Below, in pieces: positions 1-52,030 of a stretch of DNA of 52,030 nt (position 1 is the stretch's first letter; each line of letters begins with the position of its first letter). A program made the position numbers and the translations under genes. Origin of the DNA: Rheinheimera sp. 4Y26 (GTDB lineage Bacteria > Pseudomonadota > Gammaproteobacteria > Enterobacterales > Alteromonadaceae); assembly GCF_025245835.1 (NCBI RefSeq), contig NZ_JAOBWS010000018.1:1-52030 (forward strand), written 5' to 3'. Under the pieces are notes generated by a model. That model did not search any database. It was not told the origin of the DNA and worked only from the letters and a program-made list of their open reading frames with translations.

Positions 1-269
1 GCTTGCTGCTTTCGCACCACCCCGTCGGCATGGCGCGCATTATAGGGCGTTTTTGAAATGGCGCAAGCGCGAATTTATAGTTTTTTGAAGATTTCAACTC
101 GTTCGCTTATAAAACACACGTTATGTGCATTTTTACCGCAAAAACCATTGGTTTTTCTGAGTTTTATCTGTTGGCGAAGTGATAGTGACTGGTTAAGATA
201 GCTTTTGACTACTATAAGTAGTTTGTTTTTCTCAGTATCTTTTCACTCTCATGTATTTAGGAATCACTT
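1..269. other. Left-edge non-coding region
   Basis: No gene is visible. The first 60 bases are GC-rich and the rest AT-rich. A weak hairpin (AAAAACC at 140-146, GGTTTTT at 150-156) could end a transcript entering from the left or lie in the leader of the next gene. The segment ends with an AGGAA ribosome-binding site at about 259-263 serving the gene at 270. In E. coli murI lies beside an rRNA operon, so one could lie beyond the left edge, but no rRNA sequence is seen here. Confidence 0.4.
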
Positions 270-767
270 ATGTCATCAAGTTTAAGCCGTTCTTTACCTT
301 TTACCCTGGCGCTTGCCATCCTTGTATACCTTGTTAGTTATTTTCTTCCTGTTGACCTGTTGCCCTCTGCCGGTGTGGCAATGACCATCGGTGTCATCAT
401 CGCCGGTATTCTGGTTCCGATCCTGATTGAAACCAAACCTTTAGCTGCTGCGTCTGAAAGCAAAAGCAATAAAGCTGCTGTTGTGACCGCCACAGGCGAT
501 ACCGCCACTTTATATGTAGGTAACTTGCCTTACCGTGCCAATGAAGAAGCAGTGCGTGAGTTGTTTCAACAATCAGGCCAGGTGGTGAATGTTCGTTTGA
601 TGAAAGACCGACAAACAGGACGGCGCCGTGGTTTTGGTTTTGTCGAAGTGTCGGCAAAAGATGCCAACAAGATGATCCAAAAGCTGAATGACTTTGAATT
701 TGAAGGCCGCACCTTAAAAGTGCGCGAAGCCAAAGAACGTCAGGATAACGAAGACGGCGAAGAATAA
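270..767 (+). CDS. RRM RNA-binding protein with N-terminal membrane segments
   Basis: The 165-residue protein has two hydrophobic segments (about residues 9-26 and 34-53), a short Ala/Lys-rich linker, then one RNA recognition motif at about 80-157. The RNP2 motif LYVGNLPYRA and the RNP1 motif RRGFGFVEV are both intact, with the aromatic residues that stack on RNA bases. The tail is acidic. It most likely holds an RNA-binding domain at the inner face of the cytoplasmic membrane. Bacterial single-RRM proteins are usually soluble; the membrane-anchored form occurs in Shewanella-like bacteria. The start is supported by AGGAA 7 bases upstream. It converges with murI, with one base between the two stop codons. 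The RNA target is unknown. Confidence 0.85.
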   Translation: MSSSLSRSLPFTLALAILVYLVSYFLPVDLLPSAGVAMTIGVIIAGILVPILIETKPLAAASESKSNKAAVVTATGDTATLYVGNLPYRANEEAVRELFQQSGQVVNVRLMKDRQTGRRRGFGFVEVSAKDANKMIQKLNDFEFEGRTLKVREAKERQDNEDGEE

Positions 768-768
768 G

Positions 769-1554
769 CTACGACAAAATCGGCATTGGCCAGCACTGTT
801 GCTGGTCAAAGCCGAGTTTTTTTAGTCTGTCGCTTTGCAGCTCATTAAGCGCTCTGGTACTGATAAAACAATGCTGATACTGCTTATCAGTCAAAGACTG
901 CAAACCTACCAATTGTTTTACCCGCCTTGCTATCGCTTCACCCGTATCAAGTAATACTGTTGCGCTGGGCAAAGCCTGCTTTATTTCTTCCGCCAGAAAC
1001 GGAAAATGCGTACAGCCTAATACCACGATGCCGCAGCCATGCCCGGCTATAGGACTCACCGACAAGATGTCGCTGACTTGCTGACGCACATCCTGCTGAT
1101 ACCAAACTTTATCTTCGGCTAAACGCACCAGTTCGCTGCTGCCAAATTTAATCACGTCGTCATGCGGGGCAAACTGGCGAATCAAACCTGCCATATATTC
1201 CCCATTGGCCGTTGCAGGTGTGGCCAGCACAGCAAAGCCTTTACCCTGACTCAACGCAGCTGCAGGTTTAATAGCAGGCACAACACCTACAAAAGGAATA
1301 GAAAAATGCTGGCGCAGAAATTCAACTGCCTGGGTGGTTGCGGTATTACAGGCGATAACAATCAGCTCAGCACCCAGCTCTATCAGATGTTGCGACAGCT
1401 GATACAGGCGCTGCTGAATAAAACTTTCGCTTTTTTCTCCGTAGGGTAGATATTTGTTATCCATCAGATAGATGTAGTCGGCAGGCACCTGTTGCTGTAC
1501 CTGTTGATAAACACTTAAGCCACCAACACCACTATCAATAAAACCAATCCGCAT
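769..1554 (-). CDS. murI: Glutamate racemase
   Basis: Glutamate racemase interconverts L- and D-glutamate in the cytoplasm and supplies D-Glu for peptidoglycan stem peptides. The 261-residue protein has the family hallmarks: N-terminal IGFIDSGVGGLSV with the catalytic-site Asp-Ser pair, and the two acid/base cysteines at Cys69 (in IACNTATTQA) and Cys181 (in VLGCTHFPFL). Length is normal for short MurI forms; E. coli MurI has an N-terminal extension. A strong GGAGGG ribosome-binding site lies at about 1561-1566. The trmA-murI neighbourhood is also known from E. coli, where btuB lies between them; btuB is absent here. Confidence 0.96.
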   Translation of the reverse strand: MRIGFIDSGVGGLSVYQQVQQQVPADYIYLMDNKYLPYGEKSESFIQQRLYQLSQHLIELGAELIVIACNTATTQAVEFLRQHFSIPFVGVVPAIKPAAALSQGKGFAVLATPATANGEYMAGLIRQFAPHDDVIKFGSSELVRLAEDKVWYQQDVRQQVSDILSVSPIAGHGCGIVVLGCTHFPFLAEEIKQALPSATVLLDTGEAIARRVKQLVGLQSLTDKQYQHCFISTRALNELQSDRLKKLGFDQQQCWPMPILS

Positions 1555-1716
1555 TTGATTCCCTCCGGCAACAAGCCATTATTTTGCCAGAAGCCAGGGC
1601 GCAGAGCAGCAAATTAAATAAAGCCATCGAGCACGGACAATATATATAGTGGCCCTTGATTGGATCTTGAGGCAAAACCTCTTAGAATGGCCGCTTTTTT
1701 CAGCGAGGGGCACATT

Positions 1717-2811
1717 ATGCAGTTAGGTCAGGTTTTTCCGGAACAATATCAGGCATTGCTGTCGGAGAAAGCAGATTCCATGCAACAACTGTTCGCCCCT
1801 TTTGGTGTGGAACAAGCCGAAGTCTTTCCCTCAGCGCCCGCACATTACCGCTTAAGAGCTGAGTTTCGCATCTGGCACGAAGGGGATGACATGTTCCACA
1901 TCATGTTTGACCCAGAAACCAAAACCAAACAACGGATTGATTATTTTCCGATAGCCTGTAAAACCATTGCTGATTTTATGCCGGTATTGCTGCAGGCATT
2001 AAAACAGCGCCCGCTGCTGCGTAATCGTTTATACCAAATTGACTACCTGGCCACTTTAAGCGGTGAACTTGTGGTATCACTGATTTATAAAAAGCCGATC
2101 CCGCCGGAATGGGCCGGCGAAGCTGCAGCACTAAAAGCCGAATTTGCTGCTTTATATAAGGTGGATTTTATTGGCCGCGCCCGGAAACAGAAAATTCTGG
2201 TTGACCGTGACTTTGTGATTGAGCGGCTGCAGGTACAACAGCAGCAACTGCAATACCAGCAAATTGAAAACAGCTTTACCCAACCCAACGGTGAAGTGAA
2301 TCAGAAAATGCTGGGCTGGGCCTGTGATATTGCCAAAAACCTGAGCGGTGATTTGCTGGAACTATATTGTGGCAACGGCAATTTTTCGCTGGCGCTGGCC
2401 CCTTATTTTGATCAGGTGGTTGCCACTGAAATTGCGCGTTCTTCTATTCGTTGTGCCGAATACAATATTGCCTTAAACCAAATCAATAATGTGCGGGTGT
2501 TGCAGATGTCTGCTGAAGATGTCAGCGCAGCGCTGTCCAAGGGGCAACAGTTAAAAAACATTGATTTAGCCGGTTTGCAGCTCAATACCATTTTGGTAGA
2601 CCCGCCGCGGGCGGGTTTGGATCCGGCCACAGAGCAACTGGTCAGCCGTTTTGACGATATTCTGTATATTTCCTGCAACCCGGATACGCTGGCGCATAAT
2701 CTGCAAACTTTGTGTAAAACCCATCAGGTGCAAAAGTTTGCGTTGTTTGACCAGTTCCCATACACCCACCACATTGAATGTGGTGTCTGGCTTAAAAAAA
2801 TTATTCTTTAG
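1717..2811 (+). CDS. trmA: tRNA (uracil-5-)-methyltransferase
   Basis: TrmA uses S-adenosylmethionine to make 5-methyluridine at position 54 of the tRNA T-loop. The protein is 364 residues (E. coli 366) and aligns throughout with E. coli TrmA. It shows the SAM motif [24 protein letters not shown], and the nucleophile Cys320 in [10 protein letters not shown]. An in-frame TTG at 1660 would add 19 residues, but the ATG at 1717 follows a GAGGGG ribosome-binding site at 1704-1709 and matches the family N-terminus, so I use it. Its last 11 bases overlap the 3' end of the convergent fabR, so the two transcripts must read into each other. Confidence 0.96.
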
Positions 2812-3409
2812 GCCGGCGTGCATAACCCGCTGCGCCATGCGCCAGCCAGCGCAGTTGGGTAATGGTTTTATGGGTAATTTGTAAGCGTAAATCAGGGCTG
2901 GCATCCAGTGCGTCAGCGCCGGCATGAAACACCAGCGTTACCATTGCCTCGGCCTGAACCTGGGCAAACTCATCCGGACAAGCAGTTTCTTTTCGCAGAT
3001 AATCTGCCAGTTCAGCACAAAAATGCTGAATTTCGCGGGCAACCGCACGACGAAATGGCGCCGATGTGCCAGAACGCTCCCGCAACAACAACCGAAATAC
3101 ATTGCTGTTACCAACCACAAACTCCATAAAAGTCTCAATGGAAGTTCGAATGACACTGCCATTTTTTTCGATACGGTGTCTGGCCTGACGCAATAACTGC
3201 CGTAACATTAAACCTGCTTCATCCACCAGGGTTAAACCCAGCTCATCCATATCGGCAAAATGACGGTAAAAAGAGGTTGGTGCTATACCGGCTTCGCGTG
3301 CTACTTCGCGCAAACTCAGGCTGGAAAAGCCTTTATCCGGGCTTAACTGCGCAAAAGCAGCGTCAATAATAGCGCGGCGGGTGCGTTCTTTTTGTTGGGC
3401 TCTGGTCAC
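2801..3409 (-). CDS. fabR: FabR-type TetR regulator of unsaturated fatty acid synthesis
   Basis: This 202-residue TetR-family repressor has a helix-turn-helix at about residues 28-50 ([14 protein letters not shown] region) that is nearly identical to E. coli FabR, which senses acyl thioesters and represses unsaturated fatty acid synthesis. Here it is divergent from an acyl desaturase, the arrangement seen for Pseudomonas DesT/DesB, so control of the desaturase is likely its main or additional job. A perfect palindrome at 3477-3492 in the shared intergenic region is the candidate operator. The 3' end overlaps trmA by 11 bases. The trmA-fabR adjacency is conserved in enterobacteria. Confidence 0.9.
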
Positions 3410-3446
3410 AATGCCTCCCTGTATCTGATGTCCGGCATTTTATACC

Positions 3447-3474
3447 TTGACCCGCCGCAATTGCACAGTAAAAT
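3447..3474 (+). promoter_or_regulatory. Desaturase promoter
   Basis: TTGACC at 3447-3452 and TAAAAT at 3469-3474 form a sigma70-like promoter with a 16-base spacer, pointing at the desaturase. Transcription would begin near 3481, inside the palindrome that follows. The 5' leader would then be under 30 bases, consistent with the lack of a clear Shine-Dalgarno sequence. Confidence 0.55.
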
Positions 3475-3476
3475 TA

Positions 3477-3492
3477 GCTTACAGATGTAAGC
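3477..3492. promoter_or_regulatory. Candidate FabR operator
   Basis: GCTTACA-GA-TGTAAGC is a perfect 7-bp inverted repeat with a 2-base centre, sitting immediately after the -10 box of the desaturase promoter, where a bound TetR dimer would block transcription. As I recall them, the E. coli FabR operators share a TACA..TGT core. The match and placement are seen; binding by FabR is inferred. Confidence 0.6.
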
Positions 3493-3507
3493 CAAATGTA
3501 CCTATAA

Positions 3508-4647
3508 ATGCAAAAACCACCTATTATCTGGACCAATGTCCTGCTGTTTAGTATCACTTTTTTAATTTCAGCTATTGCTGTGCCTTATTACGCCCTGACC
3601 GTTGGTTTTAGCACCACTGAAATAGTCGCCACTATTTTGTGCCTCGGCTACTGCGGTATGTCTATTACCGCGGGTTACCACAGACTCTGGGCACATAAAA
3701 CTTATGAAGCCCATCCACTTTTGCAGTGGTTTTTTGCCATTGGTGGTGCTTTTGCGCTACAAAACAGCGCCCTGCACTGGTCTTCCGATCACAGGGTGCA
3801 CCATAAATTTGTCGATCAAAATGACAAGGACCCCTACTCAGCCAAACGTGGTTTCTGGTTTAGTCATATCGGCTGGATGCTCAGAGAATATCAAAGCCAG
3901 CGCTACAGCGATTACAGCAATGTGCGGGACTTACAAAACAACGCTATTGTCATGTTCCAGCACAAACATTATTTGCTGCTGACCATTGCCACCAATTTTG
4001 GTATTCCACTGTTTTTAGGTTTTTTGACCGACAACTACCTTGGCATGTTGCTGAGTGTGGGTGTGCTGCGACTGGTGCTGAGTCATCACTTTACGTTTTT
4101 TATCAACTCTTTGGCCCATATCTGGGGTAATCAGCCTTATACCGATGAAAACAGCGCGCGCGACAACGGGGTGCTGGCGTTTTTAACCTATGGTGAGGGT
4201 TACCATAACTTCCACCATATTTTTGAATATGATTACCGCAACGGTATCCGCTGGTGGCAGTTCGACCCGACGAAATGGTTAATCAAAACCTGCTCATGGC
4301 TGGGGTTAACCCGAAATCTGAAAGTTTGTCCTGAAGACCGGATTATGAAAGCCAAGGCACTGATGCAATTAAAAAGAGCCCAGGCCAAAGCGAAGTTATT
4401 GCCGGATGCTGAGCTATTATTGGCGCGGATGGAGCAGGAATATGCCTTATTACTGGAACGGATGCAGGCGTATTATTCGGTGCAAAAGCAGTTATATCAG
4501 CAGAAGAAAGATGAACTGCAACAGAAAAAGGTGCAACTGCTACAGCAATACAACGACTTCGATATTCGCAAGCAATATCAGGAAATGAAACAAAACTGGT
4601 TACAACAACAACGCCAATGGCAGAGTTTTATTCAGCAATACGCATAA
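3508..4647 (+). CDS. Membrane acyl-CoA/acyl-lipid delta-9 desaturase
   Basis: This 379-residue di-iron membrane desaturase introduces double bonds into fatty acyl chains, which maintains membrane fluidity. All three histidine boxes are present: HRLWAH (58-63), HRVHH (95-99) and HNFHH (233-237). Four hydrophobic helices surround them. Residues from about 300 onward form a Gln/Lys-rich amphipathic coiled coil that is not needed for catalysis. The ATG at 3508 has no clear ribosome-binding site. The gene is divergent from fabR and probably repressed by it. A perfect stem-loop at 4675-4700 terminates it. The exact substrate (acyl-CoA or phospholipid) cannot be told from sequence. Confidence 0.9.
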   Translation: MQKPPIIWTNVLLFSITFLISAIAVPYYALTVGFSTTEIVATILCLGYCGMSITAGYHRLWAHKTYEAHPLLQWFFAIGGAFALQNSALHWSSDHRVHHKFVDQNDKDPYSAKRGFWFSHIGWMLREYQSQRYSDYSNVRDLQNNAIVMFQHKHYLLLTIATNFGIPLFLGFLTDNYLGMLLSVGVLRLVLSHHFTFFINSLAHIWGNQPYTDENSARDNGVLAFLTYGEGYHNFHHIFEYDYRNGIRWWQFDPTKWLIKTCSWLGLTRNLKVCPEDRIMKAKALMQLKRAQAKAKLLPDAELLLARMEQEYALLLERMQAYYSVQKQLYQQKKDELQQKKVQLLQQYNDFDIRKQYQEMKQNWLQQQRQWQSFIQQYA

Positions 4648-4674
4648 GTCGGCCAGTGTGCTGATTTTCCTGAT

Positions 4675-4700
4675 GAAAAGGCAACGCAAGTTGCCTTTTC
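4675..4700 (+). terminator. Terminator after the desaturase
   Basis: GAAAAGGCAAC and GTTGCCTTTTC form a perfect 11-bp stem with a GCAA loop. The T-run lies inside the 3' arm. Confidence 0.75.
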
Positions 4701-4770
4701 CGCTTCAACATCTGTAAACGATGCTGCTATCATCAAAGCTCAGACAATTAGACCAGAATAGGGATCTGCT

Positions 4771-6198
4771 GTGCCTGCCAAATCAAGCTCTGCCACACCT
4801 CAAGCACAATATCAGTATGACGCCATCATTATCGGCACAGGCCCAGGTGGTGAAGGTGCAGCCATGAACCTGGCCAAAAGCGGCAAAAGAGTGGCTGTGG
4901 TTGAACGTCACGAGCAGGTCGGCGGCGGTTGCACCCACTGGGGCACTATTCCGTCCAAAGCACTGCGTCACTCGGTCAGCCGCTTTATTGAATACAATGA
5001 AAATCCATTGTTCCAGATGGAAAATCAGTCCGCCAATCTGACTTTTCCACAAATTTTAAAACATGCAGCCGGTGTTATTCGTAAACAGGTGCGGCTGCGT
5101 AGCAGCTTTTACGATCGCAACAGAGTCGAAGTGTTTTCCGGTGAAGCTTCATTTATCGATAACCACACTATTAATATCAAACCGGCCAACGGCCCGGATC
5201 GGCAAATCACGGCGGAAACCATCATCCTGGCGACAGGTTCAAGACCCTATCGCCCCGCCAATGTCGACTTTAACCATCCACACATTTTTGACAGCGACAC
5301 CATTTTGTCGCTGAAAGATGACCCAAGGCACATCATTATTTTTGGCGCCGGTGTGATTGGTTGTGAATATGCCTCTATTTTCCGTGGCTTGGGCGTCCGG
5401 GTGGATTTAGTCAACACCCGCGACAGACTACTGTCTTTTATGGACACCGAAATTTCTGACGCACTGAGTTATCACTTCTGGAACTCGGGTGTGACCATTC
5501 GCCACGGCGAAGAGTTTGAATCTATTGAAGGATTAGAAGATGGTGTGATTTTGCATTTGCAGTCAGGTAAAAAAATGAAAGCCGACTGTATTTTGTTTGC
5601 CAATGGCCGTACCGGCAACACCGACACACTGAACCTGGCCGCTGTTGGATTAAAAGCCGACAGCCGCGGCCAACTGAAAGTAAACCACAATTATCAGACT
5701 GAAGTACCGAATATTTACGCTGTTGGTGATGTGATTGGCTACCCAAGTCTCGCCAGCGCTGCTTATGATCAGGGCCGGATTGCCGGTAACGCCATAATTC
5801 ATGGCCATTGCCCGATGCAACTGATAGAAGACATTCCGGTTGGTATTTACACCATTCCGGAAATGAGTTCTGTGGGTAAAACCGAGCAGCAACTGACAGC
5901 CGCCAGAATCCCTTATGAGGTAGGTCGTGCCCAGTTTAAACATCTGGCGCGGGCACAAATTGCCAACACCAATGTGGGAAGTCTGAAATTGTTGTTTCAC
6001 CGCGATACCAAAGAAATTCTCGGCATTCACTGTTTTGGCGAAAGAGCGGCCGAAATTGTACACATTGGTCAGGCCATTATGATGCAAACAAATGGCGGCA
6101 ATAATGTCGAGTATTTTGTGCACACCACCTTTAACTACCCAACCATGGCAGAGGCTTATCGGGTGGCCGCGATGAACGGTTTAAACCGTTTGTTCTAA
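4771..6198 (+). CDS. sthA: Soluble pyridine nucleotide transhydrogenase
   Basis: SthA is a cytoplasmic FAD enzyme that transfers hydride between NADPH and NAD+, rebalancing excess NADPH. The 475-residue protein aligns along its whole length with E. coli SthA (466). It has the FAD motif GTGPGG at residues 22-27, the NAD(P)-site motif GAGVIGCE and the C-terminal dimerisation domain. In [10 protein letters not shown] only the first redox cysteine (Cys54) remains, as is normal for this family and unlike lipoamide dehydrogenase. The start is GTG with a GGGA site at about 4760; the first nine or so residues are an extra tail relative to E. coli. A strong terminator follows. Confidence 0.96.
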
Positions 6199-6225
6199 AA
6201 CCAGCGGTTTCAGCAACATATTGCT

Positions 6226-6253
6226 AAAAACGGCGCAAAATTGCGCCGTTTTT
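6226..6253. terminator. Terminator after sthA
   Basis: Perfect inverted repeat: AAAAACGGCGCAA at 6226-6238 and TTGCGCCGTTTTT at 6241-6253 with a 2-base centre, followed by a T-rich run. Confidence 0.88.
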
Positions 6254-6323
6254 GTTTTGTTTTGTCGAATAAACCGTTGTACACTCGAAAAAAACACCAT
6301 AAAAAATTCCAGGGAGTTCGGGC

Positions 6324-7688
6324 ATGTTTCTGATGCGTTTATGCTGTTATCTGCTTGCTGTCGGGTTCAGTAGTTCAGCCCTTGCCGATTTTGGCAGTGC
6401 GTACAAACTGTTTCAGGATAAAAACTACGAACAGGCGATGCCACAGTTACAAATTCTGGCGCAACTGGGCCATCCGCAGGCACAACTGTTACTGTCACAA
6501 TGTTATGAAGAAGGTTTAGGCACCGAAGCTGACCTGAATAAAGCTTATGCCTGGGCACTGACAGCTAAAGGCTTATCACAACCGGGCGCCGCTGAAAAGT
6601 ATGTGGAATTGCGCGGCAAGTTAGAATCACGCCGGGCAGGCAAACAGGCGTATACGGAAATCAATGGTCAGTACGGAGCTCTGGCGTTAAAGAGTAACCT
6701 CTACCCAACCATCCATCAGGTGTATCGCCAGCCAACAGTGGTAACACCGCTGAAACAGGATAAACCCGATTATCCCGGCCACTTCCCGCGTAGCGGTATT
6801 GCCGCCTGGTCGGTTGTCACCTATGACATTAACGAAAACGGTCGGGTAGAAAACGCCAAAGTTGCGCTGTCTTTCCCGGCAGGTGCCATTGATAAATATG
6901 TCTTGGCGGCCATGGAAAACTGGACCTTCTCGCCACCACGCAATTCGTACGGCGACTCTATCCGGCTCGACCATCAGATTCACGTCTTTAACCTGGATAA
7001 ACTGGTTACAGCGTCCCGCAAATTTGCACGCGAAAACAACGAATACATTGCAGCTATTCGTAAGGCGGCAGAGGCCGATTCTGCAGCCAACCAATATAAA
7101 TTTGGTTTGATTGCCCAAGCCGGACTAGTGAAAGACCAGAAAGCGCTGCCCTGGTATTTAAAAGCCGCCATTAACGGTTATGCACCGGCGCAGTTTACCG
7201 TTGCCCAATGTCTGCTCACCGGCAGCATGTGCGATAAAGACAGCAATAAAGCCATTAACTGGCTGACTTATGCGGCCGCTGACGGTGACCCACAAGCCAG
7301 CTACCTGTTGTCGCATCAATTACTGGATAGCGATAACATCCAGTTTGACCCTGAACGGGCTGCCCGCTATCTTGAAAACGCTGCAGCGCAGAATTATGTA
7401 CCAGCCATCGTAGAATATGCTTCCTTGCTGGCCATGTCAGATAACCCAAAACTGCGTAATGCCGAGCGCGCCATTCAACTAGCCGAACAAGGGCTGGCAC
7501 AGGATGAAGATAACCCCAAATTGTTGTCAACCATTGGCATTGCCCTGATTGAACAAGGCAAACAGGAACGCGGTGAAGAAATGCTGGAACAGGCTGTTGT
7601 GGCAGCACAGGCACGCAATTGGGCTACTGAAAACTACCGTGAATTATTAAACGATTATCGGGGGCTGGTTCAGGCTGAAACTGAATAA
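6324..7688 (+). CDS. Secreted Sel1/TPR-repeat protein with central TonB-C domain
   Basis: The 454-residue protein has an N-terminal signal peptide (cleavage probably after Ala-Leu-Ala at about 21) and so should be periplasmic. Residues about 25-90 and 240-450 contain Sel1-like/TPR helical repeats (HPQAQLLLSQCYEEG and YAPAQFTVAQCLLTG types). Between them, about 145-225, is a TonB C-terminal-like domain: YPGHFPRSGIAAW, then VTYDINENGRVENAKV, and the ending AMENWTFSPP. There is no N-terminal TonB anchor or proline-rich stalk, so it is not a normal energy transducer. The domains suggest a periplasmic adaptor; no specific role can be assigned. The start follows an AGGGAG site, and the gene converges with hemE. 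Confidence 0.75.
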   Translation: MFLMRLCCYLLAVGFSSSALADFGSAYKLFQDKNYEQAMPQLQILAQLGHPQAQLLLSQCYEEGLGTEADLNKAYAWALTAKGLSQPGAAEKYVELRGKLESRRAGKQAYTEINGQYGALALKSNLYPTIHQVYRQPTVVTPLKQDKPDYPGHFPRSGIAAWSVVTYDINENGRVENAKVALSFPAGAIDKYVLAAMENWTFSPPRNSYGDSIRLDHQIHVFNLDKLVTASRKFARENNEYIAAIRKAAEADSAANQYKFGLIAQAGLVKDQKALPWYLKAAINGYAPAQFTVAQCLLTGSMCDKDSNKAINWLTYAAADGDPQASYLLSHQLLDSDNIQFDPERAARYLENAAAQNYVPAIVEYASLLAMSDNPKLRNAERAIQLAEQGLAQDEDNPKLLSTIGIALIEQGKQERGEEMLEQAVVAAQARNWATENYRELLNDYRGLVQAETE

Positions 7689-7753
7689 ACCACCAAAGTA
7701 GCAGTAAATAGTGCTGCAATAAGTATCAACAATATTTAGCACTGGACACACAA

Positions 7754-7782
7754 CAATAAAGGCGCCACTGGCGCCTTTATTG
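7754..7782. terminator. Bidirectional terminator
   Basis: CAATAAAGGCGCC and GGCGCCTTTATTG form a perfect 13-bp stem with an ACT loop between the convergent Sel1/TonB-C gene and hemE. It can serve both. Confidence 0.88.
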
Positions 7783-7832
7783 TTCATTGCGGGTTATCCG
7801 CTTTACCGCTGAAACTCAGCAGCGACGCTATG

Positions 7833-8909
7833 TTATAAAATGTCGGTATTCATATGATAAGTGCGGCTGAAAGATTGCACTGCTTCAATAAAAATACCGG
7901 CTTTTTCCGGATCCACGTCTGGGGTAATACCATGACCCAGATTAAACACATGGCCTGATCCCTGACCATAACCATCCAGAATCGCCTGTACTTCCAACCG
8001 GATGCGCTCGGGTGAACCCAGCAGAATAGCCGGGTCCATATTGCCCTGCAGCGCGACTTTATCGCCAATGCGGTTGCGGGCATGGCGAATATCGATAGTC
8101 CAGTCCAGACCTACAGCGTCACAGCCAGTGGCAGCAATATCTTCCAGCCACAAACCACCGTTTTTCGTGAATAAGGTTACAGGCACAGGACGACCATCCG
8201 CCTGTCGGGTTAAGCCTTCCACAATTTGCTGCATATAACTTAATGAATATTCGCGGTAGGCATTTGGGGTTAACACACCGCCCCAGGTGTCAAAAATCAT
8301 CACAGACTGAGCGCCTGCAGCAATTTGGGCATTCAGATACAACACCACACTTTGCGCCAGTTTATCGAGCAGAATATGTACAACTTCTGGTTCGGTATAC
8401 ATCAGCTTTTTGATTTTTGAGAAGGTTTTGCTGCTCCCCCCTTCAATCATGTAAGTGGCTAAAGTCCATGGGCTGCCGGAAAAACCAATCAGTGGCACTT
8501 CACCTTTTAATTCACGGCGGATGGTGCGCACAGCGTCCATCACATACTTTAACTCCACTTCAGGATCCGGCACCGGCAACTGCACCACATCCATAAAGTC
8601 AGTCAGCTGTTTAGTAAATTTTGGGCCTTCACCTTCACCAAAATACAAACCCATGCCCATCGCATCCGGAATGGTCAGAATGTCGCTGAACAGAATGGCT
8701 GCGTCCAACGGATAACGACGCAGCGGTTGCAAGGTGACTTCGCAAGCCAGCTCAGGGTTTTTACACAAAGACATAAAATCGCCGGCTTTGGCTCTGATCT
8801 CCCGGTATTCAGGCAAATAACGGCCTGCCTGGCGCATCATCCAGATAGGGGTGCGGTCAACCGGTTGTTTTAACAGGGCGCGCAGGTAACGATCGTTTTT
8901 TAATTCCAT
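7833..8909 (-). CDS. hemE: Uroporphyrinogen decarboxylase
   Basis: HemE removes four acetate carboxyl groups from uroporphyrinogen III to give coproporphyrinogen III in haem synthesis. The 358-residue protein (E. coli 354) carries the family signatures [16 protein letters not shown], with Arg26 and Arg30 for substrate carboxylates, the catalytic aspartate in FSDIL (Asp76), and [16 protein letters not shown]. It lies downstream of nudC on the same strand, as in E. coli, but the 289-base gap and the plus-strand transcription unit within it suggest hemE has its own promoter. Confidence 0.97.
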
Positions 8910-9015
8910 CTTGGCTCTACCATTAAGCTGTGTTGAGTTATTTTAACAGCATAGTGAAGATGACACTATGTTTGCTGTTTAATGAATTTTTCTGCATTTA
9001 TCTGCAAATTTACTC

Positions 9016-9133
9016 TTGCGGCGCGAAAAAGCTTCTGTTATAAAATCGACGCGCTAGTGAAGAAATCTAAAAATAAGAGCTCGCACCTACGGGCCCATAA
9101 ACAAATACTTAAGCCACTTATGTGGCTTTTTTA
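9016..9133 (+). ncRNA. Candidate small RNA between hemE and nudC
   Basis: TTGCGG at 9016-9021 and an extended -10 element (TG at 9036-9037, TATAAAAT at 9039-9046) with a 17-base spacer make a strong sigma70 promoter. About 60 bases past the expected start near 9052 comes an intrinsic terminator: AAGCCAC (9111-9117), loop TTAT, GTGGCTT (9122-9128), then a T-run. The predicted transcript is about 80 nucleotides. It is divergent from hemE and convergent with nudC. A GTG-started frame at 9057 runs through the terminator and has no ribosome-binding site, so I treat the transcript as non-coding. I do not recognise a known sRNA family. Confidence 0.55.
9111..9133 (+). terminator. Terminator of the candidate sRNA
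   Basis: A 7-bp stem AAGCCAC/GTGGCTT with a TTAT loop is followed by TTTTATTT. The T-run is only on the plus strand, so it does not serve nudC. Confidence 0.7.
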
Positions 9134-9198
9134 TTTGCTGTTTTTTCAACTGTATTATCAGTCGCAAATTACCAGCTTGCGCAGCTTAAAGTGATTAT

Positions 9199-10002
9199 TT
9201 ATTCATCTGCTGAAGTTTCTGCCTGCAGCTGACGGATCATCCGGCCAGACAAAGTTTGCACCGGTGGAATGTCCGGCAGCGCAGCAAAATCAAACCAGCC
9301 TGCTTCTTCAATTTCATCTTCCTGACACACAATATCACCACTGTGATAATCAGCCAGAAAACCCGTCATCAATGAATGTGGAAAAGGCCAGGGCTGACTG
9401 CCGGCATAACGCAGATTCTGAATACGGATCCCCACTTCTTCATACACTTCGCGCACTGCAGCCTGCTCCAGCGTTTCCCCCGACTCGACAAAACCGGCCA
9501 GAATGGAAAAAAAGCCCGGCTTATGCCGTTTTGAGCGGGCCAACAGAATTTGTTGCTCTTTACAGATAGCCACCAGCACACAAGGTGAAATCCTTGGATA
9601 ACAACGATGACCACACTTATGGCATAACATCGCCAGCTCCCAGCTCACCAGCTGCATTTTGCTGCCACACTGGCCACAATACCTGTGTGTTTGTAAAAAC
9701 AGCGCCAATTGCACTGCGCGGGACGCCAGCTCAAACCACACCTGTTCAGCCTGCTCCAGTAAGGCGCGGGCACTGTGCCATTGTTCCGGCTCCTGTTGCT
9801 GGTCGTTACTTACAACCAGATAACAAGGTTGCTCTTGCCACTGTCCTATATGGCAAATCATCTCAGGCTCTGTGATCTGTTGCTGATTCCAGGCACCAAA
9901 AGGAATACTAAGGGACTCAGTGGTCAATTTCAGCTTGCCGCGATTCACCACAAACCAATACCCCTGATCATGATGTTTCAGCTGCAGACTATGGCTTTTC
10001 AT
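9199..10002 (-). CDS. nudC: NAD+ diphosphatase / NAD-cap hydrolase
   Basis: NudC hydrolyses NAD(H) to NMN(H) and AMP and removes NAD caps from RNA. The 267-residue protein has a four-cysteine zinc site (Cys109, Cys112, Cys127, Cys130), the Nudix box beginning at Gly170 with REVYEEVG at 185-192, and the SQPWPFPHS motif (202-210) that marks NADH-specific family members. E. coli NudC is 257 residues. The rsd / nudC / hemE order is conserved with E. coli. It is divergent from rsd. Confidence 0.95.
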   Translation of the reverse strand: MKSHSLQLKHHDQGYWFVVNRGKLKLTTESLSIPFGAWNQQQITEPEMICHIGQWQEQPCYLVVSNDQQQEPEQWHSARALLEQAEQVWFELASRAVQLALFLQTHRYCGQCGSKMQLVSWELAMLCHKCGHRCYPRISPCVLVAICKEQQILLARSKRHKPGFFSILAGFVESGETLEQAAVREVYEEVGIRIQNLRYAGSQPWPFPHSLMTGFLADYHSGDIVCQEDEIEEAGWFDFAALPDIPPVQTLSGRMIRQLQAETSADE

Positions 10003-10148
10003 TGTGCTTGTCCCAATACAACTTCCGGATGCAGGCTGTCATCATAAAGGGAAATACTGAGCCGACCAATCAAAAAGTAGTTGATCTTTAGTGCGGAATT
10101 CTTTTTATTAGCGGTATAAGCCGAATTTAATTAAGCAAGGATATGGTT

Positions 10149-10637
10149 ATGTATACCCGTCTGCAAACAGCTCGACAACAATGGGGCGGTACCTCTACCG
10201 CTATTGATAACTGGCTGGAAGAGCGGCAACAACTGATCGTATCTTATTGCAAACTGGCGGCTTTACCTCCCTTTGATAAACAGCAGGATAATCAGTTACC
10301 GTCTCAGGACGCTATCCTGGGTTTTTGTCAGTTGCTGATGGATTACCTTTCAGCCGGTCATTTTGAAGTCTATGACCAGATAGTGTCACAGTGTCAGGAA
10401 AACGGCAGCGACAGTAAATCACTGGCTCAAACCTTATATCCAAAAATTGCCGCCTCCACAGATGTAGCGCTGGAGTTTAATGACAAATACGCTGAAACCG
10501 GCCCAGGCCATAATTTCAGTAGTTTTGACTCAGACCTGTCAACTTTGGGCCAGGTGCTGGAAGAACGTTTTGGTCTGGAAGACGAATTAATTCAAACCTT
10601 GCATAACAAACACAGCAAAGGTTCGGTTTCAGCCTGA
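10149..10637 (+). CDS. rsd: Anti-sigma70 regulator Rsd
   Basis: Rsd binds region 4 of RpoD, sequesters it in stationary phase and favours alternative sigma factors. The 162-residue protein is helical and similar to E. coli Rsd (158), including the conserved DYLSAGHFEVYDQI segment. Two ATGs are close together. The one at 10149 is 8 bases after the AAGGA site (10137-10141), while the one at 10143 is only 1-2 bases from it, so 10149 is the better start. Divergent from nudC as in E. coli, and ended by a strong bidirectional terminator. Confidence 0.92.
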   Translation: MYTRLQTARQQWGGTSTAIDNWLEERQQLIVSYCKLAALPPFDKQQDNQLPSQDAILGFCQLLMDYLSAGHFEVYDQIVSQCQENGSDSKSLAQTLYPKIAASTDVALEFNDKYAETGPGHNFSSFDSDLSTLGQVLEERFGLEDELIQTLHNKHSKGSVSA

Positions 10638-10653
10638 CTTCAGTCAGCAGCAT

Positions 10654-10683
10654 AAAAAAACCGCCGGTGAAGGCGGTTTTTTT
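10654..10683. terminator. Bidirectional terminator between rsd and fkpA
   Basis: AAAAAAACCGCC at 10654-10665 and GGCGGTTTTTTT at 10672-10683 are perfectly complementary around a 6-base loop. With A- and T-runs on both sides it can stop transcription from either direction. Confidence 0.92.
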
Positions 10684-10719
10684 GTGTCCACTAATCCGTT
10701 TTATACGGCGTGGCTATTA

Positions 10720-11487
10720 CTACTTTTTTGCAGCTTCGCCGGCAGGAGCAGCTTCTTCAGCCACAATGCCTAACAGCTCAACTTCAAATTGCAGCACGCT
10801 GTTTGCCGGGATTGGGCCAACATCACGGTCACCGTAACCTAAAGCTGATGGGATAGTAAATTTGAACTTAGAACCAACGCCCATTAACTGCACGCCTTCA
10901 GTCCAGCCCGGAATCACCTGATTTAACTGGAACTCAACCGGCTCGCCACCGTTTGATTTGTCAGTGCTGTCAAATTCAGTGCCGTCAATGAAAGTACCTT
11001 TGTACTTCACCCGTACTTTTTCTTCAGCTTTTGGTTTTGGACCATCAGCTGCAGTGATCACTTCGTACTGCAGACCAGATTCAGTTACTTTTACGCCTTC
11101 TTTTTTGGCGTTTTCAGCCAGGAAAGCTTCGCCTTTGGCAATAGTTTCAGCAGCTTTTGCTTTAGCAACTTCAGCTTGTTTCGCGCGGAACTGCTCGTCT
11201 AAAGCAGTCATAACTTTCTGCACTTCTTCGTCAGTCAGCGCAGCTTTACCAGCCAGAGCATCCTGAACACCACGAACCATAGTGTCAGAGGCTAATGGCA
11301 AGCCTAATTTTTTGTGTTCTTCTACAGCGCTGTTCAGGTATTTACCTACTGAAACGCCCATAGCGTAAGATTGTTTTGCAGCGTCTGTATCCAGTACTGG
11401 CGCAGCTGGCGCGGCAGCTTCTTTCTGACAGGCAGACAGTGAAATCATGGCGGCGGCAATCAGCGACACCTTGGTCAATAAGCGCAT
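10720..11487 (-). CDS. fkpA: FKBP-type peptidyl-prolyl isomerase, lipoprotein
   Basis: This 255-residue periplasmic FKBP isomerase/chaperone assists folding of exported proteins. It begins with a lipoprotein signal whose lipobox LSAC places the lipidated cysteine at residue 20, unlike soluble E. coli FkpA. A helical FKBP-N dimerisation domain (about 32-130) precedes the FKBP domain (about 140-240; VKYKGTFIDGTEFDST, VIPGWTEGVQLM). The tail is Ala/Glu-rich. A TTG at 11499 is in frame, but GGAG at 11494-11497 is correctly spaced only for the ATG at 11487. Next to slyX-yheV as in enterobacteria. Confidence 0.93.
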   Translation of the reverse strand: MRLLTKVSLIAAAMISLSACQKEAAAPAAPVLDTDAAKQSYAMGVSVGKYLNSAVEEHKKLGLPLASDTMVRGVQDALAGKAALTDEEVQKVMTALDEQFRAKQAEVAKAKAAETIAKGEAFLAENAKKEGVKVTESGLQYEVITAADGPKPKAEEKVRVKYKGTFIDGTEFDSTDKSNGGEPVEFQLNQVIPGWTEGVQLMGVGSKFKFTIPSALGYGDRDVGPIPANSVLQFEVELLGIVAEEAAPAGEAAKK

Positions 11488-11603
11488 TTGTTTCTCCAAT
11501 AAACTGCAGACTTCGCTGCAAAAGTGTGTTGTTATAGTAATAAAGGACTAACCTTTAACCATGCCTATACTACAGATTTGTGCTGATGACGTTAACACAT
11601 AGA

Positions 11604-12569
11604 ATGAAATATCTAGGCATTTTTCTCAGCCTTTGGCTGGTCGCCTGCTCAGAAGTTCAAAACAAAGCCGTTTCAAGCGCTGAACATGCATCTCACGGTA
11701 CTGTAGCCGCCGCTATTTCAACCTCAGCTGAACTGGCTGCAGTTTCCAGCCTGACATCCGGTGTGGTGGTTTGGGATTTAACAACCCAAACAGCCAAATA
11801 CCGCTTAAGTCAGCAAAACCCAACGGAAAACTTTATCAGCTATCTGGCATTCAGCCCGGACGGCCAGCATCTGCTTACCGCAGACGATAAAAATTTGTCG
11901 TTATGGCAAATGCGGGATGGCAAAAACATCGGTTTCTGGTCTTTGCCCACATCCATAGTGCGGGATATTGCGGTTTCGCAGGGCGGCACTCAGCTGTTAA
12001 TTGCCCAGAGCGACAGCAAAGTGCAGCACATCACACTGAAAACCGGTCGCCGGCTGGAGTTTTTAGGCCATAGCGAAAAAGTAAATACCGTGGCTTTATC
12101 ACCGAATGGCCGTTATGCGCTGACCGGCGGCAACGATTTAAAAGCTTATTTGTGGGATACGCAAACAGCACAAATTCTGCAGACTTTTGTGCATCCAACC
12201 CGGGTAACCAAAGTGGCACTGGACCACAAAGGCACGCTGGCTTTTACCGCTGACAGCCAAAAACAAGCCAGCATCTGGGATTTAACCACCGGCAAACTGA
12301 AACAAAAACTGGAACTGGGGCGCGGCCGGGTTTTTACCACAGCCCGTTTTAGCGACGACGGCCGTTATCTGGTCGCTGGCTCTGCTTCACGCCGCGTCAC
12401 TGTGTGGGATGTGAATACAGGCAAAGTGGTGAAAGATTGGCAAGTCAGCGCTTTTCCGGGTAGCAAACCACCCAGCGCCGTGGTATATGATGCGGTTTTT
12501 ATCGCACCAGACCGGATCCTGACAGAAAGTTCCAGTGGTCTGGCCGAACTATGGGAATTTGAACCATGA
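11604..12569 (+). CDS. WD40-repeat lipoprotein
   Basis: The protein (321 residues from this start) has a lipoprotein signal with lipobox LVAC (Cys15) followed by WD40-like blades ending in motifs such as LYLWD-type strands (KAYLWDTQTA, ASIWDLTTG, VTVWDVNTG). About six to seven blades fit the length, forming a beta-propeller on a membrane surface, probably as a protein-interaction platform. An ATG at 11586 would add six residues; neither start has a good ribosome-binding site, and I choose the one giving the shorter signal peptide. The stop overlaps the slyX start in ATGA, so the two genes are translationally coupled. The function is not known. Confidence 0.8.
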   Translation: MKYLGIFLSLWLVACSEVQNKAVSSAEHASHGTVAAAISTSAELAAVSSLTSGVVVWDLTTQTAKYRLSQQNPTENFISYLAFSPDGQHLLTADDKNLSLWQMRDGKNIGFWSLPTSIVRDIAVSQGGTQLLIAQSDSKVQHITLKTGRRLEFLGHSEKVNTVALSPNGRYALTGGNDLKAYLWDTQTAQILQTFVHPTRVTKVALDHKGTLAFTADSQKQASIWDLTTGKLKQKLELGRGRVFTTARFSDDGRYLVAGSASRRVTVWDVNTGKVVKDWQVSAFPGSKPPSAVVYDAVFIAPDRILTESSSGLAELWEFEP

Positions 12570-12799
12570 GTGCACTGACACCCACCGAACAACAACTGCA
12601 AACGCAAATTTTTGATTTAGAAAGCAAACTGGCGTTTCAGGATGATGCATTACATCAGCTGCATAGCGAATTATTAGAACACCAGAAGCGCATAGAAAAA
12701 CTGCAGCGTCAGGTACTGATGCTGGCGGAAAAACTGCAAGGCGGCGCGGACAGCGGCATTTTAAGACCACACGAAGAGCCACCTCCACCACATTATTAA
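12566..12799 (+). CDS. slyX: SlyX family protein
   Basis: The 77-residue protein is a short coiled coil (heptads over about residues 5-58) ending in the family signature PPPPHY. SlyX is widespread in gammaproteobacteria near fkpA/slyD, but its role is not established. It overlaps the WD40 gene by four bases and converges with yheV. Confidence 0.92.
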   Translation: MSALTPTEQQLQTQIFDLESKLAFQDDALHQLHSELLEHQKRIEKLQRQVLMLAEKLQGGADSGILRPHEEPPPPHY

Positions 12800-12835
12800 T
12801 TGGCGGCACTTATTGGGGCACCGCACAAAGGAAGC

Positions 12836-12869
12836 AACACCTTGCCAGCTATCACAGCTGCAGGGTGTT
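12836..12869. terminator. Long hairpin between slyX and yheV
   Basis: 12836-12850 (AACACCTTGCCAGCT) pairs with 12856-12869 (AGCTGCAGGGTGTT) with one bulge and one mismatch around an ATCAC loop, between two convergent genes. There is no T-run, so termination is only likely, not certain. Confidence 0.4.
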
Positions 12870-12907
12870 AGCTGAGACGCCAGATAAAAACCTTGTCAGC
12901 CGCAGCT

Positions 12908-13114
12908 TTATTCAGGTTTAAACACCCCAATCACAGTTTCATTTTCCCGCGCCAGCCGCTCCACCTGAGATTCAGGCTGCGCCATCTGATAACCACAGCT
13001 GACACATTCCACTTTTTCCACATTGTGCTCAAGAAACAGCGACATGGTATCCACTGCCTTACATTTGGGGCAGGTCGCGCCTGCGATAAAACGTTTTTTC
13101 TTCCGGGTGGTCAT
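12908..13114 (-). CDS. yheV: YheV family zinc-ribbon protein
   Basis: This 68-residue protein has a zinc-ribbon built from CPKC and CVSCGY around a basic N-terminus (TTRKKKRF). It matches the YheV family of putative metal-binding proteins found next to slyX/kefB/yheS in enterobacteria. The function is unknown. It is divergent from yheS, with about 130 bases between them. Confidence 0.85.
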   Translation of the reverse strand: MTTRKKKRFIAGATCPKCKAVDTMSLFLEHNVEKVECVSCGYQMAQPESQVERLARENETVIGVFKPE

Positions 13115-13242
13115 GGTTTTTACATCCTCGAAACAGGCAAAAATCAGCGAAACTCTTGGTTTGTGTGGCCGATCCGATTACATTAGCAGCCCAAATTGTC
13201 TGGCCTGATGGCCGGGTCACACTGCTACAGGTACTACTTTCA

Positions 13243-15147
13243 ATGATCCAACTGCAACAAGTCGAATTACGCCGCGGCATTTTATGTTTGCTGCAACAGG
13301 CCGATCTTACCGTATTCCCGGGCCAAAAGGTCGGAATTATCGGTGCCAACGGCTGTGGCAAATCGACTTTGTTTGCCTTGTTACAGGGTAAACTGCAGGC
13401 CGACGCCGGCACAGTCAGTATTCCAAACAGCTGGACCATAGCCACTGTGGCGCAGGAAACCCCAGCCGTTGAATGCAGCGCCATGGATTATGTACTGCAA
13501 GGCGACGAAGCTTTATATCCGCTTTTAATGCAAGTGCGTCAGGCCCGTGAAGACACTGACCTGATTGCAGTGCATCACCAGATTGAAGCGCTGGACGGTT
13601 ACCGCGCCGAAGCCAAAGCCGGCACTTTACTGGATGGCCTGGGTTTTAGCGGTGCCATGCAACAGCAACAGGTCAAATCATTCTCAGGTGGCTGGCGGAT
13701 GCGGCTTAATCTGGCGCGCGCTTTAATGCAAAGGGCAGAATTATTGCTGCTCGATGAACCTACCAACCACCTCGATTTAGACGCTGTGCTCTGGCTGGAA
13801 AAATACCTCGCCAATTTTGAAGGCACCATGCTACTGATCAGCCACGACCGCGATTTCCTCGACGCTGTGGTCGACAATATAGTGCATATCGAAAGTCAGC
13901 AGCTGACCCTCTACCGTGGCAACTACAGCCAGTTTGAACGCCAGCGCGCCGAACATCTGGCGCAGCAGCAATCCACTTATGAAAAACAACAACGCCAGGT
14001 TGCCCACCTGCAAAAATTTATCGACAGGTTCCGCGCCCAGGCCACCAAAGCCAAACAGGCCCAAAGCCGGATTAAAGCGCTGGAACGTATGACGTTATTA
14101 GCGCCGGCTCATGTTGATTCGCCCTTTCAGTTTGAGTTTCTCGAGCCACGGGCTTTACCCAACCCACTGCTGAAAATGGAAAACGTACGCGCCGGCTATG
14201 GCGATCACAGTATTTTGCAGCAAATTAATTTTCAGCTGCTGCCAGGCAGCCGTATTGGTTTACTCGGCCGTAATGGTGCCGGTAAATCCACGCTGATCAA
14301 ATTGTTGTCCGGCAGTTTGCAACCCCAAAGTGGCGACATCTGGTATGCCGCTGGTGTGGCTATTGGTTATTTTGCGCAGCATCAGCTGGAAACCTTAAGA
14401 CCAGAAGATTCGCCACTGCAGCATATGGTGCGGCTGGCGCCACAGGCCACTGAACAAAGCCTGCGCGACTTTTTAGGTGGTTTTGGTTTTCATGGTGACA
14501 AAGCTTTAGCTGCCTGCGCGCCATTTTCCGGTGGTGAAAAAGCACGGCTGGTGCTAGCTCTGTTGGTGTATCAACGCCCTAACCTGCTGTTACTGGACGA
14601 ACCCACCAACCACCTCGACTTAGAAATGCGTGAAGCCATAGTGATGGCGCTGCAAAGTTTTGAAGGCGCCATAGTGGTGGTGTCACACGACCGGCATTTA
14701 TTATCCAGCACCACAGATGAGTTTTATCTGGTGGCCCATGGCAAAGTGGCGCCTTTTGCCGGTGATTTAAATGATTATTACCAGTGGCTGCAAAATGACA
14801 GCAAAGCGCAGCAGTTCAGCGCCGAGCCCGCCAGCAGTGGTGCTGCTGTGCGTAAAGATCAAAAACGCTTAGAAGCAGATTTACGTAACTTAACGCGCAA
14901 ATTAAAACAAAACATCGAAAAGCTGGAGCAGCAACAACATCAGCTGGAAGCCAAACTGGCGCAGCTGGAAGAAAAACTCACCGACACCGGCTTGTATGAT
15001 CAAAGCCGCAAAGCTGAGCTGACGCAGGTGCTGGCAGAACAAACCAAGTTCAAAGCTGAGCTGGCTTCAGTGGAAGAGCAGTGGTTTGAAGCGCAGGAGC
15101 AACTGGAGCAGCAAACCAACGACTTCTGGCAGAAAAATGGCGGTTAA
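13243..15147 (+). CDS. yheS: ABC-F family ATPase YheS
   Basis: A 634-residue ABC-F protein (E. coli YheS 637) with two nucleotide-binding domains and no transmembrane segments, so a ribosome-associated translation factor rather than a transporter. Domain 1 has GANGCGKST, the signature SGGWRMRLNLA and LLLLDEPTNHLD. Domain 2 has GRNGAGKST, SGGEKARLVLA and LLLLDEPTNHLD. The interdomain linker (about 230-290) is basic and helical, and the C-terminal 80 residues form a coiled coil. An upstream frame to 13156 exists, but the ATG at 13243 gives the family N-terminus MIQLQQV. The stop codon lies in a 19-bp sequence that is duplicated just downstream. Confidence 0.95.
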   Translation: MIQLQQVELRRGILCLLQQADLTVFPGQKVGIIGANGCGKSTLFALLQGKLQADAGTVSIPNSWTIATVAQETPAVECSAMDYVLQGDEALYPLLMQVRQAREDTDLIAVHHQIEALDGYRAEAKAGTLLDGLGFSGAMQQQQVKSFSGGWRMRLNLARALMQRAELLLLDEPTNHLDLDAVLWLEKYLANFEGTMLLISHDRDFLDAVVDNIVHIESQQLTLYRGNYSQFERQRAEHLAQQQSTYEKQQRQVAHLQKFIDRFRAQATKAKQAQSRIKALERMTLLAPAHVDSPFQFEFLEPRALPNPLLKMENVRAGYGDHSILQQINFQLLPGSRIGLLGRNGAGKSTLIKLLSGSLQPQSGDIWYAAGVAIGYFAQHQLETLRPEDSPLQHMVRLAPQATEQSLRDFLGGFGFHGDKALAACAPFSGGEKARLVLALLVYQRPNLLLLDEPTNHLDLEMREAIVMALQSFEGAIVVVSHDRHLLSSTTDEFYLVAHGKVAPFAGDLNDYYQWLQNDSKAQQFSAEPASSGAAVRKDQKRLEADLRNLTRKLKQNIEKLEQQQHQLEAKLAQLEEKLTDTGLYDQSRKAELTQVLAEQTKFKAELASVEEQWFEAQEQLEQQTNDFWQKNGG

Positions 15148-15170
15148 TCATAAAAATGGCGGTTAATCAC
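15133..15170 (+). repeat. 19-bp tandem duplication at a stop/start junction
   Basis: AAAAATGGCGGTTAATCA plus one further base occurs at 15133-15151 and again at 15152-15170, differing only in the last base. Copy 1 contains the yheS stop and an orphan ATG followed by a nine-codon frame. Copy 2 provides the ATG of the next gene. Before duplication the two genes would have overlapped. Confidence 0.9.
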
Positions 15171-15686
15171 AAAACGTTGCCGGATGCGGAGTTGTTCTGG
15201 CAATTTAGTCTGGCACTGTACCCCGGCATCCAACCGCTCTGTCTGCAGTGGCAAGACAGTTATGGTGCCAATGTGAACCTGCTGCTGCTGTTGTTGTATC
15301 TGCAAAAACAGCAGCTGCAGTGTGAGCCCGGCGATATCAGGCTGCTGCAACAAAGTCTGAATGCAGAACAGCAGTTTACGCTGGCACTTAGACAACTTCG
15401 CCGGTCCTTACCAGCCGGCCTGAATGCCAAAGCGGCAGAACAGATGAAACAGGCGCTACTGAAGGCTGAACTTTCTGCCGAACAGCTGGAGCAGCAACAG
15501 CTGATAGCCACATTGCCACAATGCCGCCTGAGCAAGGTTCTGCCGGCAACCAACAAGGTCAGTTTATTAACCTTGTATCTGCAGCTGCTTGATGTGGTAC
15601 TCACGGACGAGCTGCAGGCGCAGATCCTTGATCTGGATCAACAGGCAATGCAGCTGGCTTTTCCGACACCCAAAAGCTTGATCTAA
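15156..15686 (+). CDS. TIGR02444 (DUF2390) family protein
   Basis: The 176-residue protein matches the TIGR02444/DUF2390 family by its N-terminal layout (LFWQFSLALYPG, then QDSYGANVNLLLLLLYL), a short all-helical protein that usually lies next to yheS-like ABC-F genes in marine gammaproteobacteria. It is rich in Leu and Gln. No catalytic motif is visible and the function is unknown. It starts 8 bases after the yheS stop, within the second copy of a 19-bp duplication, so it is probably cotranscribed with yheS. Confidence 0.8.
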   Translation: MAVNHKTLPDAELFWQFSLALYPGIQPLCLQWQDSYGANVNLLLLLLYLQKQQLQCEPGDIRLLQQSLNAEQQFTLALRQLRRSLPAGLNAKAAEQMKQALLKAELSAEQLEQQQLIATLPQCRLSKVLPATNKVSLLTLYLQLLDVVLTDELQAQILDLDQQAMQLAFPTPKSLI

Positions 15687-15748
15687 GTCAGGATCGGGCC
15701 GCCCGCACCAACCTACACTGCCTTTATCAACCAGATGGAGGCGACACC

Positions 15749-15886
15749 ATGAACCTGTGGCAAGAATTTTTAAATGATCCGGTAATTTTTATTTCTTTTA
15801 CTGGCCTGGCAATTGTGATTGGCCTCTGCCTGTTTTACGCCGTGTATTTCTTCTACAAAATTGGTCATGACGACGTAAAAAACTAA
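15749..15886 (+). CDS. 45-residue single-pass membrane protein
   Basis: This short frame (starts MNLWQEFLNDPVIF, ends GHDDVKN) is preceded by a strong GGAGG site at 15737-15741 and followed by a terminator at 16008-16036, so it is very likely a real gene. It has one transmembrane helix (about residues 13-37) and short polar ends. Layout resembles the DUF3149 family of small membrane proteins, which I offer with moderate confidence. Function unknown. Confidence 0.7.
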   Translation: MNLWQEFLNDPVIFISFTGLAIVIGLCLFYAVYFFYKIGHDDVKN

Positions 15887-16007
15887 CAACGTTTTTTGTT
15901 TATTGTTCCTGTCCATTGTTCCTGTATGGGTTGCTGCCGGGTAAACCGCCAGAAGGTAACAACCCACTTGCTGTGTAAGTGCCTGCTGATACCGTTTTGG
16001 TATAACC

Positions 16008-16036
16008 GCCGGAAGCCTTAGGCTACCGGCTTTTTT
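16008..16036 (+). terminator. Terminator after the small membrane protein
   Basis: GCCGGAAGCC (16008-16017) and GGCTACCGGC (16021-16030) pair with one mismatch around TTA, followed by six Ts. Confidence 0.85.
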
Positions 16037-16121
16037 ATTTGTATTTTTTATTTGTGGTGGGCCATTAGTGCCTGGCTGCTGAAACAATAATTTTACCGCT
16101 GCCCGCAGCTTCTTTCTCTCA

Positions 16122-17702
16122 TCAACCACGCAGCCGCGCTGCTAATAAATCGGCGTTACGCCAGGCCAGTGCATATAAGGTTAATTGTGGATTGGCCCCC
16201 AGACTGCTTGGCAGTACTGAGCCATCAATCACCGATAAATTTTGCAGCTGATAATGGCTGCCATTGGCATCCACCACCCCTTTAGCCGCATCGCCACTCA
16301 TATTACAACCGCCCATCACATGAGCCGACGCCAGCGCCGCGCGGTAGGTTTTCAGCGGTAAACCGGCAATAGCGGTTTTGGCCTGCTGCCAGCTGCTGTA
16401 AAGCATGGCGTCCTGATGCACCGGCATTACCGCCTCGGCACCGGCGGCAAATTGTAACTCGGCCATCGCCAGATAAGCCTGTTGCATACCCCGCCATAAA
16501 TAATCGGTCAGCGGATAATCCAGCACCGGCTCGCCATGGGCATCCAGCTGCACCTCGCCACCCTGAGCATCAGGGTGAAAACCATCACGCAGCAGCGCAA
16601 TCATCACCTGCAAATGATTAAATTTCTGCATCATGCCGGCATGCAGCTCGGCCATACCGGTCAGTTTGGACGCCATCAGTACCGGATGCACCGGCGGCAC
16701 TTCCAGTTTAAAACCGGCTTCATCACCTTTGGGCCAGACAAACTGGTCGGAATAAATCGACTGCGGCGCACCGGCATGGCCAGACACCGCATCGCGAAAC
16801 AAAGCACCGGAAATCACACTAGGGTGCAAATAGGTATGTTTACCAAGCCGCCCGGACGGGTTCGGCACCTTAGAGCGCAACAACAAAGCCGGTGAGTTAA
16901 TGGCCCCGCCCGCCAGCACATAATGCCGCGCTTTAAACCGCAGTTTCACTGAAGAAAGCGGCTGGTAATGCTGATCAACAGGCACAGCATCCAGCTGCAG
17001 AATTTGATCACCCCGCCACTGAAACTTCCGGGCCGACACCCGGCTGACTAACAAAGCGCCCGCTTCAAGCGCCGCCGGAATAGTGGTCACCAGCATCGAC
17101 TGTTTGGCATTGAGCGGGCAACCCATACCGCAGTAACCCAAATTGGCGCAGCCATGCACATTGCGCTCAATGACTGTGTATTGCCAGCCCAGGTTTTCGC
17201 AGCCGCGTTTTAACGCTGCGTTATTGGGGTTTGGCGGTACCTGCCACTCTGAGATATGCAGCCGGCCGGCTGCTTTGGCAAAATAAGGGGCCAGGCTTTG
17301 TTCACCACTAAAATCCAGGCCAAACTCAGCTTGCCAATAATCCAGCGTGGGTTTGGGCGTGCGGATAGAAGTGGTCCAGTTCACAGTGGTAGAGCCGCCC
17401 ACAGTGCGGCCCTGCAAAATGGCAATGGCCTGATCTTTGGTTTTACGGCCCGCACCATCCTGATATAAATGCGGATAAGCCCAGCGTTCCTGCTGGCGAA
17501 AATCACTGCTACTCCACAGTGCACCCTGCTCCAGCATAATCACCGATAAACCGGCCTGGGTCAGAATTTCGGCCGTCATACCACCACCGGCGCCGGTGCC
17601 AATAATCACCACGTCCGCTTCAAACTGCTGATCTTCAGTTAAAGTTGCCGCATCAATATGGCGCCAACCTTTGGCCAGGCCCGCTTTGATTGGATCATTC
17701 AT
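16122..17702 (-). CDS. GMC family FAD oxidoreductase
   Basis: This 526-residue glucose-methanol-choline oxidoreductase oxidises an alcohol group using FAD. The FAD motif GTGAGGG is at residues 35-41, there is a Cys-rich segment (GCANLGYCGMGCPLN) typical of the gluconate/steroid-dehydrogenase-like branch, and the C-terminal half has the catalytic His/Asn region (HVMGGCNMS and GANPQLT). An upstream frame to 17876 lies inside the neighbouring gene; ATG at 17702 is preferred because it overlaps the upstream stop by only 8 bases and matches family starts. It pairs with the Tat-signal protein encoded just upstream. The substrate is unknown. Confidence 0.85.
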   Translation of the reverse strand: MNDPIKAGLAKGWRHIDAATLTEDQQFEADVVIIGTGAGGGMTAEILTQAGLSVIMLEQGALWSSSDFRQQERWAYPHLYQDGAGRKTKDQAIAILQGRTVGGSTTVNWTTSIRTPKPTLDYWQAEFGLDFSGEQSLAPYFAKAAGRLHISEWQVPPNPNNAALKRGCENLGWQYTVIERNVHGCANLGYCGMGCPLNAKQSMLVTTIPAALEAGALLVSRVSARKFQWRGDQILQLDAVPVDQHYQPLSSVKLRFKARHYVLAGGAINSPALLLRSKVPNPSGRLGKHTYLHPSVISGALFRDAVSGHAGAPQSIYSDQFVWPKGDEAGFKLEVPPVHPVLMASKLTGMAELHAGMMQKFNHLQVMIALLRDGFHPDAQGGEVQLDAHGEPVLDYPLTDYLWRGMQQAYLAMAELQFAAGAEAVMPVHQDAMLYSSWQQAKTAIAGLPLKTYRAALASAHVMGGCNMSGDAAKGVVDANGSHYQLQNLSVIDGSVLPSSLGANPQLTLYALAWRNADLLAARLRG

Positions 17703-18207
17703 AAGCGCGAAACTCCGGCGCAGTATAAGCAAGTGCCTGCCAATGCGCCGGCTGGCCATAATAAGCCGCCAGCAATAATTCGCGCAGGCCGTTATAAGCT
17801 TGTTGTAACAAGGTGAGGTAACTGTCGCGCCAACTGCTGAGTAGCTGCAGCCGCTGCTCCAGCGACAACTCGCCAAGTGCCAGCAGATGGCCGGTCAGCG
17901 CCAGCCGGGTCAGCTGCTGCGACAATAAAAAAAACAGCTGCTGTAATTCCGCCTGCTGGCGTTTTGGTAAAAAGGGTAAATAGTCCAGCACCGCCTGACG
18001 GGTATTTTGCAGTGCTTCTTGATGCTCAGCTTCGCCTTTTGGCAAAGCACCAAGCAAAATAGCAGGTAACAAAGCATCCAGTACCAGACTGGCGTCTTGC
18101 TGCTGTTGGGTTTTGTCAGCCTCGCTGAACATTGGATAAAGCGTTAACCCTGTGGCTAACGTTGCGCCAGCGGCCAGGCCAAGCATGATAAACTGTCGTC
18201 TTTGCAT
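17695..18207 (-). CDS. Tat-signal small subunit paired with the GMC oxidoreductase
   Basis: The 170-residue protein starts with MQRRQFIMLGLAAGATL, a twin-arginine-type signal, so it is probably exported folded. The remainder is Leu/Gln-rich and helical, like gluconate 2-dehydrogenase subunit 3-type proteins, which accompany GMC dehydrogenases and carry the Tat signal for both. The 8-base overlap with the GMC gene indicates translational coupling and a two-subunit periplasmic enzyme. The GMC subunit has no signal of its own, fitting piggy-back export. Confidence 0.72.
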   Translation of the reverse strand: MQRRQFIMLGLAAGATLATGLTLYPMFSEADKTQQQQDASLVLDALLPAILLGALPKGEAEHQEALQNTRQAVLDYLPFLPKRQQAELQQLFFLLSQQLTRLALTGHLLALGELSLEQRLQLLSSWRDSYLTLLQQAYNGLRELLLAAYYGQPAHWQALAYTAPEFRAYE

Positions 18208-18293
18208 CTGCGGTACACTCCGCCTGCTGATAAAGGCAAGCCGGCTCTGATTAGACCAGTAGTAAAAAGCATTGTTAATGAGGAACTTCTAAA

Positions 18294-19301
18294 TTGCAAG
18301 CACGGCAAAAACCAGAGCAAACTGCTGATTTACCTGAATTTAAACCAGCCTGGTGGCTGAAAAACTGCCATCTGCAAACCATCCTGGCTAAATATCTGGC
18401 GCCAAAAAAATCACTGCCGCACCAAGCCGAGTTGTTGCAGCTGCCGGACGGCGATGAGCTGATGTTATGTTTTGGCCAAACGCCGCCGGCAGAAGCAAAG
18501 GCGCTGGTGCTGATACTGCATGGTCTGGAAGGCAATATTCACAGCCATTATGTGCGCGGTATGCTAAACAGTTTGCAGCAACAGGGTTTTGCCGCTGTGT
18601 TAATGCATTTTCGCGGTTGCCATGGCCAGGCCAATAAACTGCCACGCGCTTATCATTCGGGCGACACCGAAGATTTAAGTTTTGTGCTGCATACGTTAAA
18701 GGCGCGTTATCCGGGTGTGCCGCTGGCCGCTGTTGGTTTTTCGCTGGGGGGCAATGTACTGATGAAATATTGTGGTGAAACTGCGCAGCACTGCCCGCTG
18801 TTTGCTGCTGCGGCAGTGTCGGCACCGCTGCAGTTATCCGCCAGCGCCGATCGCATCAACCGAGGTTTTAGCAAAGTGTACCAGCGTTATTTATTAAACC
18901 GGCTCAAAGCCACTATGCAGCGCAAACTGAATCGTCATGCCGACTTCCCGCTCGCCATCAAAGCGGACGACATTGCGCGCCTGCAAAGCATCCGCGAATT
19001 TGACCAGCGGCTTACCGCGCCTTTACATGGTTTTGCCGACGCCGAAGATTATTACCGCCGCTGCAGCGCCAAGGCTTATTTACGTGCTATTGAACGGCCC
19101 CATCTGCTGATCCACGCCAAAGATGATCCATTTTTGGCTGCTGAAGCCATACCGGCAGCTGACGAGCTGAGCCCTTATAGCCAGCTACTGCTCAGCGAAT
19201 ATGGCGGCCATGTTGGTTTTGTCAGTGGCGGTATACCAGGGCAACCACGTTATTGGCTGGATCAGGTGATACCGGCGTTTTTCCAACAACATTTAGCTTA
19301 A
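18294..19301 (+). CDS. yheT: YheT family alpha/beta hydrolase
   Basis: A 335-residue alpha/beta hydrolase of the YheT family (E. coli YheT 340). The nucleophile elbow is GFSLGGN (Ser150), with the acid in HAKDDPF (about 277) and His306 in GGHVGF; the conserved NCHLQTIL and MHFRGCHG motifs are also present. The start is TTG at 18294, nine bases after AGGA; no ATG fits. The physiological substrate is not established. The yheS-yheT-yheU order is as in E. coli apart from the inserted genes. Confidence 0.92.
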   Translation: MQARQKPEQTADLPEFKPAWWLKNCHLQTILAKYLAPKKSLPHQAELLQLPDGDELMLCFGQTPPAEAKALVLILHGLEGNIHSHYVRGMLNSLQQQGFAAVLMHFRGCHGQANKLPRAYHSGDTEDLSFVLHTLKARYPGVPLAAVGFSLGGNVLMKYCGETAQHCPLFAAAAVSAPLQLSASADRINRGFSKVYQRYLLNRLKATMQRKLNRHADFPLAIKADDIARLQSIREFDQRLTAPLHGFADAEDYYRRCSAKAYLRAIERPHLLIHAKDDPFLAAEAIPAADELSPYSQLLLSEYGGHVGFVSGGIPGQPRYWLDQVIPAFFQQHLA

Positions 19302-19314
19302 GGACTTTTATCAG

Positions 19315-19554
19315 ATGCTGATCCCTTATCAACAACTGAACCCCGACACTTTACAGGCGCTGGTGGAAGCTTTTGTACTGCGCGAAGGCACCGACTATGG
19401 CGACTTCGAAACCAGCCTGGCCGACAAAGTAGCCATGGTGCTGACGCAAATCCAGCAGGGCAAGGTGTTAATTGTGTATTCAGAGCAGGAAGAGTCGGTA
19501 GACTTAGTAACAGAGCGGGATTATCGCCAGCTGCTGGCCGCCGGCCAAAGCTGA
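19315..19554 (+). CDS. yheU: YheU / UPF0270 family protein
   Basis: A 79-residue soluble protein that matches UPF0270 (YheU): starts MLIPYQQLNPDTLQ and contains REGTDYG. No function is known. It follows yheT by 13 bases and is probably cotranscribed. It converges with cysQ. Confidence 0.9.
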   Translation: MLIPYQQLNPDTLQALVEAFVLREGTDYGDFETSLADKVAMVLTQIQQGKVLIVYSEQEESVDLVTERDYRQLLAAGQS

Positions 19555-19563
19555 GCCTCGCTG

Positions 19564-20397
19564 TTAAAGCTGCGGCAACTCGCGGCCGGAATGATGGGCG
19601 GTGATCAGTTGTGGCCAGCCAACACTGGACTGGCCTATCACCATAAAATCCGGATTGGCCAGGGTTTCACGCTGGTTATAACTCAGCGGATAAAACTGGC
19701 TGTCGAGAATTTTACCGCCGGCTTCTTCCACAATAATATGCACAGCACCAGTGTCCCATTCGCCGGTAGGCCCAAGGCGTAAATAACAGTCGGCGCCGCC
19801 TTCTGCCACTAAGCAGCTTTTTAAACTGCAGCTGCCAAGCGGCACAAATTCCACATCCTGACCCGTTGCCAGCAAAGCATGGATCCGTTCCAGCGGCTGG
19901 CGCCGGCTGACGGCAATACGCAGCGGCAAACCGGCATGATGCTGGCGCACTTTAATATGGTTAATTAAATTGCGCTGTTGTTTAAAAGCGCCGTGGCCGC
20001 GGGTGGCGTAATAACAAATTTGCTCTTTTGGCCAATAAATCACCCCAAGTGCAGGCCAGCCGTGTTCCACCAACGCAATGCTGACGGCAAAATCGCCGCT
20101 TCTGGCAACAAACTCCTGGGTACCGTCCATTGGGTCAATCAACCAATAACGCGGCCAGTGCTGACGCTGCGCCAGCGGCACTAAATTGCTTTCTTCAGAA
20201 ATAATAGGAATGTCCGGCGTCAGGCTGCTGAGCCGGTCGATGATGATCTGGTTGGCGGCATAATCTGCACTGGTCACAGGGCTGTTGTCGTCTTTGGCGT
20301 TATGCTCGTAGTCACCACTTTGGTACATCTGCCAGAGCACAGCGCCGGCTTCAGCAGCGGCTGCTTTGACCGGTTCTAACAGTTTACTTAAAAACAT
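19564..20397 (-). CDS. cysQ: 3'(2'),5'-bisphosphate nucleotidase
   Basis: CysQ hydrolyses 3'-phosphoadenosine 5'-phosphate to AMP, removing the by-product of sulfate reduction. The 277-residue protein has the lithium-sensitive phosphatase motifs: ISEES (metal-binding Glu), WLIDPMDGTQEF (metal-binding Asp residues), and the C-terminal GPTGEWDTGAVHIIVEEAGG. It is somewhat longer than E. coli CysQ (246). The ATG at 20397 overlaps the 3' end of nudE by 14 bases, so the pair is translationally coupled. In Shewanella nudE and cysQ also sit beside the gsp operon. Confidence 0.94.
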   Translation of the reverse strand: MFLSKLLEPVKAAAAEAGAVLWQMYQSGDYEHNAKDDNSPVTSADYAANQIIIDRLSSLTPDIPIISEESNLVPLAQRQHWPRYWLIDPMDGTQEFVARSGDFAVSIALVEHGWPALGVIYWPKEQICYYATRGHGAFKQQRNLINHIKVRQHHAGLPLRIAVSRRQPLERIHALLATGQDVEFVPLGSCSLKSCLVAEGGADCYLRLGPTGEWDTGAVHIIVEEAGGKILDSQFYPLSYNQRETLANPDFMVIGQSSVGWPQLITAHHSGRELPQL

Positions 20398-20962
20398 CCT
20401 GATGACTTTCCAGATACTTTTTCGCCAGAAACAAGGCCGCAATACTGCGGGCTTCGGTAAAATCGGCTTGTAGTAATAACTCGTCGAAGTCCTGCCAGCG
20501 CCATTTCACCAGTTCCAGCGGCTCAGGCTCGTCGCCTGGCAGGCTTTGCGGGTAAAGGCCGGTGGCAAGAACTATCTGCATTGTAGCATTAAAATATCCC
20601 GGAGCCAGCGCCACACTTTTTAGTGGTACTAAAGTACTAGCACCAAAACCTGCTTCTTCTTTCAGCTCGCGGTTGGCGGCGTCCAGCACTTCTTCCCCCG
20701 GGTCAACCAAACCTTTGGGAAAGCCCAGCTGATAATCGTGGGTGCCGGCACTGTATTCGCGGATCAGATAAAAATGTTCCGCATCAGGGCAAGCCACCAC
20801 CATGACGGCGCCACGACCGGAACCACGCATGCGCTCAAATAACCGCTGTTCACCATTGCTAAATTGCAGCTGGATTTGTTCAATTTTAAACAAGCGGCTT
20901 TGCGCCACGATTTCCTGACTGAGAATTTGCGGTTTTTGTTTGTCGTCCTGACGTTCAGCCAT
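20384..20962 (-). CDS. nudE: ADP compounds hydrolase NudE
   Basis: NudE is a Nudix hydrolase acting on ADP-ribose, Ap3A and NADH. The 192-residue protein (E. coli 186) has the Nudix box GLVDPGEEVLDAANRELKEE region and the family C-terminus. The frame extends upstream to 21100, but the ATG at 20962 follows a GAGG site and gives the expected length. It is divergent from yrfG, as in E. coli, with 52 bases between, so their promoters overlap. Confidence 0.93.
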   Translation of the reverse strand: MAERQDDKQKPQILSQEIVAQSRLFKIEQIQLQFSNGEQRLFERMRGSGRGAVMVVACPDAEHFYLIREYSAGTHDYQLGFPKGLVDPGEEVLDAANRELKEEAGFGASTLVPLKSVALAPGYFNATMQIVLATGLYPQSLPGDEPEPLELVKWRWQDFDELLLQADFTEARSIAALFLAKKYLESHQDVFK

Positions 20963-21014
20963 ACCACTGCCTCTGCTACAATGCCTGTTCTGCGCTCTAC
21001 TATAAATCGAACAG

Positions 21015-21704
21015 ATGGAAAAACCTATGCTGGACTGGGCGAATATCGACACTGTGTTACTGGATATGGACGGCACCCTGCTGGACTTACATTTTGACAA
21101 TTATTTCTGGCTGGAACATTTGCCCAAACGCTGGAGTGAAATCAGCGGCATCAGCACTGAAGAGGCCAAAGCCCAACTGAAAGCCGAATATGACGTGCTG
21201 CAAGGCAAGCTGGAATGGTATTGCCTGGATTACTGGGGCAAAAGGCTGCAACTGCCCATTACCGAATTAAAACGTGAAGTGATGCACAAAATTGCCATGC
21301 GCTCTGACGTGCCGGACTTTTTAACGGCGCTGAAAAAAAGCGGCCGGCAAATTGTGCTGGTGACCAATGCCCACCCGGGCAGTTTGTCGCTGAAAATTGA
21401 GCGCACTGAACTGAGCAACTATATCAGCGAGCTGATTTCGACCCACGAATTTGGCGTGACCAAAGAAAGCCAGGCACTGTGGCATAAACTGCAGGCCCGT
21501 TTGGGTTTTGACCCCAAACGCACTTTGTTTGTGGATGACAGCCTGCCCATTTTGCATGCCGCCAAAGAATTTGGCATTGGCCATTTGCTGGCCGTAGCCA
21601 ACCCCGACAGTCAGCTGCCGGTACGCAGTATTACCGAATTCCCGGCTATTACCGACTATACCGTCTTGCTGGATGAAATTTTGTTAGCCAACCGGTTGGC
21701 CTAA
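21015..21704 (+). CDS. yrfG: GMP/IMP nucleotidase YrfG (HAD family)
   Basis: A HAD-superfamily 5'-nucleotidase of 229 residues, similar along its length to E. coli YrfG, which acts on purine monophosphates. The nucleophile motif is LLDMDGTLLD (Asp17, Asp19); motif II is in LVTNAHP and motif IV in LFVDDS. A second in-frame ATG at 21027 is possible. In E. coli yrfG leads directly to hslR-hslO; here about 15 kb containing the gsp operon separates them. Confidence 0.92.
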   Translation: MEKPMLDWANIDTVLLDMDGTLLDLHFDNYFWLEHLPKRWSEISGISTEEAKAQLKAEYDVLQGKLEWYCLDYWGKRLQLPITELKREVMHKIAMRSDVPDFLTALKKSGRQIVLVTNAHPGSLSLKIERTELSNYISELISTHEFGVTKESQALWHKLQARLGFDPKRTLFVDDSLPILHAAKEFGIGHLLAVANPDSQLPVRSITEFPAITDYTVLLDEILLANRLA

Positions 21705-21763
21705 ATAGGCTCAGACCAGCGAATAACCCGCACTTGCCGGCGTTGTTGTTACTAAAGCCCAAC

Positions 21764-21797
21764 AAAAGCCTGCAGCCTTGATGGTGCAGGCTTTTTT
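21764..21797. terminator. Bidirectional terminator between yrfG and the HAAS gene
   Basis: AAAAGCCTGCA at 21764-21774 and TGCAGGCTTTT at 21785-21795 form an 11-bp stem with a 10-base loop and extra Ts. Confidence 0.88.
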
Positions 21798-21806
21798 GAT
21801 ACCCAC

Positions 21807-22376
21807 TTACATATGCTGCTTTAACACACTCAGTACTTTGCGGGTCAGCAGCGCCACAGCCAAAGCCAGCACTGCTGCTACCGGCACTATCCACCAGCCC
21901 ATCACCTCTGGCATTGCTGTCGGCGGCACCGACACAAAACCCACCACTATGCTGTTGCCATGTGGGGTAGACCAAACCCCCACCGACTCCGGCAGCAGGA
22001 ATTTAGCCCCTGCGACAAACAGCAAACATAAAGCCGCGCTAAAACCAAACACCGCCATGGCAAAATACAGGGTTGCGGTCACGCTTTTTTTCATCGTTTG
22101 AATGGCTTTAAAACCCTTTGGCGGCGGTGCACCTTCTTCAATATGGGCAATATATTGCGCCGCCAGCTGCCGCGGTTCACCAAAACCATGCAAAATGGCC
22201 GCAGCGTCGGCTTTATTGCCAGCCGCTTCCTGCTGCTCCATCACATCAAACAAATGGCTTTCAATTTCGCGGATCACTTCCTGTGTTTCATGGGGTGCCA
22301 GACGTGCCAGATAACGGCGTAAGTCATTCAGGTAACGATGAATAATGTCGTTGTTGGTTAATTCTGCCTGCTGCAT
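21807..22376 (-). CDS. HAAS-domain membrane protein
   Basis: The 189-residue protein has an N-terminal helical HAAS domain (about 8-80; YLNDLRRYLARLAPHE and IREIESHLFD) followed by two transmembrane segments (about 100-125 and 160-182). Such proteins are almost always encoded next to a PadR regulator, as here: the PadR stop and this ATG are one base apart. They are thought to act as the membrane target or partner of the PadR regulator. The exact role is unknown. Confidence 0.8.
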   Translation of the reverse strand: MQQAELTNNDIIHRYLNDLRRYLARLAPHETQEVIREIESHLFDVMEQQEAAGNKADAAAILHGFGEPRQLAAQYIAHIEEGAPPPKGFKAIQTMKKSVTATLYFAMAVFGFSAALCLLFVAGAKFLLPESVGVWSTPHGNSIVVGFVSVPPTAMPEVMGWWIVPVAAVLALAVALLTRKVLSVLKQHM

Positions 22377-22377
22377 A

Positions 22378-22755
22378 TCAGACTCCTGTCATAGGTAAGG
22401 CTTGCGGGCCCGGATTGGCCAGCAGAAATTCAATATCGGTGACCGACTGGCGCCAGAGCCGGGTCAGTTCGGTGAGCTTTTGAGCGCCTGTTGCCGTCAG
22501 CTGGTAATACTTACGCGGCCGGCTGTCTCCTTCCTGCACCCACTGCGCGTCCACCAGTTCGTCACGTTTTAATCTGTCCAGCAGCGGATACAAAGTACCT
22601 TCAGTGATGGTGGTCGACGGCAGGCTTTGCAGTAACTTCAGCAGTTCCAGCCCATATAAAGTGCGCTGTTGTAAAGCCGCCAGAATGGCCAGTTCCAGCG
22701 TGCCTTTGCGCAGCTGCACTTCCCATTTTTCCATCAGAGCGTCGTTCGGGTTCAT
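22378..22755 (-). CDS. PadR family transcriptional regulator
   Basis: A 125-residue PadR-type winged-helix regulator: LELAILAALQQRTLYGLELL, EGTLYPLLDRLKRDELV and RKYYQLTATG are the classic PadR segments. It is first in a two-gene operon with the HAAS membrane protein. It lies just downstream of the inverted repeat ATACCTTG-N5-CAAGGTAT (22802-22822), the likely site for self-repression. The inducing signal is not evident. Confidence 0.9.
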   Translation of the reverse strand: MNPNDALMEKWEVQLRKGTLELAILAALQQRTLYGLELLKLLQSLPSTTITEGTLYPLLDRLKRDELVDAQWVQEGDSRPRKYYQLTATGAQKLTELTRLWRQSVTDIEFLLANPGPQALPMTGV

Positions 22756-22801
22756 CTGTCACCTTATGTGGCCAGGGGGCTGGCTTGCTATGTATTGAAC
22801 T

Positions 22802-22822
22802 ATACCTTGTATTGCAAGGTAT
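22802..22822. promoter_or_regulatory. Candidate PadR operator
   Basis: A perfect inverted repeat, ATACCTTG (22802-22809) and CAAGGTAT (22815-22822), with a 5-base spacer, about 47 bases before the PadR start codon. Its AT-rich arms include -10-like sequence on the minus strand. Binding by the adjacent PadR is inferred. Confidence 0.55.
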
Positions 22823-23100
22823 GCTGTTGAGCATAGTGATGGGGGTTTCAAAGATCAAGTTTATTTTTTAAGCAATAGTGCTTTTGGGGCTTTGGATTTC
22901 AGCTTGCAGCTGATGGGGCTTTGCCGAGGGGCGGGCTACTCACACTGATAGGTGGCGTTTTTGTTTAATCACATAGGTGACAGTTATCTGGTTTGTTTGC
23001 TGTTTGACGTTGTTTTTTTGGTTGATGCCTGCGGCATGGCGCGTTGTGGTTTTCAGCTTGCAGCTGAGGGTGTTATGCCGGGTTTCGCCCCGGCGGGCGA

Positions 23101-23130
23101 GTCCCTTTCTTTGCTGACAAAGAAAGGGAC
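23101..23130. repeat. Palindromic repeat-type hairpin
   Basis: GTCCCTTTCTTTG and CAAAGAAAGGGAC are a perfect 13-bp inverted repeat around CTGA, followed by ACACAAAGAAATCACCCCGG. Similar hairpins with a trailing CAAAGAAA..CACCCCG are dispersed in many proteobacterial genomes, so this is probably one copy of such an extragenic repeat rather than a gene-specific terminator. Confidence 0.6.
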
Positions 23131-23361
23131 ACAAAGAAATCACCCCGGTGAGTCTTCGAAAGCCCGCTAAAAATCAAAAGTTTGAGGCGCCGCCAAAACT
23201 CGACGGCTGCTACCGTCAGCCGTCTCAAACAGTTGGCGTCTTAAAACCTCAAAACCGGCCAAAACAACGGCTCACTAAACGGGGGGGAAAAGCGCTGGCT
23301 GAGGGAATTGGTTTTTGGTGCCGATGCCTTTGGTTGGCAAAACTGAAATTTTGCAGAACCA

Positions 23362-23474
23362 ATAGGGTCAGGTCTTGTTTTTTGCCTTTGAGCCAAATTG
23401 CTATTTGGTACTCAAAGTCTGGCGTTTTACCTGAAATTATTTAAAACTAGGCAAAACGCAAGACCTGACCCTAT
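23362..23474. mobile_element. MITE/REP-like element with 16-bp inverted termini
   Basis: ATAGGGTCAGGTCTTG at 23362-23377 is repeated exactly in inverse orientation at 23459-23474, and complementarity continues imperfectly (TTTTTTGCC versus GGCAAAACG). Inside is a second hairpin: TTTGAG.CCAAAT pairs with ATTTGG..CTCAAA at about 23387-23416. The 113-bp element has no coding capacity, so it would need a transposase in trans. The GGGTCAGGTCTTG terminus recalls ends mobilised by Y1/REP-associated transposases in marine gammaproteobacteria; that attribution is from memory. Confidence 0.65.
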
Positions 23475-23493
23475 ATGCGTGACCCTATATGCG
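23466..23493 (+). repeat. 14-bp tandem repeat at the edge of the MITE-like element
   Basis: TGACCCTATATGCG occurs twice without a gap (23466-23479, 23480-23493). The first copy includes the end of the right terminal repeat, so the tandem copy probably reflects an insertion or excision footprint. Confidence 0.75.
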
Positions 23494-23581
23494 CGAATGA
23501 AATTAGTAAATGAAGGCTGTTTCATTGGTGTCTTGCGGGTGTTTTTTCTTTGGAATACATTAAAAGGATTTTCAATTAAGT

Positions 23582-24346
23582 ATGAACGTTATTAATAAGT
23601 TATCTCCTACTGTTTTGCTCCTTGTCGTTGTTTATTTATTTTTTGCATATTACACACCTACAATTTCGTCGAAAGATACCGAGCTTACAAAATCCTCAAA
23701 TCATGAGGAAATAGACCATAACAATACAGCCTTAGATAAAAATGATTCCCATAAAAACAAAAAAACTACAAATATAGTTTACCACCAAGGGGATAGCATT
23801 GATTTGGCAGATCTCAACAATTCCAAAAATGAAAATAATTTAGATGAGTTAATTGGTAGTTGGTCTCCGTATTTAGACAAGAATTCTGAGAAATATAAAC
23901 ACCTCTTGGATAAATACAAAGATTCAGAAGATAACGTAATTGTCGATGGCAACAATGCCTATATCGCAAACAAAATCAATGAAAATATTGAATTTGTGAT
24001 AATAACAAAGAAATATAGAGATTTAACTATGCATGAACCACTTCATGTGCATGGCGCTCTTTTAGAGCAACTAAATAATTTGAAAGGGTATGGAGATTGG
24101 TCTTATAGGGCAGAGGTGACTGCAAGGAACATATTTTCAGAATATTTCAAACAAGGCAACTATTCAATCAATACAATACAGTGCCGTGAAAAGACATGTC
24201 TTATAGAGTTCAGTTTCAGCGATTTTAATTTTGCAGTTGACTTTGTAGACGAACTCAGAGCAAATCGAAATAAATGCCAATGTATACCCGCCGAAACTAT
24301 TTGGCCTGATCTCAAACTGGCTGTACTTAAACTAGATTTGATATAA
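23582..24346 (+). CDS. Orphan AT-rich membrane-anchored or secreted protein
   Basis: This 254-residue protein is not recognised. It has an N-terminal hydrophobic signal or anchor (residues 8-25), an Asn/Lys/Asp-rich low-complexity stretch (about 30-85), and a C-terminal domain with two cysteine pairs: QCREKTCLIEF and KCQC. A C-x5-C motif before a beta strand is common in small exported proteins with disulfides. Base composition is far more AT-rich than its neighbours and codon use is different, which suggests recent acquisition. It is flanked on the left by a MITE-like element and on the right by 413 bases with no gene. AAGGA at 23564-23568 is rather far (13 bases) from the ATG. Confidence 0.6.
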   Translation: MNVINKLSPTVLLLVVVYLFFAYYTPTISSKDTELTKSSNHEEIDHNNTALDKNDSHKNKKTTNIVYHQGDSIDLADLNNSKNENNLDELIGSWSPYLDKNSEKYKHLLDKYKDSEDNVIVDGNNAYIANKINENIEFVIITKKYRDLTMHEPLHVHGALLEQLNNLKGYGDWSYRAEVTARNIFSEYFKQGNYSINTIQCREKTCLIEFSFSDFNFAVDFVDELRANRNKCQCIPAETIWPDLKLAVLKLDLI

Positions 24347-24759
24347 CAAGCGTTATCAAAAACTTGCAGGTTAGGGGCACCTTGCGAAGCGACCTCTACT
24401 CGCAACAAGTTGCTCGTGTTTTGACTGGCATTATTTCTGCAATTCGCTCAAAACAAACACTACCCCCAAACCAACGCCGGGAACTGCAAAGTGAGTATTC
24501 AAGAGTGAGCGCGGGAGGCGCGAACGGAGTAGTTGCCGGTGGTGGTTCGTGCCCTGCCGGTTTAACCTGAGTTGTGCCAATAAACTTCAACTGCCAACTT
24601 CAGCAGGCAGAACGGCAGAACAAGAGAATTTTAGTCATTGCCGAAAGTGATGCCTGCAAAACCGACTTAACCGCTGCCACGACAACCGACCAGCGCCACA
24701 CCAACTACAAGCAACAAAGCTGCAGCGCTGCCATTCTCCGGCAGCGCCAGCCAAAAAAC
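24347..24759. other. Non-coding gap after the orphan gene
   Basis: No gene, terminator or repeat that I can support. It returns gradually from AT-rich to average composition and ends at the gspN stop. It may be the right part of the acquired islet. Confidence 0.5.
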
Positions 24760-25518
24760 CTACTTCCCTATCCGGCCTTGCAGCTTTAATGGGAAACGGC
24801 CTTCGGCGTCGGGTTGGCCGACAAACTGCATGGCCTGGTGTACTTCTTTCGGCATTGAGGCTGCTGGTTTTAACGTGCCGGCTATTTGGTAGCTGCCCTG
24901 TAATACATCGGCTTTTACCATTAATCCCAGTGGGTTGTCGGCTTTGGTGGTTAAACTCAGGTTGCCGTTGTCGCAGCTTAGTGTGCTGTCGATGGCTTGT
25001 AAGTCGATCCAGCCGGTGGGGGCTTTAAATTTGGCCTGTTGCCAGCTGGCGGTGCCGCCAAGCTCGGTGCAATAAGGCTTTCCTAATTCAAACTTTTGTA
25101 AATTCAGTACTATGTTACCGCTGGCATCAACCGGCATTGGCAACTGTAATTGCGACATGATGGGCGCTACCGGCAGCCGGATGGTGGATTGTTGCAGCAG
25201 CACCTTGCCAAAGCCGAGCTCGGCCTGTACCGCCAGATAAGGCAGACTGCTGTCACGCAGGTTACCGCCCTGCAGCTTCAGGCCAAGCTTGCCGCGCCAT
25301 AACAAAGACGGCTGCAGCTGCCAGCTCAGCTGCGGCAGGTAAAAGGGCGATTTTTGTACACCGGCTATCTGGCCTTGCCATAAAGTACCTGTTACCGGGC
25401 CTAACTGCAGATCGGCCGGTAAAGTCAGCAGTTTTAACCACAGACTGGCCGGTGTCAGCACCAGCATAAACAGCAGATAGGCCAGCAAACCCAGCAGCCA
25501 CAACATCGATTTTTTCAT
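24760..25518 (-). CDS. gspN: Type II secretion protein N
   Basis: The 252-residue GspN has one N-terminal membrane anchor (about 5-27) and a periplasmic beta-rich domain, with TGTLWQGQIAGV typical of the family. Two cysteines (about 150 and 182) may form a disulfide. GspN is an accessory, not universally required, component. It is the last gene of the gsp operon, separated from gspM by a 120-base gap filled by six 17-bp repeats, the only sizeable gap in the operon. Confidence 0.92.
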   Translation of the reverse strand: MKKSMLWLLGLLAYLLFMLVLTPASLWLKLLTLPADLQLGPVTGTLWQGQIAGVQKSPFYLPQLSWQLQPSLLWRGKLGLKLQGGNLRDSSLPYLAVQAELGFGKVLLQQSTIRLPVAPIMSQLQLPMPVDASGNIVLNLQKFELGKPYCTELGGTASWQQAKFKAPTGWIDLQAIDSTLSCDNGNLSLTTKADNPLGLMVKADVLQGSYQIAGTLKPAASMPKEVHQAMQFVGQPDAEGRFPLKLQGRIGK

Positions 25519-25521
25519 CTA

Positions 25522-25623
25522 CTACAACCTGTTTCCGGGGCACCATTTGTTTTTAGGCACCGCCTGTTTTGCGGCACCCGCTATTTTTGGATGCCGCCTG
25601 TTTTTGGGCACAATCTGTTTCAG
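25522..25623. repeat. Six 17-bp tandem repeats between gspM and gspN
   Basis: Degenerate copies begin at 25522, 25539, 25556, 25573, 25590 and 25607, exactly 17 bases apart. The plus-strand consensus is GGCACCGCCTGTTTTTG. All copies keep the TGTTT/TATTT core and most keep GGCAC. The unit is not a multiple of three, and the array is non-coding. Confidence 0.85.
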
Positions 25624-25638
25624 ACCAGCGACGTTTTG

Positions 25639-26103
25639 TTATTCCAGCACCATCCGGCGCACCCGCACCTGGCCTGATACGTCACTTCGGGCTATATCCA
25701 GCTGCACCAGGGTGACGCCCTGCTGATACTGCAATTCGTGCAGCCAGCGTAATAACTGATCAAAAGGCAAATCTTCCAGGGATAACTGCAGCTGGTCGTT
25801 TTGTGGTTGCATCCGGCTCACCTGCACCTGATAACGGCCGGCGGTTTGTGACACCACATCGGTCAGGCTGCCCTGAGTTTTTGGGCCGACCGCAGTGTTA
25901 CCCAGCCTGGGCAACTGACTTTGTAACCACTGTAATTGTTCGGCTGCACCTTTGGCCGCCAGCTGCTGGTCAATACGCGCCTGATGCAGCGGCTGCCAAA
26001 TCAGGCCGTAAAATATGGCAATCACCACCACCACTGCAGCGCCTGTCACCAGCTGCTGCTCGCGTTGTTGTAACGATGCCCACCAGAGTTCAAATTGTTT
26101 CAT
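25639..26103 (-). CDS. gspM: Type II secretion inner-membrane protein M
   Basis: The 154-residue GspM has a short cytoplasmic N-terminus, one transmembrane helix (about 19-37) and a periplasmic ferredoxin-like domain ending in LDIARSDVSGQVRVRRMVL. It binds GspL in the inner-membrane assembly platform. It overlaps gspL by four bases (ATGA). Confidence 0.94.
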   Translation of the reverse strand: MKQFELWWASLQQREQQLVTGAAVVVVIAIFYGLIWQPLHQARIDQQLAAKGAAEQLQWLQSQLPRLGNTAVGPKTQGSLTDVVSQTAGRYQVQVSRMQPQNDQLQLSLEDLPFDQLLRWLHELQYQQGVTLVQLDIARSDVSGQVRVRRMVLE

Positions 26104-27290
26104 GCTTTGCTCCGCATCGTGATGGTGCCCTGCACTTTACCGGCAATATTGCTCAGCGCGCCTTGTTCCACGCTAAAACCCTGTTGTTGTAACTGGGTTT
26201 TTAACTGCTCAAAACTCTGAAAACCATCGGCAGTGGCCTGAAACCTGAGTTCGGCTTTTTTGCTGTCATACCGCAGGTTATCCAGACTTAAACCAGGTTG
26301 TTGTGCCAACAGCGGCTGTAGCTGCAATAACAAACCGGCCAGGCTCTGATTCGGGTCGCCACCGCCAGTGGCCGCCAGCTTACGCTCTACCTGGCGTTTT
26401 AAGTTCACAATCCGCTCGTTCGGGTATTTGCTTTTATAAAGTTCGGTGGCTGCCATCCGGTTGTTGTCAGCGATACGCTGATACTGCCAGCCTTCGAGTG
26501 CCACCGTCAGCAGATATACCACCAGCACAGCAGAACTTAACAGCGCAGTGCTGCGCCACTGCTGCCAGTATTTGTTTTGTGGTTTTTTCGGCGCATATTC
26601 ACCCTGCAACAGGGTAAAAGAAGTGTTTGTTAACTGCCGCGCCAACAATGCCAGCGGTAATTCGGCCGGTGCCAGCTGATGTTGCTGTAATACAGTTTCC
26701 GGCCAGGGGCTGTAACTGAGCAGCAATGGCAGTTCCAGCAGCGCCAGGTAATCCGGCCACCAGCTGCTGTCAATACAACTGAGTTGCCATGGCCCCTGTT
26801 TTAATAACCATTGGCCTGACAGTTCAATCGCCACCGGCACTTCGGCATCCGGCAATAACAAAGCGTCGGGTAACATGCGCTGCACCGAAAAACCGGCTTG
26901 CTGCAAAACATCCAGCCATTGTTCCAGCATAGCGCGGCGCACCACAGCCACCTGCTGACTATACTGGCCGTCCTGTTGCACGGTCTGGCCGTTAACTAGC
27001 AGCAGCTGCTCAATATCTTCGGCCTGATCTTCTTCCAGCATAAAAGGCAGCGCCTGCAACAGCTGACGGTTCGGTTTGCCAGGCAGCGGCACAGATTTGA
27101 GTACCACGTCACAAGCCGGTACCAGCGCCACCACAGGGCGGGCGCCCAAACGTTCGGCCAAAGCCGGCAGTTCTGCCGTTGACGCTAAGCGACCACTGGC
27201 AATAATTTCCGCCGTCAGCGCCGACCACACCAGCCAGTCCACCGGCGCACTGGCCACACTGCCAAGCCGGATTATCAGTTGTTCATTCAC
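26100..27290 (-). CDS. gspL: Type II secretion protein L
   Basis: The 396-residue GspL links the cytoplasmic ATPase GspE to the membrane platform. The first 240 residues form the actin-like cytoplasmic domain that recruits GspE, one transmembrane helix follows (about 248-266), and the periplasmic part is a ferredoxin-like domain that pairs with GspM. Four-base overlaps with gspK upstream and gspM downstream show tight coupling. Confidence 0.94.
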   Translation of the reverse strand: MNEQLIIRLGSVASAPVDWLVWSALTAEIIASGRLASTAELPALAERLGARPVVALVPACDVVLKSVPLPGKPNRQLLQALPFMLEEDQAEDIEQLLLVNGQTVQQDGQYSQQVAVVRRAMLEQWLDVLQQAGFSVQRMLPDALLLPDAEVPVAIELSGQWLLKQGPWQLSCIDSSWWPDYLALLELPLLLSYSPWPETVLQQHQLAPAELPLALLARQLTNTSFTLLQGEYAPKKPQNKYWQQWRSTALLSSAVLVVYLLTVALEGWQYQRIADNNRMAATELYKSKYPNERIVNLKRQVERKLAATGGGDPNQSLAGLLLQLQPLLAQQPGLSLDNLRYDSKKAELRFQATADGFQSFEQLKTQLQQQGFSVEQGALSNIAGKVQGTITMRSKA

Positions 27291-28477
27291 CCTGGGCCTC
27301 CAAAGCGCCGAGCGACCACTTGTACTGCTTGATTGTCATCAACTTTAAATACCGAGGTCAATTTAAAACTGCTGTCTGCCAACTGTACTGTCAGCTCAGC
27401 CTGGAAAAAACGCGATTTCACACTAAACATGGTTTTGACATCGTCCGGTATCGCCAGACCCGACAGCTGGCTGCTGGCCCAGAACTGATCCAGACTATCA
27501 AAACCTTTTTCCGGCCGGCCGGCAATCAGCGCCTGCGCATCATCCAGCGCCAGCCCCGGGATCATGCCCGCAAGCACAGCCGCCTGCGCTTCGGTCAGGG
27601 TATTTACATTCAGCTGCAACAACGACTGCTGCGGAATAACACAAACCAAAGGCGCTACCAGTGCATAATCGGCCGGTGTCACATCCAGAATTTGCCTCAG
27701 CTCCGACTTACTCACCATCAGGCTGTTGGCGCTGTAATACGGAAACTCCAGCGCGGCATAATCATTTTCTTCAGCACCACCAGCGCTTTGCAGCTGATTG
27801 TCGGCATCCAGCCAGTCGGTCAGCCGCGCCACCAGATATTCAGCCGGCATCGACAAATCGCTGGCCGACTGTTCCAGCAACCTTTGCATCGCCTGCTGCG
27901 CCGGCGTGGCTTGTTGCCCTGTCCTGTTATTACGCGCTGCCAGCTGCTGATTGTTTCTGTTCTGCTCCGGGTTATTATCCGCCGCGCTATTCTGGCCTTC
28001 CCCGTTCGTATTTTGTTCGCTATTGCGGTTTTGTTCACCGTCGCGGTTGCGCTCAGCGTCGCTGTTTTGCCCGTTTTGCCCTGAACCGTTTTTGGCCGGT
28101 AACTGCAGCGCATTTAAGTTAAAACAACCTTGTAAGTCAGTTATTTTGCCGCTGATACTGCCCTGCTCCACCGGAAAAGTGGCAGCTTCAGCCGCCCAGG
28201 GCTGGCTTAAATTCACCGTTTCTTTGCCGGCAACAGAGGTTTTCAGCAACTGGCGGCTAAATTCTTCGGCGCCCAGTGCCAGCCACAAGGCTTGCTGACG
28301 CTCCATCAGATTCAGCTGACGCTGTAACTGCAGCTGCAAACGGCCACTCATACTGACGGCAATCACCACCACCAGTGCCACCACCATCATCACGGCGATG
28401 AGCGCAACACCGCTTTGCCGCCGCAGGCTGCTGCGTTTTATCATGATGCCCGGCTGTGTGTTTAATCTGGCCATCAT
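27287..28477 (-). CDS. gspK: Type II secretion minor pseudopilin K
   Basis: GspK caps the pseudopilus tip with GspI and GspJ. The precursor has a basic leader cleaved at QSG|VALIAVMMVV (after residue 23); it lacks the Glu at +5, as is normal for GspK. Large alpha-helical domain motifs such as NLNAL and LTDWLDAD are present. Residues about 129-190 (27908-28093) are an unusual hydrophilic insert dominated by Asn, Gln, Glu and Arg, absent from typical GspK. An internal ATG at 28444 would give a shorter leader. The start at 28477 overlaps the gspJ stop. Confidence 0.93.
   Translation of the reverse strand: MMARLNTQPGIMIKRSSLRRQSGVALIAVMMVVALVVVIAVSMSGRLQLQLQRQLNLMERQQALWLALGAEEFSRQLLKTSVAGKETVNLSQPWAAEAATFPVEQGSISGKITDLQGCFNLNALQLPAKNGSGQNGQNSDAERNRDGEQNRNSEQNTNGEGQNSAADNNPEQNRNNQQLAARNNRTGQQATPAQQAMQRLLEQSASDLSMPAEYLVARLTDWLDADNQLQSAGGAEENDYAALEFPYYSANSLMVSKSELRQILDVTPADYALVAPLVCVIPQQSLLQLNVNTLTEAQAAVLAGMIPGLALDDAQALIAGRPEKGFDSLDQFWASSQLSGLAIPDDVKTMFSVKSRFFQAELTVQLADSSFKLTSVFKVDDNQAVQVVARRFGGPG
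27908..28093 (-). repeat. Asn/Gln-rich coding insert in gspK
   Basis: A stretch of about 62 codons with repeated GEQNRNSEQN-like units (EQN occurs three times, NR four times). The nucleotide sequence is correspondingly repetitive, suggesting expansion by slippage. Confidence 0.7.
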
Positions 28478-29097
28478 TGGGTCAGTCCGGCCGGTAAAGT
28501 AAAAATACGCTCAAGCTCACCGGTACTTTGCTGGGTAATCACCATTCGCAGCGCTTTGGGCATGGTTTCCTGCATCCAGCTGTCTTGCCAAATTCCTTCC
28601 TGATCCAGATAAGTCAGTTTAAAACTGTCGATTTCTTCTAACAGCACCTGCACCTGAGGTTCTGTGCCTGTGACCGCATCCGGATACAGATAAAACAGCC
28701 GTTCCAGCTTATTTTCTTTTAACCTGTAGCCCACCAGCTGCACTTCACTGCGTGGCAAGATCATCGCCGGATTGGTCCAGCCGGCATGGCTGAACGACAG
28801 GCCGTCGTCGTCACTTTCCAGCCAGTTGGGCGCACCGCCCATCATCACCTTGCTTGGCGCTTCACCACTGACGCGGATTTGCCTTGGCGTAATTTGCCAA
28901 AGGTCGCGCTCCATTAACATCATCACCTGCTGCAATTTTTGCAGCCGGGCCAAAGCGGCCTGCGATGCGGTGTCGCTGCGCGTTACACTGTCGAGCACAG
29001 CAACTGAAGCCAGCCCCACCAGCGCAAAAATGGCGGTGGCCAGCAGCATTTCAATAAAGGTAAAACCACGCTGGCTAGCCAGCTGCTGCCTGATCAT
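28474..29097 (-). CDS. gspJ: Type II secretion minor pseudopilin J
   Basis: A 207-residue pseudopilin with prepilin-peptidase site QRG|FTFIEMLLA and Glu at +5. It forms the tip complex with GspI and GspK. The globular domain (about 45-205) has the GspJ features DLWQITPR and KALRMVI. It overlaps gspI and gspK by four bases each. Confidence 0.94.
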   Translation of the reverse strand: MIRQQLASQRGFTFIEMLLATAIFALVGLASVAVLDSVTRSDTASQAALARLQKLQQVMMLMERDLWQITPRQIRVSGEAPSKVMMGGAPNWLESDDDGLSFSHAGWTNPAMILPRSEVQLVGYRLKENKLERLFYLYPDAVTGTEPQVQVLLEEIDSFKLTYLDQEGIWQDSWMQETMPKALRMVITQQSTGELERIFTLPAGLTQ

Positions 29098-29567
29098 TCT
29101 TTGGCAAGCTCAGGTTTAGCGACAAAAGTCTGCAAGCTGTAAATCACCCGCTCCGGCTCTTCGGCCGGGCTGACACTGACTTTCAGCTGGCGAAAATTCG
29201 GGTCGGCCGTTTCCAGGCTGCTTTGTTGCCACAGCCACATCCGGTTGGCCATTTTCACTTCACCCTGTTTTTTTGCTTCCGGCGGCCACTTTTGTTCCAG
29301 CCGGTTGAGCTGTAACTGATTTTCAGCAATAAAACTGGCCAGAGTCATTTCTTCCAGCTGAGTGACAGCCCGGATATGTTCAGTGGTGGCGCGCATCACC
29401 GCCACACCGGCAATGGCAAAAATGGCCATGGCCACCAACAGCTCAATCAGGGTAAAACCCTGTTGTGCTGAGTTGCGACGATCGACTTGAGCAACTATCT
29501 TCGCCGGAGCTTTGCCAAAGCTTTTGACCCAAGCCAGGCGTCGCTGCAGTGCTGAGTTAACGGTCAA
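29094..29567 (-). CDS. gspI: Type II secretion minor pseudopilin I with extended leader
   Basis: GspI nucleates the pseudopilus tip. The mature part from QQG|FTLIELLVAMAIFA is a normal pseudopilin of about 120 residues. The start is unusual: the only well-supported codon is TTG at 29567, six bases after GAGG (29574-29577) and overlapping the gspH stop. This gives a 37-residue leader instead of the usual 6-10. The extra 28 residues come from an in-frame 84-bp insertion flanked by 10-bp direct repeats; without it the leader would read MTVNSAQQG. The frame is also open to an ATG at 29639 inside gspH, which would lengthen the leader further and is less likely. Confidence 0.88.
   Translation of the reverse strand: MTVNSALQRRLAWVKSFGKAPAKIVAQVDRRNSAQQGFTLIELLVAMAIFAIAGVAVMRATTEHIRAVTQLEEMTLASFIAENQLQLNRLEQKWPPEAKKQGEVKMANRMWLWQQSSLETADPNFRQLKVSVSPAEEPERVIYSLQTFVAKPELAKE
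29465..29558. mobile_element. In-frame palindromic insertion in the gspI leader
   Basis: GTGCTGAGTT occurs at 29465-29474 and again at 29549-29558. The 74 bases between have imperfect inverted ends: GCGACGATCGACTTGAG (29475-29491) versus the reverse complement of the other end, GCGACGCCTGGCTTGGG, 13 of 17 matching, plus an inner AGCTTT/AAAGCT hairpin. Total insertion with one repeat copy is 84 bp, 28 codons, preserving the gspI frame. Confidence 0.75.
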
Positions 29568-30246
29568 GTTCCACCTCACCACGCTCCAGCGGAATACTAA
29601 ACACCGCTTTGAGTTGTTGCCGCCAGGCCGGGTTTTCACTTTGTTCTTTAAGCGTCAGCAAAAAGGGCGTGATTTCGCCGGACGACAAAATAAAAATTTG
29701 TGGTTGTGCCGGGTCCCCTTGTTTACGCGGCTCGGTCACAAAACCGGTTTTAAGCGGTGCCTGCGTTTTTTTATTTGGGTCTTTGCTGTCTTCCAGTTCT
29801 TTGTCGCGTTTTTTCGCCGCGTCCAGCTCATCAAAACTGTTTTCTTCAAACAGTTTGTCTTCTTCCTGCCATTCAACCTGACTGAGTAAATTGCCTTCAC
29901 TCCACTCCAGGCCTTCCAGCTCCAGCTCAAAACTGATGCCGTCGGCAAATTTGTAACTGCGCAACGCTTTGGGTTCGCGGATGCTGTGCCACTTTTCGTC
30001 TTTAAACAACATAAAACGATAGCCTTCATCATCCAGATACAAACCCAGCTCCTGCTGTTTCAGCATGGCAGTTTCAGACGCCAGCTGAATCAGCAGCTGC
30101 AGCTGCTCTGTTTGTTTGGCCAGCTTTTTATCGCGGCTTTCACCGGTAAAACTAATGACCACAGAGGCCGCCAACAGTCCAATCAGCAGGATCACCAACA
30201 GGATTTCAACCAGGGTAAAACCCGGTGTCAGCGGCTTTTGTTTCAT
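29557..30246 (-). CDS. gspH: Type II secretion minor pseudopilin H
   Basis: A 229-residue pseudopilin with site TPG|FTLVEILLVILL and Glu at +5. GspH links the major GspG filament to the I-J-K tip. It is longer than typical GspH (about 170-200) because of a highly charged Lys/Glu/Asp-rich insert at about residues 127-165, probably a surface loop. The start shares one base with the gspG stop (TAATG). Confidence 0.92.
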   Translation of the reverse strand: MKQKPLTPGFTLVEILLVILLIGLLAASVVISFTGESRDKKLAKQTEQLQLLIQLASETAMLKQQELGLYLDDEGYRFMLFKDEKWHSIREPKALRSYKFADGISFELELEGLEWSEGNLLSQVEWQEEDKLFEENSFDELDAAKKRDKELEDSKDPNKKTQAPLKTGFVTEPRKQGDPAQPQIFILSSGEITPFLLTLKEQSENPAWRQQLKAVFSIPLERGEVELDR

Positions 30247-30686
30247 TAGTTCTGTTGATCGGCGCTGTCGCCGTCCAGGTTCCAGTTACCAATGTCGTCT
30301 TCAGTACCGGCGGTACGATCCGGCCCCATCGAATACACGTCAATTTTGCCCATTTCACCCGGGCTTGCCAGCTGATATTCACCATCCCACGGATCTTTTG
30401 GCAGGCGCTTGACAAAACCACCTTCAGGGAATGAACGTGGCACAGGTTCAGTGGTGGCCTGAGTCACTAACGCCTGTAAACCCTGCTCAGTGGTTGGGTA
30501 AAAACCATTGTTGAGCTTGTATAAATCCAGTGCGTTTTCCAGCTGCTGAATATCCACCACCACTTTTTGCTGGTCGGCTTTTTCTTTATTTCCCATCAGG
30601 TTAGGCACCACCATACTGGCAATAATACCCAGGATGACAATCACCACCATCACTTCCAACAGGGTAAAACCACGTTGTTGTTGCAT
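30246..30686 (-). CDS. gspG: Type II secretion major pseudopilin G
   Basis: GspG polymerises into the pseudopilus that pushes substrates through the secretin. The 146-residue precursor has the site QQRG|FTLLEVMVVIVILG with Glu at +5, and the conserved C-terminal calcium-binding region (PKDPWDGEYQ, then DVYSMGPDRTAGTEDDIGNW). Confidence 0.97.
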   Translation of the reverse strand: MQQQRGFTLLEVMVVIVILGIIASMVVPNLMGNKEKADQQKVVVDIQQLENALDLYKLNNGFYPTTEQGLQALVTQATTEPVPRSFPEGGFVKRLPKDPWDGEYQLASPGEMGKIDVYSMGPDRTAGTEDDIGNWNLDGDSADQQN

Positions 30687-30690
30687 CTTG

Positions 30691-31914
30691 CTAACCTCCT
30701 CCGACTAAATTATTTAACGCTAAAATTGGCTGCAGAATCGCCAATACAATAAACAGCACCATGCCGGCCATCACCGACACCAGCACAGGTTCAAATACCT
30801 TCAGCGACACTGTCACCAAAGTTTCAAATTCACGATCCTGAGTATTGGCGGCCCGCTCCAGCATGCCGTCAAGCTGCCCGCTTTTTTCACCGCTGGCGAT
30901 CATATGCAGCATCATGGGTGGAAAAAGTTTGGTTTGATCCAAAGCGGCTCGAAGCGACGTGCCTTCCCGCACCCTCAAGGTGGCTTCGCCAATGGCTTGT
31001 TTCATATAGGTATTGTCCAGCACGTCGGCGCTGATGCGCATCGCTTCCAATAAAGGCACGGCGCTGGCATTTAAAATACTCAGAGTGCGGGCAAAACGGG
31101 CTGTGTTCAGGCCACGGCTGACTTTGCCGAGCATACCGGCTTTGAGCAACATGCGGTCGTACTTCAGCCGCAGCGCAGGTTTAAGCAAGGCCTTTTTCAG
31201 TGCCACCACCGCCAGCAACAAAGCCAGCAGTACAAAGATGCCATAAGAGCGGATAAAGTCGCTGGCCGCTATTAAAAACAAGGTAGCACCCGGCAGACTC
31301 TGCCCCATATGCTCAAACTGATCGACAATTTTTGGCACCACTGCTGCCAGCAAAATGCTGATCACCGCTATGGCAAAAAAGGTCAGAATGGCCGGATACA
31401 ACATCGCCTGCATAATCTGGCTACGCATATGCTGACGTTGTTCTGTGTAGTCGGCTAAGCGGTTCAGCACAGCATCCAGATGACCGGATTTTTCACCGGC
31501 TGCCACCATAGAGCGGTACAAATGGTCAAACACATGCGGAAACTCGGCCAAACCTTCGGCCAGACTGTAACCTTCCACCACTTTGGAACGCACTGTCATC
31601 ATCATGCTTTGCAAACGCGGTTTTTCACATTGTTCCGCCACCGCCTGCAGCGCGTTTTCAATTGGCAAAGCCGCTTCGACTAAAGTGGCAATCTGACGGG
31701 TGATCAAAGCTAAATCGCTGGCGCTGATACCACTTTGAAACCACTTTTTGCCGCTGGCCAGCATTTTTTCCTGCTGCGATGCCAGCTCCAGACTGAGCGG
31801 TGTTAACTTTTGCTCGCGCAGCAGCTGCCGGGCGTGACGGGCATTGTCTGCCTCCATCACCCCTTTGCTTTTGCGGCCTCTGGCGTCAAGCGCCTGATAT
31901 TCAAATGCCGCCAC
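30691..31914 (-). CDS. gspF: Type II secretion inner-membrane protein F
   Basis: The polytopic platform protein of the secretion system, 407 residues with two repeated GspF cytoplasmic domains and three transmembrane helices (about 170-190, 220-240, 375-400). The start is GTG at 31914, one base overlapping the gspE stop (TAGTG). The N-terminus MAAFEYQALDARGRKSKG is diagnostic. Confidence 0.96.
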   Translation of the reverse strand: MAAFEYQALDARGRKSKGVMEADNARHARQLLREQKLTPLSLELASQQEKMLASGKKWFQSGISASDLALITRQIATLVEAALPIENALQAVAEQCEKPRLQSMMMTVRSKVVEGYSLAEGLAEFPHVFDHLYRSMVAAGEKSGHLDAVLNRLADYTEQRQHMRSQIMQAMLYPAILTFFAIAVISILLAAVVPKIVDQFEHMGQSLPGATLFLIAASDFIRSYGIFVLLALLLAVVALKKALLKPALRLKYDRMLLKAGMLGKVSRGLNTARFARTLSILNASAVPLLEAMRISADVLDNTYMKQAIGEATLRVREGTSLRAALDQTKLFPPMMLHMIASGEKSGQLDGMLERAANTQDREFETLVTVSLKVFEPVLVSVMAGMVLFIVLAILQPILALNNLVGGG

Positions 31915-33416
31915 TATGCATCCTCACGGGTGACCCGCAGCACTTCTTCCAGTGTGGTATGGCCTGCCAATACTTTGGAAAAACCGTCCTGACGAATGCT
32001 CGGGCTTTGGCTTCTGACATATTTTTCAATGGCTTGTTCGCCTTTACCGTTGTGAATCAGCTCACGGCAATGTTCATCAACAACGATGAGTTCATGAATA
32101 CCGGTCCGGCCGCGATAGCCGGTCTGGTTGCATTGTTCACAACCCACAGCACGGAAAATCTGCTGACCATCTTTTTTGGTGATACCGAGCAAGGCCCGCT
32201 CTTCTTTGTCGGGGTCGTGTGCTTCTTTACAATGCGGGCACAGGGTTCGCACCAGCCGCTGCGCTAACACACCGAGCAAACTGGAAGATAATAAAAAGGG
32301 TTCAACCCCCATATCTTCCAATCGGGTAATAGCGCCGGACGCTGTATTTGTGTGCAAAGTACTGAGCACTAAGTGACCGGTTAAGCTGGCCTGCACCGCA
32401 ATTTGCGCTGTTTCTAAATCGCGGATTTCACCCACCATCACCACATCAGGGTCCTGACGCAAAATAGCGCGCAGGCCACGGGCGAAGGTCATATTCACCT
32501 TGGTATTCACCTGAGTCTGGCCTATGCCTTCAAGCTCATATTCAATAGGGTCTTCGACAGTCAGAATGTTGCGATCTTTAGTGTTAATGTCGGTAAGACC
32601 CGCATACAAAGTGGTGGATTTACCCGAACCTGTCGGGCCTGTCACCAGAATAATACCGTGTGGTTTTAAAATCAGTTTGGCAAAACTGTCCTGTACCGAA
32701 GGGGTCATGCCCAAATCGGCCAGGTTCAGGTGCGAATTGTTTTTATCCAGTAAACGTAATACCACGCGCTCACCATGGCTGGACGGCATGGTTGACACCC
32801 GCACATCCACGGCGCGGCCGGCAATGCGCAAACTAATGCGGCCATCCTGCGGCACACGTTTTTCAGCGATGTCCAGTTTGGCCATTACCTTAATACGTGA
32901 CACCAGTAAACTGGATAACTTGCGGTTGGGCCTGAGCATTTCACGCAAAATGCCGTCGATGCGAAACCGCACCACCAGCGCTTTTTCAAAGGTTTCGACG
33001 TGAATATCCGAAGCACCGAGCTTAATAGCTTCACCCAGCATGGCGTTGATGAGTTTAATAATGGGCGCGTCGTCTTCGTTTTCTAATAAGTCTTCGGTTT
33101 CCGGAATTTCATCAGCCAACGAAGCCAGATTCACCTCATTGCCAATGTCCTGCATAATTTGTTGTGCTTCGCTGGAATCACGCTGATACGCAGCTTCCAG
33201 CATGGCTTCAAATTCAACGGCACTAAGCTTTTGCACGGCAAAAGGCAACGACAACACCCGCCGTACTTCCAGCATGGCGGCAGCATTGGTGTTTGGATTG
33301 ATAAATAACACCCAGCCGTCGCCCTGCGGCTGCAGCAACACCCCATGACGCTTGGCAAAACCAAAAGGCAAACGAACCCGGCTTGGGCTCACGGCCTCCA
33401 GTTCAACACCGGCCAT
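31914..33416 (-). CDS. gspE: Type II secretion ATPase E
   Basis: The cytoplasmic ATPase that powers pseudopilus assembly, 500 residues. It has Walker [11 protein letters not shown], the Asp box near [13 protein letters not shown], Walker [13 protein letters not shown], the His box LVLSTLHTN and a four-cysteine zinc site (CPHC and CEQC). Its N-terminal domain binds GspL. It begins directly after the gspD stop (TAAATG). Confidence 0.97.
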
Positions 33417-35513
33417 TTAGTTTTGCTCCTCTGCGGCATCCGGCTGTTTCAGTGGATCAATAGCGTCCAGTTTTTGTTGAATTTCCGGTGGTAATTCACG
33501 GTCCTGACCCCACACCGGCATTTGTGGTTTGTCGGTGTTTGGCATCAGCTTAATGCCGTCATCCTGAGCACTGAGCTGCTGGGCACGCATATAGTTGTAT
33601 TTGCGCTGGCTGACTTCGTTCATCACACCACCTTCCCGCATAATGGTCGGGCGGATAAATACCATCAGGTTGCGTTTTTTCTTCTCAGATTTATTCGAGC
33701 GGAATAACTGACCAATCAGCGGAATATCACCAAGCAAAGGTACCTTGGATTCACTTTCCTGCACGTCTTCGTCAATCAGACCACCGAGCACCACAGTGGC
33801 GCCATCTTCGGCCATCACTGTAGTTTTAATTTCCCTTTTACTGACAATAGGGTTGCCTTCAATTTCACCGGCACGGCCTGAAACTTCCTGCTCTATGGTG
33901 AGTTTTACCGCATTACCTTCGTTAATTTGTGGGGTCACTTTCAGCTTGATACCAATTTCCAGCCGATCCAGCGTGGTAAAGGGGTTGGTACCACCTTGTC
34001 CCGGGCTGGTGGTGGTTTTAATCGGAATTTCTTCACCGACAATAAAATAAGATTCCTGGTTATCCAGTGTAGTGAGGTGCGGCGTGGCCAGAATATTGGA
34101 GTTACTGTCGCTGGAAACGGCTTGTAAAATCGCGCCCCAGTCGTTTTTGATAATACCGAGCATAGCGCCGTTCAGGCCACCCAAAGCTTCACCCAGTTTG
34201 CTGTAATCACCAGGTAAATCAGGATCTTGCACTATGGTGCTTGGCACGCCCGGAATGGTTGATTGCTCTACTCGTTTTGGTGGGGTGATTTTACGTGCGG
34301 CGGCAGCACCTGCCGCCACAGAAGTCACAGGTACACCACTATTGGTAAATTGCTGGATGCCACCTTCGGCACTAATCCACTGTACGCCCAGGTTAATGCC
34401 TGAAGTTTCACCAATTTCCACAATAATGGCTTCCACCAATACCTGGGCACGGCGCACGTCAATCTGGCGAATCACATCTTCCAGGCTTCTGAGCATATCC
34501 GGCTGGGCTGTCACCACCACAGAGTTACTTTCGGTGTGGCTTTCAATACTGACATCACCACGGCTACTGCTGCGTGCCGCGCCCTGACCTGCGGCCTGAC
34601 CGCTATTCTGACCGGCAGCTGCGGCCACCATCGAATTACTGACCCCCTGCAGCACTTTGACTAAGTCTTCGGCTTTGGCGTATTTCAGGTAATACACCCG
34701 GGTATTGCCCTGATTTTCCTGCTGTGCATCCAGGCGTTTGACAATTTCGGCCACCCGCTGGCGTGCCTGCAATTCGCCGGAAACAATCACACTGTTGGTG
34801 CGCTCATCGGCAACAATTTTTGGAATTAAAAACTCAGGCTGGTCACCTTGCCCTTGTTTTTTATAGATATTGTCCAGAATGCGCACTACTTCACCGGCAG
34901 AGGCAAAACTAAGTTTAATAATTTCAATATCCTGATTACCGGCTTTATCGACGCGCTGGATAATATCCACCAGCCGGTTTACCACTTCAGCCTGGCCCGT
35001 CATCATAATGACGTTGGACGGATCGTAGTTCACCACATGGCCGCCACCGGCCTGGTCGGTAAACTGGCGTAACAAAGGCGCTAATTCACGCACTGACACG
35101 TTTTTCACCTGCACCACGCGGGTCACCATTTCATCGCCAATACCGCCGTTGGCGTCGCCCACCACCGGAATATTCGACATTTTGGCGTCTTTTTGCCGCA
35201 CGACTTTCAGTACACCACTTTTCATCTCCACCACTGAGAAGTCGTACACTTCCAGCACGTTCAGGAAAAACTGGTAATACTGCGCTTCATTCAGCATTTC
35301 GTAAGAACGCACATTAATACGGCCGCGCACCTGCGGGTCGACAATAATGGTTTTGTTCAGGTTTTTGCCGACAATATTAATAAACTCATTAATTTCAGTG
35401 CCTTTAAAATTGGGCTGATATTCAACCGCAGCACTGAAAAAGCTCAGCAGGGCCAGCGCACCTGCGCCCAGCCACGACAACAAAGCCGGACGACGGATAG
35501 ACTTTAAATTCAT
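33417..35513 (-). CDS. gspD: Type II secretion secretin D
   Basis: The outer-membrane secretin, 698 residues, forming the exit pore. A signal peptide (cleavage near residue 30) is followed by N0 (about 32-100), N1-N3 domains (about 130-350) and the secretin domain (about 370-640; KVPLLGDIPLIGQLF near its end). A Gly/Ala/Ser-rich linker lies in N3 at about 298-320. The C-terminal tail is acidic and Pro/Gln-rich, in the position where the S-domain binds pilotin in some systems. Confidence 0.97.
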   Translation of the reverse strand: MNLKSIRRPALLSWLGAGALALLSFFSAAVEYQPNFKGTEINEFINIVGKNLNKTIIVDPQVRGRINVRSYEMLNEAQYYQFFLNVLEVYDFSVVEMKSGVLKVVRQKDAKMSNIPVVGDANGGIGDEMVTRVVQVKNVSVRELAPLLRQFTDQAGGGHVVNYDPSNVIMMTGQAEVVNRLVDIIQRVDKAGNQDIEIIKLSFASAGEVVRILDNIYKKQGQGDQPEFLIPKIVADERTNSVIVSGELQARQRVAEIVKRLDAQQENQGNTRVYYLKYAKAEDLVKVLQGVSNSMVAAAAGQNSGQAAGQGAARSSSRGDVSIESHTESNSVVVTAQPDMLRSLEDVIRQIDVRRAQVLVEAIIVEIGETSGINLGVQWISAEGGIQQFTNSGVPVTSVAAGAAAARKITPPKRVEQSTIPGVPSTIVQDPDLPGDYSKLGEALGGLNGAMLGIIKNDWGAILQAVSSDSNSNILATPHLTTLDNQESYFIVGEEIPIKTTTSPGQGGTNPFTTLDRLEIGIKLKVTPQINEGNAVKLTIEQEVSGRAGEIEGNPIVSKREIKTTVMAEDGATVVLGGLIDEDVQESESKVPLLGDIPLIGQLFRSNKSEKKKRNLMVFIRPTIMREGGVMNEVSQRKYNYMRAQQLSAQDDGIKLMPNTDKPQMPVWGQDRELPPEIQQKLDAIDPLKQPDAAEEQN

Positions 35514-35540
35514 TGGGTGTGAACCATTATTAGCTGATTG

Positions 35541-36479
35541 TTATTGTGACAGACTAAACAAAACATCTTTAATCTCACCGTCACGTTCCACTTTAATCGA
35601 GGCTTCTTTGGCCTCACGTAATTCGTTGATCAGGCCATAAGCCTGCTGCATGTCGTCAAGCCGCACACCGTTAATTTCGATGGCAACGTCGTTGGGCATC
35701 AGCCCCATGCGGGCAAATAATTCCGGATCCTTGCCTGGTGTTAAGGCATAACCATACATCTGGCCATTACGATGACGCGGTGTAATCCGAATATAATCAA
35801 AAAGTTTGGCCGGTTCTGCCAGCATCTCGCGGCGCACAGCAGCAATATCCTGCTGCGCCGGACCATATTCCATTGGCTCAGGCATGGCCTGTACTTCCTG
35901 AATACCTTCGTTAAAAGCAGCGTTTTCAGCACTGAGTTGCTGATATTCCAGACCATCCAGCATCAGGGTTTCAAAACGGCCGGACACCTGTAACAACACT
36001 CTGTCTTCCAGCACCTGCTTTAAGCTGGCATTGGTTCCTTCAATTTGTTCATCCACACCATAAACCTGTTCTACACCGTTACTTTCAATAATGGCGGTGC
36101 CTTGCTCGGGTTTATTTTTGGTGGCGACCACTCCGGTCAGTTTTAAATTCAGACTGGTTTTAGGTGCATCTGTTGGGTTGGGTGCAGGTCTTGCCACCGG
36201 CTCTTCAGCTTTGGCCTGATACTGGCCAAATAAATGGGCAGCCAGCAAGGGTTCAATGGTGACAGATTCGTTGGATGCGCTATTTGCGGTACTCACAGCC
36301 TGCACCGGCGCAGCAGTTTCAGTTGGCCACAACATCCAGCTCAGTCTGGCTGCCAGCCAGGCTAACAGCAGCACCAGCACCAGAGTGCAAAACAGGTTCA
36401 GCTGTTTGACTGGTATCCGCTGGTAGAGGCGTATCAGCTCAGCAGGAAGTTCATGTCGGGAGAGAGAGGGCCAATTCAT
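35541..36479 (-). CDS. gspC: Type II secretion protein C
   Basis: The 312-residue GspC connects the inner-membrane platform with the secretin and takes part in substrate choice. It has a cytoplasmic N-terminus, one transmembrane helix (about 31-52), the HR domain (about 80-180; LNLKLTGVVA) that binds GspD N0, and a C-terminal PDZ domain (about 235-310; GLMPNDVAIEINGVRLDD). It is the first gene of the operon, which has all of C-N; the prepilin peptidase GspO/PilD is not here and must be elsewhere. Divergent from hslR. Confidence 0.95.
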   Translation of the reverse strand: MNWPSLSRHELPAELIRLYQRIPVKQLNLFCTLVLVLLLAWLAARLSWMLWPTETAAPVQAVSTANSASNESVTIEPLLAAHLFGQYQAKAEEPVARPAPNPTDAPKTSLNLKLTGVVATKNKPEQGTAIIESNGVEQVYGVDEQIEGTNASLKQVLEDRVLLQVSGRFETLMLDGLEYQQLSAENAAFNEGIQEVQAMPEPMEYGPAQQDIAAVRREMLAEPAKLFDYIRITPRHRNGQMYGYALTPGKDPELFARMGLMPNDVAIEINGVRLDDMQQAYGLINELREAKEASIKVERDGEIKDVLFSLSQ

Positions 36480-36633
36480 CTTTTCTAATTCTTTTTTTAA
36501 CCAAAATTCATCTTACTCAGTTGCTCTGGTATCAACAAGAGCAGGCTGAAAATTTACCAAATGATAACAAGTGCCGGCTAGAGGCCAACTAAGCTTTATG
36601 TTAAGGTCGCGCCTGCTTTTTTGGGAGACTCCG

Positions 36634-37047
36634 ATGTCACACTCTAACGCAAATCCGAACAATACCACAGCCGTATTACGTTTAGATAAATGGTTGTGGG
36701 CTTGCCGTTTTTATAAAACCCGTAGTCTGGCAAAAGACATGATTGATGGCGGGAAAGTTCAGTATAATGGCCAACGTTGTAAGGCCAGCAAAAACGTTGA
36801 AATTGGTGCCACCATCAGATTAACCCAGGGCACAGATGAAAAAACTGTGATAGTGCGGGCTTTATCAGAACAACGTCTGGCCGCGCCACTGGCCCAACAA
36901 CTTTATGAAGAAACCGCTGAAAGTGTGCAGCAGCGCGCCGAGCGGGCCGAACTTCGCAAACTGAATTTGTTGTTTGCGCCTCATCCGGACAGCAAACCAG
37001 ACAAAAAAATGCGGCGGCAATTATTGCTGCTCAAATCGCAACAATGA
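36634..37047 (+). CDS. hslR: Ribosome-associated heat shock protein Hsp15
   Basis: Hsp15 binds free 50S subunits carrying a stalled nascent peptidyl-tRNA and helps recycle them. The 137-residue protein (E. coli 133) has an S4 RNA-binding domain at about 13-75 (LRLDKWLWACRFYKTRSLA) and a basic C-terminal tail. The open frame extends to 36571, but the ATG at 36634 follows GGGAG. It is in an operon with hslO. Confidence 0.94.
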   Translation: MSHSNANPNNTTAVLRLDKWLWACRFYKTRSLAKDMIDGGKVQYNGQRCKASKNVEIGATIRLTQGTDEKTVIVRALSEQRLAAPLAQQLYEETAESVQQRAERAELRKLNLLFAPHPDSKPDKKMRRQLLLLKSQQ

Positions 37048-37054
37048 GGGTGTT

Positions 37055-37906
37055 ATGAGTCAATCTGATCAACTGGTTCGTTTTTTATTCCGCGAAAAAG
37101 ACGTGCGCGGAGAAATAGTACAGGTGGCTGCCAGCCTGGATCTGATGTTGCAGAATCACCAATATGCCCAGCCGGTGAAACAATTACTGGCCGAACTGGT
37201 GGCCGCCACCAGTTTATTAACCGCCACTTTAAAATTTGAAGGCCAGATTGCGGTGCAGATTCAGGGTGACGGCCCGGTGAAATTTGCGGCGGTTAACGGC
37301 AATAATAAACAGCAGTTCCGTGGTGTAGTGCGGATGCAAAGTGAAGTGACAGGCGACAGTTTCCTGGAACTGATTGGTCAGGGTTTTTTACTGGTCACAG
37401 TGACCCCGGATCAGGGAGAACGTTATCAGGGTGTGATCCCTGTTACCGGCAACAGTTTGTCGGAAACACTGGAAGCTTATTTTAATCAGTCCGAGCAGCT
37501 GCCCACCCGCATTTATCTGCATACCGATATTGGCGAAGTGCATAACAAAGCCGCGGGATTGCTGTTACAGGTACTGCCGGTGGATCAGGACAAAGCCAAG
37601 CATGACTTTGCTGAGCTGGAACAGCTGACCGATACCATCACAGCCGAAGAGCTGCTGACCTTAGCACCGGAAGATATGTTGTACCGTTTATTCCATCAGG
37701 AAGTGGTGGAGTTATTCCCGGCACAGAAGGTTGAGTTTGTCTGCGGTTGTTCACGCGACAAATGTGAAGCTGCCATTATCAGCCTGGGTCAGGCGGCGAT
37801 TGAAGAACATATTGCCGAAGGCAAACTGGATATCAGCTGCGAATATTGCAACACCACTTATCATTTTGACAGCAACGCGCTGATCCAGCTAGCCAGAAAA
37901 TTCTAA
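37055..37906 (+). CDS. hslO: Redox-regulated chaperone Hsp33
   Basis: Hsp33 is a holdase activated when oxidants release its zinc. The 283-residue protein keeps all four zinc-ligand cysteines in C-terminal CGC and CEYC motifs (with one further Cys in SRDKC) and the N-terminal substrate-binding domain. It starts 7 bases after hslR, with GAGGG at 37046-37050. The hslR-hslO-pck order matches E. coli, here with a large protease gene inserted before pckA. Confidence 0.95.
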   Translation: MSQSDQLVRFLFREKDVRGEIVQVAASLDLMLQNHQYAQPVKQLLAELVAATSLLTATLKFEGQIAVQIQGDGPVKFAAVNGNNKQQFRGVVRMQSEVTGDSFLELIGQGFLLVTVTPDQGERYQGVIPVTGNSLSETLEAYFNQSEQLPTRIYLHTDIGEVHNKAAGLLLQVLPVDQDKAKHDFAELEQLTDTITAEELLTLAPEDMLYRLFHQEVVELFPAQKVEFVCGCSRDKCEAAIISLGQAAIEEHIAEGKLDISCEYCNTTYHFDSNALIQLARKF

Positions 37907-37958
37907 GCCTCAGCAGTTAGCCTTGTAACTGTCGTGCTGTGTTGTGCTGCAGCCACAT

Positions 37959-37989
37959 AAAAAAAGCCAGTCAACTGACTGGCTTTTTT
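37959..37989. terminator. Bidirectional terminator between hslO and the S8 protease
   Basis: GCCAGTCA and TGACTGGC (37966-37973, 37976-37983) are flanked by A7 and T6, so either strand can form a terminator. Confidence 0.9.
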
Positions 37990-38018
37990 ATGACTGACAA
38001 AAACGTCAGTGTTTCATC

Positions 38019-41000
38019 TTAACGCTGGCGACGACGTAACAGCGCCAGTGGCAGTAACAATAAGCTGAACCAACCCATAGAGCCGCTTGATTTCTTCTCG
38101 ATGGTGACACTGCTGGTGGCTGCATCAGAAGTTAAACCGGCAGAGTCAGTGGCTGTCACTGTCAGATTCACTGTACCTGCATCACCTTTGATCAGGGTAC
38201 GGGTTAATACAATCTTACCGTCCGCATAAGCAAAGATGGATGGAGACACAGTAAAGCTGCGGGCAGTTGCACCTGCTTCACGCACCTGAGTCACCACATT
38301 GGCAACCACAGTACCTGCAGTGCTGCCTTGTGGCAGTGTTGCATTAACGGTTTGCAGTTGAACTGTTGGTTTTTCGTCGGCAATGTTGCTGATATTCACA
38401 GTCACGCTGGTTGGTGCTGAAGTAGCGCCCTGGCTATTGATAGCAACAACTTCCAGCACTGCACTGGTTGCACCTGTGTCATAGTTCAGACCTGCAGTGT
38501 TTTTCACCACAATACGGCCATCTTTTTCCAGATGAATTGCCGAGTTGTTGCTGCCTGCCAGATAGAACTCAACCACAGGTTCGTTGTAATCAAACTCAGT
38601 GGTCAGTTGACCAATCACAGTACCGGCGGCTGCATTTTCGGCCACGCTGAAAGTGCGGTTGCTGATTACCGGCGCTTTACCTACGGCACTGGTGTCACCG
38701 GCAAACAGGGCGTCACCCGCGTCTGATAACAGCGCAAAACCGGTCACACCATCTGCAACCTTAACATCCAGTGCCACCTCACCACCTGCAGGCACCACGC
38801 TGACAGGTTTACCACCAGAGGTCATCACTGCATCAACAGCACCCACTGTCAGTTTGGCTTTGGCAACAACCATATCATCTGCCGGCACGCCTGAACCCAG
38901 ACCAATGGCAAAACCGTTGTTAATAGTACGGTAACGCAGCGTTACATTCTGACCAATGCTGCTGGCTGTTAAACCCACATGATCAAAACAGGCACTTAAA
39001 GTGACATTACGCTGACCTGTGGCATGGAACATATTGCCAACAAAACCACTCAGGGTTGGGTAAGGTGTGGCAAAAGTAACCATTAAACCAGCCGGGTTAT
39101 TGGCATTCAGGCGGCTATATAACAGCGAGTCCATTTTATAGTCGTAGACACCGTCGTTGTTCACATCCAGATCCACACCGGTGTTAGCCTGTAACAGGTG
39201 GTTCAGGCCATTTTCCAGCGTCAGGGTTGGCGCCAGTAAATAACCTGAAGGACACAAGCTGGTTGGTACTTCCAGCACATCTAAGGATGCAGCACGGATA
39301 TCGTGTGTCACGTTTTCTTTGGCATCAGTGGCAATTAACTGAGTGGCATACACTTCAGCATCTTTGGCACTGCTGTTTCTCACCACCAGTGCAGCTTTAC
39401 CATCAACAATTTTGTTTTCTACTGACAGTTGAGCCACAGCTTTTGGCAGCACGTGGTAAACCAGGTGCAGGTCGTAGTCACCAGTCACTGTCGGATCATC
39501 AAATACCAGCGCACCGTCAAATTCTACTTTGGTTAAGGCCGCATCTTTTTCCAGTGTTGGCGTGGTGTTTTCCAGGCCCCATGCCGGTAATTTCTGCGGG
39601 TTAATGGTCAGGCTGACGTCAAACTTGGTCACTTGTCCCGGCTGCACTGTAACAGATGCAGGGAAAGACCAGCTCAGCGCACCTGTGGCTGTATCTTCGG
39701 CAAAACGGTCTTTGATACGCAGGTTATAGGTTCTGGCTGTGGTGCTGAAGTTTTTCAGCGTCACGGTTTTTTTCAGGGTGGTGGTTTTGGTTAAATTCAC
39801 CAGACCAAAAGACAGAGCCGCCTGTTGGGTATCAAAAGCAGTGTCGTCAACCCAGGCTGCAACCGGCAGTTTCACCGCTTTGTCTACATCCACTAAACCA
39901 GCACCAATGGCTGAAATAGGCGCCAGTTTGGCTTCCGGATGTTTAGCCGGCAGGTTGTACACCTCCGGGTTTGCCGTGTTCATCAGAGTTGCTTTAACTT
40001 CCTGTGCAGTACGGTTTGGCAATGCCTGACGTAACAACGCAGCAGCACCGGCGGTAATTGGGCCTGAGAAAGAAGTCCCTGAGTTTGGTGCCGTTTTATC
40101 ACCCGTACCTACAGCCGCCATAATAATGTTGGTGCCTGGTGCCGTAATTTCAGGTTTTAACAAACCTTGCATTGAAGGGCCGCGCGACGTGAAAGTTGCA
40201 ATACCACCGGCTGATGGGAAAGATACAGTAGACACACTGTAAGTGACCGCACCTTTTGCCAGCTCGGCTTTCACCGCATTACCGTCTTCCAGCGAAATAC
40301 CCACTGAAGGGATAGTGACCAGCGGATCGGCGCCACCAGCATTGGTTGGGCCTGCGCCAGCCGCATTGTTGGCAATAATGACAAATTTAGCGCCGGCATT
40401 TTGTGCATTCAGCACTTTTTGTGTGAAGTTACAGGTACCACGGTCTACCAGCACCGCTTTGCCTTCTAATGACTTTTCAGCAAATGGGTCACAGCCAAGT
40501 GGATTGGCATCAACCCGCACCAGCGGCGCTGAAGTTTGATCAAAGCTGAACACCGCATCTTTGTTAAAGCCAGAAGCCACCATCGCAATTTTTTTACCGG
40601 CAATAGTGCTGTTGGTAAAAGCTGTGCCAACGCCGGTCGGATGTGTCATAGCGCCAACAGACAATGCATTTGGTGTGGTGCTTGGACCGCCAACACGGAA
40701 TGGGTTCGGGCCGTCATTACCGGCAGAAATCACCATATTTACGCCAAGTTTGGCCGCACGCTGAATTGCAAACTGAGTACCGCTGACTGCTGTGGCAGAA
40801 CCAAACTGGCCACCTAAAGACATATTCACCACATTGACGCGGTCGCTGATATCACCATCACCGTTCGGGTCCATCGATGCATCTAACGCAGCTAACTGTG
40901 CCGCACCAGGGCAGGTACCGGTACAAACGGTATAAGCATAAAGTTCGGCTTCAGGTGCAACCGCCAGCACTGAACTGGCAACAAAAGTACCGTGACCACC

Positions 41001-41702
41001 TGTTCTTGGATCTAATGGGTTGCCGTCATTGTTGATATAGTCATAACCACCCAGCACCCGCCCCTGCGGCCAGCTTGGGGCTACGGCGAGATTCTGCGCA
41101 TCATAAGCTGCAACAGTACCTGCGCCGCCCATGGCTTTATGGGTGTAATCCACACCGCTGTCTAACACAGCAACACGCACACCTTTACCTGTCACTGTAC
41201 CGGCGCTGATTAATGCTTTGGCTTTAATGTAATCAACACTGGGGGCCAGCATTGGCTTGCTGTCAAATACCGGATAAATAGCTTCAACCTGAGGATTTTG
41301 CTGTAGTGCAGTTAAGGCTGATTGTGAAGCGCGTACCACTAAACCTGCCGCCAGGTTACGGGTAGAGGCCAGTACTTCAGAGTCACGGTCCAGTTGTTGT
41401 AATTCAGCTGTTACTTGTTGCTGCGCATCAGCAATAGATAACTGAGCTGTTTGCAGCCCTGCTGCGTCCACACCTTGAGACGCTAAATCAGCCAAACCGG
41501 CTGAACGTAACACCACATAATAAGAAGAAGGCTGAACCTGCTGATCATCGACCAACAACTGCTGAGGTGCTGTTTGTTCACCAATCAGGTCCGTCGCCAG
41601 CGCCGTTCCCATCCGATATTGTTCAAGCGTTGCTGCAGACAGGCCGCTGGATACGGCCAGCCCGACGGCTGTCGCCAGCGCTGTTTTATAGATTTGTTTC
41701 AT
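38019..41702 (-). CDS. Secreted S8 (subtilisin-like) peptidase with GlyGly-CTERM
   Basis: A 1227-residue exported serine protease. Order: signal peptide (about 1-24), inhibitor I9-like propeptide (about 60-150), S8 catalytic domain with Asp181 (VAVLDSGVD), His237 (GGHGTFVA) and Ser544 (GTSFSGP), interrupted by a PA domain at about 390-490; then Fn3-like and cadherin-like beta domains (about 620-1200). The end is SGSMGWFSLLLLPLALLRRRQR-like: a Gly motif, hydrophobic helix and Arg cluster that define GlyGly-CTERM, processed by rhombosortase and associated with type II secretion. It is probably secreted by the gsp system encoded nearby. A strong GGAGG precedes the ATG. Confidence 0.93.
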   Translation of the reverse strand: MKQIYKTALATAVGLAVSSGLSAATLEQYRMGTALATDLIGEQTAPQQLLVDDQQVQPSSYYVVLRSAGLADLASQGVDAAGLQTAQLSIADAQQQVTAELQQLDRDSEVLASTRNLAAGLVVRASQSALTALQQNPQVEAIYPVFDSKPMLAPSVDYIKAKALISAGTVTGKGVRVAVLDSGVDYTHKAMGGAGTVAAYDAQNLAVAPSWPQGRVLGGYDYINNDGNPLDPRTGGHGTFVASSVLAVAPEAELYAYTVCTGTCPGAAQLAALDASMDPNGDGDISDRVNVVNMSLGGQFGSATAVSGTQFAIQRAAKLGVNMVISAGNDGPNPFRVGGPSTTPNALSVGAMTHPTGVGTAFTNSTIAGKKIAMVASGFNKDAVFSFDQTSAPLVRVDANPLGCDPFAEKSLEGKAVLVDRGTCNFTQKVLNAQNAGAKFVIIANNAAGAGPTNAGGADPLVTIPSVGISLEDGNAVKAELAKGAVTYSVSTVSFPSAGGIATFTSRGPSMQGLLKPEITAPGTNIIMAAVGTGDKTAPNSGTSFSGPITAGAAALLRQALPNRTAQEVKATLMNTANPEVYNLPAKHPEAKLAPISAIGAGLVDVDKAVKLPVAAWVDDTAFDTQQAALSFGLVNLTKTTTLKKTVTLKNFSTTARTYNLRIKDRFAEDTATGALSWSFPASVTVQPGQVTKFDVSLTINPQKLPAWGLENTTPTLEKDAALTKVEFDGALVFDDPTVTGDYDLHLVYHVLPKAVAQLSVENKIVDGKAALVVRNSSAKDAEVYATQLIATDAKENVTHDIRAASLDVLEVPTSLCPSGYLLAPTLTLENGLNHLLQANTGVDLDVNNDGVYDYKMDSLLYSRLNANNPAGLMVTFATPYPTLSGFVGNMFHATGQRNVTLSACFDHVGLTASSIGQNVTLRYRTINNGFAIGLGSGVPADDMVVAKAKLTVGAVDAVMTSGGKPVSVVPAGGEVALDVKVADGVTGFALLSDAGDALFAGDTSAVGKAPVISNRTFSVAENAAAGTVIGQLTTEFDYNEPVVEFYLAGSNNSAIHLEKDGRIVVKNTAGLNYDTGATSAVLEVVAINSQGATSAPTSVTVNISNIADEKPTVQLQTVNATLPQGSTAGTVVANVVTQVREAGATARSFTVSPSIFAYADGKIVLTRTLIKGDAGTVNLTVTATDSAGLTSDAATSSVTIEKKSSGSMGWFSLLLLPLALLRRRQR

Positions 41703-42502
41703 GTTTCCTCCAGAAGGATTTTTTGGACTTTTGTTGCATTCGCCAGGTCTTTGCCTGGGTGTTATTTTTTATGTAAAACGAAATTTTGTTTGTCAGGGCA
41801 ATGGTAAACACCATCAACCTGATGAATAAGCTCACTATTGTTATTGCCTCAGCGGGAACAAACATGCAGTAGCTAATTAAATGTAAAGGAAGGCAGAGCG
41901 GTCACTCCCCACATTTATAAATTCATTTAGTAAATAAATGACAAAAACTTTACACATGTATTCTTGCTGACGTCAATGATGCGCCGGGCAGACCAGCCAC
42001 CGCTCATCTCATTTTTTTACTGACTGTCGCACGCCAGCAGCTGTATGCTTGCCGGAAATTGCCAGCAAATAAAGCAGAGTCATAGTCACATCGCCAGTTA
42101 TTGTGTGCATAAAGCGGCTGAAAGGGCTGTTATTGCTGTCAGTTGGCAGGAAATAGCGTTTTAAACCAGGAGCGTTGCCTGGCCGACAGCTGATGTACAT
42201 AATTATGTGCAGTTTCTGCCATTTTATCTGCTTTAGATTTTTTCATTCAGCACTTTTCCATCTGCCTGCTGAAGTTGTAAGTCAGGCTGTAATAAAAAAC
42301 TACGACATTCAGCAGCACTCAAGCAAAATGCATAAAAATGCGGATGAATATTCAAGATCACGCCATTTTTTGTCAGCATAGGCATATTCTAGTCGTACCA
42401 TTCAAATTTTCTGTCGCCGAAACTGTCCAGTTACAGTAGAATAGCCTGAAATCATTTACTGCCTACAACACAAACTCTGTACCCCCAAGGAGTCAGCTGA
42501 TA
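41703..42502. other. 800-base intergenic region between the S8 protease and pckA
   Basis: No credible gene; open frames here are short and lack ribosome-binding sites. It must contain the promoter of the protease (minus strand) and that of pckA (plus strand). A -10-like TAGAAT is at 42437-42442 without a good -35, and the pckA ribosome-binding site AAGGAG is at 42487-42492. The length allows complex regulation or an unrecognised sRNA. Confidence 0.5.
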
Positions 42503-44041
42503 ATGACCGCTCAAACTGTTCGTCACGTCGATTTAACTGTGGCCGATCTGGTCGAACACGCCATTCGCCGTCAGGAAGGAATTTTGGCCGATAACGGCGC
42601 TTTAGTTGTGAAAACAGGTGCCCGCACCGGTCGTTCACCAAAAGATCGTTATATTGTTAAAGAAGCGACCACTGAACAAGATATTCAGTGGGGTAACGTC
42701 AATCAGCCAATAGCGCCGGAAGTATTTAACGCGCTGTGGGACAAAGCAGCTCATTATATTTCTGACCGTGAACACTTTGTGTCGCACCTGGAAGTGGGTG
42801 CAGATCCGGAGCATTACCTGCCGGTAGTGGTCACCACTGAAACTGCATGGCAACACATTTTTGCCAAAAACCTGTTTATTACCCCAGCAAGCTGGAATGC
42901 TGCCAACAAAGCACAGTGGCAAATTCTGAACGTGCCTGGTTTTGTCTGCGATCCGGCCCGTGACGGCACCAACTCAGACGGCACAGTGATGATCAACTTT
43001 GCGGACCACAAAGTGTTGTTAGCAGGCATGCGTTATGCCGGCGAAATGAAAAAAGCCATGTTCTCTGTACAAAACTTCCTGTTACCGGCCAAAGGTGTAT
43101 TACCAATGCACTGTTCGGCCAACGTCGGTGACGAAGGTGATGTAACTTTATTCTTTGGTTTGTCAGGTACTGGTAAAACTACTTTATCTGCCGATCCAAA
43201 ACGCAACCTGATTGGCGACGACGAACACGGCTGGGCACCAGGCAGCGTGTTTAACATCGAAGGTGGTTGTTACGCCAAGTGTATCGACCTGTCGAAGAAA
43301 AACGAACCTGTGATTTGGGATGCCATCCGTTTTGGTACCATCCTGGAAAACGTGGTACTGGATGCGAACCGCACACCAGACTACAAAGACGCCAGTCTGA
43401 CACAAAACAGCCGCGCTGCTTACCCCTTAGCTCACGTGGAAAAACGTGTACTGGCCAACCGTGCCGGCGAACCACGCGCTGTCGTTTTCCTGACCTGTGA
43501 CGTTTCTGGTGTATTACCACCGGTGTCTGTATTGTCAGAAGAAGCGGCCGCTTACCACTTCTTAAGTGGTTACACTGCCAAAGTAGGTTCTACTGAAATT
43601 GGTTCTACTGCAGCCATTGAGTCTACCTTCTCTACCTGTTTTGGTGCACCATTCTTCCCACGTCCGGCCGGCGTTTATGCTGAGCTGCTGATCAAACGTG
43701 TACGTGAATTTGGTAGCAAAGTGTACCTGGTGAACACAGGCTGGACCGGCGGTCCACACGGTGTAGGTAAACGTTTTGATATCCCGACCACCCGCGCCAT
43801 TATTGACGCTATCGTGTCTGGCGAACTGGCAAGCGTTGAAACTATTCACCTGCCACAGCTGAACCTGAACGTACCAGTTGCGATTCCAGGTGTAGACAGC
43901 ACGCTGTTAAACCCACGTGATACCTGGGCTGACAAAACACAATACGACCAGTACGCTGCCAAACTGGCGGCTGAATTTGCCAATAACTTCAAGAAATACG
44001 ACGTTTCTGAAGCGATTCGCAATGCAGGTCCAAAAGCTTAA
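42503..44041 (+). CDS. pckA: Phosphoenolpyruvate carboxykinase (ATP)
   Basis: PckA converts oxaloacetate and ATP to phosphoenolpyruvate, CO2 and ADP, the first committed step of gluconeogenesis. The 512-residue protein has the ATP-type signatures: [13 protein letters not shown]-loop [13 protein letters not shown], metal site IGDDEHGW and [11 protein letters not shown]. Its 5' context (AAGGAG) is strong. It lies next to ompR-envZ as in E. coli. Confidence 0.97.
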
Positions 44042-44054
44042 TGAATAAGCTGAT

Positions 44055-44074
44055 AAAGCCGGTGTTCCGGCTTT
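44055..44074 (+). terminator. First of two tandem terminators after pckA
   Basis: AAAGCCGG and CCGGCTTT form an 8-bp stem with a TGTT loop, 14 bases after the stop. Confidence 0.65.
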
Positions 44075-44077
44075 AAT

Positions 44078-44105
44078 AAAAAAACCGCCAAGTGGCGGTT
44101 TTTTT
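44078..44105. terminator. Bidirectional terminator between pckA and envZ
   Basis: AAAAAAACCGCCA at 44078-44090 and TGGCGGTTTTTTT at 44093-44105 are perfectly complementary, with A7 and T7 runs. Confidence 0.92.
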
Positions 44106-44186
44106 ATTGGTCGCTCCCACGCAGCACAAGTTCAGGGAAGCTGAAGGCAACAGTAGCTGAAAGCGTTCACGGCAATATCGTGGTTG

Positions 44187-45527
44187 TTATCCTGCTTTTT
44201 TGGTTTTAGCGGCTGCTTCAGTTTTATTTTTCAGCGGCAAATACACTGTTGCCACCAAACCGCCAAAAGCATGGTTATGTAAAGTCACTTCACCTCTGTG
44301 CATATCAACAATCTTCTTGATAATGGCCAAACCCAGACCTGAACCTGCACTGCCCCTGGCGCTGTCGCCCTGAGTAAAAGGTTCGAACATCTGCGCCATC
44401 TGGTTTTCCGGAATACCAGGGCCGTGATCGCGTACCTGCACATAAACCCGCTGACTGCCTTTTTCAAAACCTGTACGCACTTCAATAGCACCGTCGGAAT
44501 ATTTAAAGGCGTTTTCAATCAGATTGGTCAGTACCCTTTTAATCGCAATACGCCGCAGCGGCACCAAAGGTAAGTTTGTCGCCAGTTCGGTTTGGATCTC
44601 GCGTTGTTGCAAACGTTCAGCACTGATTTGTTCACTGACCAGCAGGTTTAAATCCTCTTCAGTGAGCGACTCTTCTTTGTGGTGACGGATGTAATCAATA
44701 AACTGGTCGATGATAGCGTTCATATCATCGATGTCATTGGCAATGCCATCCCTTATCCAACTGTCGGCCTCGCTCATCATTTCACTGGCAAGGCGAATAC
44801 GGGTCAACGGCGTGCGCAAATCATGGGAAACACCGGCCATTAATAAGGCCCGGTCTTTTTCCAGTTGTTTAATGCCTTTGGCCATATGGTTAAAAGCGCG
44901 GGTCACGGCAATAATTTCGCTGGAGCCCACTTCGGGGAGAGGCTCCGGAATATCACCCCGTCCAACCCTGAGCGCCGCTTGTTGCAAGCCCTGCAAAGGC
45001 CGGTTGAGCTGCCGCGCAAACCACCAACCGCCAGCCACACTTAAAAAGCCAATTAACAGAATGTAAATCTGCAAAGGTTTAAAGTCGGTTTCATTAAGGC
45101 CACTGAGTGGAATACGCACCCAATAATCCGGCGCCTGCGGCGGGCGCACCCAAAAGGCAAAACTTAAACTTTGTTCAATGCGCACTTCGGCCGGGCCACC
45201 CAGCTCGCGTGACATTTGGTCCGAGATGTACTGGTAATAGGTGGCGTCGGCCAGGCCATTGAGCATCGCATCCTGCTGCCGGTATACCTCAATGCCGGTT
45301 GCCTGCTGAAATCTTTCGGTAATTTCAGCCGACAAGGTTGGATTGCTGTGGCCTACATCAATAAAAACCACCTTAATTTGTTTGGCAATCAGGTGGTTGG
45401 TTTGTTGCAGGCTGGGTTGGATAACATAAACAGCCACCAGAAAATACGACACTAACTGGTTAATTAATAATAAAAAACCAATCAGAAAAACCGTTTTTCC
45501 AAAAGCACTGCGTGGCAACAATCGCAT
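44187..45527 (-). CDS. envZ: Sensor histidine kinase EnvZ
   Basis: The osmosensing partner of OmpR, 446 residues. It has two transmembrane helices (about 12-35 and 152-170) around a periplasmic domain, then HAMP (about 170-222), the dimerisation/phosphoacceptor helix with His235 in [16 protein letters not shown], and an ATPase domain ([25 protein letters not shown]). It starts directly after the ompR stop (TAAATG), so the two are co-translated. The C-terminus is Lys/Ala-rich. Confidence 0.93.
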
Positions 45528-46253
45528 TTAGCTGGCAACACCATCGGGCACAAACACATAACCCAGACCCCATACCGTCTGGATATAACGTGGATTGGTC
45601 GGATCATCTTCAATCATGCGGCGTAATCTCGACACCTGCACGTCAATACTGCGCTCCATGGCCGAATAATCACGGCCACGCGCCATATTCATCAGTTTAT
45701 CGCGCGATAAAGGTTCGCGGGCGTGGCTGACCAGCACCTTGAGTACAGCAAATTCACCGCTGGTAAGCGGCATCAGCTCATCACCACGGCGCATTTCACG
45801 GGTAGCCAGGTTAAAGCTAAAAGGCCCGAATTTGACCAGAGTTTCTTCCTGCGTCGGTGCGCCTGGCAATTCTTTAGATTTACGCCGCAGCACAGCGCGA
45901 ATGCGCGCTAATAATTCGCGTGGGTTAAAAGGTTTAGGCAGATAATCATCCGCGCCCATTTCCAGGCCAATAATACGGTCAACTTCGTCACCTTTGGCCG
46001 TGAGCATAATGATAGGAATTTCGTTTTCCTGCTGACGTAACTTGCGGCAAATCGACAAACCGTCTTCGCCCGGCAACATGAGATCCAGCACCAGTAAATG
46101 GAAGTTTTCCCGTTCCATCAGCCGCGTCATTTGTTCAAAATTGGCCGAAGTACGAACGATATATCCTTGTTCTACCAGATAACGTTCTAACAAAGAACGT
46201 AATCTCATATCGTCATCGACCACCAGAATTTTGGTTGTTTCCTGAGTCTGCAT
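45528..46253 (-). CDS. ompR: Response regulator OmpR
   Basis: A 241-residue response regulator whose receiver domain has the acidic pocket VVDDD, phosphoacceptor Asp57 in LLVLDLMLPGEDG, and the conserved Thr and Lys (MLTAK, LPKPF). The winged-helix DNA-binding domain includes SRDKLMNMARGRDYSAMERS and RYIQTVWGLGYVFVPDG, nearly identical to E. coli OmpR. It controls porin and envelope genes with EnvZ. Confidence 0.96.
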   Translation of the reverse strand: MQTQETTKILVVDDDMRLRSLLERYLVEQGYIVRTSANFEQMTRLMERENFHLLVLDLMLPGEDGLSICRKLRQQENEIPIIMLTAKGDEVDRIIGLEMGADDYLPKPFNPRELLARIRAVLRRKSKELPGAPTQEETLVKFGPFSFNLATREMRRGDELMPLTSGEFAVLKVLVSHAREPLSRDKLMNMARGRDYSAMERSIDVQVSRLRRMIEDDPTNPRYIQTVWGLGYVFVPDGVAS

Positions 46254-46293
46254 AAAGAGTTACCTTGGCTACGATTTTTTCCCACTATAAACG

Positions 46294-46329
46294 AAAAACC
46301 CGCAAGGTCGGAAACACATTGCGGGTTTT
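46294..46329. terminator. Terminator between ompR and the small lipoprotein gene
   Basis: AAAAACCCGCAA (46294-46305) and TTGCGGGTTTT (46319-46329) form an 11-bp stem with a 13-base loop. It lies downstream of the lipoprotein gene and ends its minus-strand transcript before ompR. Confidence 0.8.
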
Positions 46330-46365
46330 GGTGTTACAAATCGTTTCTGCTCAGGCAGTGACTAC

Positions 46366-46578
46366 TCAGGGTTTTGCCAAATCAGCACTGCTGACTTTTT
46401 TCAGTGGTGGATTCACCCAGACCACATGCGCCACCTGGCGATGCTGACGCTGCGAATTTTCCGCTTTGTTGACTTGTTCCTGATCCACCACATAAGCGTA
46501 ATTTTGATCAAGCGTGCTGCAACCGGTAAGCATCAATGCCAAAGTCGCCACGCCAACTAACACTGCATTTTTTTTCAT
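46366..46578 (-). CDS. Small lipoprotein
   Basis: A 70-residue predicted lipoprotein: MKKNAVLVGVATLALMLTGC with lipobox LTGC (Cys20), then a polar, Gln/Asn-rich stretch and a C-terminal VVWVNPPLKKV segment. The frame extends 16 residues upstream, but the ATG at 46578 follows GAGGG and gives a proper signal peptide. No family recognised; probably an outer-membrane lipoprotein. It is transcribed separately from ompR because a terminator lies between. Confidence 0.75.
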   Translation of the reverse strand: MKKNAVLVGVATLALMLTGCSTLDQNYAYVVDQEQVNKAENSQRQHRQVAHVVWVNPPLKKVSSADLAKP

Positions 46579-46716
46579 CTTTTTACCCTCTGGCTTGGTC
46601 TGTACCCTGACTATAGCCAACAGCAAGGCAAATTCGCTAGCAGATTTTTGTTACACGTAGATGACAAAAACACAAAGCAGGAAAAATAAACCTATCCATA
46701 TGATTTTAAATTATTT

Positions 46717-47010
46717 TTAGTTTCTAAAATCATTATCATCGGCGCAGGCCTTTAACACATCAGGCACCACCTCAGCCAATTCAACCGCTGGTAAATGTTG
46801 CAACACACATTGGTGATATGCTTTTTTGTCTGGCAATAACACCAGCTCCCGGTGCAGCTGATGGCAGGATTGTTTCACTTTATGCCAGACCTGGGGCAGT
46901 TGCGCCTTGGGTGCATTTTTTAATAAACACTGATGATACAACTCGTCTTTATCATCCGCTGCAGCAGTGAAGGGCAGTAATAACAACAAAATTTGCAGTC
47001 TTTTCATCAT
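46717..47010 (-). CDS. Small secreted protein with duplicated Cys motif
   Basis: The 97-residue protein has a signal peptide (cleavage near FTAAA, about residue 18) and four cysteines arranged as two similar copies: YHQCLLKNAP...VKQSC and YHQCVLQHLP...VLKAC. The internal duplication (each about 30-35 residues) suggests two small disulfide-bonded helical hairpins. An AGGAG site precedes two adjacent ATGs. I do not recognise the family. Confidence 0.7.
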   Translation of the reverse strand: MMKRLQILLLLLPFTAAADDKDELYHQCLLKNAPKAQLPQVWHKVKQSCHQLHRELVLLPDKKAYHQCVLQHLPAVELAEVVPDVLKACADDNDFRN

Positions 47011-47150
47011 AAGCTCCTGGTTAGTTTACTGAAACTAACCACCACAAGTGAAAACCGGCTGAACAAAAAGTCAGCAGCATTTTTAACTACAGCTTTCGTT
47101 GTACATTTTTGCTAAGGTAATTTGAATTTTCTTCGGTGAAATAACTATTT

Positions 47151-48464
47151 ATGAGCAACTTGTTCGACACCCTCTGGCACAGTACCCAGAACTTTTTATC
47201 GCAACCCAACTTTATAATGCAACTGGCGATTATTGCAGTCATTACCGCTGTGGGCTGGTGGCTGAATCACAGGTTACAACAAAGACTGATTGACGATGGT
47301 AGCAACAATTTACGTCATGTTGCCATCAGTAGCTCACAACGCATATTTTTCCCGTTTTTTATGGCGTTGAGCTTGTGGCTTGCCGCCGAGATCATGCTGA
47401 ATTTTGATTTTGAAGTGGCCGTATTGCAGCTGTTACAACCTGTAGCACTGGCACTAGGGGTGATCCGCTTACTGGTCTATATGCTGCGCAAGGCGTTTTT
47501 ATCCAGCCCGCTGCTAAAAACACTGGAGCCATTGATTTCAACGCTGATTTGGCTGGTGCTGGTATTACATCTGGCTGGCTGGCTCAGCGCAACTCTCGCG
47601 TTAATTGACCAATTAGCCCTCACAGTAGGAACAACCCGCATCTCGCTATTGATGGTGCTTGAGCTCATCATGCTGGTCACTGCAGCTTTTACTGTGTCTT
47701 TGTGGCTGTCGGAACTTATCAGCCAGCGCCTGAAAAACTCTCGCAGTATCAGCCCCAGCATGCAGGTGGGATTGGTGAAGTTCACCAAGTTTTTTCTGGT
47801 GACAGTAGCCTTCTTGGTGGCGTTGAATGCTGCCGGCATCAGTATGAGCTCACTGGCAGTGTTTGGTGGTGCCCTGGGCGTAGGTCTGGGTTTGGGCTTA
47901 CAACGCATAGCGTCGAATTTTATCAGTGGTTTTATTCTGGTATTAGACAGATCTGTCAAACCAGGAGATCTCATCACTGTGGGCGAAAACTTTGGCCGGG
48001 TAGAACAGCTGAATGCCCGTTATGTGGTACTGCGCAACCGCCAGGGTGTTGACTCGCTTATTCCCAATGAACATCTGATCATCAATGAAGTGACCAATTG
48101 GAGTTATGCCGACCCTAATGTGCGGCTGGAGCTTGATGTGCAGGTCAGTTACAACGACGACCCTGAACAAGCCATGGCATTAATGCTGGAATGTGCTTAC
48201 GCTTCCCCCAGGGTGTTAACAACACCAGAACCAACCGTCAGACTGCTGAACTTTGCCGACAACGGCATTCACCTGCAACTCCGGGTATGGATTGCCGATC
48301 TGGAGAACGGCCGTGGCGCCGTCAAGTCCGATATTAACAGAGCCATCTGGCACAAGTTTAAACAACATCACATCAGCTTCCCTTACCCACAACGGGATCT
48401 GCATTTAAAAACTGGTTGGCCTCTGCCTGCCCATGCCCCAACTCAGGCAGATCCGGAGTCTTAA
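47151..48464 (+). CDS. MscS family mechanosensitive channel
   Basis: A 437-residue small-conductance mechanosensitive channel with several N-terminal transmembrane helices (about five up to residue 245). The pore helix and beta domain follow: FGGALGVGLGLGLQRIASNF, ILVLDRSVKPGDLI, GRVEQLNARYVVLRNRQG and IPNEHLI are MscS signatures. It lets solutes escape on hypo-osmotic shock. The thiolase starts one base after its stop, so they probably share a transcript, though the functions are unrelated. Confidence 0.92.
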   Translation: MSNLFDTLWHSTQNFLSQPNFIMQLAIIAVITAVGWWLNHRLQQRLIDDGSNNLRHVAISSSQRIFFPFFMALSLWLAAEIMLNFDFEVAVLQLLQPVALALGVIRLLVYMLRKAFLSSPLLKTLEPLISTLIWLVLVLHLAGWLSATLALIDQLALTVGTTRISLLMVLELIMLVTAAFTVSLWLSELISQRLKNSRSISPSMQVGLVKFTKFFLVTVAFLVALNAAGISMSSLAVFGGALGVGLGLGLQRIASNFISGFILVLDRSVKPGDLITVGENFGRVEQLNARYVVLRNRQGVDSLIPNEHLIINEVTNWSYADPNVRLELDVQVSYNDDPEQAMALMLECAYASPRVLTTPEPTVRLLNFADNGIHLQLRVWIADLENGRGAVKSDINRAIWHKFKQHHISFPYPQRDLHLKTGWPLPAHAPTQADPES

Positions 48465-48465
48465 C

Positions 48466-49656
48466 ATGCATGCGATTGACGATATTGTGATCTTAAGTGG
48501 CAGCCGTACTGCCATTGGCAGTTTTGGCGGCAGTTTGTCGGGCTTCAGCCCGGCGGAGCTTGGCAGTTTTGCTGCCCAAAGTGCCATCAGCCAGGCCGGT
48601 GTAGATGCAACGGCCATCGACCATGCAGTGTTTGGCCACATTATTACCACTGCACCACAGGATGCTTATCTGGCACGCCATATTGCGTTGAGTGTAGGCA
48701 TGGCTCAAAGTTCAGCCGCTTTTAATGTCAACCGGCTTTGTGGTTCTGCGGTGCAGTCGGTGATTTCAGCAGCCCAGATGCTGATGCTTGGCGACAGCCT
48801 GCTGGCGCTGGCCGGTGGTGCAGAATGCATGAGCCGTGGCGCTTATTTATTGCCGGGCCTGCGCACTGGCTTACGGATGGGATCAGCGCCTGTTACAGAT
48901 TTAACCCTGGGAATTCTGAGCGACCCTTTTGGCAGTGGGCATATGGGGCTCACTGCCGAACGTATTGCCAGTCAATACCAGCTAAGCCGTCAGCAACTGG
49001 ATGAGTTTGCGCTGCAAAGCCAGCAAAAAGCCGCTGCCGCTATTTCGGCCGGTCATTTTTCCGGCCAGATCACGCCAGTGACAGTCACTCAGGGCAAAAA
49101 CAGCCGCATATTTTTGCAGGATGAACATCCAAGGCCAGACACCAGTCTGCCCAGTCTGGCTGCGCTAAAACCCGCTTTTAGTAAAGAAGGTATAGTGACG
49201 GCAGGTAACAGCTCTGGCCTGAACGACGGCGCTGCTGCTTTGGTGCTGAGCAGTCGCCAGTATGCACAAAGTCATGGCCTTGGCATCAGAGCCAGACTCA
49301 GAGGTTATAGTTTTGCCGGAGTAGCGCCTGAAGTGATGGGGCTTGGACCTATACCAGCTGTGCAACAACTGCTGAAAAAAACCGGCTTGTCGGTGACGGA
49401 TTTAGCGGTAATTGAATCCAACGAAGCTTTTGCAGCTCAGGCCATTGCCGTCAGCCAGAGCCTGGGTTTTGACGAAGCCAGAGTAAACCCCAATGGCGGT
49501 GCTATTGCATTAGGGCATCCGGTTGGCGCCACAGGTTCGATATTAATTATCAAAGCCATGTATGAGCTGGAACGGATTGATGGGCAGTTTGCGCTGGTTA
49601 CCATGTGTATCGGCGGCGGTCAGGGTGTGGCTTTGCTGCTGGAGCGCTGCAGTTAA
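48466..49656 (+). CDS. Acetyl-CoA acetyltransferase (thiolase)
   Basis: A 396-residue thiolase II-type enzyme that condenses or cleaves acetoacetyl-CoA-like thioesters. Nucleophile Cys92 is in NRLCGSAVQS; the histidine is in GHPVGATG and the second cysteine in CIGGGQGVA, all at normal positions. The frame extends upstream into the channel gene, but the ATG at 48466 follows CGGAG at 48454-48458. The 3' end is 26 bases from an octamer microsatellite. Whether it serves degradation or polyester/ketone synthesis cannot be told here. Confidence 0.93.
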   Translation: MHAIDDIVILSGSRTAIGSFGGSLSGFSPAELGSFAAQSAISQAGVDATAIDHAVFGHIITTAPQDAYLARHIALSVGMAQSSAAFNVNRLCGSAVQSVISAAQMLMLGDSLLALAGGAECMSRGAYLLPGLRTGLRMGSAPVTDLTLGILSDPFGSGHMGLTAERIASQYQLSRQQLDEFALQSQQKAAAAISAGHFSGQITPVTVTQGKNSRIFLQDEHPRPDTSLPSLAALKPAFSKEGIVTAGNSSGLNDGAAALVLSSRQYAQSHGLGIRARLRGYSFAGVAPEVMGLGPIPAVQQLLKKTGLSVTDLAVIESNEAFAAQAIAVSQSLGFDEARVNPNGGAIALGHPVGATGSILIIKAMYELERIDGQFALVTMCIGGGQGVALLLERCS

Positions 49657-49682
49657 CACAACGCTTTGGTTACAGCCTGATA

Positions 49683-49768
49683 CTGTGAAGCTGTGAAGCT
49701 GTGAAGCTGTGAAGCTGTGAAGCTGTGAAGCTGTGAAGCTGTGAAGCTGTGAAGCTGTGAAGCTGTGA
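49683..49768. repeat. Octamer microsatellite, 10.75 copies
   Basis: CTGTGAAG is repeated ten times without error (49683-49762), then CTGTGA. It sits between the stops of the thiolase and the greB fragment. Perfect copies indicate recent expansion and a hypermutable site. It is non-coding. Confidence 0.97.
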
Positions 49769-49796
49769 CAGCAGTATCTGGTGAAAGCGCGCTGTC

Positions 49797-50219
49797 TCAA
49801 CTCTGTTGTTCATCGGCATCATCAAGTTCAGACGCATCCAACTCGTCCAGCAAGCGTGCCGCCCAGTCCGGCGCCAGTTCAGCACCTGCTTTAGGGTAAT
49901 AAATCTGGCTGACCAGCCACTCTTTACTGCCCGCCGGTGTTTGCACCACAAAAGTGTCATCCACTTGTTTTTTTAACAAAGCCCGCGCCATAGGGGCATC
50001 AATTGAGATGTAATCTTTGCGGCCATAAATTTCATCGGGCCCGACAATACGGAATTTCAGACAGGCCCCTGCTTCATCTTCAATTTCTACCCAGGCGCCA
50101 AAAAACACTTTACCTTCCTGCTCAGGTGCATAATCGACAATTTTTAAGTCATCAAGCCGCTTACGTAAGTATCTGATCCTACTGTCTATTTGCCGCAAAA
50201 GCCTCTTATTAAACTGATA
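49797..50219 (-). pseudogene. greB: greB, 5'-truncated by a mobile island
   Basis: GreB rescues backtracked RNA polymerase by stimulating RNA cleavage through two acidic residues at the tip of its N-terminal coiled coil. This copy aligns with E. coli GreB from the codon for about Tyr48 (YQFNKRLLRQIDSRIRYL) to the end (KIVDYAPEQEGKVFFGAWVEIE, GRKDYISIDAPMARALLKK), with an extra acidic tail. The preceding codon is TAA (50220-50222), and upstream DNA has no GreB similarity. The lost part includes the first coiled-coil strand and the catalytic Asp/Glu. A TTG at 50198 could start a 133-residue remnant, which would lack cleavage activity. The missing 5' part should lie beyond the island to the right. 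Confidence 0.88.
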
Positions 50220-50247
50220 TTAGTACCACCATAAATCACATACTAAT
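50219..50247. other. Inverted repeat at the island edge (candidate attachment end)
   Basis: ATTAGTA at 50219-50225 and TACTAAT at 50241-50247 are perfect inverted arms separated by 15 bases, starting exactly at the greB/island junction. The layout resembles paired recombinase-binding sites of a tyrosine recombinase core site. Confidence 0.5.
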
Positions 50248-50268
50248 TACTGCTATTCCCCTGCCAAT

Positions 50269-50297
50269 TTTACAATTTTCAGCAAGCTTTCTGTAAT
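50269..50297 (+). promoter_or_regulatory. Candidate gmtY promoter
   Basis: TTTACA at 50269-50274 and TGTAAT at 50292-50297 with a 17-base spacer form a sigma70-like promoter 65 bases before the gmtY ATG. Confidence 0.5.
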
Positions 50298-50361
50298 ATT
50301 TGTATTTATTAGAGCCATCAACTATATACCTGTAACTATTACTTAATGGCTTTTTCAGCAG

Positions 50362-51663
50362 ATGAAATACGTGCTTAAGCGCAGGGTGAGCTACCGTGCC
50401 AATGACTGCAGTAAACCCCTAGTGGTGCACGCTCTTTTTACTCATTCTGGCCTTCTTTTATCACACCTTCGTTTTTTAGAGCGCAACCGTCATAAATCAC
50501 CATCATGGCATGAGCGAAATACATTCGCGGTAGAACTGTTACTGCAATACATACAAGCACATCAAAGCACTGCGCTCTCAGCCATAGAATTACTTCGCTA
50601 CTTTGTTAACTGTCTTTGTTTTGGAACAATAGCCGCTGATGGTTCAGATCCCACATCACTATATTGGTTAGCCCGTCGCATAGATGATGCCAATACCTTA
50701 CTAGGCCATATCAATGCCTATTGCGATTACCTGGATGAGGTGAATGGACGAGACTTGCCAAAGTTAAATCCTTGGCGAAAAGCAACGGCAGCTGAAGAAA
50801 AGATGCTGTGGTGTGCGTATTACCGTCGTTCTGCAAACTGCTTCTTTAATTATCTACATCAGCCAGATAAAGAGCAGATGAGATCGGTAAGGTCTGTTCA
50901 CAAACTTGCACAACCACTCATTCAGATCGAATCGGTGTTCCGATTTCCAGATGAGGAATTTGGGAAATTATTAAAGTATGGATTTCAACGCAGGGACGGC
51001 TCTTGTGACTACGGCAGCATATTGATTTTGCTGCTAATGCACTTCGGTGGGCTTCGTTTATCTGAGTGCTTTCACATATTTACTCATGATGTTTCGATAG
51101 ACCGTTTAACCTTGGCATCAAAGGTGAAGGTATTCCACCCCAGCGCAGGAGCAAGTCCTGAGCCCATGTTTGGTAATCGTAGACAATACTTGATTAGCAA
51201 ATACAGGATGGATCCCAGGAACGCGTATCACAGAACCCATACACTCTACTCAGGTTGGAAAAACCCGTTACTCACTAACAAAGACTATTCTTTTACCGTT
51301 CTGTTTTTTCCTGAAAGTGCTTCTCTGTTATTTACACAGTATCTGCAGCTTTACCTCAGCAACCGCCCATCTGGTAATCATCCATACCTGATATGCAATC
51401 AGACCGGTAAGCCTGAAACAAAGAAAAATTTTCTTAAAAAATATCAGTGTGCGCTGGCTCGTATTGGTCTGACAGCTGCCAAACATGATGGTTTATCACC
51501 TCATGCACATCGTCATGCTTATGGTTATCGGTTAGCTGAGGCAGGTTTCTCCCAATTCGAAATCCAAAAGGCAATGCACCAGAAAAGCCCAGAAAGCTGT
51601 TTGGTCTATATCAAACCGACAGATTCAGAAGTTAGACAAAAAATGAGGGACATCGAACTTTGA
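50362..51663 (+). CDS. gmtY: Tyrosine recombinase, GmtY-like
   Basis: A 433-residue tyrosine recombinase. The catalytic core is complete: Arg232 in FGGLRLSE, His381 and Arg384 in SPHAHRHAYG, His406 in AMHQKSP, and the nucleophile Tyr416 in SCLVY. An N-terminal core-binding region spans about 30-170. Overall sequence and especially the following overlapping repeat gene fit the Gamma-Mobile-Trio recombinase GmtY. It lies at the island end and reads away from greB. The ribosome-binding site is weak (AGCAG). It overlaps the next gene by four bases, indicating coupled expression. Could be a generic Xer-like integrase if GMT assignment is wrong. Confidence 0.8.
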   Translation: MKYVLKRRVSYRANDCSKPLVVHALFTHSGLLLSHLRFLERNRHKSPSWHERNTFAVELLLQYIQAHQSTALSAIELLRYFVNCLCFGTIAADGSDPTSLYWLARRIDDANTLLGHINAYCDYLDEVNGRDLPKLNPWRKATAAEEKMLWCAYYRRSANCFFNYLHQPDKEQMRSVRSVHKLAQPLIQIESVFRFPDEEFGKLLKYGFQRRDGSCDYGSILILLLMHFGGLRLSECFHIFTHDVSIDRLTLASKVKVFHPSAGASPEPMFGNRRQYLISKYRMDPRNAYHRTHTLYSGWKNPLLTNKDYSFTVLFFPESASLLFTQYLQLYLSNRPSGNHPYLICNQTGKPETKKNFLKKYQCALARIGLTAAKHDGLSPHAHRHAYGYRLAEAGFSQFEIQKAMHQKSPESCLVYIKPTDSEVRQKMRDIEL

Positions 51664-52030
51664 GACAAAATGTACGGTTTTATCCGACCTTAGCCGAAGC
51701 AAGCCAAGCGACCATCGTTCTCGGCATCACCACCAGCCCTGAATACAAGCGAAGGTACAAAGAAGACCCACGCCTGCCCGCACACCCCGACGTAGTATAT
51801 AAAGCAGAATGGCAGGGCTGGCTTCATTTCCTGGATAAGTCAAAAGAACCGTTCTATCGGACCTTAACAGAAGCAAGCCAAGCAACCATCGCTCTCGGCA
51901 TCACCACCCGCGCTGAATACAACCAAAGATATAAAGAAGACCCACGCCTGCCTGCAGTGCCCAACGCAGTCTATAAAGCAGAATGGCAGGGCTGGCCTCA
52001 TTTCCTGGGGAAACCAAAAGTACAGTTCTA
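51660..52030 (+). CDS. gmtZ: GmtZ-like integrase with N-terminal repeats (partial)
   Basis: A frame beginning at TTG 51660 (overlapping the gmtY stop in TTGA, with GAGGGA at 51645-51650) is open to the window end. The visible 123 residues are two copies of a 58-residue unit and the first residues of a third: FY.TL.EASQATI.LGITT, then YKEDPRLPA, then VYKAEWQGW.HFL. Such integrase-type repeats occur in large GmtZ-like proteins of Vibrio and relatives. The C-terminal catalytic part is outside the window. Start choice is supported by the overlap and ribosome-binding site; no ATG fits upstream. Confidence 0.7.
   Translation, partial: MRQNVRFYPTLAEASQATIVLGITTSPEYKRRYKEDPRLPAHPDVVYKAEWQGWLHFLDKSKEPFYRTLTEASQATIALGITTRAEYNQRYKEDPRLPAVPNAVYKAEWQGWPHFLGKPKVQF
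51678..52025 (+). repeat. Two 174-bp coding repeats in the gmtZ-like gene
   Basis: 51678-51851 and 51852-52025 encode 58-residue units that are about 80 percent identical; a third unit begins at 52026. Nucleotide identity is also high, so the array can change copy number. Confidence 0.88.

Follow-up and report, generated by a model that had tools for sequence, protein, structure and literature searches.

What has cut greB near the right-hand end of this Rheinheimera sp. 4Y26 sequence, and where does the complete greB of the strain come from? The window analysed here is the whole of contig C9 (52,030 bp), one of the 33 contigs of a 4.08-Mb draft genome, and its end is the end of the contig. 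The initial annotation proposed that a Gamma-Mobile-Trio (GMT) island had entered greB. GMT islands are a recent discovery, known mostly for carrying defence and antibacterial genes, and anti-phage or antibacterial cargo is typical of them. We consider it likely that the island belongs to a distinct GMT lineage, which has its main chromosomal home at one point in greB and provides its host with a spare copy of that gene as insurance.

The interrupted greB locus

The features of the locus are listed below, with coordinates in the window or on contig C5, where the island continues.

49797..50219, minus strand: 3' part of the native greB (codon 48 to stop), severed from its own promoter and start (TIGR01461 profile)
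50214..50219, minus strand: 6-bp crossover hexamer at the gmtY end, TATCAG in the greB sense, which is native codons 48-49; the same codons are found in the empty site of G018
50220..50245, minus strand: island end with inverted-arm motif, GGTACTAA at 50220-50227; TAGTA starts 26 bases from the end, in the greB sense
50362..51663, plus strand: gmtY, tyrosine recombinase, 433 aa (NCBIfam NF040693, 459 bits, cut-off 340)
51660..52030, continuing at C5:1-3457, plus strand: start of gmtZ (58-residue, that is 174-bp, repeats), overlapping gmtY by 4 nt and running off the contig
C5:3454-4077: gmtX (NF040692, 201 bits, cut-off 40)
C5:4099-4581, plus strand: island greB, full-length and foreign, 21 nt after gmtX (TIGR01461, 243 bits, cut-off 171)
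C5:4735 to about 24,000: cargo
C5:24253: far island end
C5:24254-24259: far-end hexamer
Up to C5:24427, minus strand: 5' part of the native greB, to codon 47 near C5:24260 (GreA/GreB profile search of the genome)

Similarity to greB starts exactly at the Tyr48 codon, with an in-frame TAA directly ahead of it, and everything from 50220 onward is island sequence unrelated to greB, which supplies this TAA. The sharp border that the initial annotation had drawn here is therefore confirmed, as is its description of a complete tyrosine recombinase followed by an overlapping gene of 58-residue repeats. Being a fragment, the 3' piece stayed below the cut-off of 171 bits: it matched positions 47-156 of the 156 in TIGR01461 at 158.5 bits. 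We also note that an 8-bp unit, CTGTGAAG, is repeated without error in 10.8 copies between the thiolase gene and greB (window 49683-49768).

The suggested identity of the recombinase as GmtY is borne out by its NCBIfam score, and the residues R232, H381/R384, H406 and Y416, which we take to be catalytic, are all present. The C5 part of GmtZ scored 678 bits against NF047926 (cut-off 600). C9 and C5 share an exact 24 nt at their ends, and a search of the genome found the 174-bp array nowhere else. The trio stands together at one end of the island and both borders are located, in this strain on two contigs joined by the 24-nt overlap and in G016, of the same genus, on a single contig. What a rightward extension had been expected to reveal is all on C5, namely gmtX beyond the remainder of gmtZ and, at the far end, the 5' codons of greB. 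The island measures at least about 26 kb, array copies in the contig gap not being counted.

The empty greB locus that had been proposed as a check was found in G018, also of the same genus: the flanks on both sides of the island match contiguous G018 sequence at 91-94.5%, and the two matches meet inside greB with a 3-nt overlap. This empty site, both borders and a trio over the NCBIfam cut-offs support a GMT island in greB. A contiguous intact greB at this locus of the strain had been named as the finding that would speak against it. The native locus is split; an intact greB does exist, encoding a protein of 160 aa from a TTG start, but it is foreign and lies inside the island.

The cargo comprises a two-component/GGDEF cluster, an alpha/beta hydrolase, a PAS kinase, a ResIII/RadD-like helicase with a small protein and XRE regulators, and UmuD/UmuC-like genes. 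Cargo had been predicted to the right and is there, but its expected anti-phage or antibacterial character is not evident: when 10 cargo proteins, those of the XRE and Umu-like genes left aside, were compared with PADLOC, the matches were confined to shared helicase and two-component domains, the best (helicase) reaching 41 bits. A helicase, a 170-190-aa protein and an XRE/HTH regulator adjoin repeatedly in other islands (L005:15636-17934; L092:12129-14456; L156:6555-8833; and in part L107:16383-17341, a stretch in which the helicase was not seen), and this set is possibly a cargo system of its own.

Recurrence of the split and of the spare greB

An order-wide search of 394 genomes found GmtY relatives in 14, including our own. 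Nine of these were searched for greB in one round; G142, G355 and G415 were left out of the greB examination. The four closest of the nine (G234, G394, G204 and G281, with GmtY 43-58% identical) have greB split at codon 47 together with a full-length greB; the five remoter ones (G102, G119, G162, G255 and G284, 33-37%) have one unsplit greB each, as do four genomes with other GMTs (G001, G011, G055 and G057). GMTs outside the lineage are thus accompanied by a second greB in none of these nine control genomes. The island of G016 is 48 kb long and has the same layout as ours, with a GmtY 82% identical to it.

A scan of a one-genome-per-species collection with two close GmtYs gave no match, and a scan of the same collection with six GmtYs gave 43 loci. 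As the six queries came from greB-split loci, the lineage has been sampled around its greB target. Whole genomes were searched for 41 of the 43 loci (L136 is the same as G281, and the genome of L109 was left out); with G281, G000, G016, G394 and G204 this makes 46 genomes. Hosts include Shewanella, Vibrio, Acinetobacter, Pseudomonas, Marinobacter and Methylomonas. Codon 47 is the point at which the native greB is split in 44 of the 46 and frameshifted in one, and in the remaining genome the gene is intact; the N-terminal part was located in 42 of the 44 genomes whose C-terminal part stands alone. Of the 46, 45 hold a single full-length greB that scores over the cut-off, and the other holds two. 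In all 27 genomes that have the C-terminal part, the full copy and the N-terminal part on one contig, the two parts flank the full copy; these 27 islands span 11.7-97.8 kb, with a median of 17.1 kb.

The position of the spare is nearly constant. Of the 40 loci in which gmtX could be read (39 scanned loci and our own), 36 have greB after it in the same orientation, at a distance of -4 to 42 nt apart from one case of 435 nt; the two genes overlap by 4 nt in 14. The spare is near gmtX but inverted in L117 and L132, and two Pseudomonas islands have it toward the other end, far from the recombinase operon. Start codons of 40 island greBs are TTG (22), ATG (11) and GTG (7). The tip motif GDRS-E/D-N is present in all 41 island GreBs examined for it, with D rather than E in the fourth acidic place in at least those of Pseudoalteromonas and G234. 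The median dN/dS of the island greB is 0.068 (59 pairs, which are not independent), similar to the 0.082 of gmtX (47 pairs), and this ratio indicates strong constraint. In Acinetobacter junii (L143) the open reading frames of gmtY, gmtZ and gmtX are all broken and the island greB is intact; it is intact also in Acinetobacter KCTC 92772, where IS-like genes cut gmtY.

Most native C-terminal parts are still open reading frames; that they have lost their function is deduced from the split itself. Decay of these parts was considered as dating evidence and rejected: a stop turned up in just one of 44 alignments, and the sequence in question begins upstream of codon 48, though a separate genome search flags a TGA in G455. 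Recoding of the target point in the spare, as a source of immunity, was likewise rejected: four of the first six genomes have ADYKENK, but G204 and G281 keep ADYQYNK.

L145, which is partial, was omitted from the rows, and L105 and L136 replaced L091 and L094 of the same genomes. In the GmtY tree, from which L142 and L143 (broken GmtY) were omitted as well, the lineage forms one clade of 44 rows with support 100/99, and eight other GMTs fall outside it. In the greB tree (114 rows and 110 columns, with many forks unresolved), the native parts of our strain and of G016 group with their genus and the island copies do not. The label island or native requires 13 changes on this tree, at least six of them forced by well-supported branches, and a single origin of the island greB is unsupported by this tree of few columns. 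Over the C-terminal part, island and native greB share a median of 57% of residues (39 genomes, range 44-93%); the figure for our strain is 70%. Three genomes, A. sp. S54, A. rudis and G394 (L121, L124 and L092), have a split greB that itself groups with island copies, perhaps because an earlier spare became the next target, or because the copies recombined.

The unit also occurs outside greB. Methylomonas sp. LW13 (L147) has a GMT-greB unit about 1.4 Mb from its native greB, which shows a net 4-bp loss and a frameshift within the 6-bp crossover, possibly an excision scar. In Stutzerimonas (L148, L149) the native greB is intact, the GMT is elsewhere, and a second, foreign full-length greB is on a different contig; this copy adjoins the same large gene as the spare of Pseudomonas PSB18 and presumably belongs to the GMT island. 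The unit is present, too, on two plasmid records of Halomonas sp. THAF12 and on one Pseudomonas megaplasmid, and a P. aeruginosa plasmid gives gmtY and greB matches at similar spacing. One remoter plasmid GMT that was examined has no greB after gmtX. Given the units in Stutzerimonas, in LW13 and on the Halomonas and Pseudomonas plasmids, the greB site is preferred and not obligatory.

Island ends, crossover and a probable circle

The island ends are conserved. At the gmtY end the native greB resumes with TAY and the next codon, in frame, in 43 of 44 cases, and TAGTA lies 26 bases inside the island in 40 of 44. At the far end, codon 47 is followed by a hexamer that differs from the one at the gmtY end in 24 of 27, and beyond the hexamer the island shows TACTA at offset 18, again in 24 of 27.

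This is the placement known from SE elements. According to their published descriptions (PMC10214605, PMC5991714, PMC9345347), these have a 6-bp spacer between inverted end motifs, with the target hexamer at the recombinase end and the hexamer of the circle at the other, and leave no empty site; one of them, SE-6283/Tn6283, targets bcp and carries a bcp homologue. The SE-type arrangement is seen at 43 of 44 and 24 of 27 junctions here, so that our islands resemble SE-6283/Tn6283 in the 6-bp spacer, the placement of the hexamers and the target-gene homologue aboard. They differ in their core genes, which are intA-tfp-intB-srap in SE elements (compared by description only) and the Gmt trio, identified with NCBIfam, here. 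The far hexamer appears to be renewed, since A. modestus and A. sp. S54 have GmtYs that are close to each other but different far hexamers. As only 5 of 27 far hexamers begin with TAY, most islands would seem to have come from elsewhere.

Halomonas sp. THAF12 offers one probable natural circle alongside one integrated copy. Plasmid pTHAF12_b (L158, L160, L162; 47,894 bp) has no mismatch to the island integrated in pTHAF12_a (L159, L161) of the same strain, and the PLSDB table, which is incomplete, shows no replication gene for it. Its joint reads GGTTCTTT-GGTGTA-AAAGAACC, that is, 8-bp inverted arms around 6 bp. From this sequence pTHAF12_b is probably the circle of the island; alternatively, a copy in tandem or an effect of the assembly could produce this joint. 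GGTGTA also stands at the far end of the integrated copy, where the integration of such a circle would be expected to leave it. Under the SE rule pTHAF12_b is not simply the product of the pTHAF12_a copy, because its hexamer is the far-end one and SE circles take the hexamer of the recombinase end.

The role of the spare greB

In this lineage the cut leaves greB codons 1-47 at one end of the island and the codons from 48 on at the other, and the window between them is 6 bp long (codons 48-49). The islands have conserved ends and a complete trio, and they contain a full-length greB of foreign origin, which in most cases follows gmtY, gmtZ and gmtX as fourth gene of their operon. We propose that the spare GreB replaces the broken native one, so that landing in greB would cost the host little and the host would come to depend on the island. 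The island would move as a circle carrying the hexamer of its previous site, which would be left at the end far from gmtY, as in SE and Tn554-type elements, and plasmids probably ferry it. Complementation, movement as a circle and ferrying by plasmids are all deduced from sequence.

Three other explanations need to be weighed. A misjoin at a repeat could mimic a split greB, and our island does span a contig gap within its repeat array; both junctions, however, are internal to contigs, and the layout is found on one contig in 27 genomes, including the single-contig G016 and G394, which makes an assembly artefact extremely improbable. Alternatively, chance could have brought the island greB aboard at the target, and it would since have been kept simply as passive cargo. 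The spares are foreign, were acquired several times on the greB tree, and travel in islands whose cargo is varied, as this would have it, but a spare is present in all 46 lineage genomes, in a nearly constant position and under strong constraint, and is never absent where greB is split. We regard this explanation as very unlikely.

Somewhat less improbable, though still unlikely, is that the island greB serves the island, as a transcript-cleavage factor that helps the long operon of the recombinase to be expressed or lessens conflicts between replication and transcription while the island moves, host GreB being a by-product. Its place within the recombinase operon, with the overlap with gmtX in 14 loci, is consistent with such a role, as is its retention on plasmids and in Stutzerimonas, where the native greB is not cut by that copy. 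Against it, the spare stays intact beside a broken trio in A. junii and an interrupted gmtY in KCTC 92772, it is far from the operon in two Pseudomonas islands, and GMTs outside the lineage have no second greB (nine genomes) and, in the one plasmid GMT, none after gmtX.

Insurance of the host by a spare greB is therefore the reading that we prefer. We can extend it, tentatively and with appreciably less assurance, to a view of the spare as the price of copy-out. If the circles form as in SE elements, without repair of the old site, then landings in greB would last, only islands with a working operon-linked greB would persist, and hosts would depend on them; the far hexamer would record the previous site, mostly outside greB and probably on plasmids.

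The carrying of a spare is already known from other elements, namely SE-6283 with bcp, the recA mobile element (RME) of Vibrio cholerae with recA, and Tn552-II. RME (PMC4405046) splits recA, carries a divergent full recA at the end away from its integrase and forms a circle, and its excision is reported to restore an empty recA site. Our islands resemble it in the split conserved gene, the divergent full copy and the probable circle, and differ in that target and spare are recA there and greB here, and in the usual position of the spare. The Tn554-type Tn552-II, as described in PMC12486829, has three transposition genes followed by a gene like its target, and the donor spacer enters at its right end; gene order and placement of the donor spacer are similar in our islands, and the 7-bp spacer, staphylococcal host and unrelated target are not. 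GMTs at large are not bound to one site, since one Vibrio isolate is reported to have two identical GMT islands in different regions (PMC12039261). With GMT islands, known here through the NCBIfam families and the papers citing them, our islands share gmtY, gmtZ and gmtX in order at one end and variable cargo; they are set apart by the single target point in greB, the spare greB as fourth gene and the repeat-bearing GmtZ. A literature search by title and abstract, with the founding GMT account outside the comparison, found no GMT lineage with greB as fourth core gene and no greB as an island target.

What is added here is the spare greB, the recurrence of the arrangement and the 6-bp rule. The shared behaviour ties GMT islands to SE, Tn554 and RME elements, and the exact ends, the 6-bp crossover and the probable natural circle make GMT movement testable. 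Bringing a spare seems to be how the lineage copes with a target that is a conserved, single-copy gene, and the sole intact greB of these genomes is consequently foreign and mobile.
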